Of a DNA stretch of 64,000 nt, positions 1 to 64,000 are shown piece by piece (the first letter of the stretch is position 1; each line of letters starts with the position of its first letter). Source of the DNA: Actinomycetota bacterium. GTDB lineage: Bacteria > Actinomycetota > Acidimicrobiia > Spongiisociales > UBA5794. The notes under the pieces were generated by a model, which saw nothing but the letters and a program-made list of their open reading frames with translations, was not told the DNA's origin and made no database searches. Location: assembly GCA_013151445.1 (NCBI GenBank), contig JAADIG010000082.1, positions 1 through 64,000 of the forward strand, read 5' to 3'. The translations under genes and the position numbers were made by a program.

Positions 1-73
1 CGGCCTGGATGAAGAGGAATGCCAGCGCGGCGAACCCTGCGAGCAGGACTCGGGACAGGATCGGTTTTGTCAT
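1..73 (-). CDS. N-terminus of a truncated membrane/exported protein (MTKPILSRVLLAGFAALAFLFIQA...)
   Basis: Reverse-strand ATG at 71-73 followed by an open hydrophobic N-terminus running off the window edge. Confidence 0.5.
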   Translation of the reverse strand, partial: MTKPILSRVLLAGFAALAFLFIQA

Positions 74-416
74 CACATCTATTCACTCCCCCTACAAGAG
101 CGCTGTTTGAATTCCTAGGTCCAGAAAACAAGCCTGTCGCACCGGTCGTCGCCAAGTCCTACCGTCCCGTACCGCCACGGTACACAACCCCATGCTTTGT
201 GACAACAAAAACAGGGGACCCTTCTGCACGGCACCGACTGACTAGTAGTGGACCTAATCACACCCATGTTTCGCTATGCAACGTCGTGGTTGGGCACCCT
301 CGCCGGCCGCCGCCCGAGTACGGAATGTGTGCCACCGGGTACTTGCCTGTTATCTGTCACACCCGTGTGCCAGGATCAGGGCTGCAACGGTACCGGCTCG
401 CACAGGGAAACGAATC

Positions 417-803
417 ATGAAAAGCATCACGACGGTTCTTCCCGTTCCGAGTATCGAAACTGAGCTCGGGCTGTGGCGCGATCGATTGGGTTTCGATGTG
501 ACGACGGTCGTCAACCATGGAGACACACTGGGATTCGTCATCTTGCAGCGTGCCGGGGTAGAGGTCATGCTCCAGTCGCACGCCAGTCTCGATGATGACC
601 TCGGCGAAGTCGGTGGAGGTGCATTGCGGGGCATGGCCATCCTGTTCATCAAGGTAAACGACCTCGACCGGACCGCCTCACGTCTCACCGACGCTGATAT
701 CGTCATGGCAGAACGCACCACGTTCTACGGATCTCGCGAGATTGCCGTCCGGACTCCATCCGGTCACCTCGTCGTGTTAGCGGAGTTTCCCGACGAGGAC
801 TGA
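417..803 (+). CDS. VOC/glyoxalase-fold family protein
   Basis: ORF MKSITTVLPVPSIETELGLWRDRLGFDVTTVVNHGD...; glyoxalase/bleomycin resistance-like pattern; internal ATG chosen over the ORF-track start. Confidence 0.75.
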   Translation: MKSITTVLPVPSIETELGLWRDRLGFDVTTVVNHGDTLGFVILQRAGVEVMLQSHASLDDDLGEVGGGALRGMAILFIKVNDLDRTASRLTDADIVMAERTTFYGSREIAVRTPSGHLVVLAEFPDED

Positions 804-866
804 CATTCACCACTCCCGGTTGGGTCCGTAGAATGCGGCTGTTCAACAACCAGGAAGACACCGACC

Positions 867-2294
867 ATGTCCTATCACATGACTCCAGACGAATTCCGCA
901 CCCAGGGCAAACGGATGATCGACTGGATTGCGGACTACATGGGGTCCGTGGGCGACTACCCGGTCCTGAGCCAGGTCGACCCCGGTTGGGTACAGTCCCA
1001 ACTTCCGGCGAGTGCACCGCTCCAGGGGGATCCGTTCGACGACGTCATGGAAGATGTTGAGCGTATTGTGATGCCGGGGATCACCCACTGGCAATCACCG
1101 AATTTCTTTGCGTACTTTCCCGCAAACGTCTCTGGGCCGTCGATTCTCGGCGACCTCTTGTCATCAGGACTCGGGGTCCAGGGAATGATCTGGGCAACCA
1201 GTCCGGCCTGCACCGAGGTGGAGACCCGCATGCTTGACTGGCTTGTCGACATGATGGGTCTTCCCGATTCGTTCCTCTCGACAGGGAGGGGTGGGGGCGT
1301 CATCCAGGACACCGCGTCGTCGGCCGCGCTCACGGCCCTGATCGCGGCCCGGGAGAGGGCAACCGGCCTCACTACGAACCGGGAGGGTGCAACGGGGAAT
1401 CTCGTCGTCTACACGTCGACCCACACCCACTCATCCCTCGAAAAGGCAGTGCGCGTCGCTGGAATCGGAGACGCGCAACTCCGTGCCATCGAGGTCGACG
1501 AGAACTATGCAATGCTCCCGGATGCCTTCGAGGCCCAGATCGCGATTGATAGATCCGCTGGGCTGATCCCCATCATGGTGACCGGGACTATCGGAACTAC
1601 GTCCTCGAACGCCATGGACCCCCTCCGGACGATTGGCGAAATCGCGGCCCGCGAGGGGATCTGGTTCCACGTCGATGCCGCCATGTCCGGGACCGCAATG
1701 GTGTGTCCCGAGTTCCGTCACCTCATCGATGGTGTCGAGTACGCCGATTCCTACTGCTTCAACCCACACAAGTGGATGTTCACAAACTTTGATTGCTCGG
1801 CATTTTTCGTGCGCGACCGCGAGACCCTCATCAGTTCGCTGAGCGTGCTGCCGGAGTACCTCCGCAACAAAGCAACCGAGTCCGGCGCCGTCATCGACTA
1901 TCGGGATTGGCACATTCCTCTCGGGCGTCGCTTCCGGGCCCTCAAGCTTTGGTTCGTGATTCGCCACTACGGCATCGAGGGGCTCCAGCACCATGTCCGT
2001 GAACATGTGGCCTGGGCCCGGTCGTTCGCCGATCGAGTCGTGATGCACCCCGACTTCGAACTCAGTGCACCGTTGCCGCTAAACCTGGTGTGTTTTCGCC
2101 ACACGGCAGGCGATGCCATGAACCAGCACATTTTGGACAGCGTGAACGGTTCCGGTGAAATGTATCTCACCCACACCAAGCTCGATGGCAACACCGTGCT
2201 CCGGATGTCGATCGGCGGTACGAACACCACCGAACTAGCGGTAAACCAGGCCTGGGACCGCATTGTGGCTGTTACTGACCACGCCGCGGTGTGA
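867..2294 (+). CDS. PLP-dependent group II (aromatic-L-amino-acid type) decarboxylase
   Basis: 475 aa; PLP-lysine motif FNPHKWMFTNFDCSAFFV and overall AADC-like sequence. Confidence 0.9.
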   Translation: MSYHMTPDEFRTQGKRMIDWIADYMGSVGDYPVLSQVDPGWVQSQLPASAPLQGDPFDDVMEDVERIVMPGITHWQSPNFFAYFPANVSGPSILGDLLSSGLGVQGMIWATSPACTEVETRMLDWLVDMMGLPDSFLSTGRGGGVIQDTASSAALTALIAARERATGLTTNREGATGNLVVYTSTHTHSSLEKAVRVAGIGDAQLRAIEVDENYAMLPDAFEAQIAIDRSAGLIPIMVTGTIGTTSSNAMDPLRTIGEIAAREGIWFHVDAAMSGTAMVCPEFRHLIDGVEYADSYCFNPHKWMFTNFDCSAFFVRDRETLISSLSVLPEYLRNKATESGAVIDYRDWHIPLGRRFRALKLWFVIRHYGIEGLQHHVREHVAWARSFADRVVMHPDFELSAPLPLNLVCFRHTAGDAMNQHILDSVNGSGEMYLTHTKLDGNTVLRMSIGGTNTTELAVNQAWDRIVAVTDHAAV

Positions 2295-2334
2295 CATGGA
2301 ATCACCTCGTGTTCGAGCCATCTAATCTGTCGCC

Positions 2335-3279
2335 ATGTCAGAGACCGGTTCTGCATCGAACGTATGGGAACATGACCGCGGCTGGGGGCTGATCCGCCCG
2401 TTCGTCTATTACCAGCGGGAGAACTTTCTTCCGCTTGGAATCGTCGAGGGTTGCGACGTGATCGACTACTCGGCAGGTCTCGGCGACCTCTCCGCCTATG
2501 CGGCCACACTTGGGCCCCGTAGCCTCGTCGCGACCGCACCGGAACCCCACGCTCCTCGACCCGCCGCTCTGCCCGACAGCGCCGAGTGGAGAACCGGGGT
2601 GGGAGCAGGCCACATTTCCGAACGTCTTGCGGCGAATTCCGCGGACGTTGTTCTTGCTCGCATGGTCATCCAATTCCCCACCGTTGAAAAGGACGCTGTC
2701 GATGTGGATGACATCCTCCGCCAGCTCCACATCGTGCTGCGAAGCGGTGGCACCATCATCATCACAACCCACGCTCACTTCTTGTTGCCGCGGTTCGACG
2801 GTGATCACTCTCGCATCGATGACCATCTGAGAGCCGTCGAGGCCGACGTTCTCCCGCTGCTCAACAGTGAAGATACCTTCATCCGTGGGGTTGCGCGCGA
2901 GACTGCCGGGCTGATTGAACTAGTTCGGTACCTCGACCTCCCGCCACGGGAGGGTCCGTTTGGCAGAACTGGATTCGGTCTCAAGATTCCGATGCTCGTG
3001 AATTCATTCATTCGGAGCGGGTTCACGATCACCGACATCGGCGTTATCGAACCCTTCACCTATCCCGTTGGGCTGCGCACCTCGAACACCGTTTCAAACG
3101 ACGAAGCCAAGGACCTCGGGAAACGAGTCATGGCCATAAAACGCGGCTACCTCACTTCTGCGGCAGCGGCGGACCCGTATCAACGTCCTCGGGTCCTCGC
3201 CGACATGATCGCCGACATCCGAAAGCTCCTCCCAGTGACGGCAGTACCGATCGTCCGTGTCTGTGCCACGAAGAGATAA
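2335..3279 (+). CDS. class I SAM-dependent methyltransferase-like protein
   Basis: ORF of 314 aa with DVIDYSAGLGDLSAYAA motif and LRSGGTIIITTH strand. Confidence 0.6.
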   Translation: MSETGSASNVWEHDRGWGLIRPFVYYQRENFLPLGIVEGCDVIDYSAGLGDLSAYAATLGPRSLVATAPEPHAPRPAALPDSAEWRTGVGAGHISERLAANSADVVLARMVIQFPTVEKDAVDVDDILRQLHIVLRSGGTIIITTHAHFLLPRFDGDHSRIDDHLRAVEADVLPLLNSEDTFIRGVARETAGLIELVRYLDLPPREGPFGRTGFGLKIPMLVNSFIRSGFTITDIGVIEPFTYPVGLRTSNTVSNDEAKDLGKRVMAIKRGYLTSAAAADPYQRPRVLADMIADIRKLLPVTAVPIVRVCATKR

Positions 3280-3281
3280 CC

Positions 3282-3974
3282 ATGCATGACCCGTTCATCG
3301 AATCACTCAAGGAGGACGGGGAACTGATAGATGCTGCTCTGGCAACAACCCAGTATTCCGTGGCCATTCCAACGTGCCCGGGTTGGACGGTGCAAAACCT
3401 CATCGAACATCTCGGCTCGGAGCACCTCTGGGTTGCTGACCTAATCACGAACCGGGTCCAGATTGCAACACGCAGGGTCCAACCGACGATTGAAATCGAA
3501 TCCCTCCGCGATTGGTATCGAAAGACAAACAAACGTCTCCGCAATGTCCTTATGGAGACATCGCCGAACACACGGGTGTGGAACGTGAACGGTGATGATA
3601 TTGCTGGGTCATGGCGCAGGCGTCAGGCTCACGAAACCGCAATCCATCGATTCGACCTCGAATACGCCGCTGGCCGCGTCAACGATATCGACGAGATACT
3701 CGCCGAGGCCTTTCTGGACGAACTCGGGAGTTTCCTGCCATTTCTCCACAAGTTCCTCGGCCTCGCAATCCCGGACGAGGACCTTGTGTTGTCATCATCG
3801 GCGGCCTCGTGGACACTCGAGGCCGGTGTTGGAACGATCCGTAACGGCCCTCCCCTCCCCTCGGCTCATATTGCTGGAGCCGCAAGTTCGATTCTGCTGG
3901 CCTTATGGGATCGTCCCCACGACGCCGAGATCAACCGGCCGGCGCTGTTGAGCCGGTGGCAGCTCGCCAAATAG
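3282..3974 (+). CDS. maleylpyruvate isomerase family / mycothiol-dependent (DinB-like) protein
   Basis: CPGWTVQNLIEHLGSEHLWVADLI motif typical of the actinobacterial TIGR03083-like family. Confidence 0.75.
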   Translation: MHDPFIESLKEDGELIDAALATTQYSVAIPTCPGWTVQNLIEHLGSEHLWVADLITNRVQIATRRVQPTIEIESLRDWYRKTNKRLRNVLMETSPNTRVWNVNGDDIAGSWRRRQAHETAIHRFDLEYAAGRVNDIDEILAEAFLDELGSFLPFLHKFLGLAIPDEDLVLSSSAASWTLEAGVGTIRNGPPLPSAHIAGAASSILLALWDRPHDAEINRPALLSRWQLAK

Positions 3975-3988
3975 GACCCGGCCGGTGC

Positions 3989-4876
3989 CTACTCACCGGC
4001 GATTCGGCTCGCCATTGCTTCAATAACTGCCGGTCCGACACCACAGCAGCCCCCGATGTGTGTTGCGCCAGCATCGACCCATTCGAAAACCATGTCGACC
4101 ATGCGGTCCGTCGTGAGGTCGGTACGTTTTCCGCGTGGCGATGGAGCTTCGAAGGACCAGTCGACGGGTACGGGTTCGAGCATGTTGGGGTATCCGCCGG
4201 TCGCTATCGGCAGGTCGCCCACCGCATGGATCGCAGCCGAGATCGCTTCTGGTTCTGAACAGTTGAACAACACGGTGTCCACACCAAGGTTCATCATGGC
4301 GGTCGCGGCCTCAACGGCAGGTTCCCCACTGAGAAGGGCACCCGTGCCATCGCTGCCGAGGGCAAACGCTACCCAGGTTTCGCGTCCAGTTTCGGTGGCT
4401 GCAATGACGGCGGCCGACGCTTCGCGCACACTCGACATCGTTTCACACAACAGCACATCCGGGACGTCTCCCATGGCCTCAACGATCCTCCGGTACGACG
4501 CAAGGTTCCTATCGTCGGGTCCGACGAGGTCAGGGCGATACGAGTGGCCCAGCGGAGCAAGGGACCCCGCGATACGAACGTCTCCGGCACTTTCACGTGC
4601 CTCCCGAGCCAGCCTCATGGCCGTCTCAACGAGGTCCTCAACCTTGTCCCCCAGATTCTCAAGCGCAAGGAGGTTAGGAACCGTTGCATAGGTGTTCGAG
4701 ATGATCAGATCGGCGCCGGCATCGATGAACGCTATGTGGCATTCCCGAACCACGTCGGGCGCTTCGAGCAACGCAGCCGCCGACCAAATCGTCGGGGGCA
4801 AGACCAGCCCGTGATCCTTCAGCGTTGTTCCCATGCCACCGTCAAGCAAAGTTACGTTGGTGGGTCTGTCCGACAT
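3989..4876 (-). CDS. homocysteine S-methyltransferase family protein
   Basis: LLDGGMGTTLKDHG N-terminus, VLFNCSEPEAI, GGCCGVGPAVIEAM zinc-Cys motif; start MSDRPTN chosen. Confidence 0.9.
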   Translation of the reverse strand: MSDRPTNVTLLDGGMGTTLKDHGLVLPPTIWSAAALLEAPDVVRECHIAFIDAGADLIISNTYATVPNLLALENLGDKVEDLVETAMRLAREARESAGDVRIAGSLAPLGHSYRPDLVGPDDRNLASYRRIVEAMGDVPDVLLCETMSSVREASAAVIAATETGRETWVAFALGSDGTGALLSGEPAVEAATAMMNLGVDTVLFNCSEPEAISAAIHAVGDLPIATGGYPNMLEPVPVDWSFEAPSPRGKRTDLTTDRMVDMVFEWVDAGATHIGGCCGVGPAVIEAMASRIAGE

Positions 4877-4905
4877 GGGCTCTCCAGAAGTGGTTTGGAA
4901 GTATT

Positions 4906-5652
4906 TCAGAGACGGCCAGCGTCGATGACGCGGCGGAGAAACTGTTGGGTGCGTGGCATTTTGGGATCCGAAAAGAACTGATCCGGTGGCCCCTCCTCGA
5001 GAATGGCACCGTCGTCCAAAAAACACACACGGGTCGCTACGTCGCGGGCGAACCCCATCTCGTGGGTGGCCAGGATCAGGGTCATCCCGTCGGTTATCAG
5101 GTCGCGAATCACACCGAGAACCTCACCCACCAGTTCCGGGTCGAGAGCCGCCGTGATCTCATCCAGTAGCAGCAACTCGGGTTCGGTAGCCAGAGCGCGC
5201 ACAACAGCAACACGCTGCTGCTGACCTCCCGAAAGTCGGTCCGGAAATTCGTACACCTTGTCCGAAAGCCCGAACCGCTCAAGCAGCGCAACGGCATGGT
5301 CCTCAGCTTCGACCCTCCCCTTGCCGTGGACCCTACGCGGGCTCAACGTGACGTTGTCCAGCACGTTCATGTGGGGAAAAAGGTTGTAGCTCTGGAACAC
5401 GATGCCAACGAACTGGCGAACCAGGTTCGGGTCGGTCTCGCGGCGGGTGATGATTTCGCCGTCAAGATAGATGGCTCCCTCGTCGACCGTCTCAAGCAGG
5501 TTGATGCAGCGCAGGATCGTTGACTTTCCCGAGCCGGAAGATCCGATCAGGCACACAACATCATGCTCGGCGACCGACAGGTCGATGCCCTTAAGCACGT
5601 GTTTGTCACCGAAACGCTTGTGTACTCCCGCAAGGCGGACCCTGTCGCTCAT
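4906..5652 (-). CDS. polar amino acid ABC transporter ATP-binding protein
   Basis: Walker A GSSGSGKST, signature LSGGQQQR, Walker B LLLLDEITAALD; start MSDRVRLAGVHKRFG. Confidence 0.92.
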   Translation of the reverse strand: MSDRVRLAGVHKRFGDKHVLKGIDLSVAEHDVVCLIGSSGSGKSTILRCINLLETVDEGAIYLDGEIITRRETDPNLVRQFVGIVFQSYNLFPHMNVLDNVTLSPRRVHGKGRVEAEDHAVALLERFGLSDKVYEFPDRLSGGQQQRVAVVRALATEPELLLLDEITAALDPELVGEVLGVIRDLITDGMTLILATHEMGFARDVATRVCFLDDGAILEEGPPDQFFSDPKMPRTQQFLRRVIDAGRL

Positions 5653-6548
5653 TGCAACCCCTTGGTACGAGCGCGGCGGTCCCTGGCTGTGTACCAGTCG
5701 GCGAACCGTGCGACCGGGACGCTCACGATGAGGAACAGGATCGCCGCGACCAGCAGACTCGTGTAGTTGAAGGTGCGTGCCTTGTAGATCTCGGCCTCGC
5801 GAACTGCCTCTCTGAGACCGAGCACGCTGATGAGGGCAACATCTTTTTGAAGGCTGACGAGGCCGTTGAGTAACGCAGGGATCACGTTGCGGATCGCCTG
5901 TGGAAGGATCGCAAAACGTAGTGCCTGCCACTGGGTGAGACCGAGTGCGCGCGCCGCCGCGCGTTGCGACTCGTGAACACTCTCCAGCCCCGACCTGTAC
6001 ACCTCCGCGGTATACGCCGAGTAGCTGAGCACGAGCGAGACAATTCCCCAAAACATTGGGCTCTTTGGCACACCGGGGAGGTCGAGGGCCGGAACACCGA
6101 AACCGAGCAGGAAGATGACAAGCAGCAGGGGAACACCGCGAAACAAGTCGATGTAGATGGTCGAGAGTACGCGTAGCGGGAAGAACGCCGGTCCGCGAAG
6201 CACCCGCAACACCGCCACGAGGAGTGCGAACGAAAGGATGAGAACTTCGGCAACTGCGAACATCTGCATGTCCAGCCAGAAGGCCCCGAGTATGGCGGGG
6301 AAGGAAGCCTTGAAGTGCTCCCAATTGAGGAACTGGTTTTGTACCTTTGGCCAGGCTTCGGAATTGAGGATGACGATGGCCGCCACGACCAGGAAGAGGA
6401 CCGTCGAGGCGAATGCCACGAGCGCACCCTTCGACCCCGACTGGCCGAAAAGTCCGTTGAAGAGTCCGGGACTCCCAGGAGAAACGAATCGCGAGCCAGC
6501 GGGAAGCTCGATGGCCTCCGCCGGCTCGCGATTGTCCGTATCAGTCAC
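5649..6548 (-). CDS. amino acid ABC transporter permease
   Basis: HisM-like EAA loop region (AARALGLTQWQALRFAILPQAIRNVIPALLNGLVSLQKD); overlaps the ATPase start. Confidence 0.9.
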   Translation of the reverse strand: MTDTDNREPAEAIELPAGSRFVSPGSPGLFNGLFGQSGSKGALVAFASTVLFLVVAAIVILNSEAWPKVQNQFLNWEHFKASFPAILGAFWLDMQMFAVAEVLILSFALLVAVLRVLRGPAFFPLRVLSTIYIDLFRGVPLLLVIFLLGFGVPALDLPGVPKSPMFWGIVSLVLSYSAYTAEVYRSGLESVHESQRAAARALGLTQWQALRFAILPQAIRNVIPALLNGLVSLQKDVALISVLGLREAVREAEIYKARTFNYTSLLVAAILFLIVSVPVARFADWYTARDRRARTKGLQ

Positions 6549-6555
6549 GCAGTGT

Positions 6556-7410
6556 CTATGGCTGGATGACGGTAATGTCGCCGCCCTGGTTCAACCATTG
6601 GGTTTCTAGTTTGGCAAGAGTGCCATCGGCATCGAGGGAATCGAGGGCCTTGTTGACACAGGGAACGAGCTTCGAACCCTCCTCGAACAGCATGCCGAGT
6701 TCCTCGGGAGCAGCCGTGAGACCCGGCAGGACGCCAACGATCTCGGATCCTTCGATTTCGACGGCGGTGATGTAATACGCCGTTGGCAGGTCCATCACGA
6801 GAACATCGATCTGGCCTGCTTCCAGTGCTGACTTTGCGTCCACGGTGTCGTTGTACACGGCGGCCGCGGTGGTTGGTTTGATGACGTCATCGATGTAGCT
6901 GAGGCTTGTCGTCCCGATGGCGGCTCCGAAACGGAGATCCTTCAGGTCTGCGACGGTCGCGCCTTCTGCAACAACACTCGCGTTAAACCCAACCAGAGCC
7001 TGTTTTGCGCTGTAGTAGGGGCGGGAGAAGTCGACGATCTGGTCACGCTCTTCGGTGATCGAGTACTGCTGGATATTGAAGTCGTAGTCCTTCTCGCCAG
7101 CGGAGATCGCAGCGTCGAATTCGGTTCGTACCCATTCGACGTTGGCAATCCCCATCTCAGTAGCTACCGCGTACACCACAGCACTCTCGAAACCCTCACC
7201 GTTGGTGGGATCATCGTCTTCCATCCACGGTGGAAACACTGGTTCCCCGGTGGCAACCGTCAGGGTCCCTGGGGTCTTCAAAGCTAAATCGTCGACACCG
7301 CAAGCAACGGCGTTACCGTCGTCGGCGGGTGTTGTTGTGTTGTCCGATCCCCCGCATGCTGCCGCTACAAGCGCCAGCGCGATGATCAGAACAGTCCATG
7401 TCCTTTTCAT
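6556..7410 (-). CDS. amino acid ABC transporter substrate-binding lipoprotein
   Basis: Lipobox [13 protein letters not shown] family 3 pattern ([32 protein letters not shown]). Confidence 0.9.
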
Positions 7411-7541
7411 TCCGTACCTCCACGTTCCGGATTCGACACTGCAAGCCCGATCGGGCTTCCTGGTGTCAGGATCAAATTAGTATGGTTCTCATCATCCCGA
7501 GAACCACACTTGACCACACGGTGCCCAACGAAGGAGCGCTC

Positions 7542-8975
7542 ATGTTTTCAGACTTCAAGGTAGCCGACATCACCCTCGCCGAATTCGGTCGTAAGGAAAT
7601 CGACCTCGCCGAGACCGAAATGCCCGGTCTCATGGCCATCCGTAAACAGTATGCGGCAGACAAACCTCTCGCCGGTGCGCGTATCGTCGGCTCGCTCCAC
7701 ATGACGATCCAGACTGCGGTCCTCATCGAGACCCTCACTGAGCTCGGTGCCGATATCCGGTGGGCGTCGTGCAATATCTTCTCCACCCAGGACCACGCCG
7801 CAGCAGCGATTGCTGTCGGCAAGGATGGTACGCCCGACAGTCCTCAGGGCATTCCTGTGTTTGCCTGGAAGGGAGAGACGCTTGACGAGTACTGGTGGTG
7901 CGTTGAGCAAATCTTCACGTGGCCCGACAATGCCAGCCCGAACATGATCCTTGACGACGGTGGTGACGCCACCATGGCCGCATTGCTCGGGGCGAAGAGC
8001 GAATCCGAAGGACTTCCCACACTCGAATCAATGGAATCTGCCGACGAACAAGCGCTACTTGGCATGCTGAGCAGGGTCGCGGATTCGAACGCCAACTTTT
8101 GGGCACCCAAGGTCGCTGCGATCAAGGGTGTCACCGAGGAGACCACGACCGGTGTTCACCGCCTCTACCGCCTCGCCGAGTCGGGCGATTTGCCGTTCCC
8201 TGCGATCAACGTGAATGACTCGGTCACAAAGTCCAAGTTCGACAACATCTACGGGTGCCGCCACTCCGTCATCGACGGAATCAACCGTGCAACCGATGTC
8301 ATGATTGCCGGCAAACTTGCTGTGGTGCTCGGTTACGGCGACGTCGGCAAGGGTGTCGTGAAGGCACTACACGGACAGGGCGCAAGAGTCGTGGTGACGG
8401 AGATCGACCCGATCTGTGCACTCCAGGCATCGATGGACGGATTCAGTGTCGTCCGGCTCGGTTCAGTCGTCGAGACTGCCGATATATTCATCACCGCAAC
8501 GGGTGGAAAGGACAACATAACTCTCGAAGATATGGCCAAGATGAAGCACCGGGCCATCGTTGGCAACATTGGGCATTTCGACAACGAAATCCAGGTCGAT
8601 CAGCTCATGAACCACCCGTCCGTGACGCGACGCAACATCAAGCCTCAGGTCGACGAGTTCATCTTCGACGATGGTCATTCCATCATCCTGTTGTCGGAGG
8701 GCCGTTTGTTGAATCTCGGCAACGCGACCGGCCACCCCAGCTTCGTTATGTCGTGTAGCTTCTCGAACCAGGTGCTCGCCCAGATGGAGCTCTTCGAAAA
8801 CGGATCCAACTACGAACCCGGAGTCACAGTGCTCTCGAAGGAACTCGACGAGCAGGTGGCACGCTTCCACCTGGATGCTCTCGGTGTTGAACTCACCGAG
8901 CTGTCGAAGGAACAGTCCGAGTACCTCCAGGTGCCAATCGAGGGCCCATACAAACCAGACCAGTACCGCTACTGA
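7542..8975 (+). CDS. ahcY: adenosylhomocysteinase (S-adenosyl-L-homocysteine hydrolase)
   Basis: [40 protein letters not shown]-terminal YKPDQYRY; start [16 protein letters not shown]. Confidence 0.97.
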
Positions 8976-8987
8976 GGCACCCCAGAC

Positions 8988-10418
8988 ATGCTCTTCATCG
9001 ACGGCACGTGGCGTGGGGCAGACGCCAACACAACGTTTGAGACGAGCAATCCGGCAACCGGTGAGGTCATCGGGACCGTCGCCGATGCCGGACCCATCGA
9101 TGTCGAAGCCGCAATAGCTGCGGCGAGTGCCGCGTTCTCGGAGTGGGCGGGACAGACCGCGTATGTGCGTAGCGCAATACTGCGCGACGCCTATTCGCTG
9201 ATGGTGGACCGCAAGGAACGGCTCGCCAAACTCATGACCGAGGAACAGGGCAAACCCTTAAGGGCGGCACGCAACGAGGTGCAGTACGCCGCCGATTTCC
9301 TCCTGTGGTTCTCCGAAGAGGCCAAACGGGTGTACGGGTCGACAATCCCGGCACCGCGGTCCGATCAGCGTTTCATCACGATGCAACAGCCGGTCGGTGT
9401 CGTCGGGGCGATCACGCCGTGGAACTATCCGATCTCCATGGTGACCCGCAAGGTGGCGCCCGCACTCGCGGCCGGGTGCACCATTGTCCTGAAACCGGCC
9501 GAGCAGACTCCGCTGTGTGCGATTGAGGTGTTCGAGATTCTTGATGAGGTGGGCCTGCCAGCCGGGGTCGCCAATCTGGTCCCAACCTCGGATCCGGTTC
9601 CGGTGGGTGAGGCGTTCACCAGCGACCCCCGGATTGCCAAGGTGACGTTCACCGGGTCGACCGAAGTCGGCAAGATCCTCGCAACCCAGGCCGCACCCCA
9701 CATGAAACGGATGTCATTCGAGCTCGGCGGTCATGCGCCCTTCATCGTGTTTGAGGACGCCGATCCGGTGCACGCCGCCAAGGGGGCGGGTCTCGTGAAG
9801 TTCCTCAACACCGGCCAGGCCTGTATTTCCCCGAACCGCATGTATGTTCATGTCTCCATTGCGGACCAGTTCATCGAGACACTGGTGGCTCGCACCTCGG
9901 CGCTCAGAGTCGGCAATGGGCTCGAAGATGGTGTGGCGATCGGGCCGCTCGTTGACCAACCCTCGCTCGACAAGGTGCAGCACCAGGTCGATGATGCCGT
10001 GGAGAAGGGGGCGACCCTCCACGTTGGCGGCAGGCCGGCCACTATCGAGGGGCCTGGTTCCGGTTTCTTCTTCGAACCCACGGTGCTCAGCAATGTCAAT
10101 GCCGACATGGTGATCTCCCATGAGGAGACCTTCGGCCCGGTGGCGCCGGTGATCCTCTTCGAGGACGAGGACGAGGTTGTCGCCGCTGCGAACGACACGA
10201 CCTATGGCCTTGCGGCGTATGTCTATACGAACAATCTGGCACGCGGGATGCGCATGTTCGAGGCGTTGAACTTCGGGATCATCGGGATCAACGACATCAA
10301 CCCCACCGCGGCCGCAGCGCCGTTTGGTGGGATGAAACAATCCGGTTTCGGCCGCGAGGGCGGCCGCGAAGGCATTGCAGAGTATCTAGAAACCAAAACC
10401 GGCGGCTTCTCAATCTAA
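8988..10418 (+). CDS. NAD(P)-dependent aldehyde dehydrogenase (succinate-semialdehyde dehydrogenase-like)
   Basis: FTGSTEVGKIL, FELGGHAPFIVFEDAD, NTGQACISPNR motifs. Confidence 0.93.
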   Translation: MLFIDGTWRGADANTTFETSNPATGEVIGTVADAGPIDVEAAIAAASAAFSEWAGQTAYVRSAILRDAYSLMVDRKERLAKLMTEEQGKPLRAARNEVQYAADFLLWFSEEAKRVYGSTIPAPRSDQRFITMQQPVGVVGAITPWNYPISMVTRKVAPALAAGCTIVLKPAEQTPLCAIEVFEILDEVGLPAGVANLVPTSDPVPVGEAFTSDPRIAKVTFTGSTEVGKILATQAAPHMKRMSFELGGHAPFIVFEDADPVHAAKGAGLVKFLNTGQACISPNRMYVHVSIADQFIETLVARTSALRVGNGLEDGVAIGPLVDQPSLDKVQHQVDDAVEKGATLHVGGRPATIEGPGSGFFFEPTVLSNVNADMVISHEETFGPVAPVILFEDEDEVVAAANDTTYGLAAYVYTNNLARGMRMFEALNFGIIGINDINPTAAAAPFGGMKQSGFGREGGREGIAEYLETKTGGFSI

Positions 10419-10423
10419 CTCTC

Positions 10424-10477
10424 AGGCTTCTAGCGTAACTGTGGGCCATATATGGCCCCCGGTTACGCAAGAAGCCT
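10424..10477. terminator. long inverted repeat between convergent genes, probable bidirectional terminator
   Basis: aggcttctagcgtaactgtgggccatatatggcccccggttacgcaagaagcct: arms aggcttct/agaagcct, gcgtaac/gttacgc, inner perfect palindrome gggccatatatggccc. Confidence 0.6.
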
Positions 10478-10481
10478 CTGG

Positions 10482-10955
10482 TCACCGGCGGGCGAGGCTG
10501 TGCATTTGGCGTCTGGTGGCTTGCAGACGTTCGGCCATGATCTCGGCGACACGTCCCATGACGTGGTACCCACATCTGGGGTCCTCATCAAACTTTGCGC
10601 GCAGCGCCGCAGCGTCGAACGCGAAACAGCGCACCGGTGTCTGAGCAATCGCATCGAACTGCCAGATAAACGGCGGGAACAACCACGACCAGCCGAGCGC
10701 CGACCCCTCGGAAATCGTCTGCACGCGCCTGGTGGCCGCCCTGCCCGTATCAACCTTGAGTGAAACCACCCCGGTCCTGATGAGATAGAACGTGTCCGCC
10801 TCGCTACCCGAGCGGAACAGCACGTCGAGTGGTTCGAACTCTTCGGCCCGTACCAGCTCGGCGAGTGACCCCACGTCTTGCGCCGGCAAACCCTTGACGA
10901 ACGGATGGGTACTCAACTGCTGCATGAGATCTGGTGGTGACGACGTTTCTGTCAC
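10482..10955 (-). CDS. cyclic nucleotide-binding domain (Crp-like) protein without obvious HTH
   Basis: FEPLDVLFRSGSEADTFYLIRTGVVSLKVD...; start GTG at 10953-10955 proposed. Confidence 0.75.
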   Translation of the reverse strand: MTETSSPPDLMQQLSTHPFVKGLPAQDVGSLAELVRAEEFEPLDVLFRSGSEADTFYLIRTGVVSLKVDTGRAATRRVQTISEGSALGWSWLFPPFIWQFDAIAQTPVRCFAFDAAALRAKFDEDPRCGYHVMGRVAEIMAERLQATRRQMHSLARR

Positions 10956-11063
10956 GCATTCCTCCGATCTGGATACCCATACCGTACCCCACAACGCCAA
11001 GGGGCGTGTCGCCGACGCCGTGAGAGCACCACTCTCCGGGGTGGTACTGCATAGAATGCCTCC

Positions 11064-11789
11064 ATGCGAGAGACACCAATCAATGAGCCGGTTCCCTATG
11101 AACCCCACATCGGTCAGTCGCGCCAGTACTGGCGTGACATCATCCTTGGTGTCAACGATGGACTCGTCTCGACACTGCTGCTGGTAGCAGGCGTCGTTGG
11201 TGGCGGCCTGTCGTCCGCGATCATTCTGCTCACTGTCCTCGCCGGGGCCGTTGCTGGTGCAATCTCGATGGCGGCCGGCGAGTATCTGGCAACCGAATCA
11301 CAGCGTGAAATCCTCGACGCCGAACTTCGGCTCGAACGTGAACACATTCGGGACCACCGAGAGATGGAAGTCGAGCAGCTCGCCGAAATGTTCACCGACA
11401 TCGGGGTCTCCGGGGAGAAACTCGGCATAGTCGTCGAGGCGTTCAGCGAGACCGACGACATACTCCTCAACTCAATGAAGGTTCTCGAATTCGGTGTCGT
11501 CGACTCCGAGGTGAGATCGTCGTACAAGGCGATGTTCTTCTCCGGCAGTCTATTCCTCGTGGGATCACTCACCTCGGTCATACCCTTCCTCTTCGATATC
11601 TCTCCAACGCGAGGCCTCGCCATAGCGTCAGCTCTGACCGCGGTCGGTCTGTTCATCGTTGGATGGGTGAAAGCATCTGTCACAAAACGCAATCGCATAC
11701 TCGACGGTTTCGCCAACCTCCTCATCGCCGGCCTTGGTGGTGTCCTCGCCTACTTCATCGGCGACGTCGTCCAGAGTCTCATCGGCTGA
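11064..11789 (+). CDS. VIT1/CCC1 family transporter
   Basis: DIILGVNDGLVSTLLLVAGVVGG and AGAISMAAGEYLATESQRE motifs, multiple TM segments. Confidence 0.88.
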   Translation: MRETPINEPVPYEPHIGQSRQYWRDIILGVNDGLVSTLLLVAGVVGGGLSSAIILLTVLAGAVAGAISMAAGEYLATESQREILDAELRLEREHIRDHREMEVEQLAEMFTDIGVSGEKLGIVVEAFSETDDILLNSMKVLEFGVVDSEVRSSYKAMFFSGSLFLVGSLTSVIPFLFDISPTRGLAIASALTAVGLFIVGWVKASVTKRNRILDGFANLLIAGLGGVLAYFIGDVVQSLIG

Positions 11790-12230
11790 CAAGACGGTAG
11801 ACCCGGAGGGACTCGACAAACTCGCCGAGTTCGGTGCCCAACCTTGTGATCTGTGGTCAGAATCAAGGTTCTTGCACACTTATCGCTCGGAGCATCCCGG
11901 TGCCACAGGGTTATCCTGGGCGATACAGTAACCAAGACAAAACGTGCCACCAGTACCACATGACATAATGGTTCGCACAATCATCGGTCGCCACAATGCG
12001 GATCGTCGCGAGGTATTCACCACCGGAGCTCTTCACAGTATTTCACTGAAGATTGCCCGCAGACGACCACAAGTTCGAAGCCGCACGTTGGCCGGATCCC
12101 CTCCCCACCGACGTCTATCTACCAACGTTCACGGCGAGCTGCGACACGGACTCTCATACAGGCGAGATCCAGCCGTCACTAGCGGTTAGCCGCGGCCTCC
12201 GATCCAGAGCACCCCCGAGGTTGGAGGGTG

Positions 12231-12755
12231 TTACCCCGGCACACCCCGGCCAGCACTGTTGTCGGGAGCACCGAGCGACACCACGCTACCCGTCGCCACC
12301 AGCGCGTCAGCGCCGAGATGGCGTTGGACTACCCGGATGACACCACCATGACAAAACGCCACGTGGCGACCGGGTTCGAGATCGTCCCACCAGGACAGCA
12401 CCCGAGTCTTGAACTCGACAACGGACTCACCACCCGGGGCGACAAACGAATCGAAGTCCACCAGCGACCCCTGGACATCCACCGAGAGCTCCTCCCACCG
12501 ACGCCCCTCAATGTCGCCGAAATCGAACTCGGCCAGACGTTCGTCGATACGGGGATCAAAACCGGCAAGAACGGCCGTTTCCACGGACCGCAGCAATGGT
12601 GAAGACCACACGACGTCATAGTCTCCGCAGCGAATCCGCTCCCCCACGGCAGTAGCTTCACACCTCCCGATCGGAGAAAGAACTAGATCGGTGCGACCTG
12701 TGTACCGTCCGCTCGACGACCACTCCGTAGCGCCATGGCGCACGAAATCGACCAT
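12231..12755 (-). CDS. cobC: histidine phosphatase family protein, probable alpha-ribazole phosphatase
   Basis: VDFVRHGATEWSSSGRYTGRTDLVLSPIG (RHG motif), VAFCHGGVIR; located in the cobalamin operon; start inside the longer ORF. Confidence 0.75.
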   Translation of the reverse strand: MVDFVRHGATEWSSSGRYTGRTDLVLSPIGRCEATAVGERIRCGDYDVVWSSPLLRSVETAVLAGFDPRIDERLAEFDFGDIEGRRWEELSVDVQGSLVDFDSFVAPGGESVVEFKTRVLSWWDDLEPGRHVAFCHGGVIRVVQRHLGADALVATGSVVSLGAPDNSAGRGVPG

Positions 12756-13525
12756 CACACCACTGGCAGCCAACGAACCAACTCCCATCCCTGACCAACC
12801 ATGAACACCGCCATTGCGAGGATCGTCATCTCCCCAAACTGTTCGGCAGCACCAAGAATGTCGCCGGTGTAACCGCCGATCTTTCCATGTACCCAGATCA
12901 TGAAGACGGCGACGACGATCACCAGGACACCAACAACGAGTAATCCGTTGACGCCCCACACAACAACGGCAGCGCCCGCGGCCAGCAACGACGACACCAC
13001 CGCTGTTGGCCGATGCAGCTCCCTTGCATACGAAGCACCGAGACCACTCGTCGCAACCGGAGCCGATACAACCATCACACCAACGACGGCGCCGCGAGCC
13101 AAAGAGTGGGCAAGTAGAAGCGTCCACACACCGACGTTGACGGGGAGTGCCGCAAGCGCAGTCACACGCACCAGGACCGTCCCGACGATGGCAAGAACGC
13201 CGAACGTTCCCTGACGGGAGTCCTTCATAATCGAGAGCATCTCGTCGCGTGACCACCCGCCACCGAGGGCATCGAACGTGTCGCCTAGCCCGTCCTCGTG
13301 GAACCCGCCAGTCATCGCCGCTCCGGTGAGGACCGCCAGGGATGCCGAGAGAGTCGGCGAAAGACCCTGCGCGGTGACCCAGAACACGCCCGCCACAAAA
13401 CCTCCGATTACGAGGCCCGCGGCCGGGAACCACGCGATGGCACGAGCTAGCTCAACACTCGTGAGAGTTTCCGAAGGTACCGGCAAACGAGTGAGAAAGC
13501 TCAACGCCCGACGAAGACCCTTCAT
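12755..13525 (-). CDS. cobS: adenosylcobinamide-GDP ribazoletransferase
   Basis: FLTRLPVP, GGFHEDGLGDTFDALGGGWSRDEMLSIMKDSRQGTFG motifs. Confidence 0.95.
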   Translation of the reverse strand: MKGLRRALSFLTRLPVPSETLTSVELARAIAWFPAAGLVIGGFVAGVFWVTAQGLSPTLSASLAVLTGAAMTGGFHEDGLGDTFDALGGGWSRDEMLSIMKDSRQGTFGVLAIVGTVLVRVTALAALPVNVGVWTLLLAHSLARGAVVGVMVVSAPVATSGLGASYARELHRPTAVVSSLLAAGAAVVVWGVNGLLVVGVLVIVVAVFMIWVHGKIGGYTGDILGAAEQFGEMTILAMAVFMVGQGWELVRWLPVV

Positions 13526-14523
13526 TGGCGTCTACGGACTTCACTCGCGGTGGCGACGTCACGGACCGCACGGATTGCCATGCGAAGAACCGGAATCGTC
13601 ATCACCGCCCCCGATGCCTGGCCCAACCCCAACTGAAAATCGAGCAACGGTTCCTTGTGGATCGCGTCAAGCAGTCTCCCGTGCCCAGGCTCGCTGCTCA
13701 GGTGGCCGGCAATGGTGTGACTCAGAACACCCGGAACGCTGATCTCAAGGGGTGCAACAGCAGCGGTCGCACCGTAACCATCAAGAACCATGGGAAGGGA
13801 AAGTCGACGGGCCTCCACCGTCGCGGCTGCGATCGCAACCAGCTCGGAGCCTCCCAGCACCTGCAGACATTCGAGAGGATCCATCAAACCTCGGCTAAAA
13901 ACCGCATCGAAAACGACGGCCCGTTTCCTGGCCAGGGTCTCGTCGTCAACACCTGTTCCACGCCCCACCAGATCGGGGTCCCAGCCGAGAAGAGAACACG
14001 CGATCGCAGCCGCCGCAGTCGTGTTGCCGACGCCAACCTCCCCGAGAAGGAGCAGGTCTGTCGCCTCGGGTAGGTCACGCACCGCGGCCACGCCCTGATC
14101 CCACGCCTTCTGCATCGACTCCTCTGTGAGAGCAGAGTCGGTCCGTAGGTTGCCGGTCTGGTTTCCCACCCCGCAATCAATGACCGTCAGGGTTGCACCC
14201 ACCTCATCGCACAGGACCGGCATCGTGCCTAAACCCCCCGAGATCAGTCGAGTTGCTATGGCGGTCACCTCCGTCGAGTACTGGCTCACCCCTTCGGCAA
14301 CAACGCCGTGATCGCCCGCGAAGACGACCACCGCCGGTTCGTTGATATGGGGCTGGTCGGTCCGTTGCCACCCTGCCAGCCACACAACCAACGCATCCAG
14401 ACGGTCGAACGAGCCGACGGGTCGCATGATGTCGTGCACCCGCCCAAGGACAGCCTTCTGTGCGACCTCATCCGGCTGTACCGTCAGCACGTCCGACTGC
14501 CACTCGTTCACGACGTACCCCAA
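13522..14523 (-). CDS. cobT: nicotinate-nucleotide--dimethylbenzimidazole phosphoribosyltransferase
   Basis: VVFAGDHGVVAEGVSQYSTEVTA, GEVGVGNTTAAAAI, VGRGTGVDDETLARKRAVV. Confidence 0.95.
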   Translation of the reverse strand: MGYVVNEWQSDVLTVQPDEVAQKAVLGRVHDIMRPVGSFDRLDALVVWLAGWQRTDQPHINEPAVVVFAGDHGVVAEGVSQYSTEVTAIATRLISGGLGTMPVLCDEVGATLTVIDCGVGNQTGNLRTDSALTEESMQKAWDQGVAAVRDLPEATDLLLLGEVGVGNTTAAAAIACSLLGWDPDLVGRGTGVDDETLARKRAVVFDAVFSRGLMDPLECLQVLGGSELVAIAAATVEARRLSLPMVLDGYGATAAVAPLEISVPGVLSHTIAGHLSSEPGHGRLLDAIHKEPLLDFQLGLGQASGAVMTIPVLRMAIRAVRDVATASEVRRRQ

Positions 14524-15047
14524 TCCTCTTCGGCGTTCAACGTGAGGACCCGACCGGCCACGACCAGCCCGACATGCTTCGCACGCACCGCGAGGGCGGA
14601 GTTCGCAAACCCCTGAAGATCTCGAAAGGAGCGACCGAGCGGTGTTTCCGGGACAATCCCCATGCCCACCTCGTTGGAGACGATCACTGTCGTTGCGTCT
14701 CTATCACCGCAGACATTGACGAGATCTCCGACACGCGCCAAAACCTCATCGTGAGTTAACCCAAGTTCGACGACCAGGTTCGAAATCCATACAGTGACAC
14801 AATCGATAATCACGGCATGGTGAGGATCGGTGCCCGCCACCACTTCCGGAAGGTCCAGCGGGGCTTCGACCGTGATCCAGGAGGAGGGTCGATCGTCGAT
14901 ATGGAACGCGATTCGCCGCGCCATCTCATCGTCAAGTGGTCGAGCGGTTGCGACAAACGTGACGTCGGACCCTGATCGCTGAGCAAGTCGACACGCAACG
15001 GCTGATTTCCCAGACCGTGCACCACCGAGGATCAGTACAAACGCCAC
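14508..15047 (-). CDS. cobU: bifunctional adenosylcobinamide kinase/guanylyltransferase
   Basis: LILGGARSGKSAVACRLA, FVATARPLDDEMARRIAFH, VSNEVGMGIVPETPLGRSFRD; GTG start at 15045-15047. Confidence 0.93.
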   Translation of the reverse strand: MAFVLILGGARSGKSAVACRLAQRSGSDVTFVATARPLDDEMARRIAFHIDDRPSSWITVEAPLDLPEVVAGTDPHHAVIIDCVTVWISNLVVELGLTHDEVLARVGDLVNVCGDRDATTVIVSNEVGMGIVPETPLGRSFRDLQGFANSALAVRAKHVGLVVAGRVLTLNAEEDWGTS

Positions 15048-15081
15048 TGTGGCCCCACGGACTCTCGATGTGTCCACCGCA

Positions 15082-15645
15082 TCAGAAGTCAATGCCCTTT
15101 TTGGCCCGAATGCCCCTCTCGAAGGCGTGTTTGACACTCCGCATTTCCGTGACCGTATCGGCAACGTCGACAAGTTCCGGTGGTGCATCTCTGCCGGTAA
15201 GAACAATATTCACATGATCCGGGCGGGTCGTGATCACGGTTATTGCCTCATCGAGATCAATCCAACCCCAGGTGAGCGGATAGGTCACTTCATCAAGGAT
15301 CACGAGTGAGTAATCGCCCGACAAGATGACTTCCTTTGCCTTGGACCAGGCCTGTTGTGCGATCGCGGCACTCTCTTCAAGGTCTTCGGAGTCCCACGTG
15401 AATCCGTCGCCAATCGCCCACCAGTCGACCCCAAGACGCTGCGCAGTCTTCTGCTCACCGGTGGCCCAGTCCCCGGATTTAAGAAACTGAACGACGGCAA
15501 CCTTCCACTCACGCGCAACCGCACGGATCATGACACCCATGGCGGCGGTCGACTTGCCCTTCCCATCACCGGTGTTGAGGAGCACCAGAGACGGCGCACG
15601 TCGCAAACCCGGTACCGGGTCTTCGGTCGGTGGCACATCGGTCAT
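15082..15645 (-). CDS. cobO: cob(I)yrinic acid a,c-diamide adenosyltransferase
   Basis: LVLLNTGDGKGKSTAAMGVMIRAV, VILDEVTYPLTWGW, VNIVLTGRDAPPEL. Confidence 0.93.
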   Translation of the reverse strand: MTDVPPTEDPVPGLRRAPSLVLLNTGDGKGKSTAAMGVMIRAVAREWKVAVVQFLKSGDWATGEQKTAQRLGVDWWAIGDGFTWDSEDLEESAAIAQQAWSKAKEVILSGDYSLVILDEVTYPLTWGWIDLDEAITVITTRPDHVNIVLTGRDAPPELVDVADTVTEMRSVKHAFERGIRAKKGIDF

Positions 15646-15690
15646 GCGATTTCTCCTATCCATATCGTACGGTAGCCGCGGCAAACTGCC

Positions 15691-16470
15691 TCACGAGCCG
15701 TTGCTCCGCCACGGAACAACCACTGGGTTTCCGGCATCGTCCTCAAGGATGCGAACACTCGCTCCGTAGTGTTTGCGGATTATCTCGGCGGTGAGAACCT
15801 GGCTGGCTGTACCCTCAGCGACAACGACACCACCGTCCAGCAGGACGAGCGAGTCAGCGAACTGCCCAATCAGAGTCAGGTCGTGCATTGTCGAAATCAC
15901 CGTCAATTGTCGGGTCCTTCTTAGATCATCTATCAGGTCGAGCACCTCCTGCTGATGCCCGACATCAAGTGCCGCGGTCGGTTCGTCGAGAAGCACGAGG
16001 GGTGCCTGTTGAGCGAGGGCGCGCGCCAGCGTCACCCGCTGTGCCTCACCCCCCGATAGTGTCGTCACGAGACGGTCGCGAAAATGTATGAGATCCAGCG
16101 TGGTGAGGACGTCGAACACGATCTCCAGGTCCCTCTTCGACTCGGTACCAAAATGAGAGATGTACGGCGTTCGCCCAAGGAGGACAAAATCGACGACATT
16201 CATCCCCTCCGGTAACACCGGGCTCTGTGGCACATAGGCGACGGTCTGGGCCACCACTCGTCGGTCTAGTGTGCCAATCTCGTCACCATCGAATGTGATC
16301 GAGCCGTCGTACGGCAAGAGCCGAGCAATACCGCGCAGCAACGTCGACTTCCCGGTGCCGTTCGGACCAATGATGCCGAGCCAGGACCCACCGGGGATCT
16401 CCAGGGAAACCCCGTTCAGCACCTCGTGCGAACCGTATCGCATCACAACATCGGCAATACCAACGTTCAC
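15691..16470 (-). CDS. btuD: cobalamin (Fe-siderophore/B12 type) ABC transporter ATP-binding protein
   Basis: Walker A GPNGTGKST, LSGGEAQRV, LLDEPTAALD. Confidence 0.85.
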   Translation of the reverse strand: MNVGIADVVMRYGSHEVLNGVSLEIPGGSWLGIIGPNGTGKSTLLRGIARLLPYDGSITFDGDEIGTLDRRVVAQTVAYVPQSPVLPEGMNVVDFVLLGRTPYISHFGTESKRDLEIVFDVLTTLDLIHFRDRLVTTLSGGEAQRVTLARALAQQAPLVLLDEPTAALDVGHQQEVLDLIDDLRRTRQLTVISTMHDLTLIGQFADSLVLLDGGVVVAEGTASQVLTAEIIRKHYGASVRILEDDAGNPVVVPWRSNGS

Positions 16471-17504
16471 AGAGAGCCACCCTTCGACCGCCTCAGGATC
16501 ATTGCAAAGAAGGGGGCCCCGGCAAAAGCAGTGATCACGCCGAGCGGGAGTTCGGCTGGTGAGGCGATGGTGCGGGCGGCGACATCGGCAAGTACCAGGA
16601 AAACCGCACCAAACAACGTCGACAAGACCAGCAGGCGCCGATAGCTCGACCCGGCGATAAGCCGAACCGTGTGTGGAACGATGATGCCAACGAAGCCGAT
16701 GAGTCCTGAAACGGCAACAACGGCTGCCGTTCCCAGGCTGGCGAAAACAACAACTGTGAGCCGGACCCGGGAGACGTTGATGCCGAGGGCTGAGGCTTCC
16801 TCGTCGCCAACCGACATAACATCAAGCAGGCGGCCATGAAACAAGACGATCCCCACGGACACGACAACGTAGGGAAGCACGAGACGCACCTCACGCCAGG
16901 AGGCCGTCTGGAGCCCACCGAGGATCCATGAATACACCTCGCGTAGGGTCTCACTGTTGCGCTGTTGGAGGTATGTCTGCAGGGCAGTCAGAAACGACGC
17001 TACCGCGACTCCAGCGAGAATGAGTGTGGTCGCCGTACGCCCGGCGCGCAACGAATACCCCACAAAGTACGTGAGTGCGACGGCCCCCAGCGCCCCGATG
17101 AATGCCGCCAACGGCAGCAGTGCAGCAGACAGATTCGCAACACCCGATATGGCGAGTGTGGCGCCGAGTCCGGCGCCGGCGGCCACACCAAGCAACCAGG
17201 GATCGGCGAGGGGGTTTCTAAAGACACCCTGATAGGCGCCGCCAGCAACAGCGAGTGTGCCGCCGACGATCATCCCGAGGATGACACGTGGCAAACGAAT
17301 TTCGGTGAGAATCGCAGACTGTAACTCGGAGAGATTGCTCCCCACCGACACTCCGGGGATCTGGTTCATCAACTCCCGGAACACGTCGGTAGCTGCAAAA
17401 TCTATCGGACCACTGAGAATGCTGAAGAGTCCCGCCGCGGCGAGGGCGAGTAAACCCGCAACCACCCAAGCAAGCGGTAGATATCCGGAGCGGGACTCCT
17501 CCAT
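16467..17504 (-). CDS. btuC: cobalamin ABC transporter permease (FecCD/BtuC family)
   Basis: RLPRVILGMIVGGTLAVAGGAYQGVFRNPLADPWLLGVAAGAGLGA. Confidence 0.9.
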   Translation of the reverse strand: MEESRSGYLPLAWVVAGLLALAAAGLFSILSGPIDFAATDVFRELMNQIPGVSVGSNLSELQSAILTEIRLPRVILGMIVGGTLAVAGGAYQGVFRNPLADPWLLGVAAGAGLGATLAISGVANLSAALLPLAAFIGALGAVALTYFVGYSLRAGRTATTLILAGVAVASFLTALQTYLQQRNSETLREVYSWILGGLQTASWREVRLVLPYVVVSVGIVLFHGRLLDVMSVGDEEASALGINVSRVRLTVVVFASLGTAAVVAVSGLIGFVGIIVPHTVRLIAGSSYRRLLVLSTLFGAVFLVLADVAARTIASPAELPLGVITAFAGAPFFAMILRRSKGGSL

Positions 17505-17507
17505 TGG

Positions 17508-18524
17508 TCAGGACCCGGTCGTTTCAAGGGCTCCGACGACATTGGCGACCGACCGCATATAGTCGACGATGCGGGGGCCCCACCGTGACGCTATATCGTC
17601 ATCGAGTACGACGACACGATTGTTCAACACGGCGCTGAGGCCGCCCCAACCGGCACGTTCAGCAACCGACTCCGGGGATGCGCCACAGCATTTCCCGTCG
17701 GCGAGAAAGATGAAGTCAGGGTTCCGGTCGAGGACCCACTCAGCGGAAAGCTGTGGAAATCCGAAACCGTCGATATCTGCTTCGTCCGCGATGTTGACGA
17801 GTCCAAGCGCGGAATACACTGTCCCGATGAATGTCGATGAAGTCGCTGAATACAAACTTGGATCCAGTTCGTGATAGTACGTCGGAGCATTCTCCAACTC
17901 CGGGAGGGTGGCAACGATGTCGGCAATATCCGTCTGCATCTGCGCCACCAACTCGGCGGCACCTCCAATATTCCCGGTGGCAGCACCGAGCTGCTCGATC
18001 TGGCTGTACACGTCGTCAAACGTGACCGCCGCGGGAGCCATCAGCACCGGTATGTCGAGCAGTGACAACGCTTCGAGAAGCCCATCCGGGTCCCCCGACG
18101 TCACCACAAGATCCGGCTCGTAGGAAGCAATGGCCTCAATATTCGGCTGCCACCCACTCAGGTCGGTGACAGGGGCCTGCGGCGGGTAGTAGGAGAACGA
18201 ATCGACAGCGACAACCTGGTCACCGGCGCCGATCGCGAAAAGCATTTCGGTCCCCGTCGGTGAGATCGAAACGATCCTGATCGGACGTTCGTCGAGTAGG
18301 ACGTTCCCGTTGGCAGCGACCACCGTGATCGGGAACCCGTCGTCGGGAACTTCCGTCGTCGTAGTCGGAGCGAGAGTCGTGGTCGGGGCGAGAGTCGTGG
18401 TCGGAGCGAGCGTTGTTGGGGTTGAGTCTTGGACGACTGGCGCCACGGTCGTGGCGCTGGTTCCTCCCCCGCATGCCGCAGCGACGAGCGCAAACGCGGC
18501 AATCAAGACAATGAGACGTTTCAT
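17508..18524 (-). CDS. btuF: cobalamin ABC transporter substrate-binding lipoprotein
   Basis: Lipobox [37 protein letters not shown]; downstream of a cobalamin riboswitch. Confidence 0.87.
   Translation of the reverse strand: MKRLIVLIAAFALVAAACGGGTSATTVAPVVQDSTPTTLAPTTTLAPTTTLAPTTTTEVPDDGFPITVVAANGNVLLDERPIRIVSISPTGTEMLFAIGAGDQVVAVDSFSYYPPQAPVTDLSGWQPNIEAIASYEPDLVVTSGDPDGLLEALSLLDIPVLMAPAAVTFDDVYSQIEQLGAATGNIGGAAELVAQMQTDIADIVATLPELENAPTYYHELDPSLYSATSSTFIGTVYSALGLVNIADEADIDGFGFPQLSAEWVLDRNPDFIFLADGKCCGASPESVAERAGWGGLSAVLNNRVVVLDDDIASRWGPRIVDYMRSVANVVGALETTGS
18369..18420. repeat. about three tandem 18-bp units encoding (TTLAPT)n linker in BtuF
   Basis: agagtcgtggtcggggcg / agagtcgtggtcggagcg / degenerate third unit; protein TTLAPTTTLAPTTTLAPTTTTEVP. 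Confidence 0.8.
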
Positions 18525-18530
18525 GGAAAG

Positions 18531-18554
18531 AGATCCTCCTTCTGTGGAGGATCT
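18531..18554 (-). promoter_or_regulatory. 9-bp perfect hairpin covering the btuF Shine-Dalgarno
   Basis: Minus strand AGATCCTCC-ACAGAA-GGAGGATCT, with AGGAGG about 10 nt before ATG. Confidence 0.7.
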
Positions 18555-18599
18555 TCGGTGACTAGCCTCGGGTGCGACCTCCTCCTCCGAAACGCAGCA

Positions 18600-18720
18600 C
18601 CACCACGACGCTTCGAGGCGACCTGACTAGCCGGGTGGCATCACAGTTGCGGGACAGTGCCGGAATCTCACCGGACTTCGCTCGAAATATCGTGCCCGGG
18701 TAAACCCGGGAGCAAGCTCG
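18600..18720 (-). promoter_or_regulatory. cobalamin (B12) riboswitch
   Basis: Minus strand GAAGTCCGGTGAGATTCCGGCACTGTCCCGCAACTGTGATGCCACCCGGCTAGTCAGGTCGCC matches the conserved core (CCGGUG..AUUCCGG..CUGUCCCGCAACUGU..AGUCAGG); upstream of btuFCD-cob operon; outer boundaries approximate. Confidence 0.93.
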
Positions 18721-18843
18721 AGGATAGCCCGCAACCGGACCGTCCGCACCGGCCCTGATCAAACCTGCGTCGGCACGCGTGTGATCCGGGTATCCAGATA
18801 CGGTTCTGTCGCTTCTCATCGTGGACCCGCTAGCCTTACAACC

Positions 18844-18984
18844 ATGAAGGCACGACCATCACTCATAGTGGTTGCAGCGGTCGTCGGGGCAGCTCTTGCG
18901 GCGGCCTATACGCTGCGACCAGTGCGCCAGCCGGAAATATCCGGAAGCTGGCAGCCGGTCGCGTCCGCACCACAACGGCGCTGA
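18844..18984 (+). CDS. small (46 aa) single-TM protein
   Basis: MKARPSLIVVAAVVGAALAAAYTLRPVRQPEISGSWQPVASAPQRR; TAGCCT -10-like hexamer 7 nt before ATG; next ORF starts 1 nt after stop. Confidence 0.5.
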   Translation: MKARPSLIVVAAVVGAALAAAYTLRPVRQPEISGSWQPVASAPQRR

Positions 18985-18985
18985 C

Positions 18986-19747
18986 ATGCGTATCGCTATC
19001 GAAGCCACCGACGAGGTCGGTCGACGCGCTGCACGAATCCTTCTCAACGAATTCTCGTTGCTGCGACTTGGTCTTGTGAGCGAGCAACACACGGTAACTG
19101 GCAAGCGGGTTGAACGAGCCACCGATCTCGCTACCTACGACGTCCTTGTGACCGACGCCGCCGACCCGAGATCCGCCTTCGAGAATGCCCTCGATGCAAA
19201 CATCGACTGTGTTGCATGGCGCGGGGCGGAGTATTTCACGAGTTCGCTCTCCGACGAGCTCGAGGTTGCCGGTCGGAGCCTGGTCATCAACGCAAACCTT
19301 GGACAGGGAATCGGCCCGGCACTCGCCGGTCACGAAATTGCCCGCGGTGGTGAGGTGCTCGATGTCGAAATCGCGTGGACCGAACCTGGTCGTTCACTCC
19401 GCCGCGGAACTGCTGTCCCGTTCCCCGAACCGGTCGGCGCTCGATGGGGAAGAACCGACACAGATACCTGGGGACAGTCGGTAACCATCGTCCCCATAAA
19501 GGGAATCTGGGCGGCGGCAATGGCGCGCGTAACAACAGCCGGTACCGAAGGAGTATCGACCCGGGTTGTCGGAGTCTCGGATCAGGCCGCACATCTCGAA
19601 GCTCTCTCGCTCGCTGCGGCCGCAGCGGCCGCAGCTTCGGGGGCGTATCCCATGGGTCGCCAGGGTGCCGCGGATATCGGCGACTCCTATCTCCACCGAG
19701 CGATCGAGATGGGGCTCGACATCGCATTCTTCTCATACAGTTCGTGA
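18986..19747 (+). CDS. Rossmann-like NAD(P)-binding domain protein, function unknown
   Basis: MRIAIEATDEVGRRAARILLNEF...; ATG at 18986 chosen over the longer ORF. Confidence 0.5.
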   Translation: MRIAIEATDEVGRRAARILLNEFSLLRLGLVSEQHTVTGKRVERATDLATYDVLVTDAADPRSAFENALDANIDCVAWRGAEYFTSSLSDELEVAGRSLVINANLGQGIGPALAGHEIARGGEVLDVEIAWTEPGRSLRRGTAVPFPEPVGARWGRTDTDTWGQSVTIVPIKGIWAAAMARVTTAGTEGVSTRVVGVSDQAAHLEALSLAAAAAAAASGAYPMGRQGAADIGDSYLHRAIEMGLDIAFFSYSS

Positions 19748-21387
19748 GAACCTTCACTTTGCGGCCACGATCCGGACTGTTAGCCCTCATCATCGCCACG
19801 GCTCTCGTCGCCAGTGCATGTTCGGCCACCGGCAACGGATCTACCACCACGACGTCATCGGCCACGACCTCGACCGAACCCATCGACTATGCCGGTTCGG
19901 ATCCCGCTCCCGAGTTTCCTCCAGACCTCGACTGGATCAATGTTCCCGAACCGCTCACACTCGACTCGCTGAAAGGCAAGATCGTCCTGCTCGACTTCTG
20001 GTCCTATGGCTGTCTTTCCTGCATTGAGGCATTCTCGGACCTCGATCGCCTGCAACAGGAGTTCCCTGAGGAGCTTGTCATCATCACGGTACACGCAGGC
20101 AAGTTCACAAATGAGCGAGAAACCGTCAACATCGTCGCGGCGGTAGAACGAAATCGGATCACCTACCCCGTCATCAATGACAGCGAATACGCGATCTGGT
20201 CAGACTGGGGGATCAGGGAATGGGCAAGCCTGGTGCTAATCGACCCGGAGGGGAACATTGTGGGTGGCCAGACAGGTCGCAACCCGTACGACATTGTGCA
20301 ACCGGTAGTTGCGGGGCTTGCCGCTCAATTCGCCGACACCATCGACAGGACCCCCCTTCGGGCGGCGCCAGCAATTCCACCCCGACCCGCCGGAACCCTC
20401 TCCTTCCCAGGGGGTGTCGCGGTTTCCGGATCGGACCTGTTCATCGCGGATTCGGGTAACAATCGGATTGTACGCGTCAACAAAACGAGCGGTGAGGTCC
20501 TCACGGTTTACGGAACCGGAACTGCCGGATTGACAAACGGTTCACCACAAGAGGCACAGTTTGACAGCCCCCAGGGTCTCGTTGCCTCCGACGATGGAAC
20601 CGTCCTCTATGTGGCCGATACCAACAATCATGTCGTTCGTTCGATCAATCTTGAGACAGGTGATGTCACCACGTTGGCGGGTACCGGCGAGATCGCCACC
20701 ACCCCCGCCCTCGCCCTTCTCGACGAAGTTCGCCTGTCCTACCCGTGGGGACTGACCATCCTCGACGGTGTCCTCTACGTTGCCATGGCGGGGATGGACC
20801 AAATCTGGATCCTCGACCCGACACAGAACATTGCGTTACCTGCCGTTGGATCATCTCAGCAAGGGAACATCAACGGTCCCCTGTCACAAGCTCAGCTTGC
20901 CCAGCCGTCTGGAGTTACGTTCTCCCCCGACGGTCTCCTGTACTTCGCGGACAGCCAGTCGAGCGCGATCCGCTGGGCCGATACCGGGAACGATGCTGGA
21001 CGCACCGGGACCGTATCTGGCCCACCCAACGACCTTCAGGACTACGGGGATGTTGACGGTACCGGAGCGGAGGCACATCTCCAGCACCCCATGGCCCTCG
21101 TCTGGGACACAACAAACAGTCAACTCATCATTGCTGACTCGTATAACTCGAAGCTGAAGACGATCAACATCGAGACATTCTTGACCACCACATGGCTCGG
21201 CGGTGAGCAGGGCTTCGAGGATGGTGATGCGCCGGCGTTCTGGGAACCTGGGGGACTCGCCATCGATGGAGGGGTGCTGTACGTGGCCGACACCAATAAC
21301 CACGCGATCCGTGTCGTCGATATCGAGACTGGCCAAACATCGACTCTCGTCCTGAGTGGTCTCGAAAACTTCCCTGTCGCCAACTGA
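19744..21387 (+). CDS. thioredoxin-like domain plus NHL-repeat lipoprotein (NHLRC2-like)
   Basis: Lipobox ALVASACSATG; KIVLLDFWSYGCLSCIEAF thioredoxin-like site; repeated LFIADSGNNRIVRV / LYVADTNNHVVRSI NHL units; GTG start at 19744. Confidence 0.85.
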   Translation: MRTFTLRPRSGLLALIIATALVASACSATGNGSTTTTSSATTSTEPIDYAGSDPAPEFPPDLDWINVPEPLTLDSLKGKIVLLDFWSYGCLSCIEAFSDLDRLQQEFPEELVIITVHAGKFTNERETVNIVAAVERNRITYPVINDSEYAIWSDWGIREWASLVLIDPEGNIVGGQTGRNPYDIVQPVVAGLAAQFADTIDRTPLRAAPAIPPRPAGTLSFPGGVAVSGSDLFIADSGNNRIVRVNKTSGEVLTVYGTGTAGLTNGSPQEAQFDSPQGLVASDDGTVLYVADTNNHVVRSINLETGDVTTLAGTGEIATTPALALLDEVRLSYPWGLTILDGVLYVAMAGMDQIWILDPTQNIALPAVGSSQQGNINGPLSQAQLAQPSGVTFSPDGLLYFADSQSSAIRWADTGNDAGRTGTVSGPPNDLQDYGDVDGTGAEAHLQHPMALVWDTTNSQLIIADSYNSKLKTINIETFLTTTWLGGEQGFEDGDAPAFWEPGGLAIDGGVLYVADTNNHAIRVVDIETGQTSTLVLSGLENFPVAN

Positions 21388-21653
21388 CCTCTCCCCATAG
21401 AGGGAGGACACGACGCCAGCACATGACAAGACTCGCGGTGCCTCATCATGGCGTCGTCGTACACCGGTCGGCTCCTCATCTCAAAACACCGGCAGAGGTG
21501 AGCGCGAGGCGGTACTAGATGCATCAATCCGGGCAGGACAGCGTCACCGAGCGCCCCGGCTATCGGTGCGATAAGGTCATGCGCTAGAACCCACGCAACG
21601 GACCCGGGCCGTACCCACACATCAACACCAGGTTTCGAGGAGACCTCCACACT

Positions 21654-22940
21654 ATGAAGAAGGCGATCGGTGCGGGGGTACTCGACTCCGGGCTGACCTC
21701 CCTGGCGTCTTTGCTGGTCTTTCTCTACGCCCAGAGTGTGTTTGGAGATCCTCGCGAACTCGGCTTCTTCTCGCTGTTCATGACCTCAATTCTTCTCGGT
21801 GCAACGCTGGTGCGCGAACTCATCTTTATCCCTGCGCAGAAGAAGGTCCTCGACCTCGACTCTCCACAGCGCCTCATCCTCGTCCCCCGAATGATCGGTT
21901 TGGGCCTCAGGACCGCCACGATGACAGGCCTCACAGTTCTGGTCGCGACATTTCTTGTCTCGTTCGAGCCATCGTCGCGTGGCATCCTCGTCCCCTTCAC
22001 GATAACGGCGTACCTCGCCGCAATTACACTCCCCGCCCAAGAACATTCCCGCCGAATGTTGCACCTCGCTGGGTTTCACGGCTCGGCGGCGTTCGTCGCT
22101 GCCACCCAGCTCATCCTCGCAATCGGGATACTGGTCGGTGCGTCGGTCCTGGATCTTCCCGCCGACTGGGTACCTTTCTCGACAATTGCTCTAGCTCGGC
22201 TCCTCTCCCTCGGAATCGCCCTAGGGATCGTGACTGTGAAGAAGCGCAGAATGTTAGAGCGAGACAATCAGGCGATCACGCGATCGGCAGACGCCCTGAC
22301 CTTCCGTCAACTCGTGCGCGATGGCCGCTGGTTGGTCGGTGGTGCGGGACTCGTGACGGCGACGAACATGGCGACGGTCGCGATAGTTGGTTCGATCGCC
22401 GGTTACCAGGCTGCCGGGTATGCCGAGGCAGCGCGGATATTTGCATCGCCGATCCAGGTGCTCGGTGTGGGCCTCAACAATGCCTTGTCACGTCGGGTCC
22501 TTGCGGCGGGACGCAGCAGGGACAAGGAGGTCGCTACCCGGGTGGTTCGAGTCACATGGTTGATCCTCGGCGTTGTCGCGGTTCTCTATGGAGTTGCTGT
22601 CACCGGTGCTGGGAGTATCGAGATCGTCCGGCAGCGATTCCCGGTGGCCTATGAGATTCGGGGATTGATAGCGATATGGGTCTTCACTTTTGCGGTTGTG
22701 TCAGCTGCTCTGCCACGTCGCAGCGAACTCATCGGAGCAGACCACGAACCCTCACTTCTCCACGTCAACGTCTGGGCGGCGGTCGTACAAACCGTGAGCG
22801 CAGTGGCCCTAGGTTTTGTCGGAGTAACAAACCTCGCCATCGGTTCCGCAGCTCGACCACTTGCGTTGGGGGTACAGGGTCTCACCAACACCATCGGTTT
22901 CGGTCGCAAATCAAAGACCCTTCATAGCGGATCGGACTAA
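21654..22940 (+). CDS. polytopic membrane protein, oligosaccharide flippase (Wzx/MATE)-like
   Basis: 428 aa, many predicted TM segments, GYQAAGYAEAARIFASPIQVLGVGLNNALSRRVL. Confidence 0.55.
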   Translation: MKKAIGAGVLDSGLTSLASLLVFLYAQSVFGDPRELGFFSLFMTSILLGATLVRELIFIPAQKKVLDLDSPQRLILVPRMIGLGLRTATMTGLTVLVATFLVSFEPSSRGILVPFTITAYLAAITLPAQEHSRRMLHLAGFHGSAAFVAATQLILAIGILVGASVLDLPADWVPFSTIALARLLSLGIALGIVTVKKRRMLERDNQAITRSADALTFRQLVRDGRWLVGGAGLVTATNMATVAIVGSIAGYQAAGYAEAARIFASPIQVLGVGLNNALSRRVLAAGRSRDKEVATRVVRVTWLILGVVAVLYGVAVTGAGSIEIVRQRFPVAYEIRGLIAIWVFTFAVVSAALPRRSELIGADHEPSLLHVNVWAAVVQTVSAVALGFVGVTNLAIGSAARPLALGVQGLTNTIGFGRKSKTLHSGSD

Positions 22941-22981
22941 CCACCCCTACCTAAGAGAATGTACGGAGCCCACCGGTACAG

Positions 22982-23515
22982 CTACTCGTTCATTCTCATT
23001 TCCACACGCGTGTCACCATTCATCCCGACCCGTCCATCGTCCATCGGCAGCGCCATCAGCGTTTCCCAGTCAACCACTTGACCGCCCAAACTATCGGCGA
23101 AATCCTGTGCTCGGGTGGCGTCACGAAAGGCAACAATGCCGTGGCCCATCGGTGTCGCAACAGAGGTTGTCGCGACGAAATGGGCGACACGCCCATCGAT
23201 CCACTCTTCGGTTTCAAAGTCGTGTACCCAGGTCTGTGCGGTGTCAAGATCAACGCTATTCGTGCGGGCATAAACTACGAGGTCACCCAGGTCATCGAAA
23301 ATGAAATCCGCTCCATCGTGGCGATACGCGGCCGCGAACTTGGCTTCGTTCGCAATCATTCCGCATTGCACACACACATCCCGTCCATACTGGATTTCTG
23401 GTTGCGGGGATGCTTCCGGTGGACCGCATGCGGACAACGTCATTGCCATGACAACACTGAGGTACAACACAATTCTCACCGCTAGACATCTCCTCCGTGG
23501 GTAAACCGAGCCCAC
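22982..23515 (-). CDS. nosL: NosL-family copper chaperone lipoprotein
   Basis: Lipobox MTLSACGPP; DVCVQCGMIANEAKFAA (CxxCGM), in nos cluster. Confidence 0.88.
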   Translation of the reverse strand: MGSVYPRRRCLAVRIVLYLSVVMAMTLSACGPPEASPQPEIQYGRDVCVQCGMIANEAKFAAAYRHDGADFIFDDLGDLVVYARTNSVDLDTAQTWVHDFETEEWIDGRVAHFVATTSVATPMGHGIVAFRDATRAQDFADSLGGQVVDWETLMALPMDDGRVGMNGDTRVEMRMNE

Positions 23516-24354
23516 GCTGCCACTGTGGGGACTCCGGCCCAGATAACGACGTTGAGGAACAAGAGCAATCCAAGACGGTCCCCAAAGGTGTCCACAGCGA
23601 AGGAACCGGCTGGTCCCAGCACGTCGAGAGACCCGGAGAAGGCGCTCAAAGAGGCCAGTCGAAATGCCTCAACGGGGTTGAGTACGGCAGAAGCCAACAG
23701 TCCCCAGGTTGGTACCCGGGTTGCGACGGCTGTTCCCATGACACCGAGATCCCCCAGGAAGGCGAACCCCAACCATAGGAATATTGCGGTTCCGAGGGCC
23801 GCGCTGGAGCGGCGTGTAAATGTCGATACCAGCATGCCGAATCCCAACATCGACACCGCCAGCAGCCACGACAACACGGCAATCCGGACGAAACTTGCCG
23901 CGTTCGCGCCTCCCCCTTGCGCCACCGTGATCACGCCGGCAATACCGAAACCACCGAACACGGTCCCCGCAAGAGAGATCGCGAGTCCAAGATACGTACC
24001 GCAGAACGCTTCGCTACGCGATACCGGGTGGCTCAGGAGAAATCGAAGTGCTCCGGTTTCGCGCTGACCTGCGATGGAGTAGGCACCGAGGGTTAACCCC
24101 ATGAGTGGAACGATGATTTGGGCTAGAGCCACAAGAGAGGCGGCGGTTCTTCCGAAACTTCCGTAACCGGTGACTTGAGATCCCGGCAGAGCCACCGACG
24201 CCATGAAGGCGGCGAGGCTGGCGAACGCAACTGTCCACATCCAGAACCATTTCGACCGGACAGCCTCTCTGATCTCCTTCAGCGCGATTACCCACACCAG
24301 GGAGGGCTGCAACCTTTCGGTTGTTTGCGGAATCGATGGTGTTGTTGCAGTCAT
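23482..24354 (-). CDS. nosY: ABC-2 type permease, NosY-like
   Basis: LKEIREAVRSKWFW, GQRETGALRFLLSHPVSRSEAFCGTYLGL; between nosF and nosL. Confidence 0.88.
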   Translation of the reverse strand: MTATTPSIPQTTERLQPSLVWVIALKEIREAVRSKWFWMWTVAFASLAAFMASVALPGSQVTGYGSFGRTAASLVALAQIIVPLMGLTLGAYSIAGQRETGALRFLLSHPVSRSEAFCGTYLGLAISLAGTVFGGFGIAGVITVAQGGGANAASFVRIAVLSWLLAVSMLGFGMLVSTFTRRSSAALGTAIFLWLGFAFLGDLGVMGTAVATRVPTWGLLASAVLNPVEAFRLASLSAFSGSLDVLGPAGSFAVDTFGDRLGLLLFLNVVIWAGVPTVAAWARFTHGGDV

Positions 24355-25205
24355 CGCCAGATCTCCAGGTCCTTGATCTCCACACCGGCACGCTGAAGAG
24401 CCGCGACGGCCTCACCCTTGCCCTGGGCGGAAACCTCCACGAGGACGCCTCGCGAGTTGAGTTTGGTCGGAAATCCCAGGTCCGTGAGGACCTGCAAGGC
24501 ATGTTCGGCGGAACCGTTCTCAAGAATCAGGTGCAACCACGCTCGTAGCCCGAGTTCTTCCGCCAGATCGGACGGGTCACAGATCACCGTGATCTCGCCG
24601 TGTTCCATCGCAACAACGCGGTCAACAAGCATCGCGATTTCCTCGACGTGATGTGACGTCACAATCAATGTTCGGCCGTCGTCGCGCAGGCCCTGGAGGA
24701 GCTCAAGTGCGGCATCGCGGGCCTGTGCGTCAAGATTCGAGGTCGGTTCATCAAGGAGCAGAATTGGGGGATCGGGTAACAGCGCCGAAGCGATACCGAG
24801 GCGTTGTTTCAGCCCCCCGGACAGTTCGCGTACCTGTTTGTTCACATGTTCGGTCAAGACAACGACCTCACAGAGGTGATCGACCCTGTCCTGCGAGATC
24901 CCTCTCAGCGCGGCGGCGTAGTCAAGAAGTTCATAAACCGTCATCTCGTCATAGAAAGACAACTCCTGAGGTACGTACCCCATCGCCTTTCGAACCGACT
25001 TCCCGTACCTGCGTGCGTCCAGACCACCGACCGTGATGGTCCCCTCGTAGGCGACAAGTCCCAGAATGCAGCGCACGACGGTCGTCTTGCCCGCACCGTT
25101 CGGTCCCCACATCGCGATCGATTCTCCGGGAGCCACCTCGAGTGAGAAGTTCTTCACCACCTCCGTCTTCCCGTATCGCTTGGTAACGTTCCTTATGGTG
25201 ATCAT
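24351..25205 (-). CDS. nosF: ABC transporter ATP-binding protein, NosF-like
   Basis: GPNGAGKTT, LSGGLKQRLGIASALL, LLLDEPTSNLD. Confidence 0.9.
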   Translation of the reverse strand: MITIRNVTKRYGKTEVVKNFSLEVAPGESIAMWGPNGAGKTTVVRCILGLVAYEGTITVGGLDARRYGKSVRKAMGYVPQELSFYDEMTVYELLDYAAALRGISQDRVDHLCEVVVLTEHVNKQVRELSGGLKQRLGIASALLPDPPILLLDEPTSNLDAQARDAALELLQGLRDDGRTLIVTSHHVEEIAMLVDRVVAMEHGEITVICDPSDLAEELGLRAWLHLILENGSAEHALQVLTDLGFPTKLNSRGVLVEVSAQGKGEAVAALQRAGVEIKDLEIWR

Positions 25206-26599
25206 GCCATCGCCTCCTTGGTAGTGCGGGTACGGCGGTGACGCGACGGGGTTCGGACAATGAGGACCGAACCAGCGAGCATTATGAGCGATGCCAGCGC
25301 AAGGGCCGGCGCCTGTGACCCGGTTTCGAGGTCTCGAACCGGTGGCAGTTGAGGGCGGTCAACCAACGGAAAGTAGTCCTCGACCAGCGGTGACGGTCGT
25401 AACACTGGGAACATCTTCGCCGCCAGGGCTATCGCCTTTGCGGCCGGCGTGTCCTGAAAGAACTGGAGATCGGGATACTTGTCGGTGAGTGTGTTGTAGA
25501 GGTCGTCAACGCGGTACACAACGTCACCAACGCCGTCTCCATCGGCGTCGTATCCGGCGAAATCGCTCCAATAGTTGCCGCGGCCGTTGAGGGACCAGTC
25601 GTTGTCCTTGAATGTACCGGTACTGGTGACACCCACCTGTTCGACGTTGTCGATGAACGAGTTCCCATAGATGAGGTTGTTCTTCACTGCCGGGAGAAAC
25701 AGGGCACCAACCTGGTTGTACGCAAAGAGGTTGTTGCGGACCAGCCCCTCCGCATTTGCGGACGACGGGCTGTTGTCGAGGTACAAACCAGCCCTGTTGG
25801 CAATGAACCGATTCCCTTCAACGATGTAGTCGTCCATGTCCTTGAACCCGATTCCGTAACCACTCGGTCCGGTGTTGTTGGCAAAGACGTTGTTGCGAAA
25901 CTCAACACCGACGCTATACATCATGTAGGAACCGACCGAGTTATCGACGAGGTGGTTGCCCTCGACCACGATCCTGTCTGAGTACATGAAGTGCAGCCCA
26001 TAACGACCGCCCGTGATCTCGTTGTCTCGAATTATCACGTCATCCGTGAACCAGAACACGGCATCACGACCGTTACGTACGACGTTGCGTTCCACTACCG
26101 AGTTTTCACTCTCCCAAAGACGCAACCCGTCGCCCCTACTCGCGATATAGATATCTTCCTTGGCCCCAATGATGTTGTCGCTGATAGTCGAGTCATGGGC
26201 ACCCAGGAGATAGATACCGAACAACACGTCCTCAAGACGGTTCCCGACGACCGTTACCCGGGGGGCTCTCACGGAGATTCCACTGTCCTCTCGGTCGAGC
26301 GAGATACCACTTGAGCGCACCACCAGCCCTTCGATCGTGACGTCCGGAGCGGTGATCGTGATCACTGTTCCACTGCCCCCAGCGTCAACGACCGGCCAGT
26401 CCACGCCGCGCAGCGTGAGCGATTTCTCGATGGTGATATTGCCTCTGTACACGCCCGGCTCGATAACCACGACAGACCCCGGTTCGGCGGAGTCGATCAT
26501 CGTCTGAAGATCCCCACCCGCTGCCTCGGCCCGTGTTGTTACGTTTATGAGCACACCAGCGAGAACCCCCAAAACAAGAGTGGCGGCTACCCGTCGCAT
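25202..26599 (-). CDS. nosD: nitrous oxide reductase maturation protein NosD (periplasmic beta-helix)
   Basis: Parallel beta-helix/CASH repeats (VERNVVRNGRDAVFWFTDDVIIRDNEITGGRYGLHFMYSDRIVVEGNHLVDNSVGSYMMYS), NYWSDFAGYDADGDGVGDVVY; start MRRVAATLV. Confidence 0.93.
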   Translation of the reverse strand: MRRVAATLVLGVLAGVLINVTTRAEAAGGDLQTMIDSAEPGSVVVIEPGVYRGNITIEKSLTLRGVDWPVVDAGGSGTVITITAPDVTIEGLVVRSSGISLDREDSGISVRAPRVTVVGNRLEDVLFGIYLLGAHDSTISDNIIGAKEDIYIASRGDGLRLWESENSVVERNVVRNGRDAVFWFTDDVIIRDNEITGGRYGLHFMYSDRIVVEGNHLVDNSVGSYMMYSVGVEFRNNVFANNTGPSGYGIGFKDMDDYIVEGNRFIANRAGLYLDNSPSSANAEGLVRNNLFAYNQVGALFLPAVKNNLIYGNSFIDNVEQVGVTSTGTFKDNDWSLNGRGNYWSDFAGYDADGDGVGDVVYRVDDLYNTLTDKYPDLQFFQDTPAAKAIALAAKMFPVLRPSPLVEDYFPLVDRPQLPPVRDLETGSQAPALALASLIMLAGSVLIVRTPSRHRRTRTTKEAMA

Positions 26600-27255
26600 C
26601 AGCCTTCCATTTCCATACTCTCGATGAGGGGTTTGTATGCCTTGCGGTGGTAGTACAGACCGATGGCAACGAGGATGCTGGCGACGAACGCCAGCAACAT
26701 GCCCGGCCCCGGAAGTGCAAGCGTCTTGAACTGAGCAATCTTTGCCCTGCCGAAGATGGGGGGTGTGAACTCTCCCACCGCGGCCGCCAATGGCGCAGCC
26801 GGGTCGAGATTGTGGCCAAAGTTCCACAACCAGTACTGGAGATCTATCAGAAAGATGACGGGGAACAAGAGTGCCGGTGTCACAAGAACCAACACCCAGC
26901 GCGAGTGGATAACGATCGCTGCGACGAGCAGGCCAGCGAGCACAATGATGGAGGCGATCGCAATCGACCGCTCAAACGTCGCCGCGTCGTTGAATGAACC
27001 AAGACCAACATAGTGGTTGAGTCCCTCGAGTTCGCCAACGTCTCCATCGAGACGGTTGACGAACGCACGGATTATCAGCCCGTCCGGAAACTGGGGCGCA
27101 CTGAGTCGGAGAACCCAGTACGGGAGCAGGAGGGAGACCATGAGCAAGAGTGCTGATGCGCTGAACAACCACGTTGGTAGTTGGTAGCGCTCATCACGCT
27201 CACGTTGCTCCTCCCGTGAAACACGGGGCCCCAGAATCCGGTCGATGACTGACAT
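26599..27255 (-). CDS. integral membrane protein of clade II-type nos clusters
   Basis: LLLPYWVLRLSAPQFPDGL...LEGLNHYVGLGSF, about 4 TM; lies between nosZ and nosD. Confidence 0.65.
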   Translation of the reverse strand: MSVIDRILGPRVSREEQRERDERYQLPTWLFSASALLLMVSLLLPYWVLRLSAPQFPDGLIIRAFVNRLDGDVGELEGLNHYVGLGSFNDAATFERSIAIASIIVLAGLLVAAIVIHSRWVLVLVTPALLFPVIFLIDLQYWLWNFGHNLDPAAPLAAAVGEFTPPIFGRAKIAQFKTLALPGPGMLLAFVASILVAIGLYYHRKAYKPLIESMEMEG

Positions 27256-27267
27256 TTTTTGTCCCTT

Positions 27268-29325
27268 CTAGCCGGCCGGTTGAACCAGGAAGTACCCGGC
27301 CATCTCGAGATGGAGCGCAGAACAGAACTCTGTGCAATAGAACGGATAGGTTCCGCTCTGGTCTGCGGTGAACTCCATCGTGGCTGTCTCACCCGGCTCG
27401 AGACTCAGATTGATGTTGTACGCCGGCAACGCAAACCCATGGGTTGCATCCTTGGACGTATCAATGTTGGTGATGTGCCAAGTGACTTCATCACCTTCTC
27501 TGATCTCTATCTGGTCCGGCGTGAAGTGGCTCCGCACCGCTGTCATCCAGATTTCGACCTTGTTCCCGTTGCGCTCGACCCTTTCGTTCCCCGCCACGGG
27601 GGCGTTCGGGTCAACTGACATCGTTTCGGGATTCCAGCCGACTTCCGGATAGACCTCGAACGGTTTCAGCTTGTCAGCCTTAATGATCTGGGCATAGTGA
27701 GGTTCACCCATGCCCATGGCCATGTCGTAAATGACCTGCATTCCACCCGTAACCGGGTTTGATGAAATCGGCTGTGAGATATCAACGAGCTGAAGGTTCT
27801 GGGGCAACAGTGGACCCGGCGGGAAGAAACGATCGATCGACCACTTGTTCAGCGACACAAGGTAACCACCGTCAGGACTGACAGTGTCACCCTCTGCAGC
27901 TGCGAGGTGACCGACGTTGTATTGCACCGGCAACGTTCCCTCAAGCTTCCAACCATCGTCGCCGCGATAGTTCGGTCCACCAAGACTCCACTTCGCAATA
28001 GTGCTGTCGAGGAAGATGCTCGTATAGGCGTAACCATCTGGACCAAACTCCGTGTGGAGAGGACCAAGACCGACCTCTACCTGAGCTTCCATTACGGAAT
28101 CGAAGTCGAGCACTGGAACGCCATAGGGGTCAAGCACCCAGTTCTTATCGGCAATGGCTTGCTGGATCTTCTTGAACGAATAGATTGTCGTGTGGGGATC
28201 TAGCTTCCCGGACACGACGATGTAGTCGCCCTTCGGCGTCACATCGGACCCGTGTGGACTCTTCGGCTCTGGGACGAAGTACAACAGTTCTTCATCGATT
28301 GCCGTCTGGAGTCCAATCATGGGAAATCCGTTGACATCGAAGGTCTTGCCTGCCCTCGCCACCTCAACAGCCTTGTCGAGGTTGATGACGTGGAGATAGT
28401 CACGGTCGCGAGCTGATGCACCTGCCTCGAACGGATCGCCGGTGCCGTCAAGACCAGTTCCTGTGGCCAGTTCCGTGTTGAATGAACCACAGAAGACCCA
28501 TCCTTCGGATTCCAGCTTCCCGGCGTCACAGAGATCCTGCCAGTACGGCGGGAGTTCCATGGCGAAGGATTGATCCTCGAGGATCTTGCCCGAACTGCGA
28601 TCAAACTTCCAGAATGTCACCATTCCCTTGTAGTCCGACTCATACGACGAGATGGGGGCGTACTCCCACCCGTTCGGTGTTGCGTACTGACCACCCTCGA
28701 TGACCCAGTCGGTGTTTGGTGTCACCTTTGTGCCACCGTGATCGTTGATTGCAACCGGGTTCTTCACGATCTGTTTGACTTCAAAGTCCCGCAGGTCGAT
28801 GACCGCGATGCGGGCGTTGGCCTTGTCGTTGATGAACACGTACTCGCCGTCGTAGTCACCCTCGGTCTCCGAAAGGGCGGGGTGATGAGTATCAGCCCAG
28901 TTAACTTCCTTGCCGTTGATATCCCCCGAAGCAAGGATCTCTTCGGTCCCTTTGTTACCGAACCCCCACCCCTGCCATGGCTCCGGCGTGAAAACTGCGA
29001 TCGTCTTCAGGATGCGCATAGATGGCAGCCCGATAACGAACATCTGGCCAGACTGACCACCCGACGCAAACATGATGTACGGATCCCACTCACCGGACGG
29101 CATGTACGTCAGACCCGCGGCCAGTAGTTGGTCATCGGAAAGCGCCTGGAGGCCGGCAGCCTCACGTCGGGTGTTGATGTTGCTCGTCGACGCCGTCCCT
29201 GAGTCACCGCTGTCACCGCTGCCACCAGTACAGGCCTGGAGAGCGAAGACCAGCACTGCCACTAGTCCGAGCATCAATAAGAGAGATCGTCTTCGCCAGA
29301 GTGGCGTCTTTGATCTTGCGGACAT
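27268..29325 (-). CDS. nosZ: nitrous-oxide reductase, clade II-like, predicted lipoprotein
   Basis: NWADTHHPALSET (DxHHP), further His in DHGGT, SPHGSDV, GPLHTEFG, NVGHLAA, GEPHYAQ consistent with seven CuZ ligands; CuA CTEFCSALHLEM; N-terminal FALQACTGGSG. Confidence 0.95.
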   Translation of the reverse strand: MSARSKTPLWRRRSLLLMLGLVAVLVFALQACTGGSGDSGDSGTASTSNINTRREAAGLQALSDDQLLAAGLTYMPSGEWDPYIMFASGGQSGQMFVIGLPSMRILKTIAVFTPEPWQGWGFGNKGTEEILASGDINGKEVNWADTHHPALSETEGDYDGEYVFINDKANARIAVIDLRDFEVKQIVKNPVAINDHGGTKVTPNTDWVIEGGQYATPNGWEYAPISSYESDYKGMVTFWKFDRSSGKILEDQSFAMELPPYWQDLCDAGKLESEGWVFCGSFNTELATGTGLDGTGDPFEAGASARDRDYLHVINLDKAVEVARAGKTFDVNGFPMIGLQTAIDEELLYFVPEPKSPHGSDVTPKGDYIVVSGKLDPHTTIYSFKKIQQAIADKNWVLDPYGVPVLDFDSVMEAQVEVGLGPLHTEFGPDGYAYTSIFLDSTIAKWSLGGPNYRGDDGWKLEGTLPVQYNVGHLAAAEGDTVSPDGGYLVSLNKWSIDRFFPPGPLLPQNLQLVDISQPISSNPVTGGMQVIYDMAMGMGEPHYAQIIKADKLKPFEVYPEVGWNPETMSVDPNAPVAGNERVERNGNKVEIWMTAVRSHFTPDQIEIREGDEVTWHITNIDTSKDATHGFALPAYNINLSLEPGETATMEFTADQSGTYPFYCTEFCSALHLEMAGYFLVQPAG

Positions 29326-29327
29326 GA

Positions 29328-29750
29328 TTATCCTTCCGATTCTGAGCTCTGATACATGACGTCAAGCATCACGGATCCGAGCTCGGTCAATACGGCGGTC
29401 TTTGCCCTTGTCCAAGGTATGTGTAGAGCGCATGACGCTTGGTCCGGGCAAGGACCGCCGGTGCTTATGCATTTTCCGAGATCAAAAGGCCCCTCGATAG
29501 CTTCGATGACCTGAAGCAATGTCGTGTCTGTCAGATCGATGGCCAGGCGGTATCCGCCACTTGGCCCGGGGCTCGACGTTGCGTACTTGTGATTTACGAG
29601 GGGTTTCATGACCTGGGGGAGGAAGCGGGTAGTTGTCCCGATTTGCTCGGCCAGCTCGCGCCCGGGAACCGACTGTCCGGCAGCCGTTGACGACAGAACC
29701 GATATGGCCTTGAGGGCCAGTTCTGTCTTTCTTGAAATGCCTAGATGCAT
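29328..29750 (-). CDS. Rrf2 family transcriptional regulator with three Cys (Fe-S type)
   Basis: MHLGISRKTELALKAISVL..., GRELAEQIGTTTRFLPQVMKPL wHTH, CISTGGPCPDQASC ligands. Confidence 0.88.
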   Translation of the reverse strand: MHLGISRKTELALKAISVLSSTAAGQSVPGRELAEQIGTTTRFLPQVMKPLVNHKYATSSPGPSGGYRLAIDLTDTTLLQVIEAIEGPFDLGKCISTGGPCPDQASCALHIPWTRAKTAVLTELGSVMLDVMYQSSESEG

Positions 29751-29770
29751 AACTGGCGCCCATAAATCTG

Positions 29771-29783
29771 TAGTTGGCAACTA
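29771..29783. promoter_or_regulatory. 13-bp inverted repeat, candidate Rrf2 operator
   Basis: TAGTTG-G-CAACTA, 21-33 bp upstream of the Rrf2 ATG. Confidence 0.5.
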
Positions 29784-29877
29784 GAGATTTCGATGGTGCC
29801 AGGACGGGAGGGTTCGTGATAGGGAACAAGGTCCCGTGAGGGGAGTCGTCAGGATCGTTCGACGAGGAACCTGCAAC

Positions 29878-29917
29878 AGAAAAAGCGAGACCCACACTCC
29901 CAAAGTGCGGGTCTCGC
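29878..29917 (-). terminator. Rho-independent terminator of the cytochrome c gene
   Basis: Minus strand GCGAGACCCGCACT-TTGGG-AGTGTGGGTCTCGC-TTTTTC. Confidence 0.9.
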
Positions 29918-29944
29918 GTCGAATGCCAGCGGTTGTGTCGTCGG

Positions 29945-30355
29945 TTAGTTGATCGACTTGATGTACGACACTACGTCAGCGATATCCGAATCTGACAGGC
30001 TCGGATTCCCACCCTTGGGTGGCATACCAACACCCGTCGTATTCGCCGGATCGCCGGGATCACGCCCGACCTTGATGAAGTCGACAAGCTCTTGCTCGCT
30101 CAGCCCAGCAACGAAATCGCTACCAACGATGGGTTTGCCAAGGCCAGTTACCCCAGTACCGTCTGGTGCGTGACACGCAGCGCAGGTACCGACATAGATC
30201 TTCTCGCCGGCTGCCACGTCACCGCCGCCCGAAGGCGCCTCTGTTGACTGCTCAGCGGGACTCGTGGTTGCGGGTGTTTCGGTGCTCGAACCACCTCCGC
30301 AAGCTGCGGCCACGAGGGCCAAAGCGAAGACGAGCATTGGTAGTTTCTTTGCCAT
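29945..30355 (-). CDS. c-type cytochrome lipoprotein
   Basis: Lipobox [17 protein letters not shown] haem motif, distal Met GMPPKGGNPSLSDSDIADVVSYI. Confidence 0.92.
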   Translation of the reverse strand: MAKKLPMLVFALALVAAACGGGSSTETPATTSPAEQSTEAPSGGGDVAAGEKIYVGTCAACHAPDGTGVTGLGKPIVGSDFVAGLSEQELVDFIKVGRDPGDPANTTGVGMPPKGGNPSLSDSDIADVVSYIKSIN

Positions 30356-30381
30356 AAAATCTCCTGTAGAAAGCGGCCGGA

Positions 30382-30392
30382 CGTTGACAACG
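30382..30392. promoter_or_regulatory. 11-bp inverted repeat upstream of cytochrome c gene
   Basis: CGTTG-A-CAACG; shares GTTGnCAAC core with the Rrf2 promoter palindrome. Confidence 0.4.
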
Positions 30393-30602
30393 GAAGATAC
30401 CGGGATGCAGTCCCAACCTGTAAGGGCCGAAAGACCTTTCTTTTGCGCATTCGATTTCTTTTCCCACTGACCGGTCACCACTTGATCACCATCTTTTTTG
30501 GATACCTACGACCGGAACTCGCCATTCCAGGTAGCTGGGACGTGTCATCAACACAACCAGTCCGGCACCGGGTACGTGACAGCGAGTCTCGTTGCTGGCA
30601 CC

Positions 30603-31958
30603 CTATCCGACGATTACACCCTTGCTGAGGTCACGGTGACGGCTCAGGGTTTCATCGAGATCGATGGTCTGAAGCACTCGGTTCTCGACAACAACGCGAC
30701 CATTGATAACCGAGAAAGATACCGTTGTGGGGGCACAGAACACGAGGGCGGCGACCGGATCATGAAGTGCACCGGTGTAGGCGATATCGTTGAGATCGAA
30801 TCCGACGATGTCGGCGGCCTTACCGACGGAGATGGTACCGATATCGGACCGACCGAGTACCTCCGCTCCCCCGATTGTGGCGAGTTCCAGGGCCCGCATA
30901 TGGGAAAAAAGCGTTGAGTGGCGCGCCACACGTTGTAACAGCATGGTTTGGCGGACCTCGCCGAGCATGTGGGAACCGTCGTTGCTTGCTGAACCGTCAA
31001 CGCCAATACCGACCCGGGCGTCGGTGTCCACCAAGCTGGTGACCGGGGCAATCCCGCTAGCGAGGCGCATATTGCTTGTGGGGCAGTGCGCAACACCGGT
31101 CCTCGTCGACCCGACTAGCTTCACTTCTTCCTCACTGAGCACGACACCATGCGCCCACCATACGTCGCTACCAACCCAGCCGAGATCCTCGGCGTAGGCA
31201 ACTGGTTTGTGGCCGAAGGTTTCCAGGCAGAAGGTCTGCTCGTCGTGAGTTTCGGCGAGATGGGTGTGCATTGCGACGCCATAGTGGCGGGCAAGGACAG
31301 CGGACTCACGCATCAGATCTGCGGTGACAGAGAAGGGCGAACAAGGCGCCACGACAAGACGGGTCATCGCAAACTCCGCAGGATCGTGATGTTCTTCGAT
31401 CGCCCGCGCAGTGTCCTGGAGGATCTCATCTGCGCTCTGTACGACCGAATCGGGGGGTAGGCCGCCGTCACTCTCGCCCAAAGACATTGATCCTCGGGCA
31501 GCGTGGAACCGCATCCCGATATCCGCACCGGCGCGGATCTCGTCATCGATGCTGGCGTCATTTGGAAACAGGTAAAGGTGATCACTCGTGGTTGTACATC
31601 CGGAGAGCATCAACTCTGCCATCCCCACAAGAGCACTTGTGTAGACGGACTCGGCCGTGAGTCGGGCCCACATCGGGTACAGCGTCGTCAGCCATGGGAA
31701 GAGTTCGGACCCCGTGGCAACCGCACGGGTCAGGGTCTGATAGAGATGATGATGTGTGTTCACCAAACCCGGTATGACAACATGGTCCGCAGCATTAACA
31801 ATGCGGTCGGCGTCGAGATATTCGCATGGAATGTCGTCTGTTGGCCCGACCCAGGCGATGACGTTTGCGTGAACCGCGATAGCAGCGTCGGACAGGGTTT
31901 CCCCGGTCCGTGCATTCAACAGCACGGCCCGGATGTGATGGATGAGGAGTGTGGCCAT
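30603..31958 (-). CDS. amidohydrolase family protein (8-oxoguanine deaminase/atrazine chlorohydrolase-like)
   Basis: HVVIPGLVNTHHHLYQTLTRAV, MHTHLAET, VAHCPTSNMRLASGIAPV. Confidence 0.88.
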   Translation of the reverse strand: MATLLIHHIRAVLLNARTGETLSDAAIAVHANVIAWVGPTDDIPCEYLDADRIVNAADHVVIPGLVNTHHHLYQTLTRAVATGSELFPWLTTLYPMWARLTAESVYTSALVGMAELMLSGCTTTSDHLYLFPNDASIDDEIRAGADIGMRFHAARGSMSLGESDGGLPPDSVVQSADEILQDTARAIEEHHDPAEFAMTRLVVAPCSPFSVTADLMRESAVLARHYGVAMHTHLAETHDEQTFCLETFGHKPVAYAEDLGWVGSDVWWAHGVVLSEEEVKLVGSTRTGVAHCPTSNMRLASGIAPVTSLVDTDARVGIGVDGSASNDGSHMLGEVRQTMLLQRVARHSTLFSHMRALELATIGGAEVLGRSDIGTISVGKAADIVGFDLNDIAYTGALHDPVAALVFCAPTTVSFSVINGRVVVENRVLQTIDLDETLSRHRDLSKGVIVG

Positions 31959-32113
31959 GGCGGAATCCTAGGCTGAGTGTCGACAGAAACCGGACCAGTT
32001 CATGACCGGATGGATCCAACCGACCCCGGTAGTTATCGGTTCCGCCTTGCCCACTGGCGGCATCCCGTCACTCCCAGCAACACAATGTTTCGACCTATGC
32101 GGACTCGTAACTA

Positions 32114-32620
32114 TCAGTTCTTGATGACGTAGGTCTTTGCGATCATGTCATGGACACCCTGCCCGTACTCCTGGAACAGGATCGGCAGGTACACCGCGGC
32201 GGTTAACCAGAAGAGCAGCCCACCACCGACCCCGGAGAGATACCCCGCCGCGGCCGGGACCACCCAGCGAACTCCAGCGACAGAGAAACCCGGGATACCG
32301 GCATGTCGCGTCGGCACGACTCTGGTGCCGACAACCATCTTCCCCGGAGTTTGTCCTCGCGTCCCTATGAAGTAGATCTCATAACCCGCACCAATAATGA
32401 ACGAACCCACCGCGAACCAACCGGGAGGGTTTTCGAGAAGCGTCGTTTCACCGCTGAACGTATCTCTGATCGAACCGAGTACATCGAAACCACTGAGGGT
32501 CGCGAGTGCCGCGGATACCGCCAGGAGGATCAGACTATCGATGACGGCACCCCCGACACGCTGCCAGCGTGTCGCCACAACGTACTCCTCGCCAGCGATC
32601 GTGACCGGTCTCAGCCCCAT
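32114..32620 (-). CDS. RDD family membrane protein
   Basis: ATRWQRVGGAVIDSLILLAV and GTRGQTPGKMVVGTRVV. Confidence 0.85.
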   Translation of the reverse strand: MGLRPVTIAGEEYVVATRWQRVGGAVIDSLILLAVSAALATLSGFDVLGSIRDTFSGETTLLENPPGWFAVGSFIIGAGYEIYFIGTRGQTPGKMVVGTRVVPTRHAGIPGFSVAGVRWVVPAAAGYLSGVGGGLLFWLTAAVYLPILFQEYGQGVHDMIAKTYVIKN

Positions 32621-32777
32621 GTTGCTTGCTCCCGCTCTCGGACGTGTCGTCGGATAGTACCGAACTCAGAACGGACGTGTGGAGAAGAGTTGACAGCGAC
32701 GAAGGGCTCGGAATCGGGCCCGATCAACCGGGGATAGAACCCACCACGACTACAGCGAAAACGTGGTTTGTTAGGAG

Positions 32778-33209
32778 CTACTGGGTCTGTTTAGCGGCGG
32801 GTTTGAACGTTGCTGCCCTGATCTTTGCAAAACGCGACTGCGGCGGGTTCGGATCGTAGGTCTCTTCGAGGACCGTGAGCTCGACACCGCCGACAATGTC
32901 GGAAATCAGGTTGTAGACGATCGCTCCGAGTGTCATCGCGGCGGTTGCCATGACGGTCCAGATGATGGCGAGATAACGCACGATCGTCATGTACAGGTCG
33001 CCATCGGGTGTGTACACAACATCCACAGCGGAGAACACCTCACTGATGGACTGTGGGATGCCGCGCTGGTCAAGAATCGACCACATCACCCACACACCCA
33101 AGGCAAAAATGAGGGCAGCAATAGCGTTAAAGATCAACGCTACTTTGAACACTGTCCACGGGTCGATCTTACGGACGACCCTTCTGACGCGACGCACTGG
33201 CATGCGCAC
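32778..33209 (-). CDS. DUF3566-like membrane protein adjacent to gyrA
   Basis: VRKIDPWTVFKVALIFNAIAALIFALGVWVMW; typical actinobacterial position beside gyrA. Confidence 0.85.
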   Translation of the reverse strand: MRMPVRRVRRVVRKIDPWTVFKVALIFNAIAALIFALGVWVMWSILDQRGIPQSISEVFSAVDVVYTPDGDLYMTIVRYLAIIWTVMATAAMTLGAIVYNLISDIVGGVELTVLEETYDPNPPQSRFAKIRAATFKPAAKQTQ

Positions 33210-33304
33210 TCCTTATCGAATGAAGAATTAGTGTACCCGCGGACGGAACCAACCCATGTCAACCCTAGAACGATCGATCATGCTATCTGGGTTCCCGATC
33301 GTTT

Positions 33305-35740
33305 CTACTCCTCGTCCTCATCTTCCGACGGGACCAGAGCGACCGCGGTAAGCACTGCTCCATCCTCAAGGTTCATGATCTTCACACCGGTCGAGTCACG
33401 ACGTTGGCGCGAGATCGAATTGATCGGTTGACGGATCACAATTCCATCCGATGAGGTGACGAATATTTCGTCGCCGGGAGATACCATCCTGGCCGCGACG
33501 AGGTCACCGCGAACCCTGGTGAGCTTCATCGCCTTCACTCCCATGCCGCCACGTTTCTGCTTCGGGAACTCCGCCATCTTTGTACGCTTGCCGTAACCAC
33601 CGGATGTCAGCAGCACGATGTCGTCGCCATCGTCAACACATGCCGCGGCGACAACCTCATCACCGTCTTTGAGCCGAATGCCCCTCACCCCTTGAGTATC
33701 GCGACCCATCGGTCGGGCATCCGATTCGGCGAACCGGATACCTTGGCCCTTCTTGGTGAACATCACAAGATCGTTGTCACCAGCCGTTGCTCGGACCGCA
33801 ACCACCTCATCACCCTCCTGGAGTCGGATGGCATTGAGCACCGAGTTCCGCGAGTCGTACTCCTTGAAGGCCGTCTTTTTCACCTGCCCGAGCTTGGTGA
33901 ACGCGACCAGATGTTTGAAGGTCTCGTAGTCCCGGGTGTCGATGATCGCCTCGATAACCTCATCGGGCTCCATCGGAAGTACGGACTGGACGAGGACACC
34001 CTTTGCGGTGCGTTCCTTACGCGGAATCTCGTGTGCCCTGACCCTGTACACCTTTCCGCGGTTCGTGAAGAACAACAGATAGGCATGTGCCGAGGTGTGT
34101 AACAGAGTCGAGATGATGTCGTCCTCTCGAATGTTCGCCCCCTTCACCCCGCGGCCGCCTCGACCTTGAGTTTTATAGGTCCGAGCAAGCACCGACTTCA
34201 CGTAACCATTCGCCGTGATAGATACGACGATCTCTTCGTCGGCGATGAGATCCTCCAGGGACATATCACCGGTGTCGGGAATGATCCGGCTCCGACGCGC
34301 ATCACCAAACTTCTCGCGGATGGCACGCAGCTCCTCGGAAACAATCGCACGACGACGATCTTCTGAGTCAAGCACCGACTTGAGGTCGGCGATGAGTGCC
34401 TGGAGATCGTTCCATTCATCTCGAAGTTTGTCGGTCTCGAGGGCGGTCAGGCGGCGCAGCGGCATGTCGAGAATGTGGTTCGTCTGGATGATTGACAGTT
34501 CGAATCGGGTCATGAGACTCGACCTGGCGATATCAACGTCTGCGGACTGACGGATGATCTTCACTACTTCGTCGATATTGTCGAGGGCTATGAGGAGACC
34601 CTCGACAATGTGAGCGCGTTCCTCTGCCTTGCGTAGCCGGAATGCTGCGCGTCTTTCCACGACTTCGAGCTGGTGAATCACATAGTGATGAATCATCGGA
34701 CCGATGCCCATGGTGCGCGGAACACCATCGACGAGCGCAATTGCATTCACCGCAAAGGTATCTTCGAGTTGGGTGTGCTTGAACAACAGATTGAGTTCCA
34801 CCTGTGGACGTGCATCCCGCTTGAGCTCGATGACAAGACGGGTTTCCTTCCCAGACTCATCGCGCAGATCCGCGACACCGGTGACCACCTTGCTGCGAAC
34901 GAGTTCGGCGATCTTCGCCATGATTCGATCACGGGACACCTGGTAGGGAATCTCTGTCACAATGATTGCGGTCCGACCCTTTCGGATCTCCACAATGTCT
35001 GTCACGGCCCGCATCCGGACGGACCCACGTCCAGTTAACAGAGCCTCACGGACGCCGCGGTTTCCGAGGATGTACGCACCGCTCGGGAAGTCCGGTCCCT
35101 TGACGAACTCCAACATGTCTTCGCTCGTCGCATCGGGGTTTTCAATCGCCAGCAACGTCGCATCGCAAATCTCACCAAGGTTGTGAGGTGGAATGTTTGT
35201 TGCCATACCGACGGCAATACCGGTAGATCCATTGACCAGCAGATTCGGGTAGCGCGAAGGCATCACCGTTGGTTCTTGGCGTTCGCCGGAGTAGTTGTCA
35301 ACGAAGTCAACGGTGTCTTCGTTGATACCGTCGAGGAGGTGCATCGCAAGTGGCGCCATCCGTGCCTCGGTATAACGCATCGCGGCGGGGGGATCGTCAA
35401 CAGTCCCGAAGTTTCCCTGTGGCTGTATCAGCGGGTACCGCGACGAGAAGTCTTGACCAAGACGTACAAGAGCGTCATAGATCGCATCGTTGGAGTGTGG
35501 ATGGAACCAACCCATCACGTCCCCGATGACACGAGCACACTTGCGAAATGGAGTACCCGGCCGAATCCCCGAGTCGTACATCGAGAACAGGATGCGGCGG
35601 TGAACCGGTTTCAGACCGTCACGGACATCGGGAAGTGCCCGTGACACAATGACGGACATGGCGTACTCAAGAAATGAGTTGCGCATCTCGGTCCGAATAT
35701 CGATCGGGATGATCTGTTCAGAGGTGGTTTCTTCTGGCAT
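33305..35740 (-). CDS. gyrA: DNA gyrase subunit A
   Basis: MSVIVSRALPDVRDGLKPVHRRILFSMYDSGI, GNFGTVDDPPAAMRYTEARM. Confidence 0.98.
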   Translation of the reverse strand: MPEETTSEQIIPIDIRTEMRNSFLEYAMSVIVSRALPDVRDGLKPVHRRILFSMYDSGIRPGTPFRKCARVIGDVMGWFHPHSNDAIYDALVRLGQDFSSRYPLIQPQGNFGTVDDPPAAMRYTEARMAPLAMHLLDGINEDTVDFVDNYSGERQEPTVMPSRYPNLLVNGSTGIAVGMATNIPPHNLGEICDATLLAIENPDATSEDMLEFVKGPDFPSGAYILGNRGVREALLTGRGSVRMRAVTDIVEIRKGRTAIIVTEIPYQVSRDRIMAKIAELVRSKVVTGVADLRDESGKETRLVIELKRDARPQVELNLLFKHTQLEDTFAVNAIALVDGVPRTMGIGPMIHHYVIHQLEVVERRAAFRLRKAEERAHIVEGLLIALDNIDEVVKIIRQSADVDIARSSLMTRFELSIIQTNHILDMPLRRLTALETDKLRDEWNDLQALIADLKSVLDSEDRRRAIVSEELRAIREKFGDARRSRIIPDTGDMSLEDLIADEEIVVSITANGYVKSVLARTYKTQGRGGRGVKGANIREDDIISTLLHTSAHAYLLFFTNRGKVYRVRAHEIPRKERTAKGVLVQSVLPMEPDEVIEAIIDTRDYETFKHLVAFTKLGQVKKTAFKEYDSRNSVLNAIRLQEGDEVVAVRATAGDNDLVMFTKKGQGIRFAESDARPMGRDTQGVRGIRLKDGDEVVAAACVDDGDDIVLLTSGGYGKRTKMAEFPKQKRGGMGVKAMKLTRVRGDLVAARMVSPGDEIFVTSSDGIVIRQPINSISRQRRDSTGVKIMNLEDGAVLTAVALVPSEDEDEE

Positions 35741-35758
35741 GGTGTCACTCGCCTCCGC

Positions 35759-37816
<2,058 letters not shown>

Positions 37817-38170
37817 CTAATTGCGGCGACCGACACGGAGGCGAACTTTCGTGAATGGCAACGCACCCAACGTCGCCTCCAAGTCGTTTATCAGGGTCGC
37901 CGACTCGAATCGCAGCAGCGAGGCCACGGACCCGTTTTCGACCTCAACAATCAACGTGTCAGTATCGATCCGGACCGGCTGAGATCGCCCGGACCAACTC
38001 GGACCGGCGAGCTCTGGCCATGCGGTCTTGAGGTGGAGAAGCAGCCCGCCGGTGGTGCCCGCGATACGCGCAATGAGACCGTCGAGGACGTCACTTACGT
38101 TGATGAGGTCTCTCTTGTTCTTGTCATGCAAATACATACTCATGTGACGGTTCCTCCAGAAACCGACCAA
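37817..38170 (-). CDS. DUF721 (DciA-like) protein
   Basis: Position between gyrB and recF; DVLDGLIARIAG...VAWPELAGPSWSGRSQPVRI-like pattern; start uncertain (MSMYLHDKNKRD also possible). Confidence 0.7.
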   Translation of the reverse strand: MVGFWRNRHMSMYLHDKNKRDLINVSDVLDGLIARIAGTTGGLLLHLKTAWPELAGPSWSGRSQPVRIDTDTLIVEVENGSVASLLRFESATLINDLEATLGALPFTKVRLRVGRRN

Positions 38171-39237
38171 CGCCGCCCTCCCACAGGAACCTCATCTTCG
38201 CGTGCACTTGAGACAAAAACCTGTCCCCGCGGCATCAATGCCATGACACCATCGGCTCGCTCGATGTCCAGTTCCGAAAACACATCATCGAGTAACAACA
38301 CGGGCGGACGGCCGTGGCGCTCCTCCAGCAGGTAATACGCCGCAAGGCGCATGCTGAGGGCCACGGATCTCTGTTCCCCCTGACTCGCCTGATTCCTGGT
38401 CAGGCGATCGTCCAGCAGAAACGTCGGTTCGTCCCGGTGAGGACCGACGCTCGTGGATCTCATATCCATGTCTCTCTCGCGACGTCGTAGGAGGGCTTCG
38501 CGTAACAGGCTCTCAGCTTCGCTCTGAGGCGTGTTTGGAGTGCATCCCGCTGCCCAGGACGAGTCGTACCGCCACCCCAGGACACCGTTAGCTGAGGACA
38601 CCGTTGCGTACGACTCGCGAAGAACCGGAGCCATGGCAGTGAGCAACGTCAACCGGTGGAGCAATACTCGTGCACCAAACGTCGCAAGGCGCTCATCCCA
38701 GACATCGAGCGTCATAACGTCAACGGACCTACCCGCCTGTTTCAACAGGGAATTACGTTGCCGAAGAACCTTCTTGAACTGATCAATGTCTGCCCCAGTG
38801 GTCGGTGTCAGTTGGCTGGCAAGCTCATCAAGAAGCTCCCGTCGCCCGGCGGGCCCTCCCTTGACGATTCCAAGATCGTCGGGCAGGAAAGCAACCACCG
38901 GGAATTCGGCAGCAAGGACCGACGATCGCTGGGGACGCTTCCCGTTGAAGAGAACACGACGACGACCGTTGCGGGGAAGTTCAATTTCGATGCGCCCCTC
39001 CCCTGCGGCCCGCTCGATACCCAGACGGAGAACTGCCGCTTCAGCGTTTGTGGAAACCAGCGATTCGTCGGGACTTGACCGGAAGGATCGAAGCTTCGAC
39101 CCGTAGGCGATCGCCTCAAGGATATTCGTTTTCCCGGCCCCGTTCGGGCCAACGAGGATGTTCACGCCGATGTCGGGTTCAATCTCAAGGGAGTCATAGT
39201 TACGAAACCCGGAAAGGCGGAGCCACGCCAGATGCAC
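38140..39237 (-). CDS. recF: DNA replication and repair protein RecF
   Basis: LRLSGFRNYDSLEIEPDIGVNILVGPNGAGKTNILEAIAYGSKLRSFR, LLLDDVFSELD. Confidence 0.96.
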   Translation of the reverse strand: MHLAWLRLSGFRNYDSLEIEPDIGVNILVGPNGAGKTNILEAIAYGSKLRSFRSSPDESLVSTNAEAAVLRLGIERAAGEGRIEIELPRNGRRRVLFNGKRPQRSSVLAAEFPVVAFLPDDLGIVKGGPAGRRELLDELASQLTPTTGADIDQFKKVLRQRNSLLKQAGRSVDVMTLDVWDERLATFGARVLLHRLTLLTAMAPVLRESYATVSSANGVLGWRYDSSWAAGCTPNTPQSEAESLLREALLRRRERDMDMRSTSVGPHRDEPTFLLDDRLTRNQASQGEQRSVALSMRLAAYYLLEERHGRPPVLLLDDVFSELDIERADGVMALMPRGQVFVSSAREDEVPVGGRRWSVSGGTVT

Positions 39238-39248
39238 GGACGACCGTC

Positions 39249-40328
39249 TTACAGACGAACCGGCATCAGCAGGTAACGGAAGTTCTCCTCACCCTCACCG
39301 TGCATGAGACCGGGTTTCAGAGGATCGGACGTATCCAATACGACATTGTCTGTGGTGATGGCCTGGACGCCGTCTGTGAGATATCGCGTGTTGAACGCAA
39401 TTGTCATTTCGTCGCCGGTGTAATCGCCCTCGATTTGCTCGGTCTCCTCGCCGACCTCCTGACGGCTAACCGAGAGTTCGGCGCCACCACTACGCAGGTG
39501 AAAACGAATCGGGATGTGATCTTCTGCGACGAGCGAAGCACGACTTACGGCATCAACAAGACTGGCCCTGTCGACGACCAGGCGGGCCGGGTAACTATCG
39601 GGAATCAGTTGACGATAGTTTGGGAAGGTCGCCTCGATGATTCGCACCGTAAGAGAACCACGCCCTGAGGTGAAGGTCGCATCGCGATCCGTAATCATGA
39701 CCTGCATCTCATCGTCCGCTATCGACCGACCCAGCTCCCGCAGAGCCCGGTACGGAATAAGTGCCGTTGCGGGTCCATCGACACCGGGCAGGTCACAAAC
39801 GGCAAGGCGATACGAATCTGTTGCGACAAGACGCAACCCATCATCGGTTTTCTCGAACAAAACACCCGTCAGCGTTGGCCGTGCTTCATCGGTAGATGCG
39901 GCAACTCCGACCTGGGAAAGTGCCTTGATGAAGGACTTCGAATCGACCGAGAAACCATCGCCGCCCTCACTGATGGAGAGCGTCGGAAAATCCTCAACAT
40001 TCATTTCACGAAGACGGAACCGGGGACCGTTGCCGGTGATCTCAACCTCACCGTCCGACGCCGTGATGGCGACTGCCCCGGACGGCAGCCTCTTGACAGC
40101 ATCCGCCGCGAGTTTGGCGGGAATTACGGTCTTGCCCTCCTCGAGCACCTCGACCTTGAGGGTCGTTCGAATGGTTATCTCAGTGTCAGTTCCGGTCACA
40201 CGAAGTTCGTCGCCGGACACCTCACACAACAGACCCTGAAGGATCGGAAGCGGGGACCGATTGCCCACGGCCCGCGCTGCTCGCGCCAACACGTCGGCAA
40301 GGTCATCTCTCTCAGCTCTGATACGCAC
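39249..40328 (-). CDS. dnaN: DNA polymerase III beta subunit (sliding clamp)
   Basis: MRIRAERDDLADVLARAARAVGNRSPLPILQGLL, C-terminal RYLLMPVRL. Confidence 0.97.
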   Translation of the reverse strand: MRIRAERDDLADVLARAARAVGNRSPLPILQGLLCEVSGDELRVTGTDTEITIRTTLKVEVLEEGKTVIPAKLAADAVKRLPSGAVAITASDGEVEITGNGPRFRLREMNVEDFPTLSISEGGDGFSVDSKSFIKALSQVGVAASTDEARPTLTGVLFEKTDDGLRLVATDSYRLAVCDLPGVDGPATALIPYRALRELGRSIADDEMQVMITDRDATFTSGRGSLTVRIIEATFPNYRQLIPDSYPARLVVDRASLVDAVSRASLVAEDHIPIRFHLRSGGAELSVSRQEVGEETEQIEGDYTGDEMTIAFNTRYLTDGVQAITTDNVVLDTSDPLKPGLMHGEGEENFRYLLMPVRL

Positions 40329-40514
40329 AGTTGTTCACCTGCTATTGCTTTATTAATTATCTAAGTTAGTAGTAGTTGTAGTAGGCCCTGTGGATTGTGG
40401 ATAAGTCCCCATATCCATTGTCACACCAGGGTTTTGTTGTACACATGGTGCCGTGGAGAAGTCATAGTTGTCCACTGCACCGCGGACTGGTGCGGGCTTT
40501 CCTGTGGAGAACAT
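40329..40514. other. oriC: dnaA-dnaN intergenic region, probable oriC unwinding site
   Basis: Perfect DnaA box TTATCCACA (rc) 40396-40404, overlapping CAATCCACA box 40389-40397, TTGTCCACT 40468-40476, TTCTCCACA (rc) 40503-40511, DnaA-trio-like TAG repeats 40367-40384 and AT-rich 40341-40366. Confidence 0.8.
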
Positions 40515-41954
40515 CTAACTTTTCCTCAGCTTCTGGGATAACGTTGTGATTTCGTCAAACACCGATTTGTCGCTGACGATGAGCCTCTTCACCTTTTCAA
40601 CGGCATGGAGCACCGTTGTGTGATCCCGACCACCGAAAGCCGTGCCAATCTTGGGGAGCGAGAGGTCGGTCAACTCGCGGCACAGGTACATGGCGATCTG
40701 TCGAGAGAGCGCAAGAGGCTGTTTACGAGAGGGACCGATCATCTCAAGCACCGTGAGACCAAAGTAGTTACACACAAGCTGGATGATGGAATCCGCTGTT
40801 AGAGCACGGTTCGAGTATTGCGGTGCAAGGTCGCTGAGCACGTCCTTCGCCATGTCGAGAGTGACGCGTTCGTGTGTCAGGGCGGCGAACGCTGCTACCC
40901 GAGTAAGTGCTCCCTCAAGTTCGCGGATATTGTCGAGGACGTTCTCGGCAATAAAACCAAGTACCTCGGTTGGCACCGATGCCGGAGCGTATTCAGCGTT
41001 CTTTCGCAAGATCGCAAGGCGGGTTTCAACATCCGGCGGTTGAATGTCGGTGAGAAGACCCCACTCGAAGCGGGAGCGCAGACGGGCCTCCAAGGAAGCC
41101 AAGTTCTTCGGATGCCGATCGGAACTGATCACCATCTGTTTCCCCGCTTCATACAGTGTGTTGAAGGTATGAAAGAACTCTTCGAGGATCTGCTCCTTCC
41201 CTTCAAAGAACTGCACGTCGTCGAGCAACAGAATGTCCGTTGTTCGGTAACGGGCCTTGAACTCATCCATCCTCTTGCGGCGGATACCGTTGATGAACTC
41301 GTTGAAGAACTGCTCCGATGTGATGTAACGAATTACCGCCGTCGGATCGAGTTCCTTACGGTGATGACCGACGGCGTGTAGGAGATGGGTTTTACCCAGA
41401 CCGGCAGGACCGTAGATGAACAAGGGGTTGTATTGCTTGCCCGGTTGCTCGGCAACGGCCATGGCGGCGGCGTGTGCGAACCGGTTCGATTGTCCGACGA
41501 CGAAATTATCGAAGTTGTATTTCGTAATCAGACGATGATCGTGTTGTCGGCCACCAGCGCCGGCGACCGCCGCTGGTGTCGTCGTTCCTCGTTGCGCCGG
41601 TTGAGTCTCGCGCGGTGCCGCTCCCACTGGAGGAGGAGGGGTGTCCGGTGCCGGGGCAACCTTGACGATCACCCGGGTGGTGTCATAGGTCGCCGCCGCT
41701 GCGGCTGAGATCACATCAAAGTATCGGTCGCGGACCCAGTGAGCATGGAACTCGGTCGGGGCTGTGAGATGGAGATCGTTTCCTTCGACGGTGACATCGA
41801 GGGGGAGGATCCAGGTTTGACAGGCAGCGTCCGGGATTGAGAGGGCGACCTGGTGCTGGAAAGCGTCCCATCGGGAGGTGGACTGTGTTGTCTCCACGTG
41901 TGTTGGTTTCTCCCTTGGCGAGTTGTCGATTTCTGTTGTCGATGTTGTCCACAC
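40515..41954 (-). CDS. dnaA: chromosomal replication initiator protein DnaA
   Basis: FIYGPAGLGKTHLLHAVGHH, LLLDDVQFFEGKEQILEEFFHTFN, C-terminal GGRDHTTVLHAVEKV; true start may be GTG at 41897. Confidence 0.97.
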   Translation of the reverse strand: MWTTSTTEIDNSPREKPTHVETTQSTSRWDAFQHQVALSIPDAACQTWILPLDVTVEGNDLHLTAPTEFHAHWVRDRYFDVISAAAAATYDTTRVIVKVAPAPDTPPPPVGAAPRETQPAQRGTTTPAAVAGAGGRQHDHRLITKYNFDNFVVGQSNRFAHAAAMAVAEQPGKQYNPLFIYGPAGLGKTHLLHAVGHHRKELDPTAVIRYITSEQFFNEFINGIRRKRMDEFKARYRTTDILLLDDVQFFEGKEQILEEFFHTFNTLYEAGKQMVISSDRHPKNLASLEARLRSRFEWGLLTDIQPPDVETRLAILRKNAEYAPASVPTEVLGFIAENVLDNIRELEGALTRVAAFAALTHERVTLDMAKDVLSDLAPQYSNRALTADSIIQLVCNYFGLTVLEMIGPSRKQPLALSRQIAMYLCRELTDLSLPKIGTAFGGRDHTTVLHAVEKVKRLIVSDKSVFDEITTLSQKLRKS

Positions 41955-42296
41955 TTCTATACACAGGTGTGGAAAACACGCGCGCTCTCCCCGCGAGGCA
42001 GATGCCTCGAACCAACATGTTCGGAAGTCATACGGAGGGGACCGCTTCTATCGCGGCGAGTATATGGGGTCCACTCCCCTGGTATCAAGAACGACAAATT
42101 CGACACTATTCCTAAACCTGCCACAGTTGCGAATTCCTGAAAACCGCCACTTTACAAGGGTTCTTGAGTAGTGAGTCGGTTGTCGACGATGTGTAGATGG
42201 CCAGAAAGTACCCGATTTTGGTCAAAGTAAAGTTTCGCGTTTGCTTTCGGGTTTTCGCGCTCTTGGCCGAAACACTGAATTCGCGTCGAAGTGTCT

Positions 42297-42325
42297 TTGA
42301 CACTGTGGATAGCCATCCGTAACCT
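42297..42325 (+). promoter_or_regulatory. sigma70-like promoter of rpmH with an internal DnaA-box-like site
   Basis: TTGACA (42297-42302), 17-bp spacer, TAACCT (42320-42325); TGTGGATAG (rc CTATCCACA) at 42304-42312. Confidence 0.6.
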
Positions 42326-42405
42326 ACTCGCCGTGGAGTCCGCTGACTGATGTCAATCAACCAGCAGATTCCCGGACCGCGATTCCCTTTTCTGGAAGTC
42401 CTTTC

Positions 42406-42540
42406 ATGAAACGTACATATCAGCCAAATGTGCGCCGTCGTAAACGTAAGCACGGGTTCCGTTCCCGTATGCGTGATCGTTCCGGCCGTGCACTTATCAA
42501 GCGTCGCCGTGGCAAAGGTCGCAGCCGACTCACCGCCTAA
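42406..42540 (+). CDS. rpmH: 50S ribosomal protein L34
   Basis: [44 protein letters not shown], below the ORF-track length cutoff. Confidence 0.98.
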
Positions 42541-42559
42541 CACTCGACCACAGCTTTCG

Positions 42560-42883
42560 TTGCGTGGCCGAACAGCCTTTCGGCACGTATTTCGAACGGG
42601 TCGTAGGCACCGAGTTGAAGGTATCACCGTTATCCATGGACCAGGGTCCCCAGGCCAACCTCGAGTTGGTATTGTGGCCGGACGCCGGGTGGGGAACGCA
42701 GTCACGCGGAATAGAGTGAAGCGGCGCATCCGTGCGGCAATCAGTCAAATACCGCTACGAGACGGTACGAGCTATATCGTGATCGCCAGCACTGCTGTGC
42801 GTACGGTCGAGTTCGAGCAACTCGTCGATTGGTTATACACCGGTACCGGGATTGCCCGGAACCGCAACGAGGAGGAACGGTGA
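42560..42883 (+). CDS. rnpA: ribonuclease P protein component
   Basis: RVGIVAGRRVGNAVTRNRVKRRIRAAI motif; TTG start proposed (LRGRTAFRHVFRTGRR). Confidence 0.93.
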   Translation: MRGRTAFRHVFRTGRRHRVEGITVIHGPGSPGQPRVGIVAGRRVGNAVTRNRVKRRIRAAISQIPLRDGTSYIVIASTAVRTVEFEQLVDWLYTGTGIARNRNEEER

Positions 42884-43188
42884 ACGAACGACGCACATAC
42901 CCTGTGTCGGGACTAGGAACACGGGGGCTGTTACGCGTCATCGCGGCCTACAAACGCCGCATTTCACCGTTTCTCGGCAAGAACTGTCGTTATTACCCGA
43001 CCTGCTCTTCCTACACCATGGAGGCACTGGAGCTCTACGGCTTTCGGCGTGGCCTGTGGCTGGGAGTTCGCCGGATCTCGCGCTGTCACCCGTTTCACAA
43101 GGGCGGCATCGACCCCGTCCCCCAGGACGGCCGCGAATCTCGCGATGTTCAACACATGCAAACCATTGGAACCCCGAAGGAAACCTGA
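42880..43188 (+). CDS. yidD: membrane protein insertion efficiency factor YidD
   Basis: AAYKRRISPFLGKNCRYYPTCSSYTMEALELYG...RISRCHPFHKGGIDPVP; GTG start. Confidence 0.96.
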   Translation: MNERRTYPVSGLGTRGLLRVIAAYKRRISPFLGKNCRYYPTCSSYTMEALELYGFRRGLWLGVRRISRCHPFHKGGIDPVPQDGRESRDVQHMQTIGTPKET

Positions 43189-43191
43189 CCA

Positions 43192-44064
43192 GTGAACCCG
43201 TTCACCATTCTCGCCCCACCTATGGGGAAGGCACTGGAGTTCTTCTTCTCCATAATTCCAATTTATGGAATTGCCATCATACTTCTCACGCTGGTGGTGA
43301 GTCTCCTCCTCTTCCCGATGACCTTGAAGCAGACTCGCTCGATGAAGGCCATGCAGGAGATCCAACCGATGGTCAAGAAGCTCCAAAAGGAGCACAAGGG
43401 CAATCGGGAGGAGCTCAACAAAGAGCTGATGGCTCTCTACCAGGAGAAGGGCGTCAATCCCGCCGCTGGTTGTCTTCCCTTGATACTGCAGGCACCCGTG
43501 TGGTTTGCGCTCTTCCGAGTATTGCGTGTCGAAGTGATCGATGGCACGTTGAGTCCCGACAACATCATCAGTCCGGCATCGAGACTCGGTGAGGCTCTTC
43601 TTGCCGGGGATACACGATTCCTTGGTATGGATCTACTCACGACCCCGAGCCAGGCGCTCCAGACGACGATCTTGCAGTTCCTCCCCTATCTGATACTCAT
43701 GTTGATAATTCTCGTAACCAGTTATTACCAACAATGGCAGACAACCCGGACCCGCACCGAGGCCCAGAAACAGCAGCAGGCGAGTCAACCACAGGGAATG
43801 CAGACTGCGATGAAGGTCCTCCCATTGATGATGGGTGTGTTTTCGTTCAACTTCCCCGCCGGTCTCGGTATCTACTGGGCGGTTTCCAGCATGTTCCGCA
43901 TCGGCCAGCAGGCGGCGATTCTTCGTATTGACGGAGATCCGCGCGAGAACGAAAAGAATTCCGATTCCAAGGCACCGGACCCAGATGATGCTCCAAAGAA
44001 TGAGCGCCCGGGTCCATCGCCAAATGCGAGCAAAAAGCGCTCGAACAAGCGCAGAAAGAAGTAG
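43192..44064 (+). CDS. yidC: membrane protein insertase YidC/OxaI family
   Basis: TLVVSLLLFPMTLKQTRSMKAMQEIQPMVKKLQKEHKGNREELNKELMALYQEKGVNPAAGCLPLILQAPVW. Confidence 0.97.
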   Translation: MNPFTILAPPMGKALEFFFSIIPIYGIAIILLTLVVSLLLFPMTLKQTRSMKAMQEIQPMVKKLQKEHKGNREELNKELMALYQEKGVNPAAGCLPLILQAPVWFALFRVLRVEVIDGTLSPDNIISPASRLGEALLAGDTRFLGMDLLTTPSQALQTTILQFLPYLILMLIILVTSYYQQWQTTRTRTEAQKQQQASQPQGMQTAMKVLPLMMGVFSFNFPAGLGIYWAVSSMFRIGQQAAILRIDGDPRENEKNSDSKAPDPDDAPKNERPGPSPNASKKRSNKRRKK

Positions 44065-44069
44065 GTCCC

Positions 44070-44987
44070 ATGGAGTGGATTGAAATCGAAGCAACGACGG
44101 TAGATGAAGCCGTAGCAGTCGCGTTGAAGGAGCTCGGTTTGTCATCGCGAACCGAAGCAACCGTTGAGGTTATCCGCGAGGGAAAGTCCGGCTTTATTGG
44201 CCTGGGGCGTCAGATGGCGGTGGTGAAGGTGAGCAAGGCTCCCTCACAACGCAGCCGACGTCGACGTCGGGGACGGGGTAAGGGCGGCTCGGACGGAGAC
44301 TCACAATCGAACGGTGGCCGGGGCGGACAAAGTCGGTCTGAGAAGACGAGCGGGGACAGCAGCGGTAGCAGCGGTGGTGGCAATCGCAACAAGGGAGGCT
44401 CAAGATCCCGGTCGGAGAACGGCAACCGACGGTCCGAGGGAGGGCGGACATCGGAAAAGCGGCAACGCAGCAGCACGCAGTCCGATGCTCGTACGGATGA
44501 TGAAGGTGGCGAACGGTCAAGCAATAAGGCGGTTTTGGCCGAGCAAACCGAGGTTGCCGCCGACTTTCTCCGCGGACTTCTGGAGGCGTTTGGTCTCGAG
44601 GGAACCGTGGAGACTCGCAACGAGAAGGATGCGCTGTACATAGATATTGAGGGTGATCAAACCGAAGCCCTGGTCGGCCCAAAGGGAACGGTGCTCCAGG
44701 CCGTACACGAGTTGACCCGTACGGTCGTGCAACGCAAGACCTTTGGTGCTCCTCGTATTCGACTCGATATCGCCGGGTATGCGGCTCGTCGGCGTAAGGC
44801 ACTACAAATCTACTCTAGTCAGCTCGCCACAAAGGTGATTGAAGACAAAGAGGAGACCATGCTTGAGCCGATGAATGCTGCCGATCGTAAGGTTGTGCAC
44901 GATGCGGTCGGTGAGATCGATGGCGTCCGTAGTTTTAGCGAAGGGCAAGAACCGCACCGTTCCGTGGTGATCGCACCAGCCGAGTAG
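44070..44987 (+). CDS. jag: Jag/KhpB RNA-binding protein (Jag_N, KH, R3H) with long disordered linker
   Basis: VDEAVAVALKELGLSSRTEATVEVIREGKSGFIGLGRQMAVV, ALVGPKGTVLQAVHELTRTVV, R3H MNAADRKVVHDAV. Confidence 0.93.
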   Translation: MEWIEIEATTVDEAVAVALKELGLSSRTEATVEVIREGKSGFIGLGRQMAVVKVSKAPSQRSRRRRRGRGKGGSDGDSQSNGGRGGQSRSEKTSGDSSGSSGGGNRNKGGSRSRSENGNRRSEGGRTSEKRQRSSTQSDARTDDEGGERSSNKAVLAEQTEVAADFLRGLLEAFGLEGTVETRNEKDALYIDIEGDQTEALVGPKGTVLQAVHELTRTVVQRKTFGAPRIRLDIAGYAARRRKALQIYSSQLATKVIEDKEETMLEPMNAADRKVVHDAVGEIDGVRSFSEGQEPHRSVVIAPAE

Positions 44988-45015
44988 GCGAACGGTCGGA
45001 GTATTCCGTTTAGGA

Positions 45016-45065
45016 AAAGGGAGGGGAGTGATGTATCGACATCACTCCCCTCCCTTTCTTTTTTA
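45016..45065 (+). terminator. strong Rho-independent terminator after jag
   Basis: AAAGGGAGGGGAGTGATGT-atcg-ACATCACTCCCCTCCCTTT followed by cttttttt; about 19-bp perfect stem. Confidence 0.95.
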
Positions 45066-45081
45066 CGTTTCACGTGAAACA
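45066..45081. promoter_or_regulatory. parS: parS site 1
   Basis: cGTTTCACGTGAAACa; matches consensus TGTTTCACGTGAAACA with one outer mismatch. Confidence 0.95.
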
Positions 45082-45109
45082 TCAAAGGCATCGTCAACCA
45101 CACCTTTAT

Positions 45110-45125
45110 GGTTTCACGTGAAACC
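45110..45125. promoter_or_regulatory. parS: parS site 2
   Basis: gGTTTCACGTGAAACc; perfect 16-bp palindrome with the conserved 14-bp core. Confidence 0.93.
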
Positions 45126-45139
45126 CCTAGACTATTCGT

Positions 45140-45781
45140 ATGGAATCATCGGAACTTGAACGATGTGTGCACCTTGTTGGACACACTCTATCGACGAAAC
45201 AACGGGAGCAACTCACCTCCTACGCCGCCTGGTTGGCGGACGAGGCGATCGTCGCCGGCGGTATCGGACCCGACGAGGGGACCCGTCTTTGGGATCGACA
45301 TATCCTTGATTCGGCGGCGTTTGTCGCCGTGCTGGACGATAGGCTTCAGGATGGTGTAGCCATCGTGGATATCGGTAGCGGAGTCGGGCTACCCGGTATC
45401 GTTCTCGCTATCCTGCTACCCGACACACCCGTAACCCTGCTTGATAGATCGCAGCGACGTCACGGACTGCAACGGCGGGCAATCCGAATCCTTGATTTGC
45501 AGAACTGCGACTCGCTACAGCGAGATGTCCCGGCACAACCCGTACCCCGAGGGGTGCGGGTGTTTCGAGCCTCGCTCACACCCGGTGAGGTGCTCTCGCT
45601 CCATGTTGGTTCGCAGAATGATCACGCATCGATCGTTGCACTCACGCGGCGGACGGACGGCGTACTCCCCGACGACCTGAGAACGGCGGCCGCGGCGGCG
45701 GGTGTGGATGTCCGGCTGCACGGCATTGGGGCCGATATCCTTGACTCCCCCGCCTGGTTCCTTAGTATGGTAACTCTGTAA
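45140..45781 (+). CDS. rsmG: 16S rRNA (guanine(527)-N(7))-methyltransferase RsmG
   Basis: LWDRHILDSAAFV, IVDIGSGVGLPGIVLAI motifs; position beside parAB. Confidence 0.9.
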   Translation: MESSELERCVHLVGHTLSTKQREQLTSYAAWLADEAIVAGGIGPDEGTRLWDRHILDSAAFVAVLDDRLQDGVAIVDIGSGVGLPGIVLAILLPDTPVTLLDRSQRRHGLQRRAIRILDLQNCDSLQRDVPAQPVPRGVRVFRASLTPGEVLSLHVGSQNDHASIVALTRRTDGVLPDDLRTAAAAAGVDVRLHGIGADILDSPAWFLSMVTL

Positions 45782-45804
45782 CAACGCGACCACCAAGGTT
45801 TTTC

Positions 45805-46587
45805 ATGGAAAAGGCTTCAGCGACGATCGTAGCGATAGCCAATCAAAAGGGCGGTGTAGGCAAATCGACTACCGCTATCAACCTCGGAGCGGGCCTGGCG
45901 TTCCAGGATGAAAGGGTGCTGCTGGTTGACCTCGACCCACAGGGCAATAGCTCCTCGGGTGTCGGCATTGACCGAGGTCTCATAGAGCTCAGCACCTACG
46001 AGGTCCTTGTCGGGGATGCCGCAGTCGGGGATGCGGTGGAGCCAACCAGTGTGTCGGGGCTCCACGTTCTGCCTGCCACCATTGGGCTTGCGGGTGCAGA
46101 GATCGAGCTGGTGTCGCTTATGAATAGGGAGCGACGTCTCGCAAATGCGCTCCAGGAAGCAGCGGGGGAGTACGACTTCATTCTTATCGACTGTCCCCCT
46201 TCTCTAGGGCTGCTCACTATCAACGGACTCACCGCCGCCACCGAGGTTCTGATTCCGATTCAATGTGAGTACTACGCCCTCGAAGGTGTTTCCCAGCTGG
46301 TGAGCAACGTCCAACTTGTGAGACAAAACATTAACCCTCAACTTGACATCGAGGGTGTCGTGCTCACCATGTTCGACGGTCGGACAACCCTGGCTGCGGA
46401 TGTGGTAGCCCAGGTCCGGCAGCACTTTGGGGACACCACGTACAGAACAATCATTCCGAGAACGGTGCGTCTTAGCGAGGCACCGTCCTACGGGGAGCCA
46501 ATTGAGGCGTTTGATCCAATGTCGCGAGGAGCCATCGCATATCGCGAACTCGCACGAGAATTCAGGAGACGGCATGGCAGGTCGTAA
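45805..46587 (+). CDS. parA: chromosome partitioning ATPase ParA
   Basis: IANQKGGVGKSTTAINLGAGLA, VDLDPQGNSSSGVG, IDCPPSLGLLTINGL. Confidence 0.97.
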   Translation: MEKASATIVAIANQKGGVGKSTTAINLGAGLAFQDERVLLVDLDPQGNSSSGVGIDRGLIELSTYEVLVGDAAVGDAVEPTSVSGLHVLPATIGLAGAEIELVSLMNRERRLANALQEAAGEYDFILIDCPPSLGLLTINGLTAATEVLIPIQCEYYALEGVSQLVSNVQLVRQNINPQLDIEGVVLTMFDGRTTLAADVVAQVRQHFGDTTYRTIIPRTVRLSEAPSYGEPIEAFDPMSRGAIAYRELAREFRRRHGRS

Positions 46588-47437
46588 GAGTGGACTCGGA
46601 CGGGGCCTCGATGCCCTGCTTCCAACCGATCGACCAGGGAGAGGGTTCGCCTCGCTCCCAGTTGATCAAATCGTCCCCAATCCCCAGCAACCCCGCTTAC
46701 AGTTCCCCGAAGGTGCGATTGCCTCGCTTGCGGCATCCATTTCGAGGGTAGGAGTCCTCCAGCCGGTCGTGGTACGCCCGGCTGGCGAAGACGGTACCTA
46801 CGTCTTGATCGCCGGAGAACGGCGTCTCCGGGCGTCTCGAGCGGCTGGTCTCACGGAAATCCCGGCGGTTATTCGGGATTCCGCCGACGGAGAGACCAAT
46901 CTCACCGAAGCCTTGATCGAAAACGTGCAACGAGAGGACCTCTCGGCCCTTGAGGAGGCCTCCGCATTCCGGCAGCTATTGGATAACTTCGACCTCACCC
47001 ACGACGAGATAGCTCAACGCGTCGGGAAATCGCGTAGTGCCGTGTCCAACACGCTCCGTCTGCTGTCTCTGCCGGCCGACATCCAGGCACTCGTCGAATC
47101 GGGCGAGCTGACCGCCGGTCACGCCCGAGCCCTGCTGGGGTTGGAGGACGAGTCGTACGCAATACACATTGGTGAACGAGCTGCGGCGGAAGGATGGTCG
47201 GTTCGTCAGGTAGAAGATGCCGTACGTGCCCGGGTTGGGGGAGAACCACCGAAACCGCGAGCCGTCGGGTCGGTGGAGAAACCGATGCGCCCCGCAGCCA
47301 TAATTGAGCTCGAAAAACAACTCGCCGACGAACTGGGGACGCGGGTCAAGATTGACTACAACGGTTCCAAAGGCAAGGTTGTGCTTCGGTTCTCGTCGCT
47401 TGGTGACCTGGAACGAATCTACCGCCGACTAGTGTAG
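46574..47437 (+). CDS. parB: chromosome partitioning protein ParB
   Basis: GLGRGLDALLP, VLQPVVVRP, YVLIAGERRLRASRAAG, TEALIENVQREDLSALEEA; ATG at 46574. Confidence 0.97.
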   Translation: MAGRKSGLGRGLDALLPTDRPGRGFASLPVDQIVPNPQQPRLQFPEGAIASLAASISRVGVLQPVVVRPAGEDGTYVLIAGERRLRASRAAGLTEIPAVIRDSADGETNLTEALIENVQREDLSALEEASAFRQLLDNFDLTHDEIAQRVGKSRSAVSNTLRLLSLPADIQALVESGELTAGHARALLGLEDESYAIHIGERAAAEGWSVRQVEDAVRARVGGEPPKPRAVGSVEKPMRPAAIIELEKQLADELGTRVKIDYNGSKGKVVLRFSSLGDLERIYRRLV

Positions 47438-47470
47438 ATACCAGATTGTTCCATATGGGGTGATACTTCG

Positions 47471-48439
47471 TCAGGGACGGTCACGGATCGCCGCAAGCAC
47501 ACCGCGCAGTGCCTGTGAAACATCCGTCCCGGTGATGGTCGTGTCGCTGGTCACCGATACGACGATGGAAGTCGCTCGGGTATCTTTGAGGAGCGGCACC
47601 GTTCTTCCGCTCGCTGGAAGATCTAAGAGGTCTGCGAGTCGTTCGGCGATCTCACGTCCCGAGGAGCTTTCCGAGTACTCGGAGGCGAAGTAGAAGACAC
47701 CGGTATCGCCACTTTCGGGGACGGCAAACGAAACAATAAAGTCGGCACCGAGCCCGTTGGCGCGGGTGGCGCGGGTTTCCTCGGGAGGTGTTGTATCGAC
47801 GGTGCGCGCCAACATAATCCCCACACCTAAATGTTGGAAATCGGTTGCAAACTCGGTTGCTAGTTTCCACGTGTGTTCGGCTTCGGCTGCCGTGCGGCAT
47901 TGCGCGTCGACGTACACGCGAGATCCGGCGATCGCATGTGATATCGACACCAACCAGTCATGTTCGCGAACTCGGTCGCGACCATGTTTCTTCGTTGCCA
48001 TCTGCATCATCGTGAGATCCGAGATGAATTCCTGACCGACTATGCCGTCCTCAGACATTGCTCGGTTCTGCTGAAAGTCCAACACGGCCCGCATCGTGTC
48101 AGGGCCGAAGATTCCGTCGACTATGCCGGCATCAAAACCGAGCGAGTTGAGTTTGTTCTGGAGGTCGGCAACGTCATCGCCGCGCGTCATGGGGGAGCGT
48201 CGGTAGAGCAACCGATCTCCGAGGTTGTAGCCAGCCTCTACAAGGGTATTCCACGTCATCGGACCAACGAGGCCATCGGCCGAGAGATGCCGCGCAGCCT
48301 GGAACTCCTGGACGGCCTTGAGTGTTCCATCGCCGAAATACCCGGTGGTATCGTCATCGCAGTCGTAACCGAGCGCGCAAAGCCGGTCCTGGATATCCCG
48401 GACCGGCTCGCCTTGATCTCCGTGGTGATAAAGCCTCAC
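47471..48439 (-). CDS. peptidoglycan-binding plus amidase_3-like protein (CwlM-like)
   Basis: Two PGB_1 repeats (GEPVRDIQDRLCALGYDCDD..., GDDVADLQNKLNSLGFDAG...) then amidase_3-like fold; cwlM position in actinobacteria. Confidence 0.82.
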   Translation of the reverse strand: MRLYHHGDQGEPVRDIQDRLCALGYDCDDDTTGYFGDGTLKAVQEFQAARHLSADGLVGPMTWNTLVEAGYNLGDRLLYRRSPMTRGDDVADLQNKLNSLGFDAGIVDGIFGPDTMRAVLDFQQNRAMSEDGIVGQEFISDLTMMQMATKKHGRDRVREHDWLVSISHAIAGSRVYVDAQCRTAAEAEHTWKLATEFATDFQHLGVGIMLARTVDTTPPEETRATRANGLGADFIVSFAVPESGDTGVFYFASEYSESSSGREIAERLADLLDLPASGRTVPLLKDTRATSIVVSVTSDTTITGTDVSQALRGVLAAIRDRP

Positions 48440-48465
48440 GGCCTTATCGTCTCACATTGCTCGAT

Positions 48466-48792
48466 TCAGTTGATGTACTCGGCGAGTTCAACCTTAAGTT
48501 GACTCTTGGATCTTGCTCCGGTGAGTCGTTTCAAGGGTTCGCCGTTCTTAAACAACATGAGCGTTGGAATACTCATGACTTGGTAGTCCATCGAGATATT
48601 CGGGTGGTCGTCGATATTGAGCTTTGCGACCTTCATCTTGCCCTCGTTTTCGAGTGCGAGCTCCTCAAGAGGGCCGTTCATGATCTTGCATGGGCCGCAC
48701 CACTCGGCCCAGAAGTCAACGAGCACCGGGGTATCGGACCCGATGATCTCGGAAAAGTTGTCGGCTGTTGCCGTGAGGGTATTTTCACCCAT
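48466..48792 (-). CDS. trxA: thioredoxin
   Basis: PVLVDFWAEWCGPCKIMNGPLEELA. Confidence 0.96.
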   Translation of the reverse strand: MGENTLTATADNFSEIIGSDTPVLVDFWAEWCGPCKIMNGPLEELALENEGKMKVAKLNIDDHPNISMDYQVMSIPTLMLFKNGEPLKRLTGARSKSQLKVELAEYIN

Positions 48793-48864
48793 GCCAGTCT
48801 CCTTGTCCTCTGTGACCGTGCATCGGGAGCCAACCCGCCGATACCGCCCACTATTCCATTTGAT

Positions 48865-49779
48865 CTACTCGTGTGCATCGAGCCATCGCTCGACATCCAA
48901 CGCGGCGGCACATCCCATCCCTGCTGCTGTCACCGCTTGTCGGTACACAGTATCAGCTACATCGCCACCTGCGAATACCCCATCGACCGATGTTCGTGTG
49001 CCATCGACAATGACATAACCAGCGGCGTCAAGTTCGATCTGCCCTTTGAATACATCGGTGTTGGGGACATGCCCGATCGCGACGAACACACCATCAACAG
49101 ACAGCTCGCCTGACTCACCCGTCTTGGTATTTTCGAACTTGAGACCAGTCACGAGATCTCCACCGAGAATCTCGGTTACTGCGCTATCCCAGAGGATCTC
49201 GATCTTCTCGTGTGAGGCAACTCGGTCGGCCATGATCTTGGACGCACGGAATTCGTCACGCCGGTGAATGACCGTAACCTTGGATGCGAACTTCGTGAGG
49301 AATAGGGCCTCCTCCATGGCAGAGTCGCCGCCACCGACCACCGCGATTTCCTTTTCTCGGAAGAAGAACCCATCACACGTCGCACACGCGGACACACCGA
49401 ACCCTCGAAGTCGATCTTCGCCCTCGACACCCAGCCATCGGGCGGAAGCTCCCGTGGAAATAATGACTGTTTCCGCCTCGTACGAGTCACTGCCGACCTC
49501 GATCTTGAACGGTCGTTGGGAGAAATCGACAGCAGTGACATTTGAAGACACGATACGAGTTCCGAATCGTTCGGCCTGCTTGCGGAATTGCTCCATGAGC
49601 TCGGGACCCATGATGCCATCGGGGAAACCAGGGTAGTTCTCGACATCGGTTGTGATCGTGAGCTGGCCCCCAGGTTCCATGCCTTCGACCATCAACGGAT
49701 CGAGGTTGGCGCGGGCTGCATAGATCGCGGCGGTAAGACCAGCCGGCCCGGATCCAATGATCAGTAGGTTCTCAGCCAT
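48865..49779 (-). CDS. trxB: thioredoxin-disulfide reductase
   Basis: [58 protein letters not shown]. Confidence 0.97.
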
Positions 49780-50071
49780 TTTGCGTGTCCTCTCGGGGTT
49801 CCTTGGGAATTCTCTTTCGCCATAGCAACACTCCCAGGACCATGAATAGTCCGCCGATTATTGCGTAGGCGATCTCGGGATCGACGGCGGTATCGAGGAC
49901 CCGAAAGAGGCCAATGATGAAAAGGATGAGCGCAACGACGGCCAACGTGAGAATAACGATGCCTGCGGTCACCCAACGAACAGCATTGGCGATCCGGTCG
50001 ACGGTCATCGCCCGAACCTTCGTGGCGAAGGTTTCGAGTGCGTCAGCGATCCTTGCGGGGAAGTCATCCAT
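49772..50071 (-). CDS. small membrane protein of unknown function
   Basis: 99 aa with two hydrophobic segments; overlaps the trxB start. Confidence 0.6.
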
Positions 50072-50119
50072 AGTGACCCCAGGGTAGTGGCTCGCGTCAA
50101 GGTCGTGGTTGTTGGCTGT

Positions 50120-50938
50120 TTAGGGGGCTCGGTCGATCTCTACACAACCATCGATAAGAATCTTGACGACCTCGACGATGTTGCCATTCTCGTCATACCG
50201 TTCAGCAAACAGCACATCCCCGCTGTACGTCGAGACTTCCGCCTGGAAGGAAGTGAGTCCGTCGACTGTGAGGGTCTCCAAGCAGATCTGCAGAAGCTCC
50301 GATTCGGTTGCGTAGGAGATGTCCAGGGTGCCCCGCTTGGTGGAGCTCCCGACCATCGCAAGATACTCCGACGCCGTAAGATCACCCATCGAGAATTCTC
50401 CATCTTCGTCACCCGCCCGGGTAGCGGATGGGTTGGGTGCCATGGTGGACGCTGCCGCTGTGGTGGTGGTGGCGTCCGCCATCTCGGTGACACTATCCGC
50501 CTGGCCAGCGGTCGGCGCCGACTCCGCAATCTGTCCGGCCGGCGCCGAGGTAGTTTCCGTCAAGGCCACGCTGTCAGCGGACTGGCTCCCAACGAGTCTT
50601 GGCAGAACACTGACGACACCTACGAATGCGAGGATGATGGCGGCGGTGGCGAAAACCCACGTCAGCCGTGACGAGGACCACGCCGATCGTTCGGGAGTTG
50701 ACGAGGTGACCGCGGCTGGGGACGCTGCGGCCCGAACTGCAGCACGGAGTTTCGCCGATTCGAACTCGGAGAGGTGGGGGGTGTCCGTCTCCTCAAGCCA
50801 TGTGAGTGCCTCGGTCTGGAGGCGCAGCTCCTCGGCGAGTTCCGGATCTGCGGCGATGTCATCGCGAAGGCGCGTTTCCTCTTCGGAAGTCAGGGTTCCG
50901 GAAAGCAGGTCGAAGATTCGGTCGTTATCGTTTCTCAT
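50120..50938 (-). CDS. anti-sigma factor-like transmembrane protein
   Basis: N-terminal helical cytoplasmic domain, TM RLTWVFATAAIILAFVGVVSVL, Ser/Thr-rich extracellular region; overlaps the sigma gene. Confidence 0.75.
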   Translation of the reverse strand: MRNDNDRIFDLLSGTLTSEEETRLRDDIAADPELAEELRLQTEALTWLEETDTPHLSEFESAKLRAAVRAAASPAAVTSSTPERSAWSSSRLTWVFATAAIILAFVGVVSVLPRLVGSQSADSVALTETTSAPAGQIAESAPTAGQADSVTEMADATTTTAAASTMAPNPSATRAGDEDGEFSMGDLTASEYLAMVGSSTKRGTLDISYATESELLQICLETLTVDGLTSFQAEVSTYSGDVLFAERYDENGNIVEVVKILIDGCVEIDRAP

Positions 50939-51513
50939 GGTGTCTCGTCTGTTTGATGTCGCGCGGACGGTGCAAAGTTCCCGAGTTGTATCGCAAGCTT
51001 GCGACGCGCCCGATAGACACGGGACTTCACGGTACCAACGGGAACTTCTAACACCTTGGCGGCTCTCTCGAGGTCGAACCCGTGGAGGTCCACAAGAACA
51101 ACAGCGGCGCGAAATTCGTCGGGGAGTCCCGCAAGCGCACTTTCGATAGCGGGTTGGATTTCCACAGCCGAGAACTCATCACTGGCTTTCACATCAACCG
51201 GATCGTGGTGTTCGGGGAGGGTCTCCGTTCGATGCCGTTTCTGTCGGCGTAGGTAGTCGTAACACGTGTTGACGGTGACCCGGTACAACCAGGTTGAGAA
51301 AGCCGCGGTTGCGTTGTATCGATCCGCCTTGCGAAAAACGGTGATGAATGTTTCCTGAGTCGCATCAAGGGCTGCCTGACGGTCGCCGAGTGTGCGCAGA
51401 CAGATAGCAAAGACGCGTTGTTCGTGCGCCGACATCAGGGTGTCGAAAGCTCCCTTATCACCGTCGAGAAAACGGTCAATAAGCTCTATGTCGAGGTTCT
51501 TGCGCTCAGTCAC
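50935..51513 (-). CDS. ECF-type RNA polymerase sigma factor
   Basis: DATQETFITVFRKADRYNATAAFSTWLYRVTVNTCYDYLRR; sigma4 AAKVLEVPVGTVKSRVYRARRKLA. Confidence 0.93.
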   Translation of the reverse strand: MTERKNLDIELIDRFLDGDKGAFDTLMSAHEQRVFAICLRTLGDRQAALDATQETFITVFRKADRYNATAAFSTWLYRVTVNTCYDYLRRQKRHRTETLPEHHDPVDVKASDEFSAVEIQPAIESALAGLPDEFRAAVVLVDLHGFDLERAAKVLEVPVGTVKSRVYRARRKLAIQLGNFAPSARHQTDETP

Positions 51514-51545
51514 AGTGCTAAGTGTGGCCTATTTCGGTGCGGTTG

Positions 51546-52841
51546 TCACGATCCGAACCGAACCTCACGTATAACGGCGACGTATTCGCCGGATCCGTCG
51601 TCGGGAAGATCGGTAAGCCAGAGAAGCCAGCTGCCACCGTCTCGGTCGGGGAGTTGGATCGTTGTGGTGCCAGTGGCGACGACCGCCGAGGAGATATGTT
51701 CCCATTCGGCGATCGGAGCCGATGCGTTCGCCGACCACGCAATCGAAAACGCGGTTCCCGATGTGGCCACGATCTCCAGGGTGCGTGCTTTTGCAACAGG
51801 CGACAGGATCACACCAACACCTGGTTTGATGAGCGGCAACGGATCGAAGTAGCGTTCGGTTGTCCAGCTTGTCTCGACATCTCCGTCGGCAAGAAGTGGA
51901 AGCCGGTCGTCGTGCTCGGTCCCGTCACCGTAGGGGTCTGCCACGATGGCGGAGAACCCCACTAGTCCCGCGGGGAGGGTTGTTGTTGTAGACCCCGGTG
52001 GTGAGGTTGTTGTGACAATGACCTGGCGGGCCTGCGGGGTCGCGGGGAAGAGAAACGGCGAGTCATTATCCGTCTCGATCGAGAGCCCAACACCAGCGAT
52101 AATTGCCGCGGCGAGTACGAGCACGGTCGCGGGAATTAACCATGTCCATGTCCAACCGCGGGTCATGATCTGGCGGGGTTCGTAGCGGATTTCACGCAAT
52201 GCGCTTGCGAGCGCGGACGAGGAAAGCTGTCCTGACTCGGCGGCCGCGAGCGCTGCATCGACCTCCGGGGACAAACCCTCGGCAACCTGTGATGCGGCAA
52301 TACTGGGTTCGGTTGTTCCGGTGACCGCGGCGCGTAACGTCCGCGCAAGGGCGGCCGTGTCGGCTTCGGGTCCCTCGCCCTTGGATGTCCTTCCGGCGGC
52401 ACCGAGCTTTGCGGGATGGGCGGCAGAGAAATAGATAGCGGAGGGCTCGATGGACCCGTGTACAACGCCGACGGCGTGGAGAGCCGCGAGACCTTCAGCA
52501 AGCCCGGCGGCGTTCGGTAAGAATTCACTCACTGGGATCGTCTCACCGGCCCGGATGCGATCTTCAATCGAGACACCACCGTTCCACTCGACCACCGCGT
52601 AGGCACTCTCATCATCAATATGGAGGGTGTACACCGCGGCCAGGTGAACATGTGAAATCGCAGCCGTTGCTTGCACGTTCTGTTGGAAGAGTCGTCGCCG
52701 GACCGCTGTCGCACCCGGATTGAGTACTCGAATGAGCACTGGTCGGTCGAGCAATGTGTCGGTGGCGAGCCATTCATCGATATCACCATCGCGGCCAAGC
52801 CGGATATGAACCGTAAATCGTTCTGGAACTGGAGGAGCCAC
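51546..52841 (-). CDS. protein kinase-like (pseudokinase) domain, TM segment and extracytoplasmic discoidin-like domain
   Basis: LIRVLNPG, GVVHGSIEPSAIYF in place of HRD, no DFG; TM WLIPATVLVLAAAIIAGVGL; C-terminal SIAWSANASAPIAEWEHISSAVV...AVIREVRFGS. Confidence 0.65.
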   Translation of the reverse strand: MAPPVPERFTVHIRLGRDGDIDEWLATDTLLDRPVLIRVLNPGATAVRRRLFQQNVQATAAISHVHLAAVYTLHIDDESAYAVVEWNGGVSIEDRIRAGETIPVSEFLPNAAGLAEGLAALHAVGVVHGSIEPSAIYFSAAHPAKLGAAGRTSKGEGPEADTAALARTLRAAVTGTTEPSIAASQVAEGLSPEVDAALAAAESGQLSSSALASALREIRYEPRQIMTRGWTWTWLIPATVLVLAAAIIAGVGLSIETDNDSPFLFPATPQARQVIVTTTSPPGSTTTTLPAGLVGFSAIVADPYGDGTEHDDRLPLLADGDVETSWTTERYFDPLPLIKPGVGVILSPVAKARTLEIVATSGTAFSIAWSANASAPIAEWEHISSAVVATGTTTIQLPDRDGGSWLLWLTDLPDDGSGEYVAVIREVRFGS

Positions 52842-52895
52842 GAAACCTCGTCGGGTCGCCGAAACCAGCCTAACGCTGGGCCGAATAAGCGCGGG

Positions 52896-53633
52896 TTATT
52901 GGCCGAACCGCATCAAGGCAAGACGCTCCGGCAGCACTTCATACCCCTCGGATTCGTAGAGCGAGATCGCCGGTGTGTTGTCGAACTGTGTATTCAACAG
53001 AATCGCCTGCGAGCCGTGTGCCCGCGCTTTGCGCGCCGCAACCCTGACAAGTGACCGCCCCATTCCGTGACCCTGCCACGAGGGGTGAACTGCCACCCGT
53101 TGAAGGTACGAAATAGCGTTGCCGTAACCGACTATCGCGAACCCGATAGAGTGCCCGTCGGAGTTTCGGATAACAAGGACGGTCGATCGAGTCGTTGCCT
53201 GCATTGCCTCGGTTATGCCATGGATGTCGAATCGCCAAAAAGGATCGAACGCCGCACGATCGATGTCCAACAGCCCGTTGATAGGTTCCGCTGTCCGTTC
53301 AACGACCAGATGGTCCGGTGCCGGAACCTGGTGGTTGAGATCGAGACGCAACAGTGCCAACTCGACGTCCTCGTCGAAACCGGAGTCCATCCAGGGTTTC
53401 CTGGCACCCGTCGGCAGTGGTGGAGAGATAACACTTTCAGCGCCAAGTTCCAGCAGTCGCAGGGCACAGGCATTGATGAAAAGTGAACCCCCACGGATCA
53501 ACCGCAATGACGCGTCATCTATGTGATCGTTCCAGGGTCGTGCCGTGGCACGGGCCCATCCGCGTCGAAGAATCGTAGGACCTGGCCAATCCCCCTTATG
53601 GATCAATGTGAATGGCGTCTCAGCGAGTGCCAT
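52896..53633 (-). CDS. GNAT family N-acetyltransferase
   Basis: ISYLQRVAVHPSWQGHGMGRSLVRVAARKARAHGSQAILLNTQFDNTPAISLYESEGYEVL. Confidence 0.9.
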   Translation of the reverse strand: MALAETPFTLIHKGDWPGPTILRRGWARATARPWNDHIDDASLRLIRGGSLFINACALRLLELGAESVISPPLPTGARKPWMDSGFDEDVELALLRLDLNHQVPAPDHLVVERTAEPINGLLDIDRAAFDPFWRFDIHGITEAMQATTRSTVLVIRNSDGHSIGFAIVGYGNAISYLQRVAVHPSWQGHGMGRSLVRVAARKARAHGSQAILLNTQFDNTPAISLYESEGYEVLPERLALMRFGQ

Positions 53634-53764
53634 GTCTATATCTCATTCCAGTTCGGGAGCAAAGGTTACCCGGCTTTCAAGGGTGCCAAGTCAAGATCGA
53701 CGAAAGAAGTGAATTCCTTAACCGGTCGGTCTTTTGGTCAGTATTCATCCTTGACAGGCCGTCA

Positions 53765-53786
53765 TTTTAGAGAGTACTCTCTAAAA
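53765..53786. promoter_or_regulatory. 22-bp perfect palindrome, probable TetR autoregulatory operator
   Basis: TTTTAGAGAGTACTCTCTAAAA, 4 nt upstream of the TetR ATG; TTGACA at 53751-53756 as -35. Confidence 0.75.
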
Positions 53787-53790
53787 CAAG

Positions 53791-54381
53791 ATGAGTAGGC
53801 CAACAAAATATGACGCCGATACGATCCTCGATGCTTCACTTGCGGTGGCACTTGAACGAGGACCTTCCGAGTTCACAGTTGCGGAGATCGCACGGAAGAT
53901 GCACGCACCGAGTGGATCGATCTATCACCGCTTCTCTGGGAAGGATGTTCTCATTGGAGCTCTCTGGTTGCGGGCCGTCGAACGGTTCCAGGAAGGGTTC
54001 CTTGCAGCCGTGTCGATTGAAGATCCGCTAACAGCTGCGGTCTCGGCTGCGACTCATGTCGTGCAGTGGAGCCGAAACGACCTCGACCACGCCAGGCTCC
54101 TGCTGGTCCACCGCAGCGCGGATTTCCTTAGTTCCGGATGGCCAGAGGAACTACAACACCGAAACGAGATGCAGCGCGCGGCCGTGACGACAGGGATGCG
54201 GAAGTTGACGAAGCGGCTCGGTGCGACACATGCCGATGGCCGCGCCCGCGTGAGGTTTGCCGTGATGAGCGTCCCTTATGGAGCGGTCCGCCCCGCGTTG
54301 GCTGCCGGTCGACGTCCCGAAACCAGAGTTGAGCACCTTGTCGAGGAGACGGCGCTCGCACTTCTCACGCCGCTTGTGTGA
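53791..54381 (+). CDS. TetR family transcriptional regulator
   Basis: TILDASLAVALERGPSEFTVAEIARKMHAPSGSIYHRFSGKDVLIGAL. Confidence 0.92.
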   Translation: MSRPTKYDADTILDASLAVALERGPSEFTVAEIARKMHAPSGSIYHRFSGKDVLIGALWLRAVERFQEGFLAAVSIEDPLTAAVSAATHVVQWSRNDLDHARLLLVHRSADFLSSGWPEELQHRNEMQRAAVTTGMRKLTKRLGATHADGRARVRFAVMSVPYGAVRPALAAGRRPETRVEHLVEETALALLTPLV

Positions 54382-54395
54382 GGCGGTGATCACCG

Positions 54396-54887
54396 TTGAT
54401 TGAGGAGCACGTATGGGCACGTGGTGTCAAGGTGCTGCACCAGGGAATGGCGTCTTCCCTCCATTGCTCGATCGCGAGTATCAATGACGACGGTACGCCG
54501 CATGTCACCCCCATCGGGTCCCTGCTTGTTACCGGGCCGTCGACCGGAGTGTATTTCGACGTGTTTGCTAGTCGTTTGTCCCGAAATGTTGATAGAGATC
54601 CCAACGTGACAATCCTTGCGGTAAACAGTTCGAGTTGGTTCTGGCTCAAGATGTTTGTCCGTGGCCGATTCATTGAATATCCCGGCGTACGTTTGATCGG
54701 CACGATCGGGCCGAGGCGCGAATCTACCCAACGAGAACGAGAGCGGTTCGAGGCCAGGGTGAGGCTCCTCCGGCGTCTGCGGGGATATGACGCCCTGTGG
54801 AACGATGTGGGTCACGTACGAGACATAGAGTTCACGGCGCTCAACTATGTGCGTATCGGCAGGGCGACTCGTCACCTTGCCGGCTGA
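54396..54887 (+). CDS. pyridoxamine 5'-phosphate oxidase-fold (FMN/F420-binding) protein
   Basis: HCSIASINDDGTPHVTPIGSLLV; TTG start as given by the ORF track. Confidence 0.7.
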   Translation: MIEEHVWARGVKVLHQGMASSLHCSIASINDDGTPHVTPIGSLLVTGPSTGVYFDVFASRLSRNVDRDPNVTILAVNSSSWFWLKMFVRGRFIEYPGVRLIGTIGPRRESTQRERERFEARVRLLRRLRGYDALWNDVGHVRDIEFTALNYVRIGRATRHLAG

Positions 54888-54988
54888 AGAGTGGCGGTTT
54901 CGATCCGCCCCGTCTGGAAGCAGGAGCAGTCGGACGGACCGATGTAGCGCGGCTGTGGAAGCTCGAGAGGGAGCAGTAGGATTCCCGG

Positions 54989-56065
54989 ATGGCACTTTCC
55001 GATCGCATTCTCATGGGGCCCGGTCCCTGCAATCCGTACCCCGACGCTGTCGCCGCACTGGGACGTCCCATGCTTGGACACCTCGATCCGGAGTTTCTTG
55101 GCATCCTCGACGAAACTAATGACCGTCTGCGAGAGGTCTGGAAGACGTCGAATCGATTGACATTTCCAGTCAGCGCTACGGGGTCCGCAGGTATGGAGAT
55201 ATGTTTGGTCAACGTCATCGAACCAGGTGACGCTGTCGTTATCGGTGTCAATGGCGTGTTCGGCGGGAGGATGGTCGAGGTTGCCGAACGGTGTGGTGCC
55301 GATGTGACCCGTGTCGATTTTGAGTGGGGTCAGCCGGTGGATCCGGAGCAGCTCCTGGATGCCCATCCGAATCCGAAACTGATCGGTGTGGTTCACGCAG
55401 AGACCTCGACGGGTGTGCGATCCGAGATCGGTGAGTTGGGTGCCAACAAGGGTGACGCGCTGCTGCTTGTGGACTGCGTCACATCGCTCGGGGGCATCCC
55501 GGTGGAGATCGACGAGTGGGGAGTCGACCTTGCGTATTCGGGGACCCAAAAGTGTCTTGGTGTGGCGCCTGGTCTTGCTCCGGTCACGGTTTCTGAGCGA
55601 GCCCGCCAATTTATCGTCGCTCGACCCCGAAGTTGGTACCTCGACCTCAACTTGATCTCAAAATACGTGGATGGTGAAGGTGCTCGGGCCTATCACCACA
55701 CGGCACCCATTTCGATGATCTTCAGTTTGCACGCCGGTCTTGGTGCGGTGCTCGACGAGGGACTCGAGAACGCTTGGGAACGTCACGAAACGTGCGGTCG
55801 TCGTCTCCGCGAGGGTCTCACCGATCTTGGATTCGAGTTGTTCGCGGTAGAGGGGCACCGGCTGCCCGAGCTCACGACCGTCACGGTACCCGACGGTGTT
55901 GATGACGCCGTTGTGCGGTCCCGGCTTCTCTCCGACTATGGCATTGAAATCGGTGGTGGTCTTGGTGCTTATGCGGGCAAAGTGTGGCGGATTGGGTGCA
56001 TGGGACACACGGCTCGACTCCGCAACGTGGAACTCCTTCTGGCGGCCCTCACCCAACTCGTCTAG
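54989..56065 (+). CDS. class V aminotransferase (alanine-glyoxylate aminotransferase-like)
   Basis: MGPGPCNPYPDAVAALGRPMLGHLDPEF, DLAYSGTQKCLGVAPGLAPVTVS. Confidence 0.92.
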   Translation: MALSDRILMGPGPCNPYPDAVAALGRPMLGHLDPEFLGILDETNDRLREVWKTSNRLTFPVSATGSAGMEICLVNVIEPGDAVVIGVNGVFGGRMVEVAERCGADVTRVDFEWGQPVDPEQLLDAHPNPKLIGVVHAETSTGVRSEIGELGANKGDALLLVDCVTSLGGIPVEIDEWGVDLAYSGTQKCLGVAPGLAPVTVSERARQFIVARPRSWYLDLNLISKYVDGEGARAYHHTAPISMIFSLHAGLGAVLDEGLENAWERHETCGRRLREGLTDLGFELFAVEGHRLPELTTVTVPDGVDDAVVRSRLLSDYGIEIGGGLGAYAGKVWRIGCMGHTARLRNVELLLAALTQLV

Positions 56066-56108
56066 CGACCTCCCGCGGAATTCCCGAGGTCGGGAGCTAC
56101 GATCCGTT

Positions 56109-56750
56109 ATGGCGGTGATCCCTTTCTACGGTTCCGATGATCCTGATCTGTTCGCTATCGAGCGGGGTGCGATGGACCGCGAAGGACGCGTCATTGCCGC
56201 CCTTGACGAGAACCTACCAACGACGGGTACGGCACTTGATGTTGGTGCCGGGGATGGATTCACGGCCGAGCGACTTACGACGCGCACACGCAATGTCGTT
56301 GCTCTCGAGCCTGCCGCGGGCATGATCCGTCGCGACCGGCGGCTTGCTTGGGTTCAGGGCGAAGCCGAATGTCTGCCTTTCGCCGACGCTTCGTTCGGTG
56401 CCGCGTACGCCACATGGGCGTACTTCTTCTCACGCAATTGGGACCCTTCTCCCGGACTTCGCGAGCTTCACCGAGTGGTTCGTCGCGGTGGTCCGCTGTT
56501 GATTGTCGACAACCTCGGATCCGATGAATTCAGCGCCCTTTCCCTCGATGACATGAGCGCCGATACCGAATTCTGGGTTCGCAACGGCTTCGCTTGCCTT
56601 GCCATCGACACACATTTCGACTTTGAGAACATGACCGAAGCCCGCGCTCTTCTGGAGCTCTTTTTTGGCGAGACTGGTGGCGAGCGTGCGGCCTTGCGCC
56701 TGTCGTTTCGCGTCGGCTTGTTCGTTGGTCGCAGTTCGGGCTGCCGTTAG
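56109..56750 (+). CDS. class I SAM-dependent methyltransferase
   Basis: ALDVGAGDGFTAERLTTRT, LPFADASFGAAYATWAYF; ATG at 56109. Confidence 0.85.
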   Translation: MAVIPFYGSDDPDLFAIERGAMDREGRVIAALDENLPTTGTALDVGAGDGFTAERLTTRTRNVVALEPAAGMIRRDRRLAWVQGEAECLPFADASFGAAYATWAYFFSRNWDPSPGLRELHRVVRRGGPLLIVDNLGSDEFSALSLDDMSADTEFWVRNGFACLAIDTHFDFENMTEARALLELFFGETGGERAALRLSFRVGLFVGRSSGCR

Positions 56751-56934
56751 GTTGCTCCGGAGCGATCGCCCGGTGTGCAGTTCGGTAGTGGGTCGGGGTC
56801 AACCCGGTGGTATTGACATCTTCAATGATCGAGGGTCTCTCAGGTTGACCCGAACGATTTCCGACCGATTGCAACCAGGGCTGGTCGCAATGCCGTTCGG
56901 TCGGTGAAACACGAACACTCCAAGCGGGCGGGGA

Positions 56935-57230
56935 GTGAATGCGTTGACCAATCCCGATGTGGGACCTGACAACCTCGGATCGGCGGCGTTTCACGAAACA
57001 CTTGTCGAGGTTCGCCGAATCGACGACGACCACGTTGCGGAGCTTCCAGGGTGGGCGGACGGTACCAACCTCGAGAAATCCGTTCGTTACGGGTCCTCCA
57101 GGTCAACGGGTGGCGCCTCAAGGGATACCAGGTGACCCTCGATTCTCAGTCCGTTGCTGTCGACGTCGGTTTCGACATTGGGTGGGCGGCGACGATCAAC
57201 GTTGTTGTTGCTGCTGTGATGGTCCGTTGA
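56935..57230 (+). pseudogene. possible frameshifted small protein gene
   Basis: Frame a: MNALTNPDVGPDNLGSAAFHETLVEVRRIDDDHVAELPGWADGTNLEK..., continued in another frame as EIRSLRVLQVNGWRLKGYQVTLDSQSVAVDVGFDIGWAATINVVVAAVMVR*. Confidence 0.35.
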
Positions 57231-58722
57231 TGAGGGCATCCCGAGTGCGTTCGAGGACGAGGTCGACACCGGTATTGTCGATGAAGAAACTCGGGGTGTA
57301 TCTCAGTGAGTTGGTTCCACCGTGGATCACACCGAGTCCATTCCTGCGGAGATATTCTTCGGTGCTGCCCGCACCGGTACAGGTAAACCGGGGATGAAGT
57401 TCGCAGCTGAGCAGTAACCCGGTTCCCTGTACTTTTGTGATCGTGTCCTTGAGTTCTTGAGCGATATCACGGAGTCCATCGACCAGTTGCTTGCCGCGCC
57501 GCACAATGTTGTCACGTAGTTCGGGGGTGATGTTGTCGAGCACCTCGACCGCGATATCCATCGCACGTGGGTTCGACGTCATGGTGTTGCCGTACACACC
57601 CTTGCGGTAAAGAGCCGCGGTGGAGGCAGTCATGGCGAGGACCGAGAGGGGATATTGCCCCGCGTTGAGGGCCTTCGAATATGTCTCCATGTCGGGAGCT
57701 GGAAGGTGCTGAAAACCGGGATAGTCGACGATCGATAGGACCCCGTGCGCTCGAAGACCGGCCTGGATCGAGTCGACGAGGAGAAGTGCGCCGTGCTGAG
57801 AAGTCAGCTCTCGGGCCCGCTCGTAGAAATCTGGAGTCATTGACAGACCGGGGTCTCCCTCGCCCATGACTGGCTCCATGAAAAACGCCTGGATGAATAG
57901 ATTCTCGTTCTCCGCGTCCTTGAACACCGTTTCCAGAGACTCGATATTGTTCGGTTCGATAGTGAGTAGCGTGTCTGAGTCTCGAAACGATGCCAGATGA
58001 TCGCGGTATTTCTTACGGGTCGAGTCTGTGAAGTGGGCGGGACCGTCCGTCCGACCGTGGAAGCTGTTTGTCAGACTTGCCGACCGGATTGGCTTGCCGT
58101 CGTAACGACCACCGGGATCGGTCATCGACTTGGCGTTGATGTCGCTCAATCGCGTCGCCACATTCACTGCTTCGGAACCACTGTTGAGGCAAAGAAACTT
58201 TGCGAATGGAGGTGTACCCGAGCGGGTGTGTCCAATCTCTTGCCGGAGCCGATCGATGAAATCCAGATGACTGACGGAGGGTGTCATAACGTTGGCCATG
58301 ACGTGGGGACGGCTCATTGCCTCAATGACACCGCGTGGGGCGTGACCGAAGCCGAGCATGCCATAACCCCCGCAGTCATATATGACAGCACCCTTGAGGG
58401 TGATGATCCACGGTCCGTCACCGGCAAGAGCGATGTATGGGTTGATCTGGTCATCGGGATAAAAGTTCACGAACCCGTCCTGTACCCGGGCACATTGGGT
58501 TTTCTCGTCCATTGCGAGAAGATCGGGATGTGTTGTCATGAGACGCTCATAGTGCGCAAATGCGTCGACTACCGCGCGCCGGAGAGACTCATCTGAAACG
58601 AGGATTGTACGAACTGCTTCCTGGCCGAGACCGATTGTCTGGGCCGGCCCACCATGCGTGCGCATCTGGAGGAGACGTGATAGCAAAACGTCTGTGTCGA
58701 GTGTTCGAGCAGTGTTTGTCAC
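57196..58722 (-). CDS. class III aminotransferase
   Basis: LNSGSEAVNVATRL, SFHGRTDGPAHFTDS, LLLVDSIQAGLRAHG, YSKALNAGQYPLSVLAM. Confidence 0.88.
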   Translation of the reverse strand: MTNTARTLDTDVLLSRLLQMRTHGGPAQTIGLGQEAVRTILVSDESLRRAVVDAFAHYERLMTTHPDLLAMDEKTQCARVQDGFVNFYPDDQINPYIALAGDGPWIITLKGAVIYDCGGYGMLGFGHAPRGVIEAMSRPHVMANVMTPSVSHLDFIDRLRQEIGHTRSGTPPFAKFLCLNSGSEAVNVATRLSDINAKSMTDPGGRYDGKPIRSASLTNSFHGRTDGPAHFTDSTRKKYRDHLASFRDSDTLLTIEPNNIESLETVFKDAENENLFIQAFFMEPVMGEGDPGLSMTPDFYERARELTSQHGALLLVDSIQAGLRAHGVLSIVDYPGFQHLPAPDMETYSKALNAGQYPLSVLAMTASTAALYRKGVYGNTMTSNPRAMDIAVEVLDNITPELRDNIVRRGKQLVDGLRDIAQELKDTITKVQGTGLLLSCELHPRFTCTGAGSTEEYLRRNGLGVIHGGTNSLRYTPSFFIDNTGVDLVLERTRDALINGPSQQQQQR

Positions 58723-58897
58723 GCGGGTCCTCCAATAGTTCAGGCGGTCGGGAACAGTAGCAAGAAAACCGGCGGACCGATAACGGTTCGGGGTCCCGAT
58801 TCCACAAGATTCGTATCACCAGAGTGTAACGACTGGTGCAATGAAGTGTCCGACGTGGTGAGCCATGTAACGAGGTCGCCGCCCATAGGCGGGAGCG

Positions 58898-60415
58898 TTA
58901 GGCCTTAATCTCGAGGTTGCGCATCATGCCCTGGTCCTCATGTTCGAGGTTGTGGCAGTGGTAGAGGAACAGGCCGGTGAAGTCACCGAAGCGGCGCAGG
59001 ACCTTTACCCGCTGTCCGGGCATGACAAGGACTGTGTCCTTCCAGCCTTCGTCGACGACACCCTCGCTTAGGGTGTCCCAGGCGGTTTGGCCGCCACTGG
59101 AGGTCTGTCGCTCGATGACCTTGAAGGACTCGCCGTGCATGTGCATCGGGTGGGGTAGGTTCGACATTCCGCCCCCGCCCTTGTTGATGAACTCCCAGAT
59201 TTCAATGCTGCCGCGTCGGATGGTTTCCTCTTCGGCGACACCGGTCATTTCGAACTGGCGACCGTTCAGAGACCAACCGCTTCCCATTCTCTGTGCGAGG
59301 ACAACCTCACGGGTTTGCTCGGCCTGGGAGATATCGAAGAAATTCGGAGTCGATAGTTGTGAGGGGAGAGTTGCCGTATCGGTCGACTGCCGAGCGATCG
59401 TCGCCGTGAGGATTGGAAACTCCGGGCTGTTCATATTTCCGTTGTCGAACGGCAGGCTGACGAGCTTCATGTCCGTGTCCACGGACCGGTCGCCAAAGTC
59501 CACCCAAATGTCGAGTCGCTCAGCCGGTGCGAGTGTGAGGTAGGGGCGCGTCACGGGTGCCTCCAGGAGGCCCCCATCCGTTCCTATGACGGTGAAGGGT
59601 GTCCCATCACTCCAACCAAGTTTGTACATTCGTGAGTTGGAGCCGTTGAGAAAGCGAAATCTATACGCTCGGTTCGCCACATCGAGAGCGAAGTCCGGTA
59701 CACCGTTCACCAGCACCTCGTCGCCGAGAAACCCAATCATTTGGTCCATCATGCCGCCGCCGTTGTAGACGAACTGGTCGTTGTCATCGAAGGTTCGATC
59801 CTGCAATACCAGCGGAATGTCGTAGTCCCCGGTCGGGAGACCGAGTGCGGACTCTTCGTCGTCGGAGATGATGAAGAAACCGGCCATGCCTGCGTACACC
59901 TGCGGTCCTGTTCGGCCGTGGGGGTGCGGGTGGTACCAGTAGGTGCCGGCTCGGTTGAGAACCTCGAACTCGTAGTAGTAGGTCTCGCCCTTGTCGATGG
60001 CGTACTGCGGGTGTCCATCCATGTCGGCCGGGACGTGGAGACCATGCCAATGGATGATGCTGACCTCGGGGAGTTCGTTAGTGAACTCAATTCGAACCTT
60101 CTGCCCCTTCTTGAGGTGCAGCGTGGGTCCGAGATAACTTCCGGCCACGGGTACGACGACGCCGTCATCACCCTTGATGAGGTTCCCCTCGATCCTCCAC
60201 ACGTCCGTCTGGGTGCCGGAGCGGACCTCAACACGGTCCTCGATCGCACGCAGCGCGATCTCGACATCCGGGACGAAGTCGGCGCTGGGAGTCGACACCG
60301 GTTGGGGGAGGAGCTGCTGGGTGTTGTCGCGGTTCATGCCACACGCTGCCAGGACGGTTGAGGCCATCCCGACACCAGCGAGTTTTACAAAGGTTCGGCG
60401 GGTTATCTCTGCCAT
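58898..60415 (-). CDS. multicopper oxidase with Tat/lipoprotein signal
   Basis: TRRTFVKLAGVGMASTVLAACG; copper ligands IHWHG, YWYHPHPHG, HPMHMHG, YHCHNLEHEDQGMMRN. Confidence 0.95.
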   Translation of the reverse strand: MAEITRRTFVKLAGVGMASTVLAACGMNRDNTQQLLPQPVSTPSADFVPDVEIALRAIEDRVEVRSGTQTDVWRIEGNLIKGDDGVVVPVAGSYLGPTLHLKKGQKVRIEFTNELPEVSIIHWHGLHVPADMDGHPQYAIDKGETYYYEFEVLNRAGTYWYHPHPHGRTGPQVYAGMAGFFIISDDEESALGLPTGDYDIPLVLQDRTFDDNDQFVYNGGGMMDQMIGFLGDEVLVNGVPDFALDVANRAYRFRFLNGSNSRMYKLGWSDGTPFTVIGTDGGLLEAPVTRPYLTLAPAERLDIWVDFGDRSVDTDMKLVSLPFDNGNMNSPEFPILTATIARQSTDTATLPSQLSTPNFFDISQAEQTREVVLAQRMGSGWSLNGRQFEMTGVAEEETIRRGSIEIWEFINKGGGGMSNLPHPMHMHGESFKVIERQTSSGGQTAWDTLSEGVVDEGWKDTVLVMPGQRVKVLRRFGDFTGLFLYHCHNLEHEDQGMMRNLEIKA

Positions 60416-60471
60416 TGGTTATCCAATATCAATCGGTTGTCGTGTATGTGAGTAGCCGGTCGGCGGGCGTG

Positions 60472-60939
60472 TTAGGTGTCTTTCTGGAGCAACGGCTCGC
60501 CAGCCGCTTTCCAGGCGTTCATGCCGCCGTCGAGATTCCACACGTTGGTGTATCCCTGCTGCACAAGTTCGGCGGCCGAGATCGCGCTCATGCCACCGCT
60601 GCGGCAATAGACGACGATCTGTGCATCCTTGTCTGTCGGCAGCTTTGCCAGATTTTGAGCGATTTTATCAAATGGAATGAAGAGGTCGGTGTTCTCGATC
60701 TCTCCCGCGTAGGGAATATGAACATTGACAAGTACGAAATCCTTGCTCTGGAGTTTCGCGACTAGGCCCTTGACGCTGACGTCGGTGTAGTTGCCACCAT
60801 CGACGGGCACGAGCTGGGTCTCAGCGTCGATGTCGATGCCAGCCGTCTCGGTGCCAGCGCCGGATCCACCACCGCAGGCAGCAATGATGAGGGCGAACGC
60901 AGCTACCACGGCGAATTGAACGAAACGGGTCGATTTCAT
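60472..60939 (-). CDS. rhodanese-domain lipoprotein
   Basis: Lipobox FALIIAACGGG; IVVYCRSGGMSAISAAELVQQGYTNVWNLDGGMNAWKAAG. Confidence 0.93.
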   Translation of the reverse strand: MKSTRFVQFAVVAAFALIIAACGGGSGAGTETAGIDIDAETQLVPVDGGNYTDVSVKGLVAKLQSKDFVLVNVHIPYAGEIENTDLFIPFDKIAQNLAKLPTDKDAQIVVYCRSGGMSAISAAELVQQGYTNVWNLDGGMNAWKAAGEPLLQKDT

Positions 60940-61262
60940 GAGTTACCTCTAGGTAAGGAGAATCGGGATTGCGACTACACCAGGGTTGCGGCAGTAGCCG
61001 GAGCGAGAGTCCCGGTGACACCCGCAATAATATCGACTTCCCGACCGGACCCCACATCCGTGAACCGTCCCATGTCGTGCGCTATTTGGGAACGCGGCAT
61101 CACCGGGAGCCGGAGCGGCATCCGGCGCAAGCGCTCCAAGGAGCCGGTATTTCGGTGGTCCAGCTCCTTGACGGAGAGGCTTGTGACTCGTCGGACTGTG
61201 TCGTCCCTCGTTTGCCGCCGTGAAGGTGGTGTTCGGTCGCCGCGAATCGATTGGAGTCCCGG

Positions 61263-61622
61263 TCATAGGACCGAGGTCACACAGAACTCGTTGCCCTCGG
61301 GGTCCTGGAGCACGGTCCAGCCAAATCCATCGATCTCGTGGTCTTGGATTCTTGAGCCGCCGAGATGGATAACGGCGTTGATGAACTTCTCGGGGTTCTC
61401 GTGGTTGAGGTCAAGGTGAAGACGATTCTTGGAGATCTTGTCCTCATCGACACTCTGAAAGGCCAGTCGAATCGAACTATCGGCGAGGGGCGTAGTAAAT
61501 ATGTAGTCGGGATAACGTTGGGCGATTTCGACGCCGGTGATCTGTGACCAGAAGTCGAACAGAGCATCGGGATCGCGACAGTCGACCATGATTGCACCGA
61601 CCGTTGCCTTGGTATCGAGCAT
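61263..61622 (-). CDS. VOC/glyoxalase family protein
   Basis: VGAIMVDCRDPDALFDFWSQITG, FGWTVLQDPEGNEFCV. Confidence 0.88.
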   Translation of the reverse strand: MLDTKATVGAIMVDCRDPDALFDFWSQITGVEIAQRYPDYIFTTPLADSSIRLAFQSVDEDKISKNRLHLDLNHENPEKFINAVIHLGGSRIQDHEIDGFGWTVLQDPEGNEFCVTSVL

Positions 61623-61756
61623 TTGGTACCTCGCGAGTCGTTGGAAAACAGTGTTGGCGCCAGACTGAAGGGTCTGCGACGTTGGCCGAGTTCGGGAGAC
61701 GTACTGGTACCCCCATCGTATCAACTTGTGTGGGTTCGACGCGTGGTTCGATGCGA

Positions 61757-62476
61757 CTACAGCAGAAGCTTTTGAGCGCAACGTCGCATTGCGTCATACG
61801 CAACCCCGGCCAGCATGCCACCGACGCTGGCACGCCGGACTCCGAGGTCAGCAAGCTCCGCAACAGTGGGACCCGTATCTCGGAGCAGTACGTTGACGGC
61901 TCCTCCGACCTCGTTCACAATCCTGGCGATGTGCTCCGATTCGGTAAGACCGGGTGCGTACACCACCTCTGCACCCGCTGCCCGAAACGCCTGGAGTCGT
62001 GTGATGGTGTCGTCGATATCGTTCCTGCCATAGAGATGATTCTCCGCACGAGCAGTCAGCACGATTCCGTGATCTTGAGCAGCGGCGGCGCAGGACTCGA
62101 CCTTGGCTACAAAGGTAACCAGTGGCTCGATTTCACCGCGAGCAGGGTTGTAATCCTCAATAGACACACCGGCTGCACCACATTCCATCAGCACAATAAG
62201 GTTGGCTGTGCACTCATCCGGGGTGTCACCGAAGAGCCGTTCGGCATCGACGTTCACCGGAATACCGACTGCCGATGTCAACGCTGCAACGTGCTGACAG
62301 AGTTCGTCAAAGAGAACCTCCTGGTCGTCTCGACCAAGTGATGCTGCATGTCCAGAACTCGTTGTTGCAAGAGCCTTGAACCCCATGTCCTCGAGCTGGA
62401 CTGCTGAACCAACGTCCCAGGGATTCGGCATCACGAAGAAACCGTCAGTATGTAGCTCTCGAAAGGTCTCCCTCAT
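61757..62476 (-). CDS. isocitrate lyase/PEP mutase family protein
   Basis: FVMPNPWDVGSAVQLEDMGFKALATTSSGHAASLG, GAAGVSIEDYNPA. Confidence 0.92.
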   Translation of the reverse strand: MRETFRELHTDGFFVMPNPWDVGSAVQLEDMGFKALATTSSGHAASLGRDDQEVLFDELCQHVAALTSAVGIPVNVDAERLFGDTPDECTANLIVLMECGAAGVSIEDYNPARGEIEPLVTFVAKVESCAAAAQDHGIVLTARAENHLYGRNDIDDTITRLQAFRAAGAEVVYAPGLTESEHIARIVNEVGGAVNVLLRDTGPTVAELADLGVRRASVGGMLAGVAYDAMRRCAQKLLL

Positions 62477-62590
62477 GTCGCACCTCGAACTTTCCAACAC
62501 CGACGTTGGCGGCAACATTAACGGAGCGATACCGCGGTTGTGATGATCACTTTGCGGGGAGACGTCGCGGGGTGCGTAGTATCAGGACCC

Positions 62591-63616
62591 ATGAAACTGC
62601 TGGTCTACACGCACGAGGCATGTCTGCGTCACGACACAGGGCTTGGGCATCCGGAGCGGCCCGCTCGCTTAGCAGCGACGTTGGCCGGGATTGAGGCGTC
62701 GGGGGTTGACGCTATCGACCTGGCAGCGGAGCCGATTGACCGTAACCATCTTCGGCTTGTTCACGCGGCCGAATACATCGATGCGATTGAACGTTTCTGC
62801 CAGGCGGGTGGCGGGCCCATTGACGCCGATACCCCCGTCGTTGCCGATTCGTGGGAGGCGGCGCTGCGGTCCGCGGGAGCCGGGATACAGGCCGTTGATG
62901 ATCTTGGCCGTTCTCGGGGTGATGCCGCGTTTGTCGTGACCCGGCCGCCGGGGCACCACGCACTCGTCAACCGCGCAATGGGTTTCTGCCTGTTTAACAA
63001 CATCGCAATAGCTGCTCGGTATCTCACCGGATCGGGCAACAAGGTCGCGATTGTGGACTGGGACGTGCATCACGGCAACGGCACGCAGGACACGTTCTAC
63101 GAGGATCCGAACGTTCTCTATATTTCGCTGCACGAATTCCCTGCTTACCCCGGCGGTGGGTGGATCGACGAAACCGGTGCGGGTCCCGGCACCGGAACCA
63201 GCTTCAATTTTCCATTCCCAACCGGGACTGACGGAGGTCCATATCGGTGGGCGTTCTCCCAAGCGATTGTTCCTCTGCTCGAAGAGTGGGGTCCCGATTG
63301 GCTCCTCATCAGCGCCGGATACGATGGGCACCGCGACGACCCCTTGGCGGGAATCGCACTGGTCCGAGAGGACTATCGGGAGATGGCATCGATGTTGTCA
63401 GGCGTCGTTGGCAAGGGTCGAACGGTGCTCTTCCTCGAGGGGGGATACAACCTTGAGGCCATGACGGCATCGGTGACCGACACGATAAATGGACTCGACC
63501 GCCCCCGGATTGGAGCGGTCCCGAGCACGGACACATCAACGGCGATGCGGATAGCCCAAATGACAGCCATCGAGATCGGCAACCACTTTGGATTAACCCT
63601 CCATGACTCGGGTTAA
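62591..63616 (+). CDS. histone deacetylase/acetylpolyamine amidohydrolase family protein
   Basis: HPERPARLAA, VTRPPGHHA, AIVDWDVHHGNGTQDTFY, LISAGYDGHRDDPL. Confidence 0.95.
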   Translation: MKLLVYTHEACLRHDTGLGHPERPARLAATLAGIEASGVDAIDLAAEPIDRNHLRLVHAAEYIDAIERFCQAGGGPIDADTPVVADSWEAALRSAGAGIQAVDDLGRSRGDAAFVVTRPPGHHALVNRAMGFCLFNNIAIAARYLTGSGNKVAIVDWDVHHGNGTQDTFYEDPNVLYISLHEFPAYPGGGWIDETGAGPGTGTSFNFPFPTGTDGGPYRWAFSQAIVPLLEEWGPDWLLISAGYDGHRDDPLAGIALVREDYREMASMLSGVVGKGRTVLFLEGGYNLEAMTASVTDTINGLDRPRIGAVPSTDTSTAMRIAQMTAIEIGNHFGLTLHDSG

Positions 63617-63640
63617 GAAATTCTCCGCGCATTCCGATAG

Positions 63641-64000
63641 ATGACACAGCGCCGCGTTACCAAAACTTCCGTGTTATCAAAAGGGGTTCCCAGAGTGCTT
63701 GATGGATTACCAACCGTTGACGAACTTCTCAAAAAGCTCGCGTCCGTTGAGGGTTCCGACCTTCACCTCAAGGTAGGGTCGCCTCCCGCTTATCGCGTCA
63801 ACGGAGAACTCCACCTTTCGAATCTTCCGACACTGAAACCGTCCGATACCGAGAAGGTTGCTCATCATTTGATGTCGGATCGTGTTCGGGCGGGTTTCGA
63901 TGCCACCAATGAGGCCGACTTTGCGTACGGCCGGTCCGACATTGGACGGTTCCGTGTCAACTGTTACCGCCAGCGCGGTTCGGTGAATATTGTGATGCGT
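63641..64000 (+). CDS. PilT-like twitching motility ATPase (truncated at window end)
   Basis: VDELLKKLASVEGSDLHLKVGSPPAYRVNGELHLSNLPTL...ADFAYGRSDIGRFRVNCYRQRGSVNIVMR; open to the window edge. Confidence 0.85.
   Translation, partial: MTQRRVTKTSVLSKGVPRVLDGLPTVDELLKKLASVEGSDLHLKVGSPPAYRVNGELHLSNLPTLKPSDTEKVAHHLMSDRVRAGFDATNEADFAYGRSDIGRFRVNCYRQRGSVNIVMR

Follow-up and report, generated by a model that had tools for sequence, protein, structure and literature searches.

A putative origin-unwinding element between dnaA and dnaN in an uncultured Acidimicrobiia bacterium, and departures from the DnaA-trio base rule in its class

A 60-base stretch between dnaA and dnaN is almost certainly where this uncultured actinobacterium of the class Acidimicrobiia first opens its chromosome for copying, as judged from its sequence and by analogy with Bacillus subtilis, and it can with high confidence be assigned as the core unwinding module (the basal unwinding system, BUS) of oriC. 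This would place the origin melting site for a lineage known almost only from metagenomes. The type of site was already known and the new part is solely a positional relaxation at repeats 3 and 4, where the published base rule is broken in about half of the species, a departure that is Acidimicrobiia-wide and not a quirk of one genome.

Anatomy and setting of the dnaA-dnaN element

The window, the whole 64-kb stretch of DNA that was analyzed, carries the element on its minus strand, where its sequence reads CTTATCCACAATCCACAGGGCCTACTACAACTACTACTAACTTAGATAATTAATAAAG. DnaA box 1, TTATCCACA (40404-40396), is a perfect consensus and the sole exact match in the window, and is overlapped by 2 nt by DnaA box 2, CAATCCACA (40397-40389), which has two mismatches. 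A GC-rich 4-nt spacer, GGGC (40388-40385), leads from box 2 to trio 1 and is followed by six triplets, CTA CTA CAA CTA CTA CTA (40384-40367). Trios 1 and 2 (40379-40384) are 3′-GAT-GAT-5′ on the plus strand, triplet 3 (40376-40378) is 3′-GTT-5′, with the first base retained and the middle adenine absent, and trios 4, 5, and 6 (40367-40375) are again CTA. The DNA that follows (40329-40366, minus strand), which is ~ 72% AT and also forms the dnaN leader, is the probable region of duplex unwinding. On the other side of the boxes, an upstream DnaA-box array of alternating orientation (40405-40528, minus strand) has members at 40437 R, 40452 F, 40468 R, 40503 F, and 40520 R (R being opposite to box 1), the last of which falls inside the 3′ end of dnaA. 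The initial annotation had quoted the minus-strand sequence exactly, with the perfect box, the overlapping box, the GC-rich spacer, the six triplets, and the AT-rich DNA in their places, and its coordinates, 40341-40404, were right to within a few bases. It had also counted six GAT-like trinucleotides, of which five stand; CAA, without the middle adenine that defines a trio, falls outside the published definition.

The flanking genes, identified by Pfam, are dnaA (initiator, 479 aa; 40515-41954, minus strand; Bac_DnaA 1.2e-69, Bac_DnaA_C, and DnaA_N) and dnaN (sliding clamp, 359 aa; 39249-40328, minus strand; DNA_pol3_beta domains), the latter starting with GTG at 40328. Gene order continues beyond dnaN with recF, dciA, and gyrB, and the opposite flank holds rpmH (named by its sequence), rnpA, a yidC-type insertase gene, rsmG, and parA. 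This neighborhood, rpmH-rnpA-yidC/dnaA-dnaN-recF-dciA-gyrB with parA and two parS-like sites, fits that of an origin. The parS-like palindromes, CGTTTCACGTGAAACA at 45066-45081 (one mismatch) and GGTTTCACGTGAAACC at 45110-45125 (two mismatches), directly precede rsmG-parA, ~ 4.7 kb from the putative melting site. The gene of the DciA family of replicative helicase loading factors (37817-38170, minus strand; PF05258 DciA, 2.5e-14) sits within the origin cluster, flanked by recF and gyrB. A further small cluster of DnaA boxes, TTGTCCACA, CTATACACA, and TTTTCCACA, lies at the dnaA start (41945-41976). It could serve dnaA autoregulation or form a second lobe of the origin like that of B. subtilis; because of this cluster upstream of dnaA, the origin is possibly bipartite.

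As the genome is split into 159 contigs, GC skew was judged over the 64-kb window. The cumulative minimum lies at 40361, 6 nt beyond trio 6, and a single change point fits best at 40.4-40.6 kb, with none of 1000 block permutations as good. Those 39-mers of the window with the highest AT content begin at 40342-40345. Within 40389-40511 there are six DnaA-box-like 9-mers (≤ 2 mismatches), and across the window boxes are densest in the 200-nt bin at 40401 (five vs. a mean of 0.41), so that the densest box bin, the AT-richest 39-mers, and the skew minimum coincide at the element. As stand-alone proof, the short pattern TCCACA-N4-CTACTA was rejected, as it occurs at chance level in the 3.07-Mb genome (two matches vs. 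three for the control), and the weight therefore rests on the whole arrangement and its place. The initial annotation had read the order of boxes, GC-rich DNA, and trios as an origin melting site, a reading that it staked on the position of the GC-skew minimum and on the conservation of the trios in close relatives. It is supported by the minimum within the element, by the gene context, and by the presence of the array in both genus mates and at the family, order, and class levels.

Comparison with published unwinding systems

The order and spacing of boxes, spacer, and trios are known from B. subtilis and other bacteria (PMC6669920; PMC8287927; PMC10721633). The published rule (PMC8287927) calls for a box with up to two mismatches and an optional second with up to four, and the boxes here have zero and two; it allows trios to start up to 16 bp from a box, and here they start 4 nt from box 2 and 11 nt from box 1. 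It also requires at least three consecutive 3′-NAN-5′ trios, with deviant trios foreseen and not shown. Trios 1-3 break this run at CAA, and only trios 4-6, at 13 nt from box 2, supply it. This counts against the BUS assignment, as the adjacent middle-adenine triple does not lie at the box-proximal end, which is essential in B. subtilis. The element is also located as expected of oriC, at the skew switch, between dnaA and dnaN, and with AT-rich DNA.

The BUS of B. subtilis oriC (incC) consists of DnaA-box#6/7 and six DnaA-trios. Like it, the element lies between dnaA and dnaN, where tandem boxes in the same direction are followed by a short GC-rich spacer, by six triplets that share one register and the same strand, and by AT-rich DNA. 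Unlike it, the boxes overlap by 2 nt and triplet 3 is without the middle adenine, although the first base is retained in all six triplets. The three TAG repeats of the Thermotoga maritima eTrio offer a further likeness, in that a repeated TAG serves single-strand binding (PMC10316083), but the box consensus is different, other sequence lies between the TAGs and the boxes, and there are only three repeats.

In the published definition, a trio is marked by its middle adenine, whose amino group touches Asn187, and in B. subtilis initiation suffers when G or T takes its place in trios 1-3 together. An alignment of the dnaA product with the B. subtilis BUS structure 8btg (E 8.7e-122) shows that the residues that hold the trios in the cryo-EM structure are mostly conserved in the DnaA of this lineage. 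Of the single-strand-binding and arginine-finger residues, the equivalents of N187, I190, I193, K222, E228, and R264 are present, as are those of E183 and E223, while K stands for both R202 and N196. Loss of the adenine-reading Asn from DnaA can be ruled out, with N187 present in 62 of 65 proteins; R202 is replaced by K in all 65. Changes in the class near the single-strand site comprise T186F/L, D195R, N196K, K197R, R202K, T225I, and Q226L, and we speculate that the extra basic residues could favor backbone binding over base reading.

From B. subtilis we infer how the element would work. DnaA would bind the overlapping box pair as duplex DNA, with the upstream box array assisting, and would then be loaded across the GGGC spacer onto the plus strand of the window, which is the 3′-GAT-5′ strand. 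Polymerization along the 3′-GAT-5′ triplets toward dnaN, at one triplet per protomer, would spread the opening into the AT-rich DNA ahead of dnaN, where the helicase would be loaded.

Conservation of the element and of individual trio bases

Eighty dnaA loci were collected, and dnaA-dnaN spacers were cut out by locating dnaN in each. Every one of the 67 Acidimicrobiia spacers has the box pair, short spacer, and CTA array in matching positions, with a box-trio distance of 4 nt in 56, 5 nt in 8, and 6-7 nt in 3, and the distance from trio 1 to the dnaN start is nearly fixed at 49-63 nt. In the spacers of the relatives L018 and L021, the array begins 7 nt past box 2 (GCACCAA) with the register of three retained, as if trio 1 had been turned into CAA. 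The box 2 core, TCCACA, is nearly invariant in the class, and of 40 class spacers with a comparable length (180-195 bp), 35 have an F box at the relative position of box 1. Upstream boxes recur at -48 R, -62 F, -79 R, -114 F, and -130 R from the box 2 end, each in about half of these 40 spacers, and the window element carries all five offsets to within 1 nt. Of the 395 genomes of the class, 140 matched a strict tandem-box and CTACTA pattern and none matched the reversed control pattern. Other Actinomycetota classes yielded only a handful of matches, an insufficient number for a comparison.

Trio 1 is CTA in 67/67 class spacers, and the middle adenine of trios 1-5 is kept in 67, 65, 36, 35, and 63 of them, counts that slightly favor trios 1-2 because the box-trio spacer was chosen for the most trio matches. 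A second count with spacer lengths of 3-5 nt, whose anchor pattern predetermines trio 1 and part of trio 2, gave the same picture for trios 3-5. Trios 1-3 all have the middle adenine in 34/67 spacers, and some in-range run of three middle-adenine trios is present in 48/67 compared to 25% in shuffles. Parsimony changes on the DnaA tree (first/middle/third base) numbered 0/0/0 for trio 1, 4/2/0 for trio 2, 0/12/3 for trio 3, 1/16/14 for trio 4, 4/4/2 for trio 5, and 13/11/20 for trio 6, indicating that in trios 3 and 4 the first base, the guanine of the bound strand, is held and almost never lost in the class, while the middle base is free. A class-wide pattern set, which partly overlaps the 67 spacers, agrees (trio 3 first base C in 120/125, middle T in 75/125). 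Clostridial BUS arrays (16 genomes) share the box pair, the 4-nt spacer, and the CTA array; in this small sample, selected by a comparable pattern, trio 4 keeps its middle base in 15/16 vs. 32/64 in Acidimicrobiia, and its first base is C in 8/16 vs. 63/64 (Fisher p = 4e-6, uncorrected for kinship).

Explanations for the array and its deviant triplets

A role of the CTA array as dnaN leader or DnaA-controlled regulatory site, with the origin at the boxes upstream of dnaA or at another place, is very improbable. The near-fixed distance to the dnaN start and the further boxes at 41945-41976 would suit such a role, but the skew minimum and the AT-richest DNA are both at the array, and the invariant box-spacer-trio order is that of the biochemically proven module. 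With the array taken as a melting site, the deviant triplets could reflect ordinary relaxation, in which the middle base beyond the first two trios is weakly selected and drifts to C, G, or A under composition pressure (~ 58% GC) with no special mechanism. We give this close to an even chance, since C is the commonest deviant base, other orders of the class are equally loose at trios 3, 4, and 5 (32, 32, and 36 of 55), and in Clostridia the drift is of the opposite kind, with the first base of trio 4 going from C to T. However, there is no gradient with distance, as trio 5 is again kept in 63/67, the first base of trios 3 and 4 changes zero and one times vs. 12 and 16 for the middle base, and A and G deviants are common too.

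A perfect CTA run might also slip in replication and be stabilized by an odd triplet. The three genus members have (CTA)2-CAA-(CTA)3, (CTA)3-CAA-(CTA)2, and (CTA)3-CCA-(CTA)3, differences that look like gain or loss of triplets on either side of a single odd one, and in 53/70 members of the order trio 3 or trio 4 is odd but not both (Fisher p = 2e-5, uncorrected for kinship). Such stabilization is unlikely, as a first- or third-base change would interrupt the run too and keep the adenine, as in Clostridia, and perfect (CTA)5-6 runs exist in Clostridia, L030, and L038. The proposed rule that exactly one of trios 3 and 4 deviates was itself rejected, as it is absent in other orders and not significant on the DnaA tree once kinship is counted (2.7 vs. 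0.3 independent pairs, p ~ 0.5).

In Acidimicrobiia, the filament apparently accepts the loss of the middle adenine from one or two triplets (positions 3 and 4) if the preceding guanine is kept. We tentatively suggest, as a possibility that falls short of an even chance, that the trios are read by position, with full 3′-GA-5′ capture at trios 1 and 2 (and at 5 in the order of the window) and guanine-only capture at 3 and 4, that the published adenine rule is not general, and that part of the 15% of origins without recognized trios are such arrays. If this position-dependent reading is true, the middle adenine is not the specificity base of every trio. The two groups form a natural contrast from which the needs of DnaA at each trio can be read, as Acidimicrobiia retain the guanine and leave the adenine free (trios 3 and 4) and Clostridia do the opposite (trio 4), and searches that demand three consecutive middle-adenine trios would misplace or miss real arrays.

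Searches of the 64-kb window for Rfam families and tRNAs found none. The gene of a probable substrate-binding lipoprotein, which adjoins an ABC-type uptake system, contains an 18-nt tandem repeat of 2.9 copies (18358-18410) in the part for its Thr/Pro-rich N-terminal linker.
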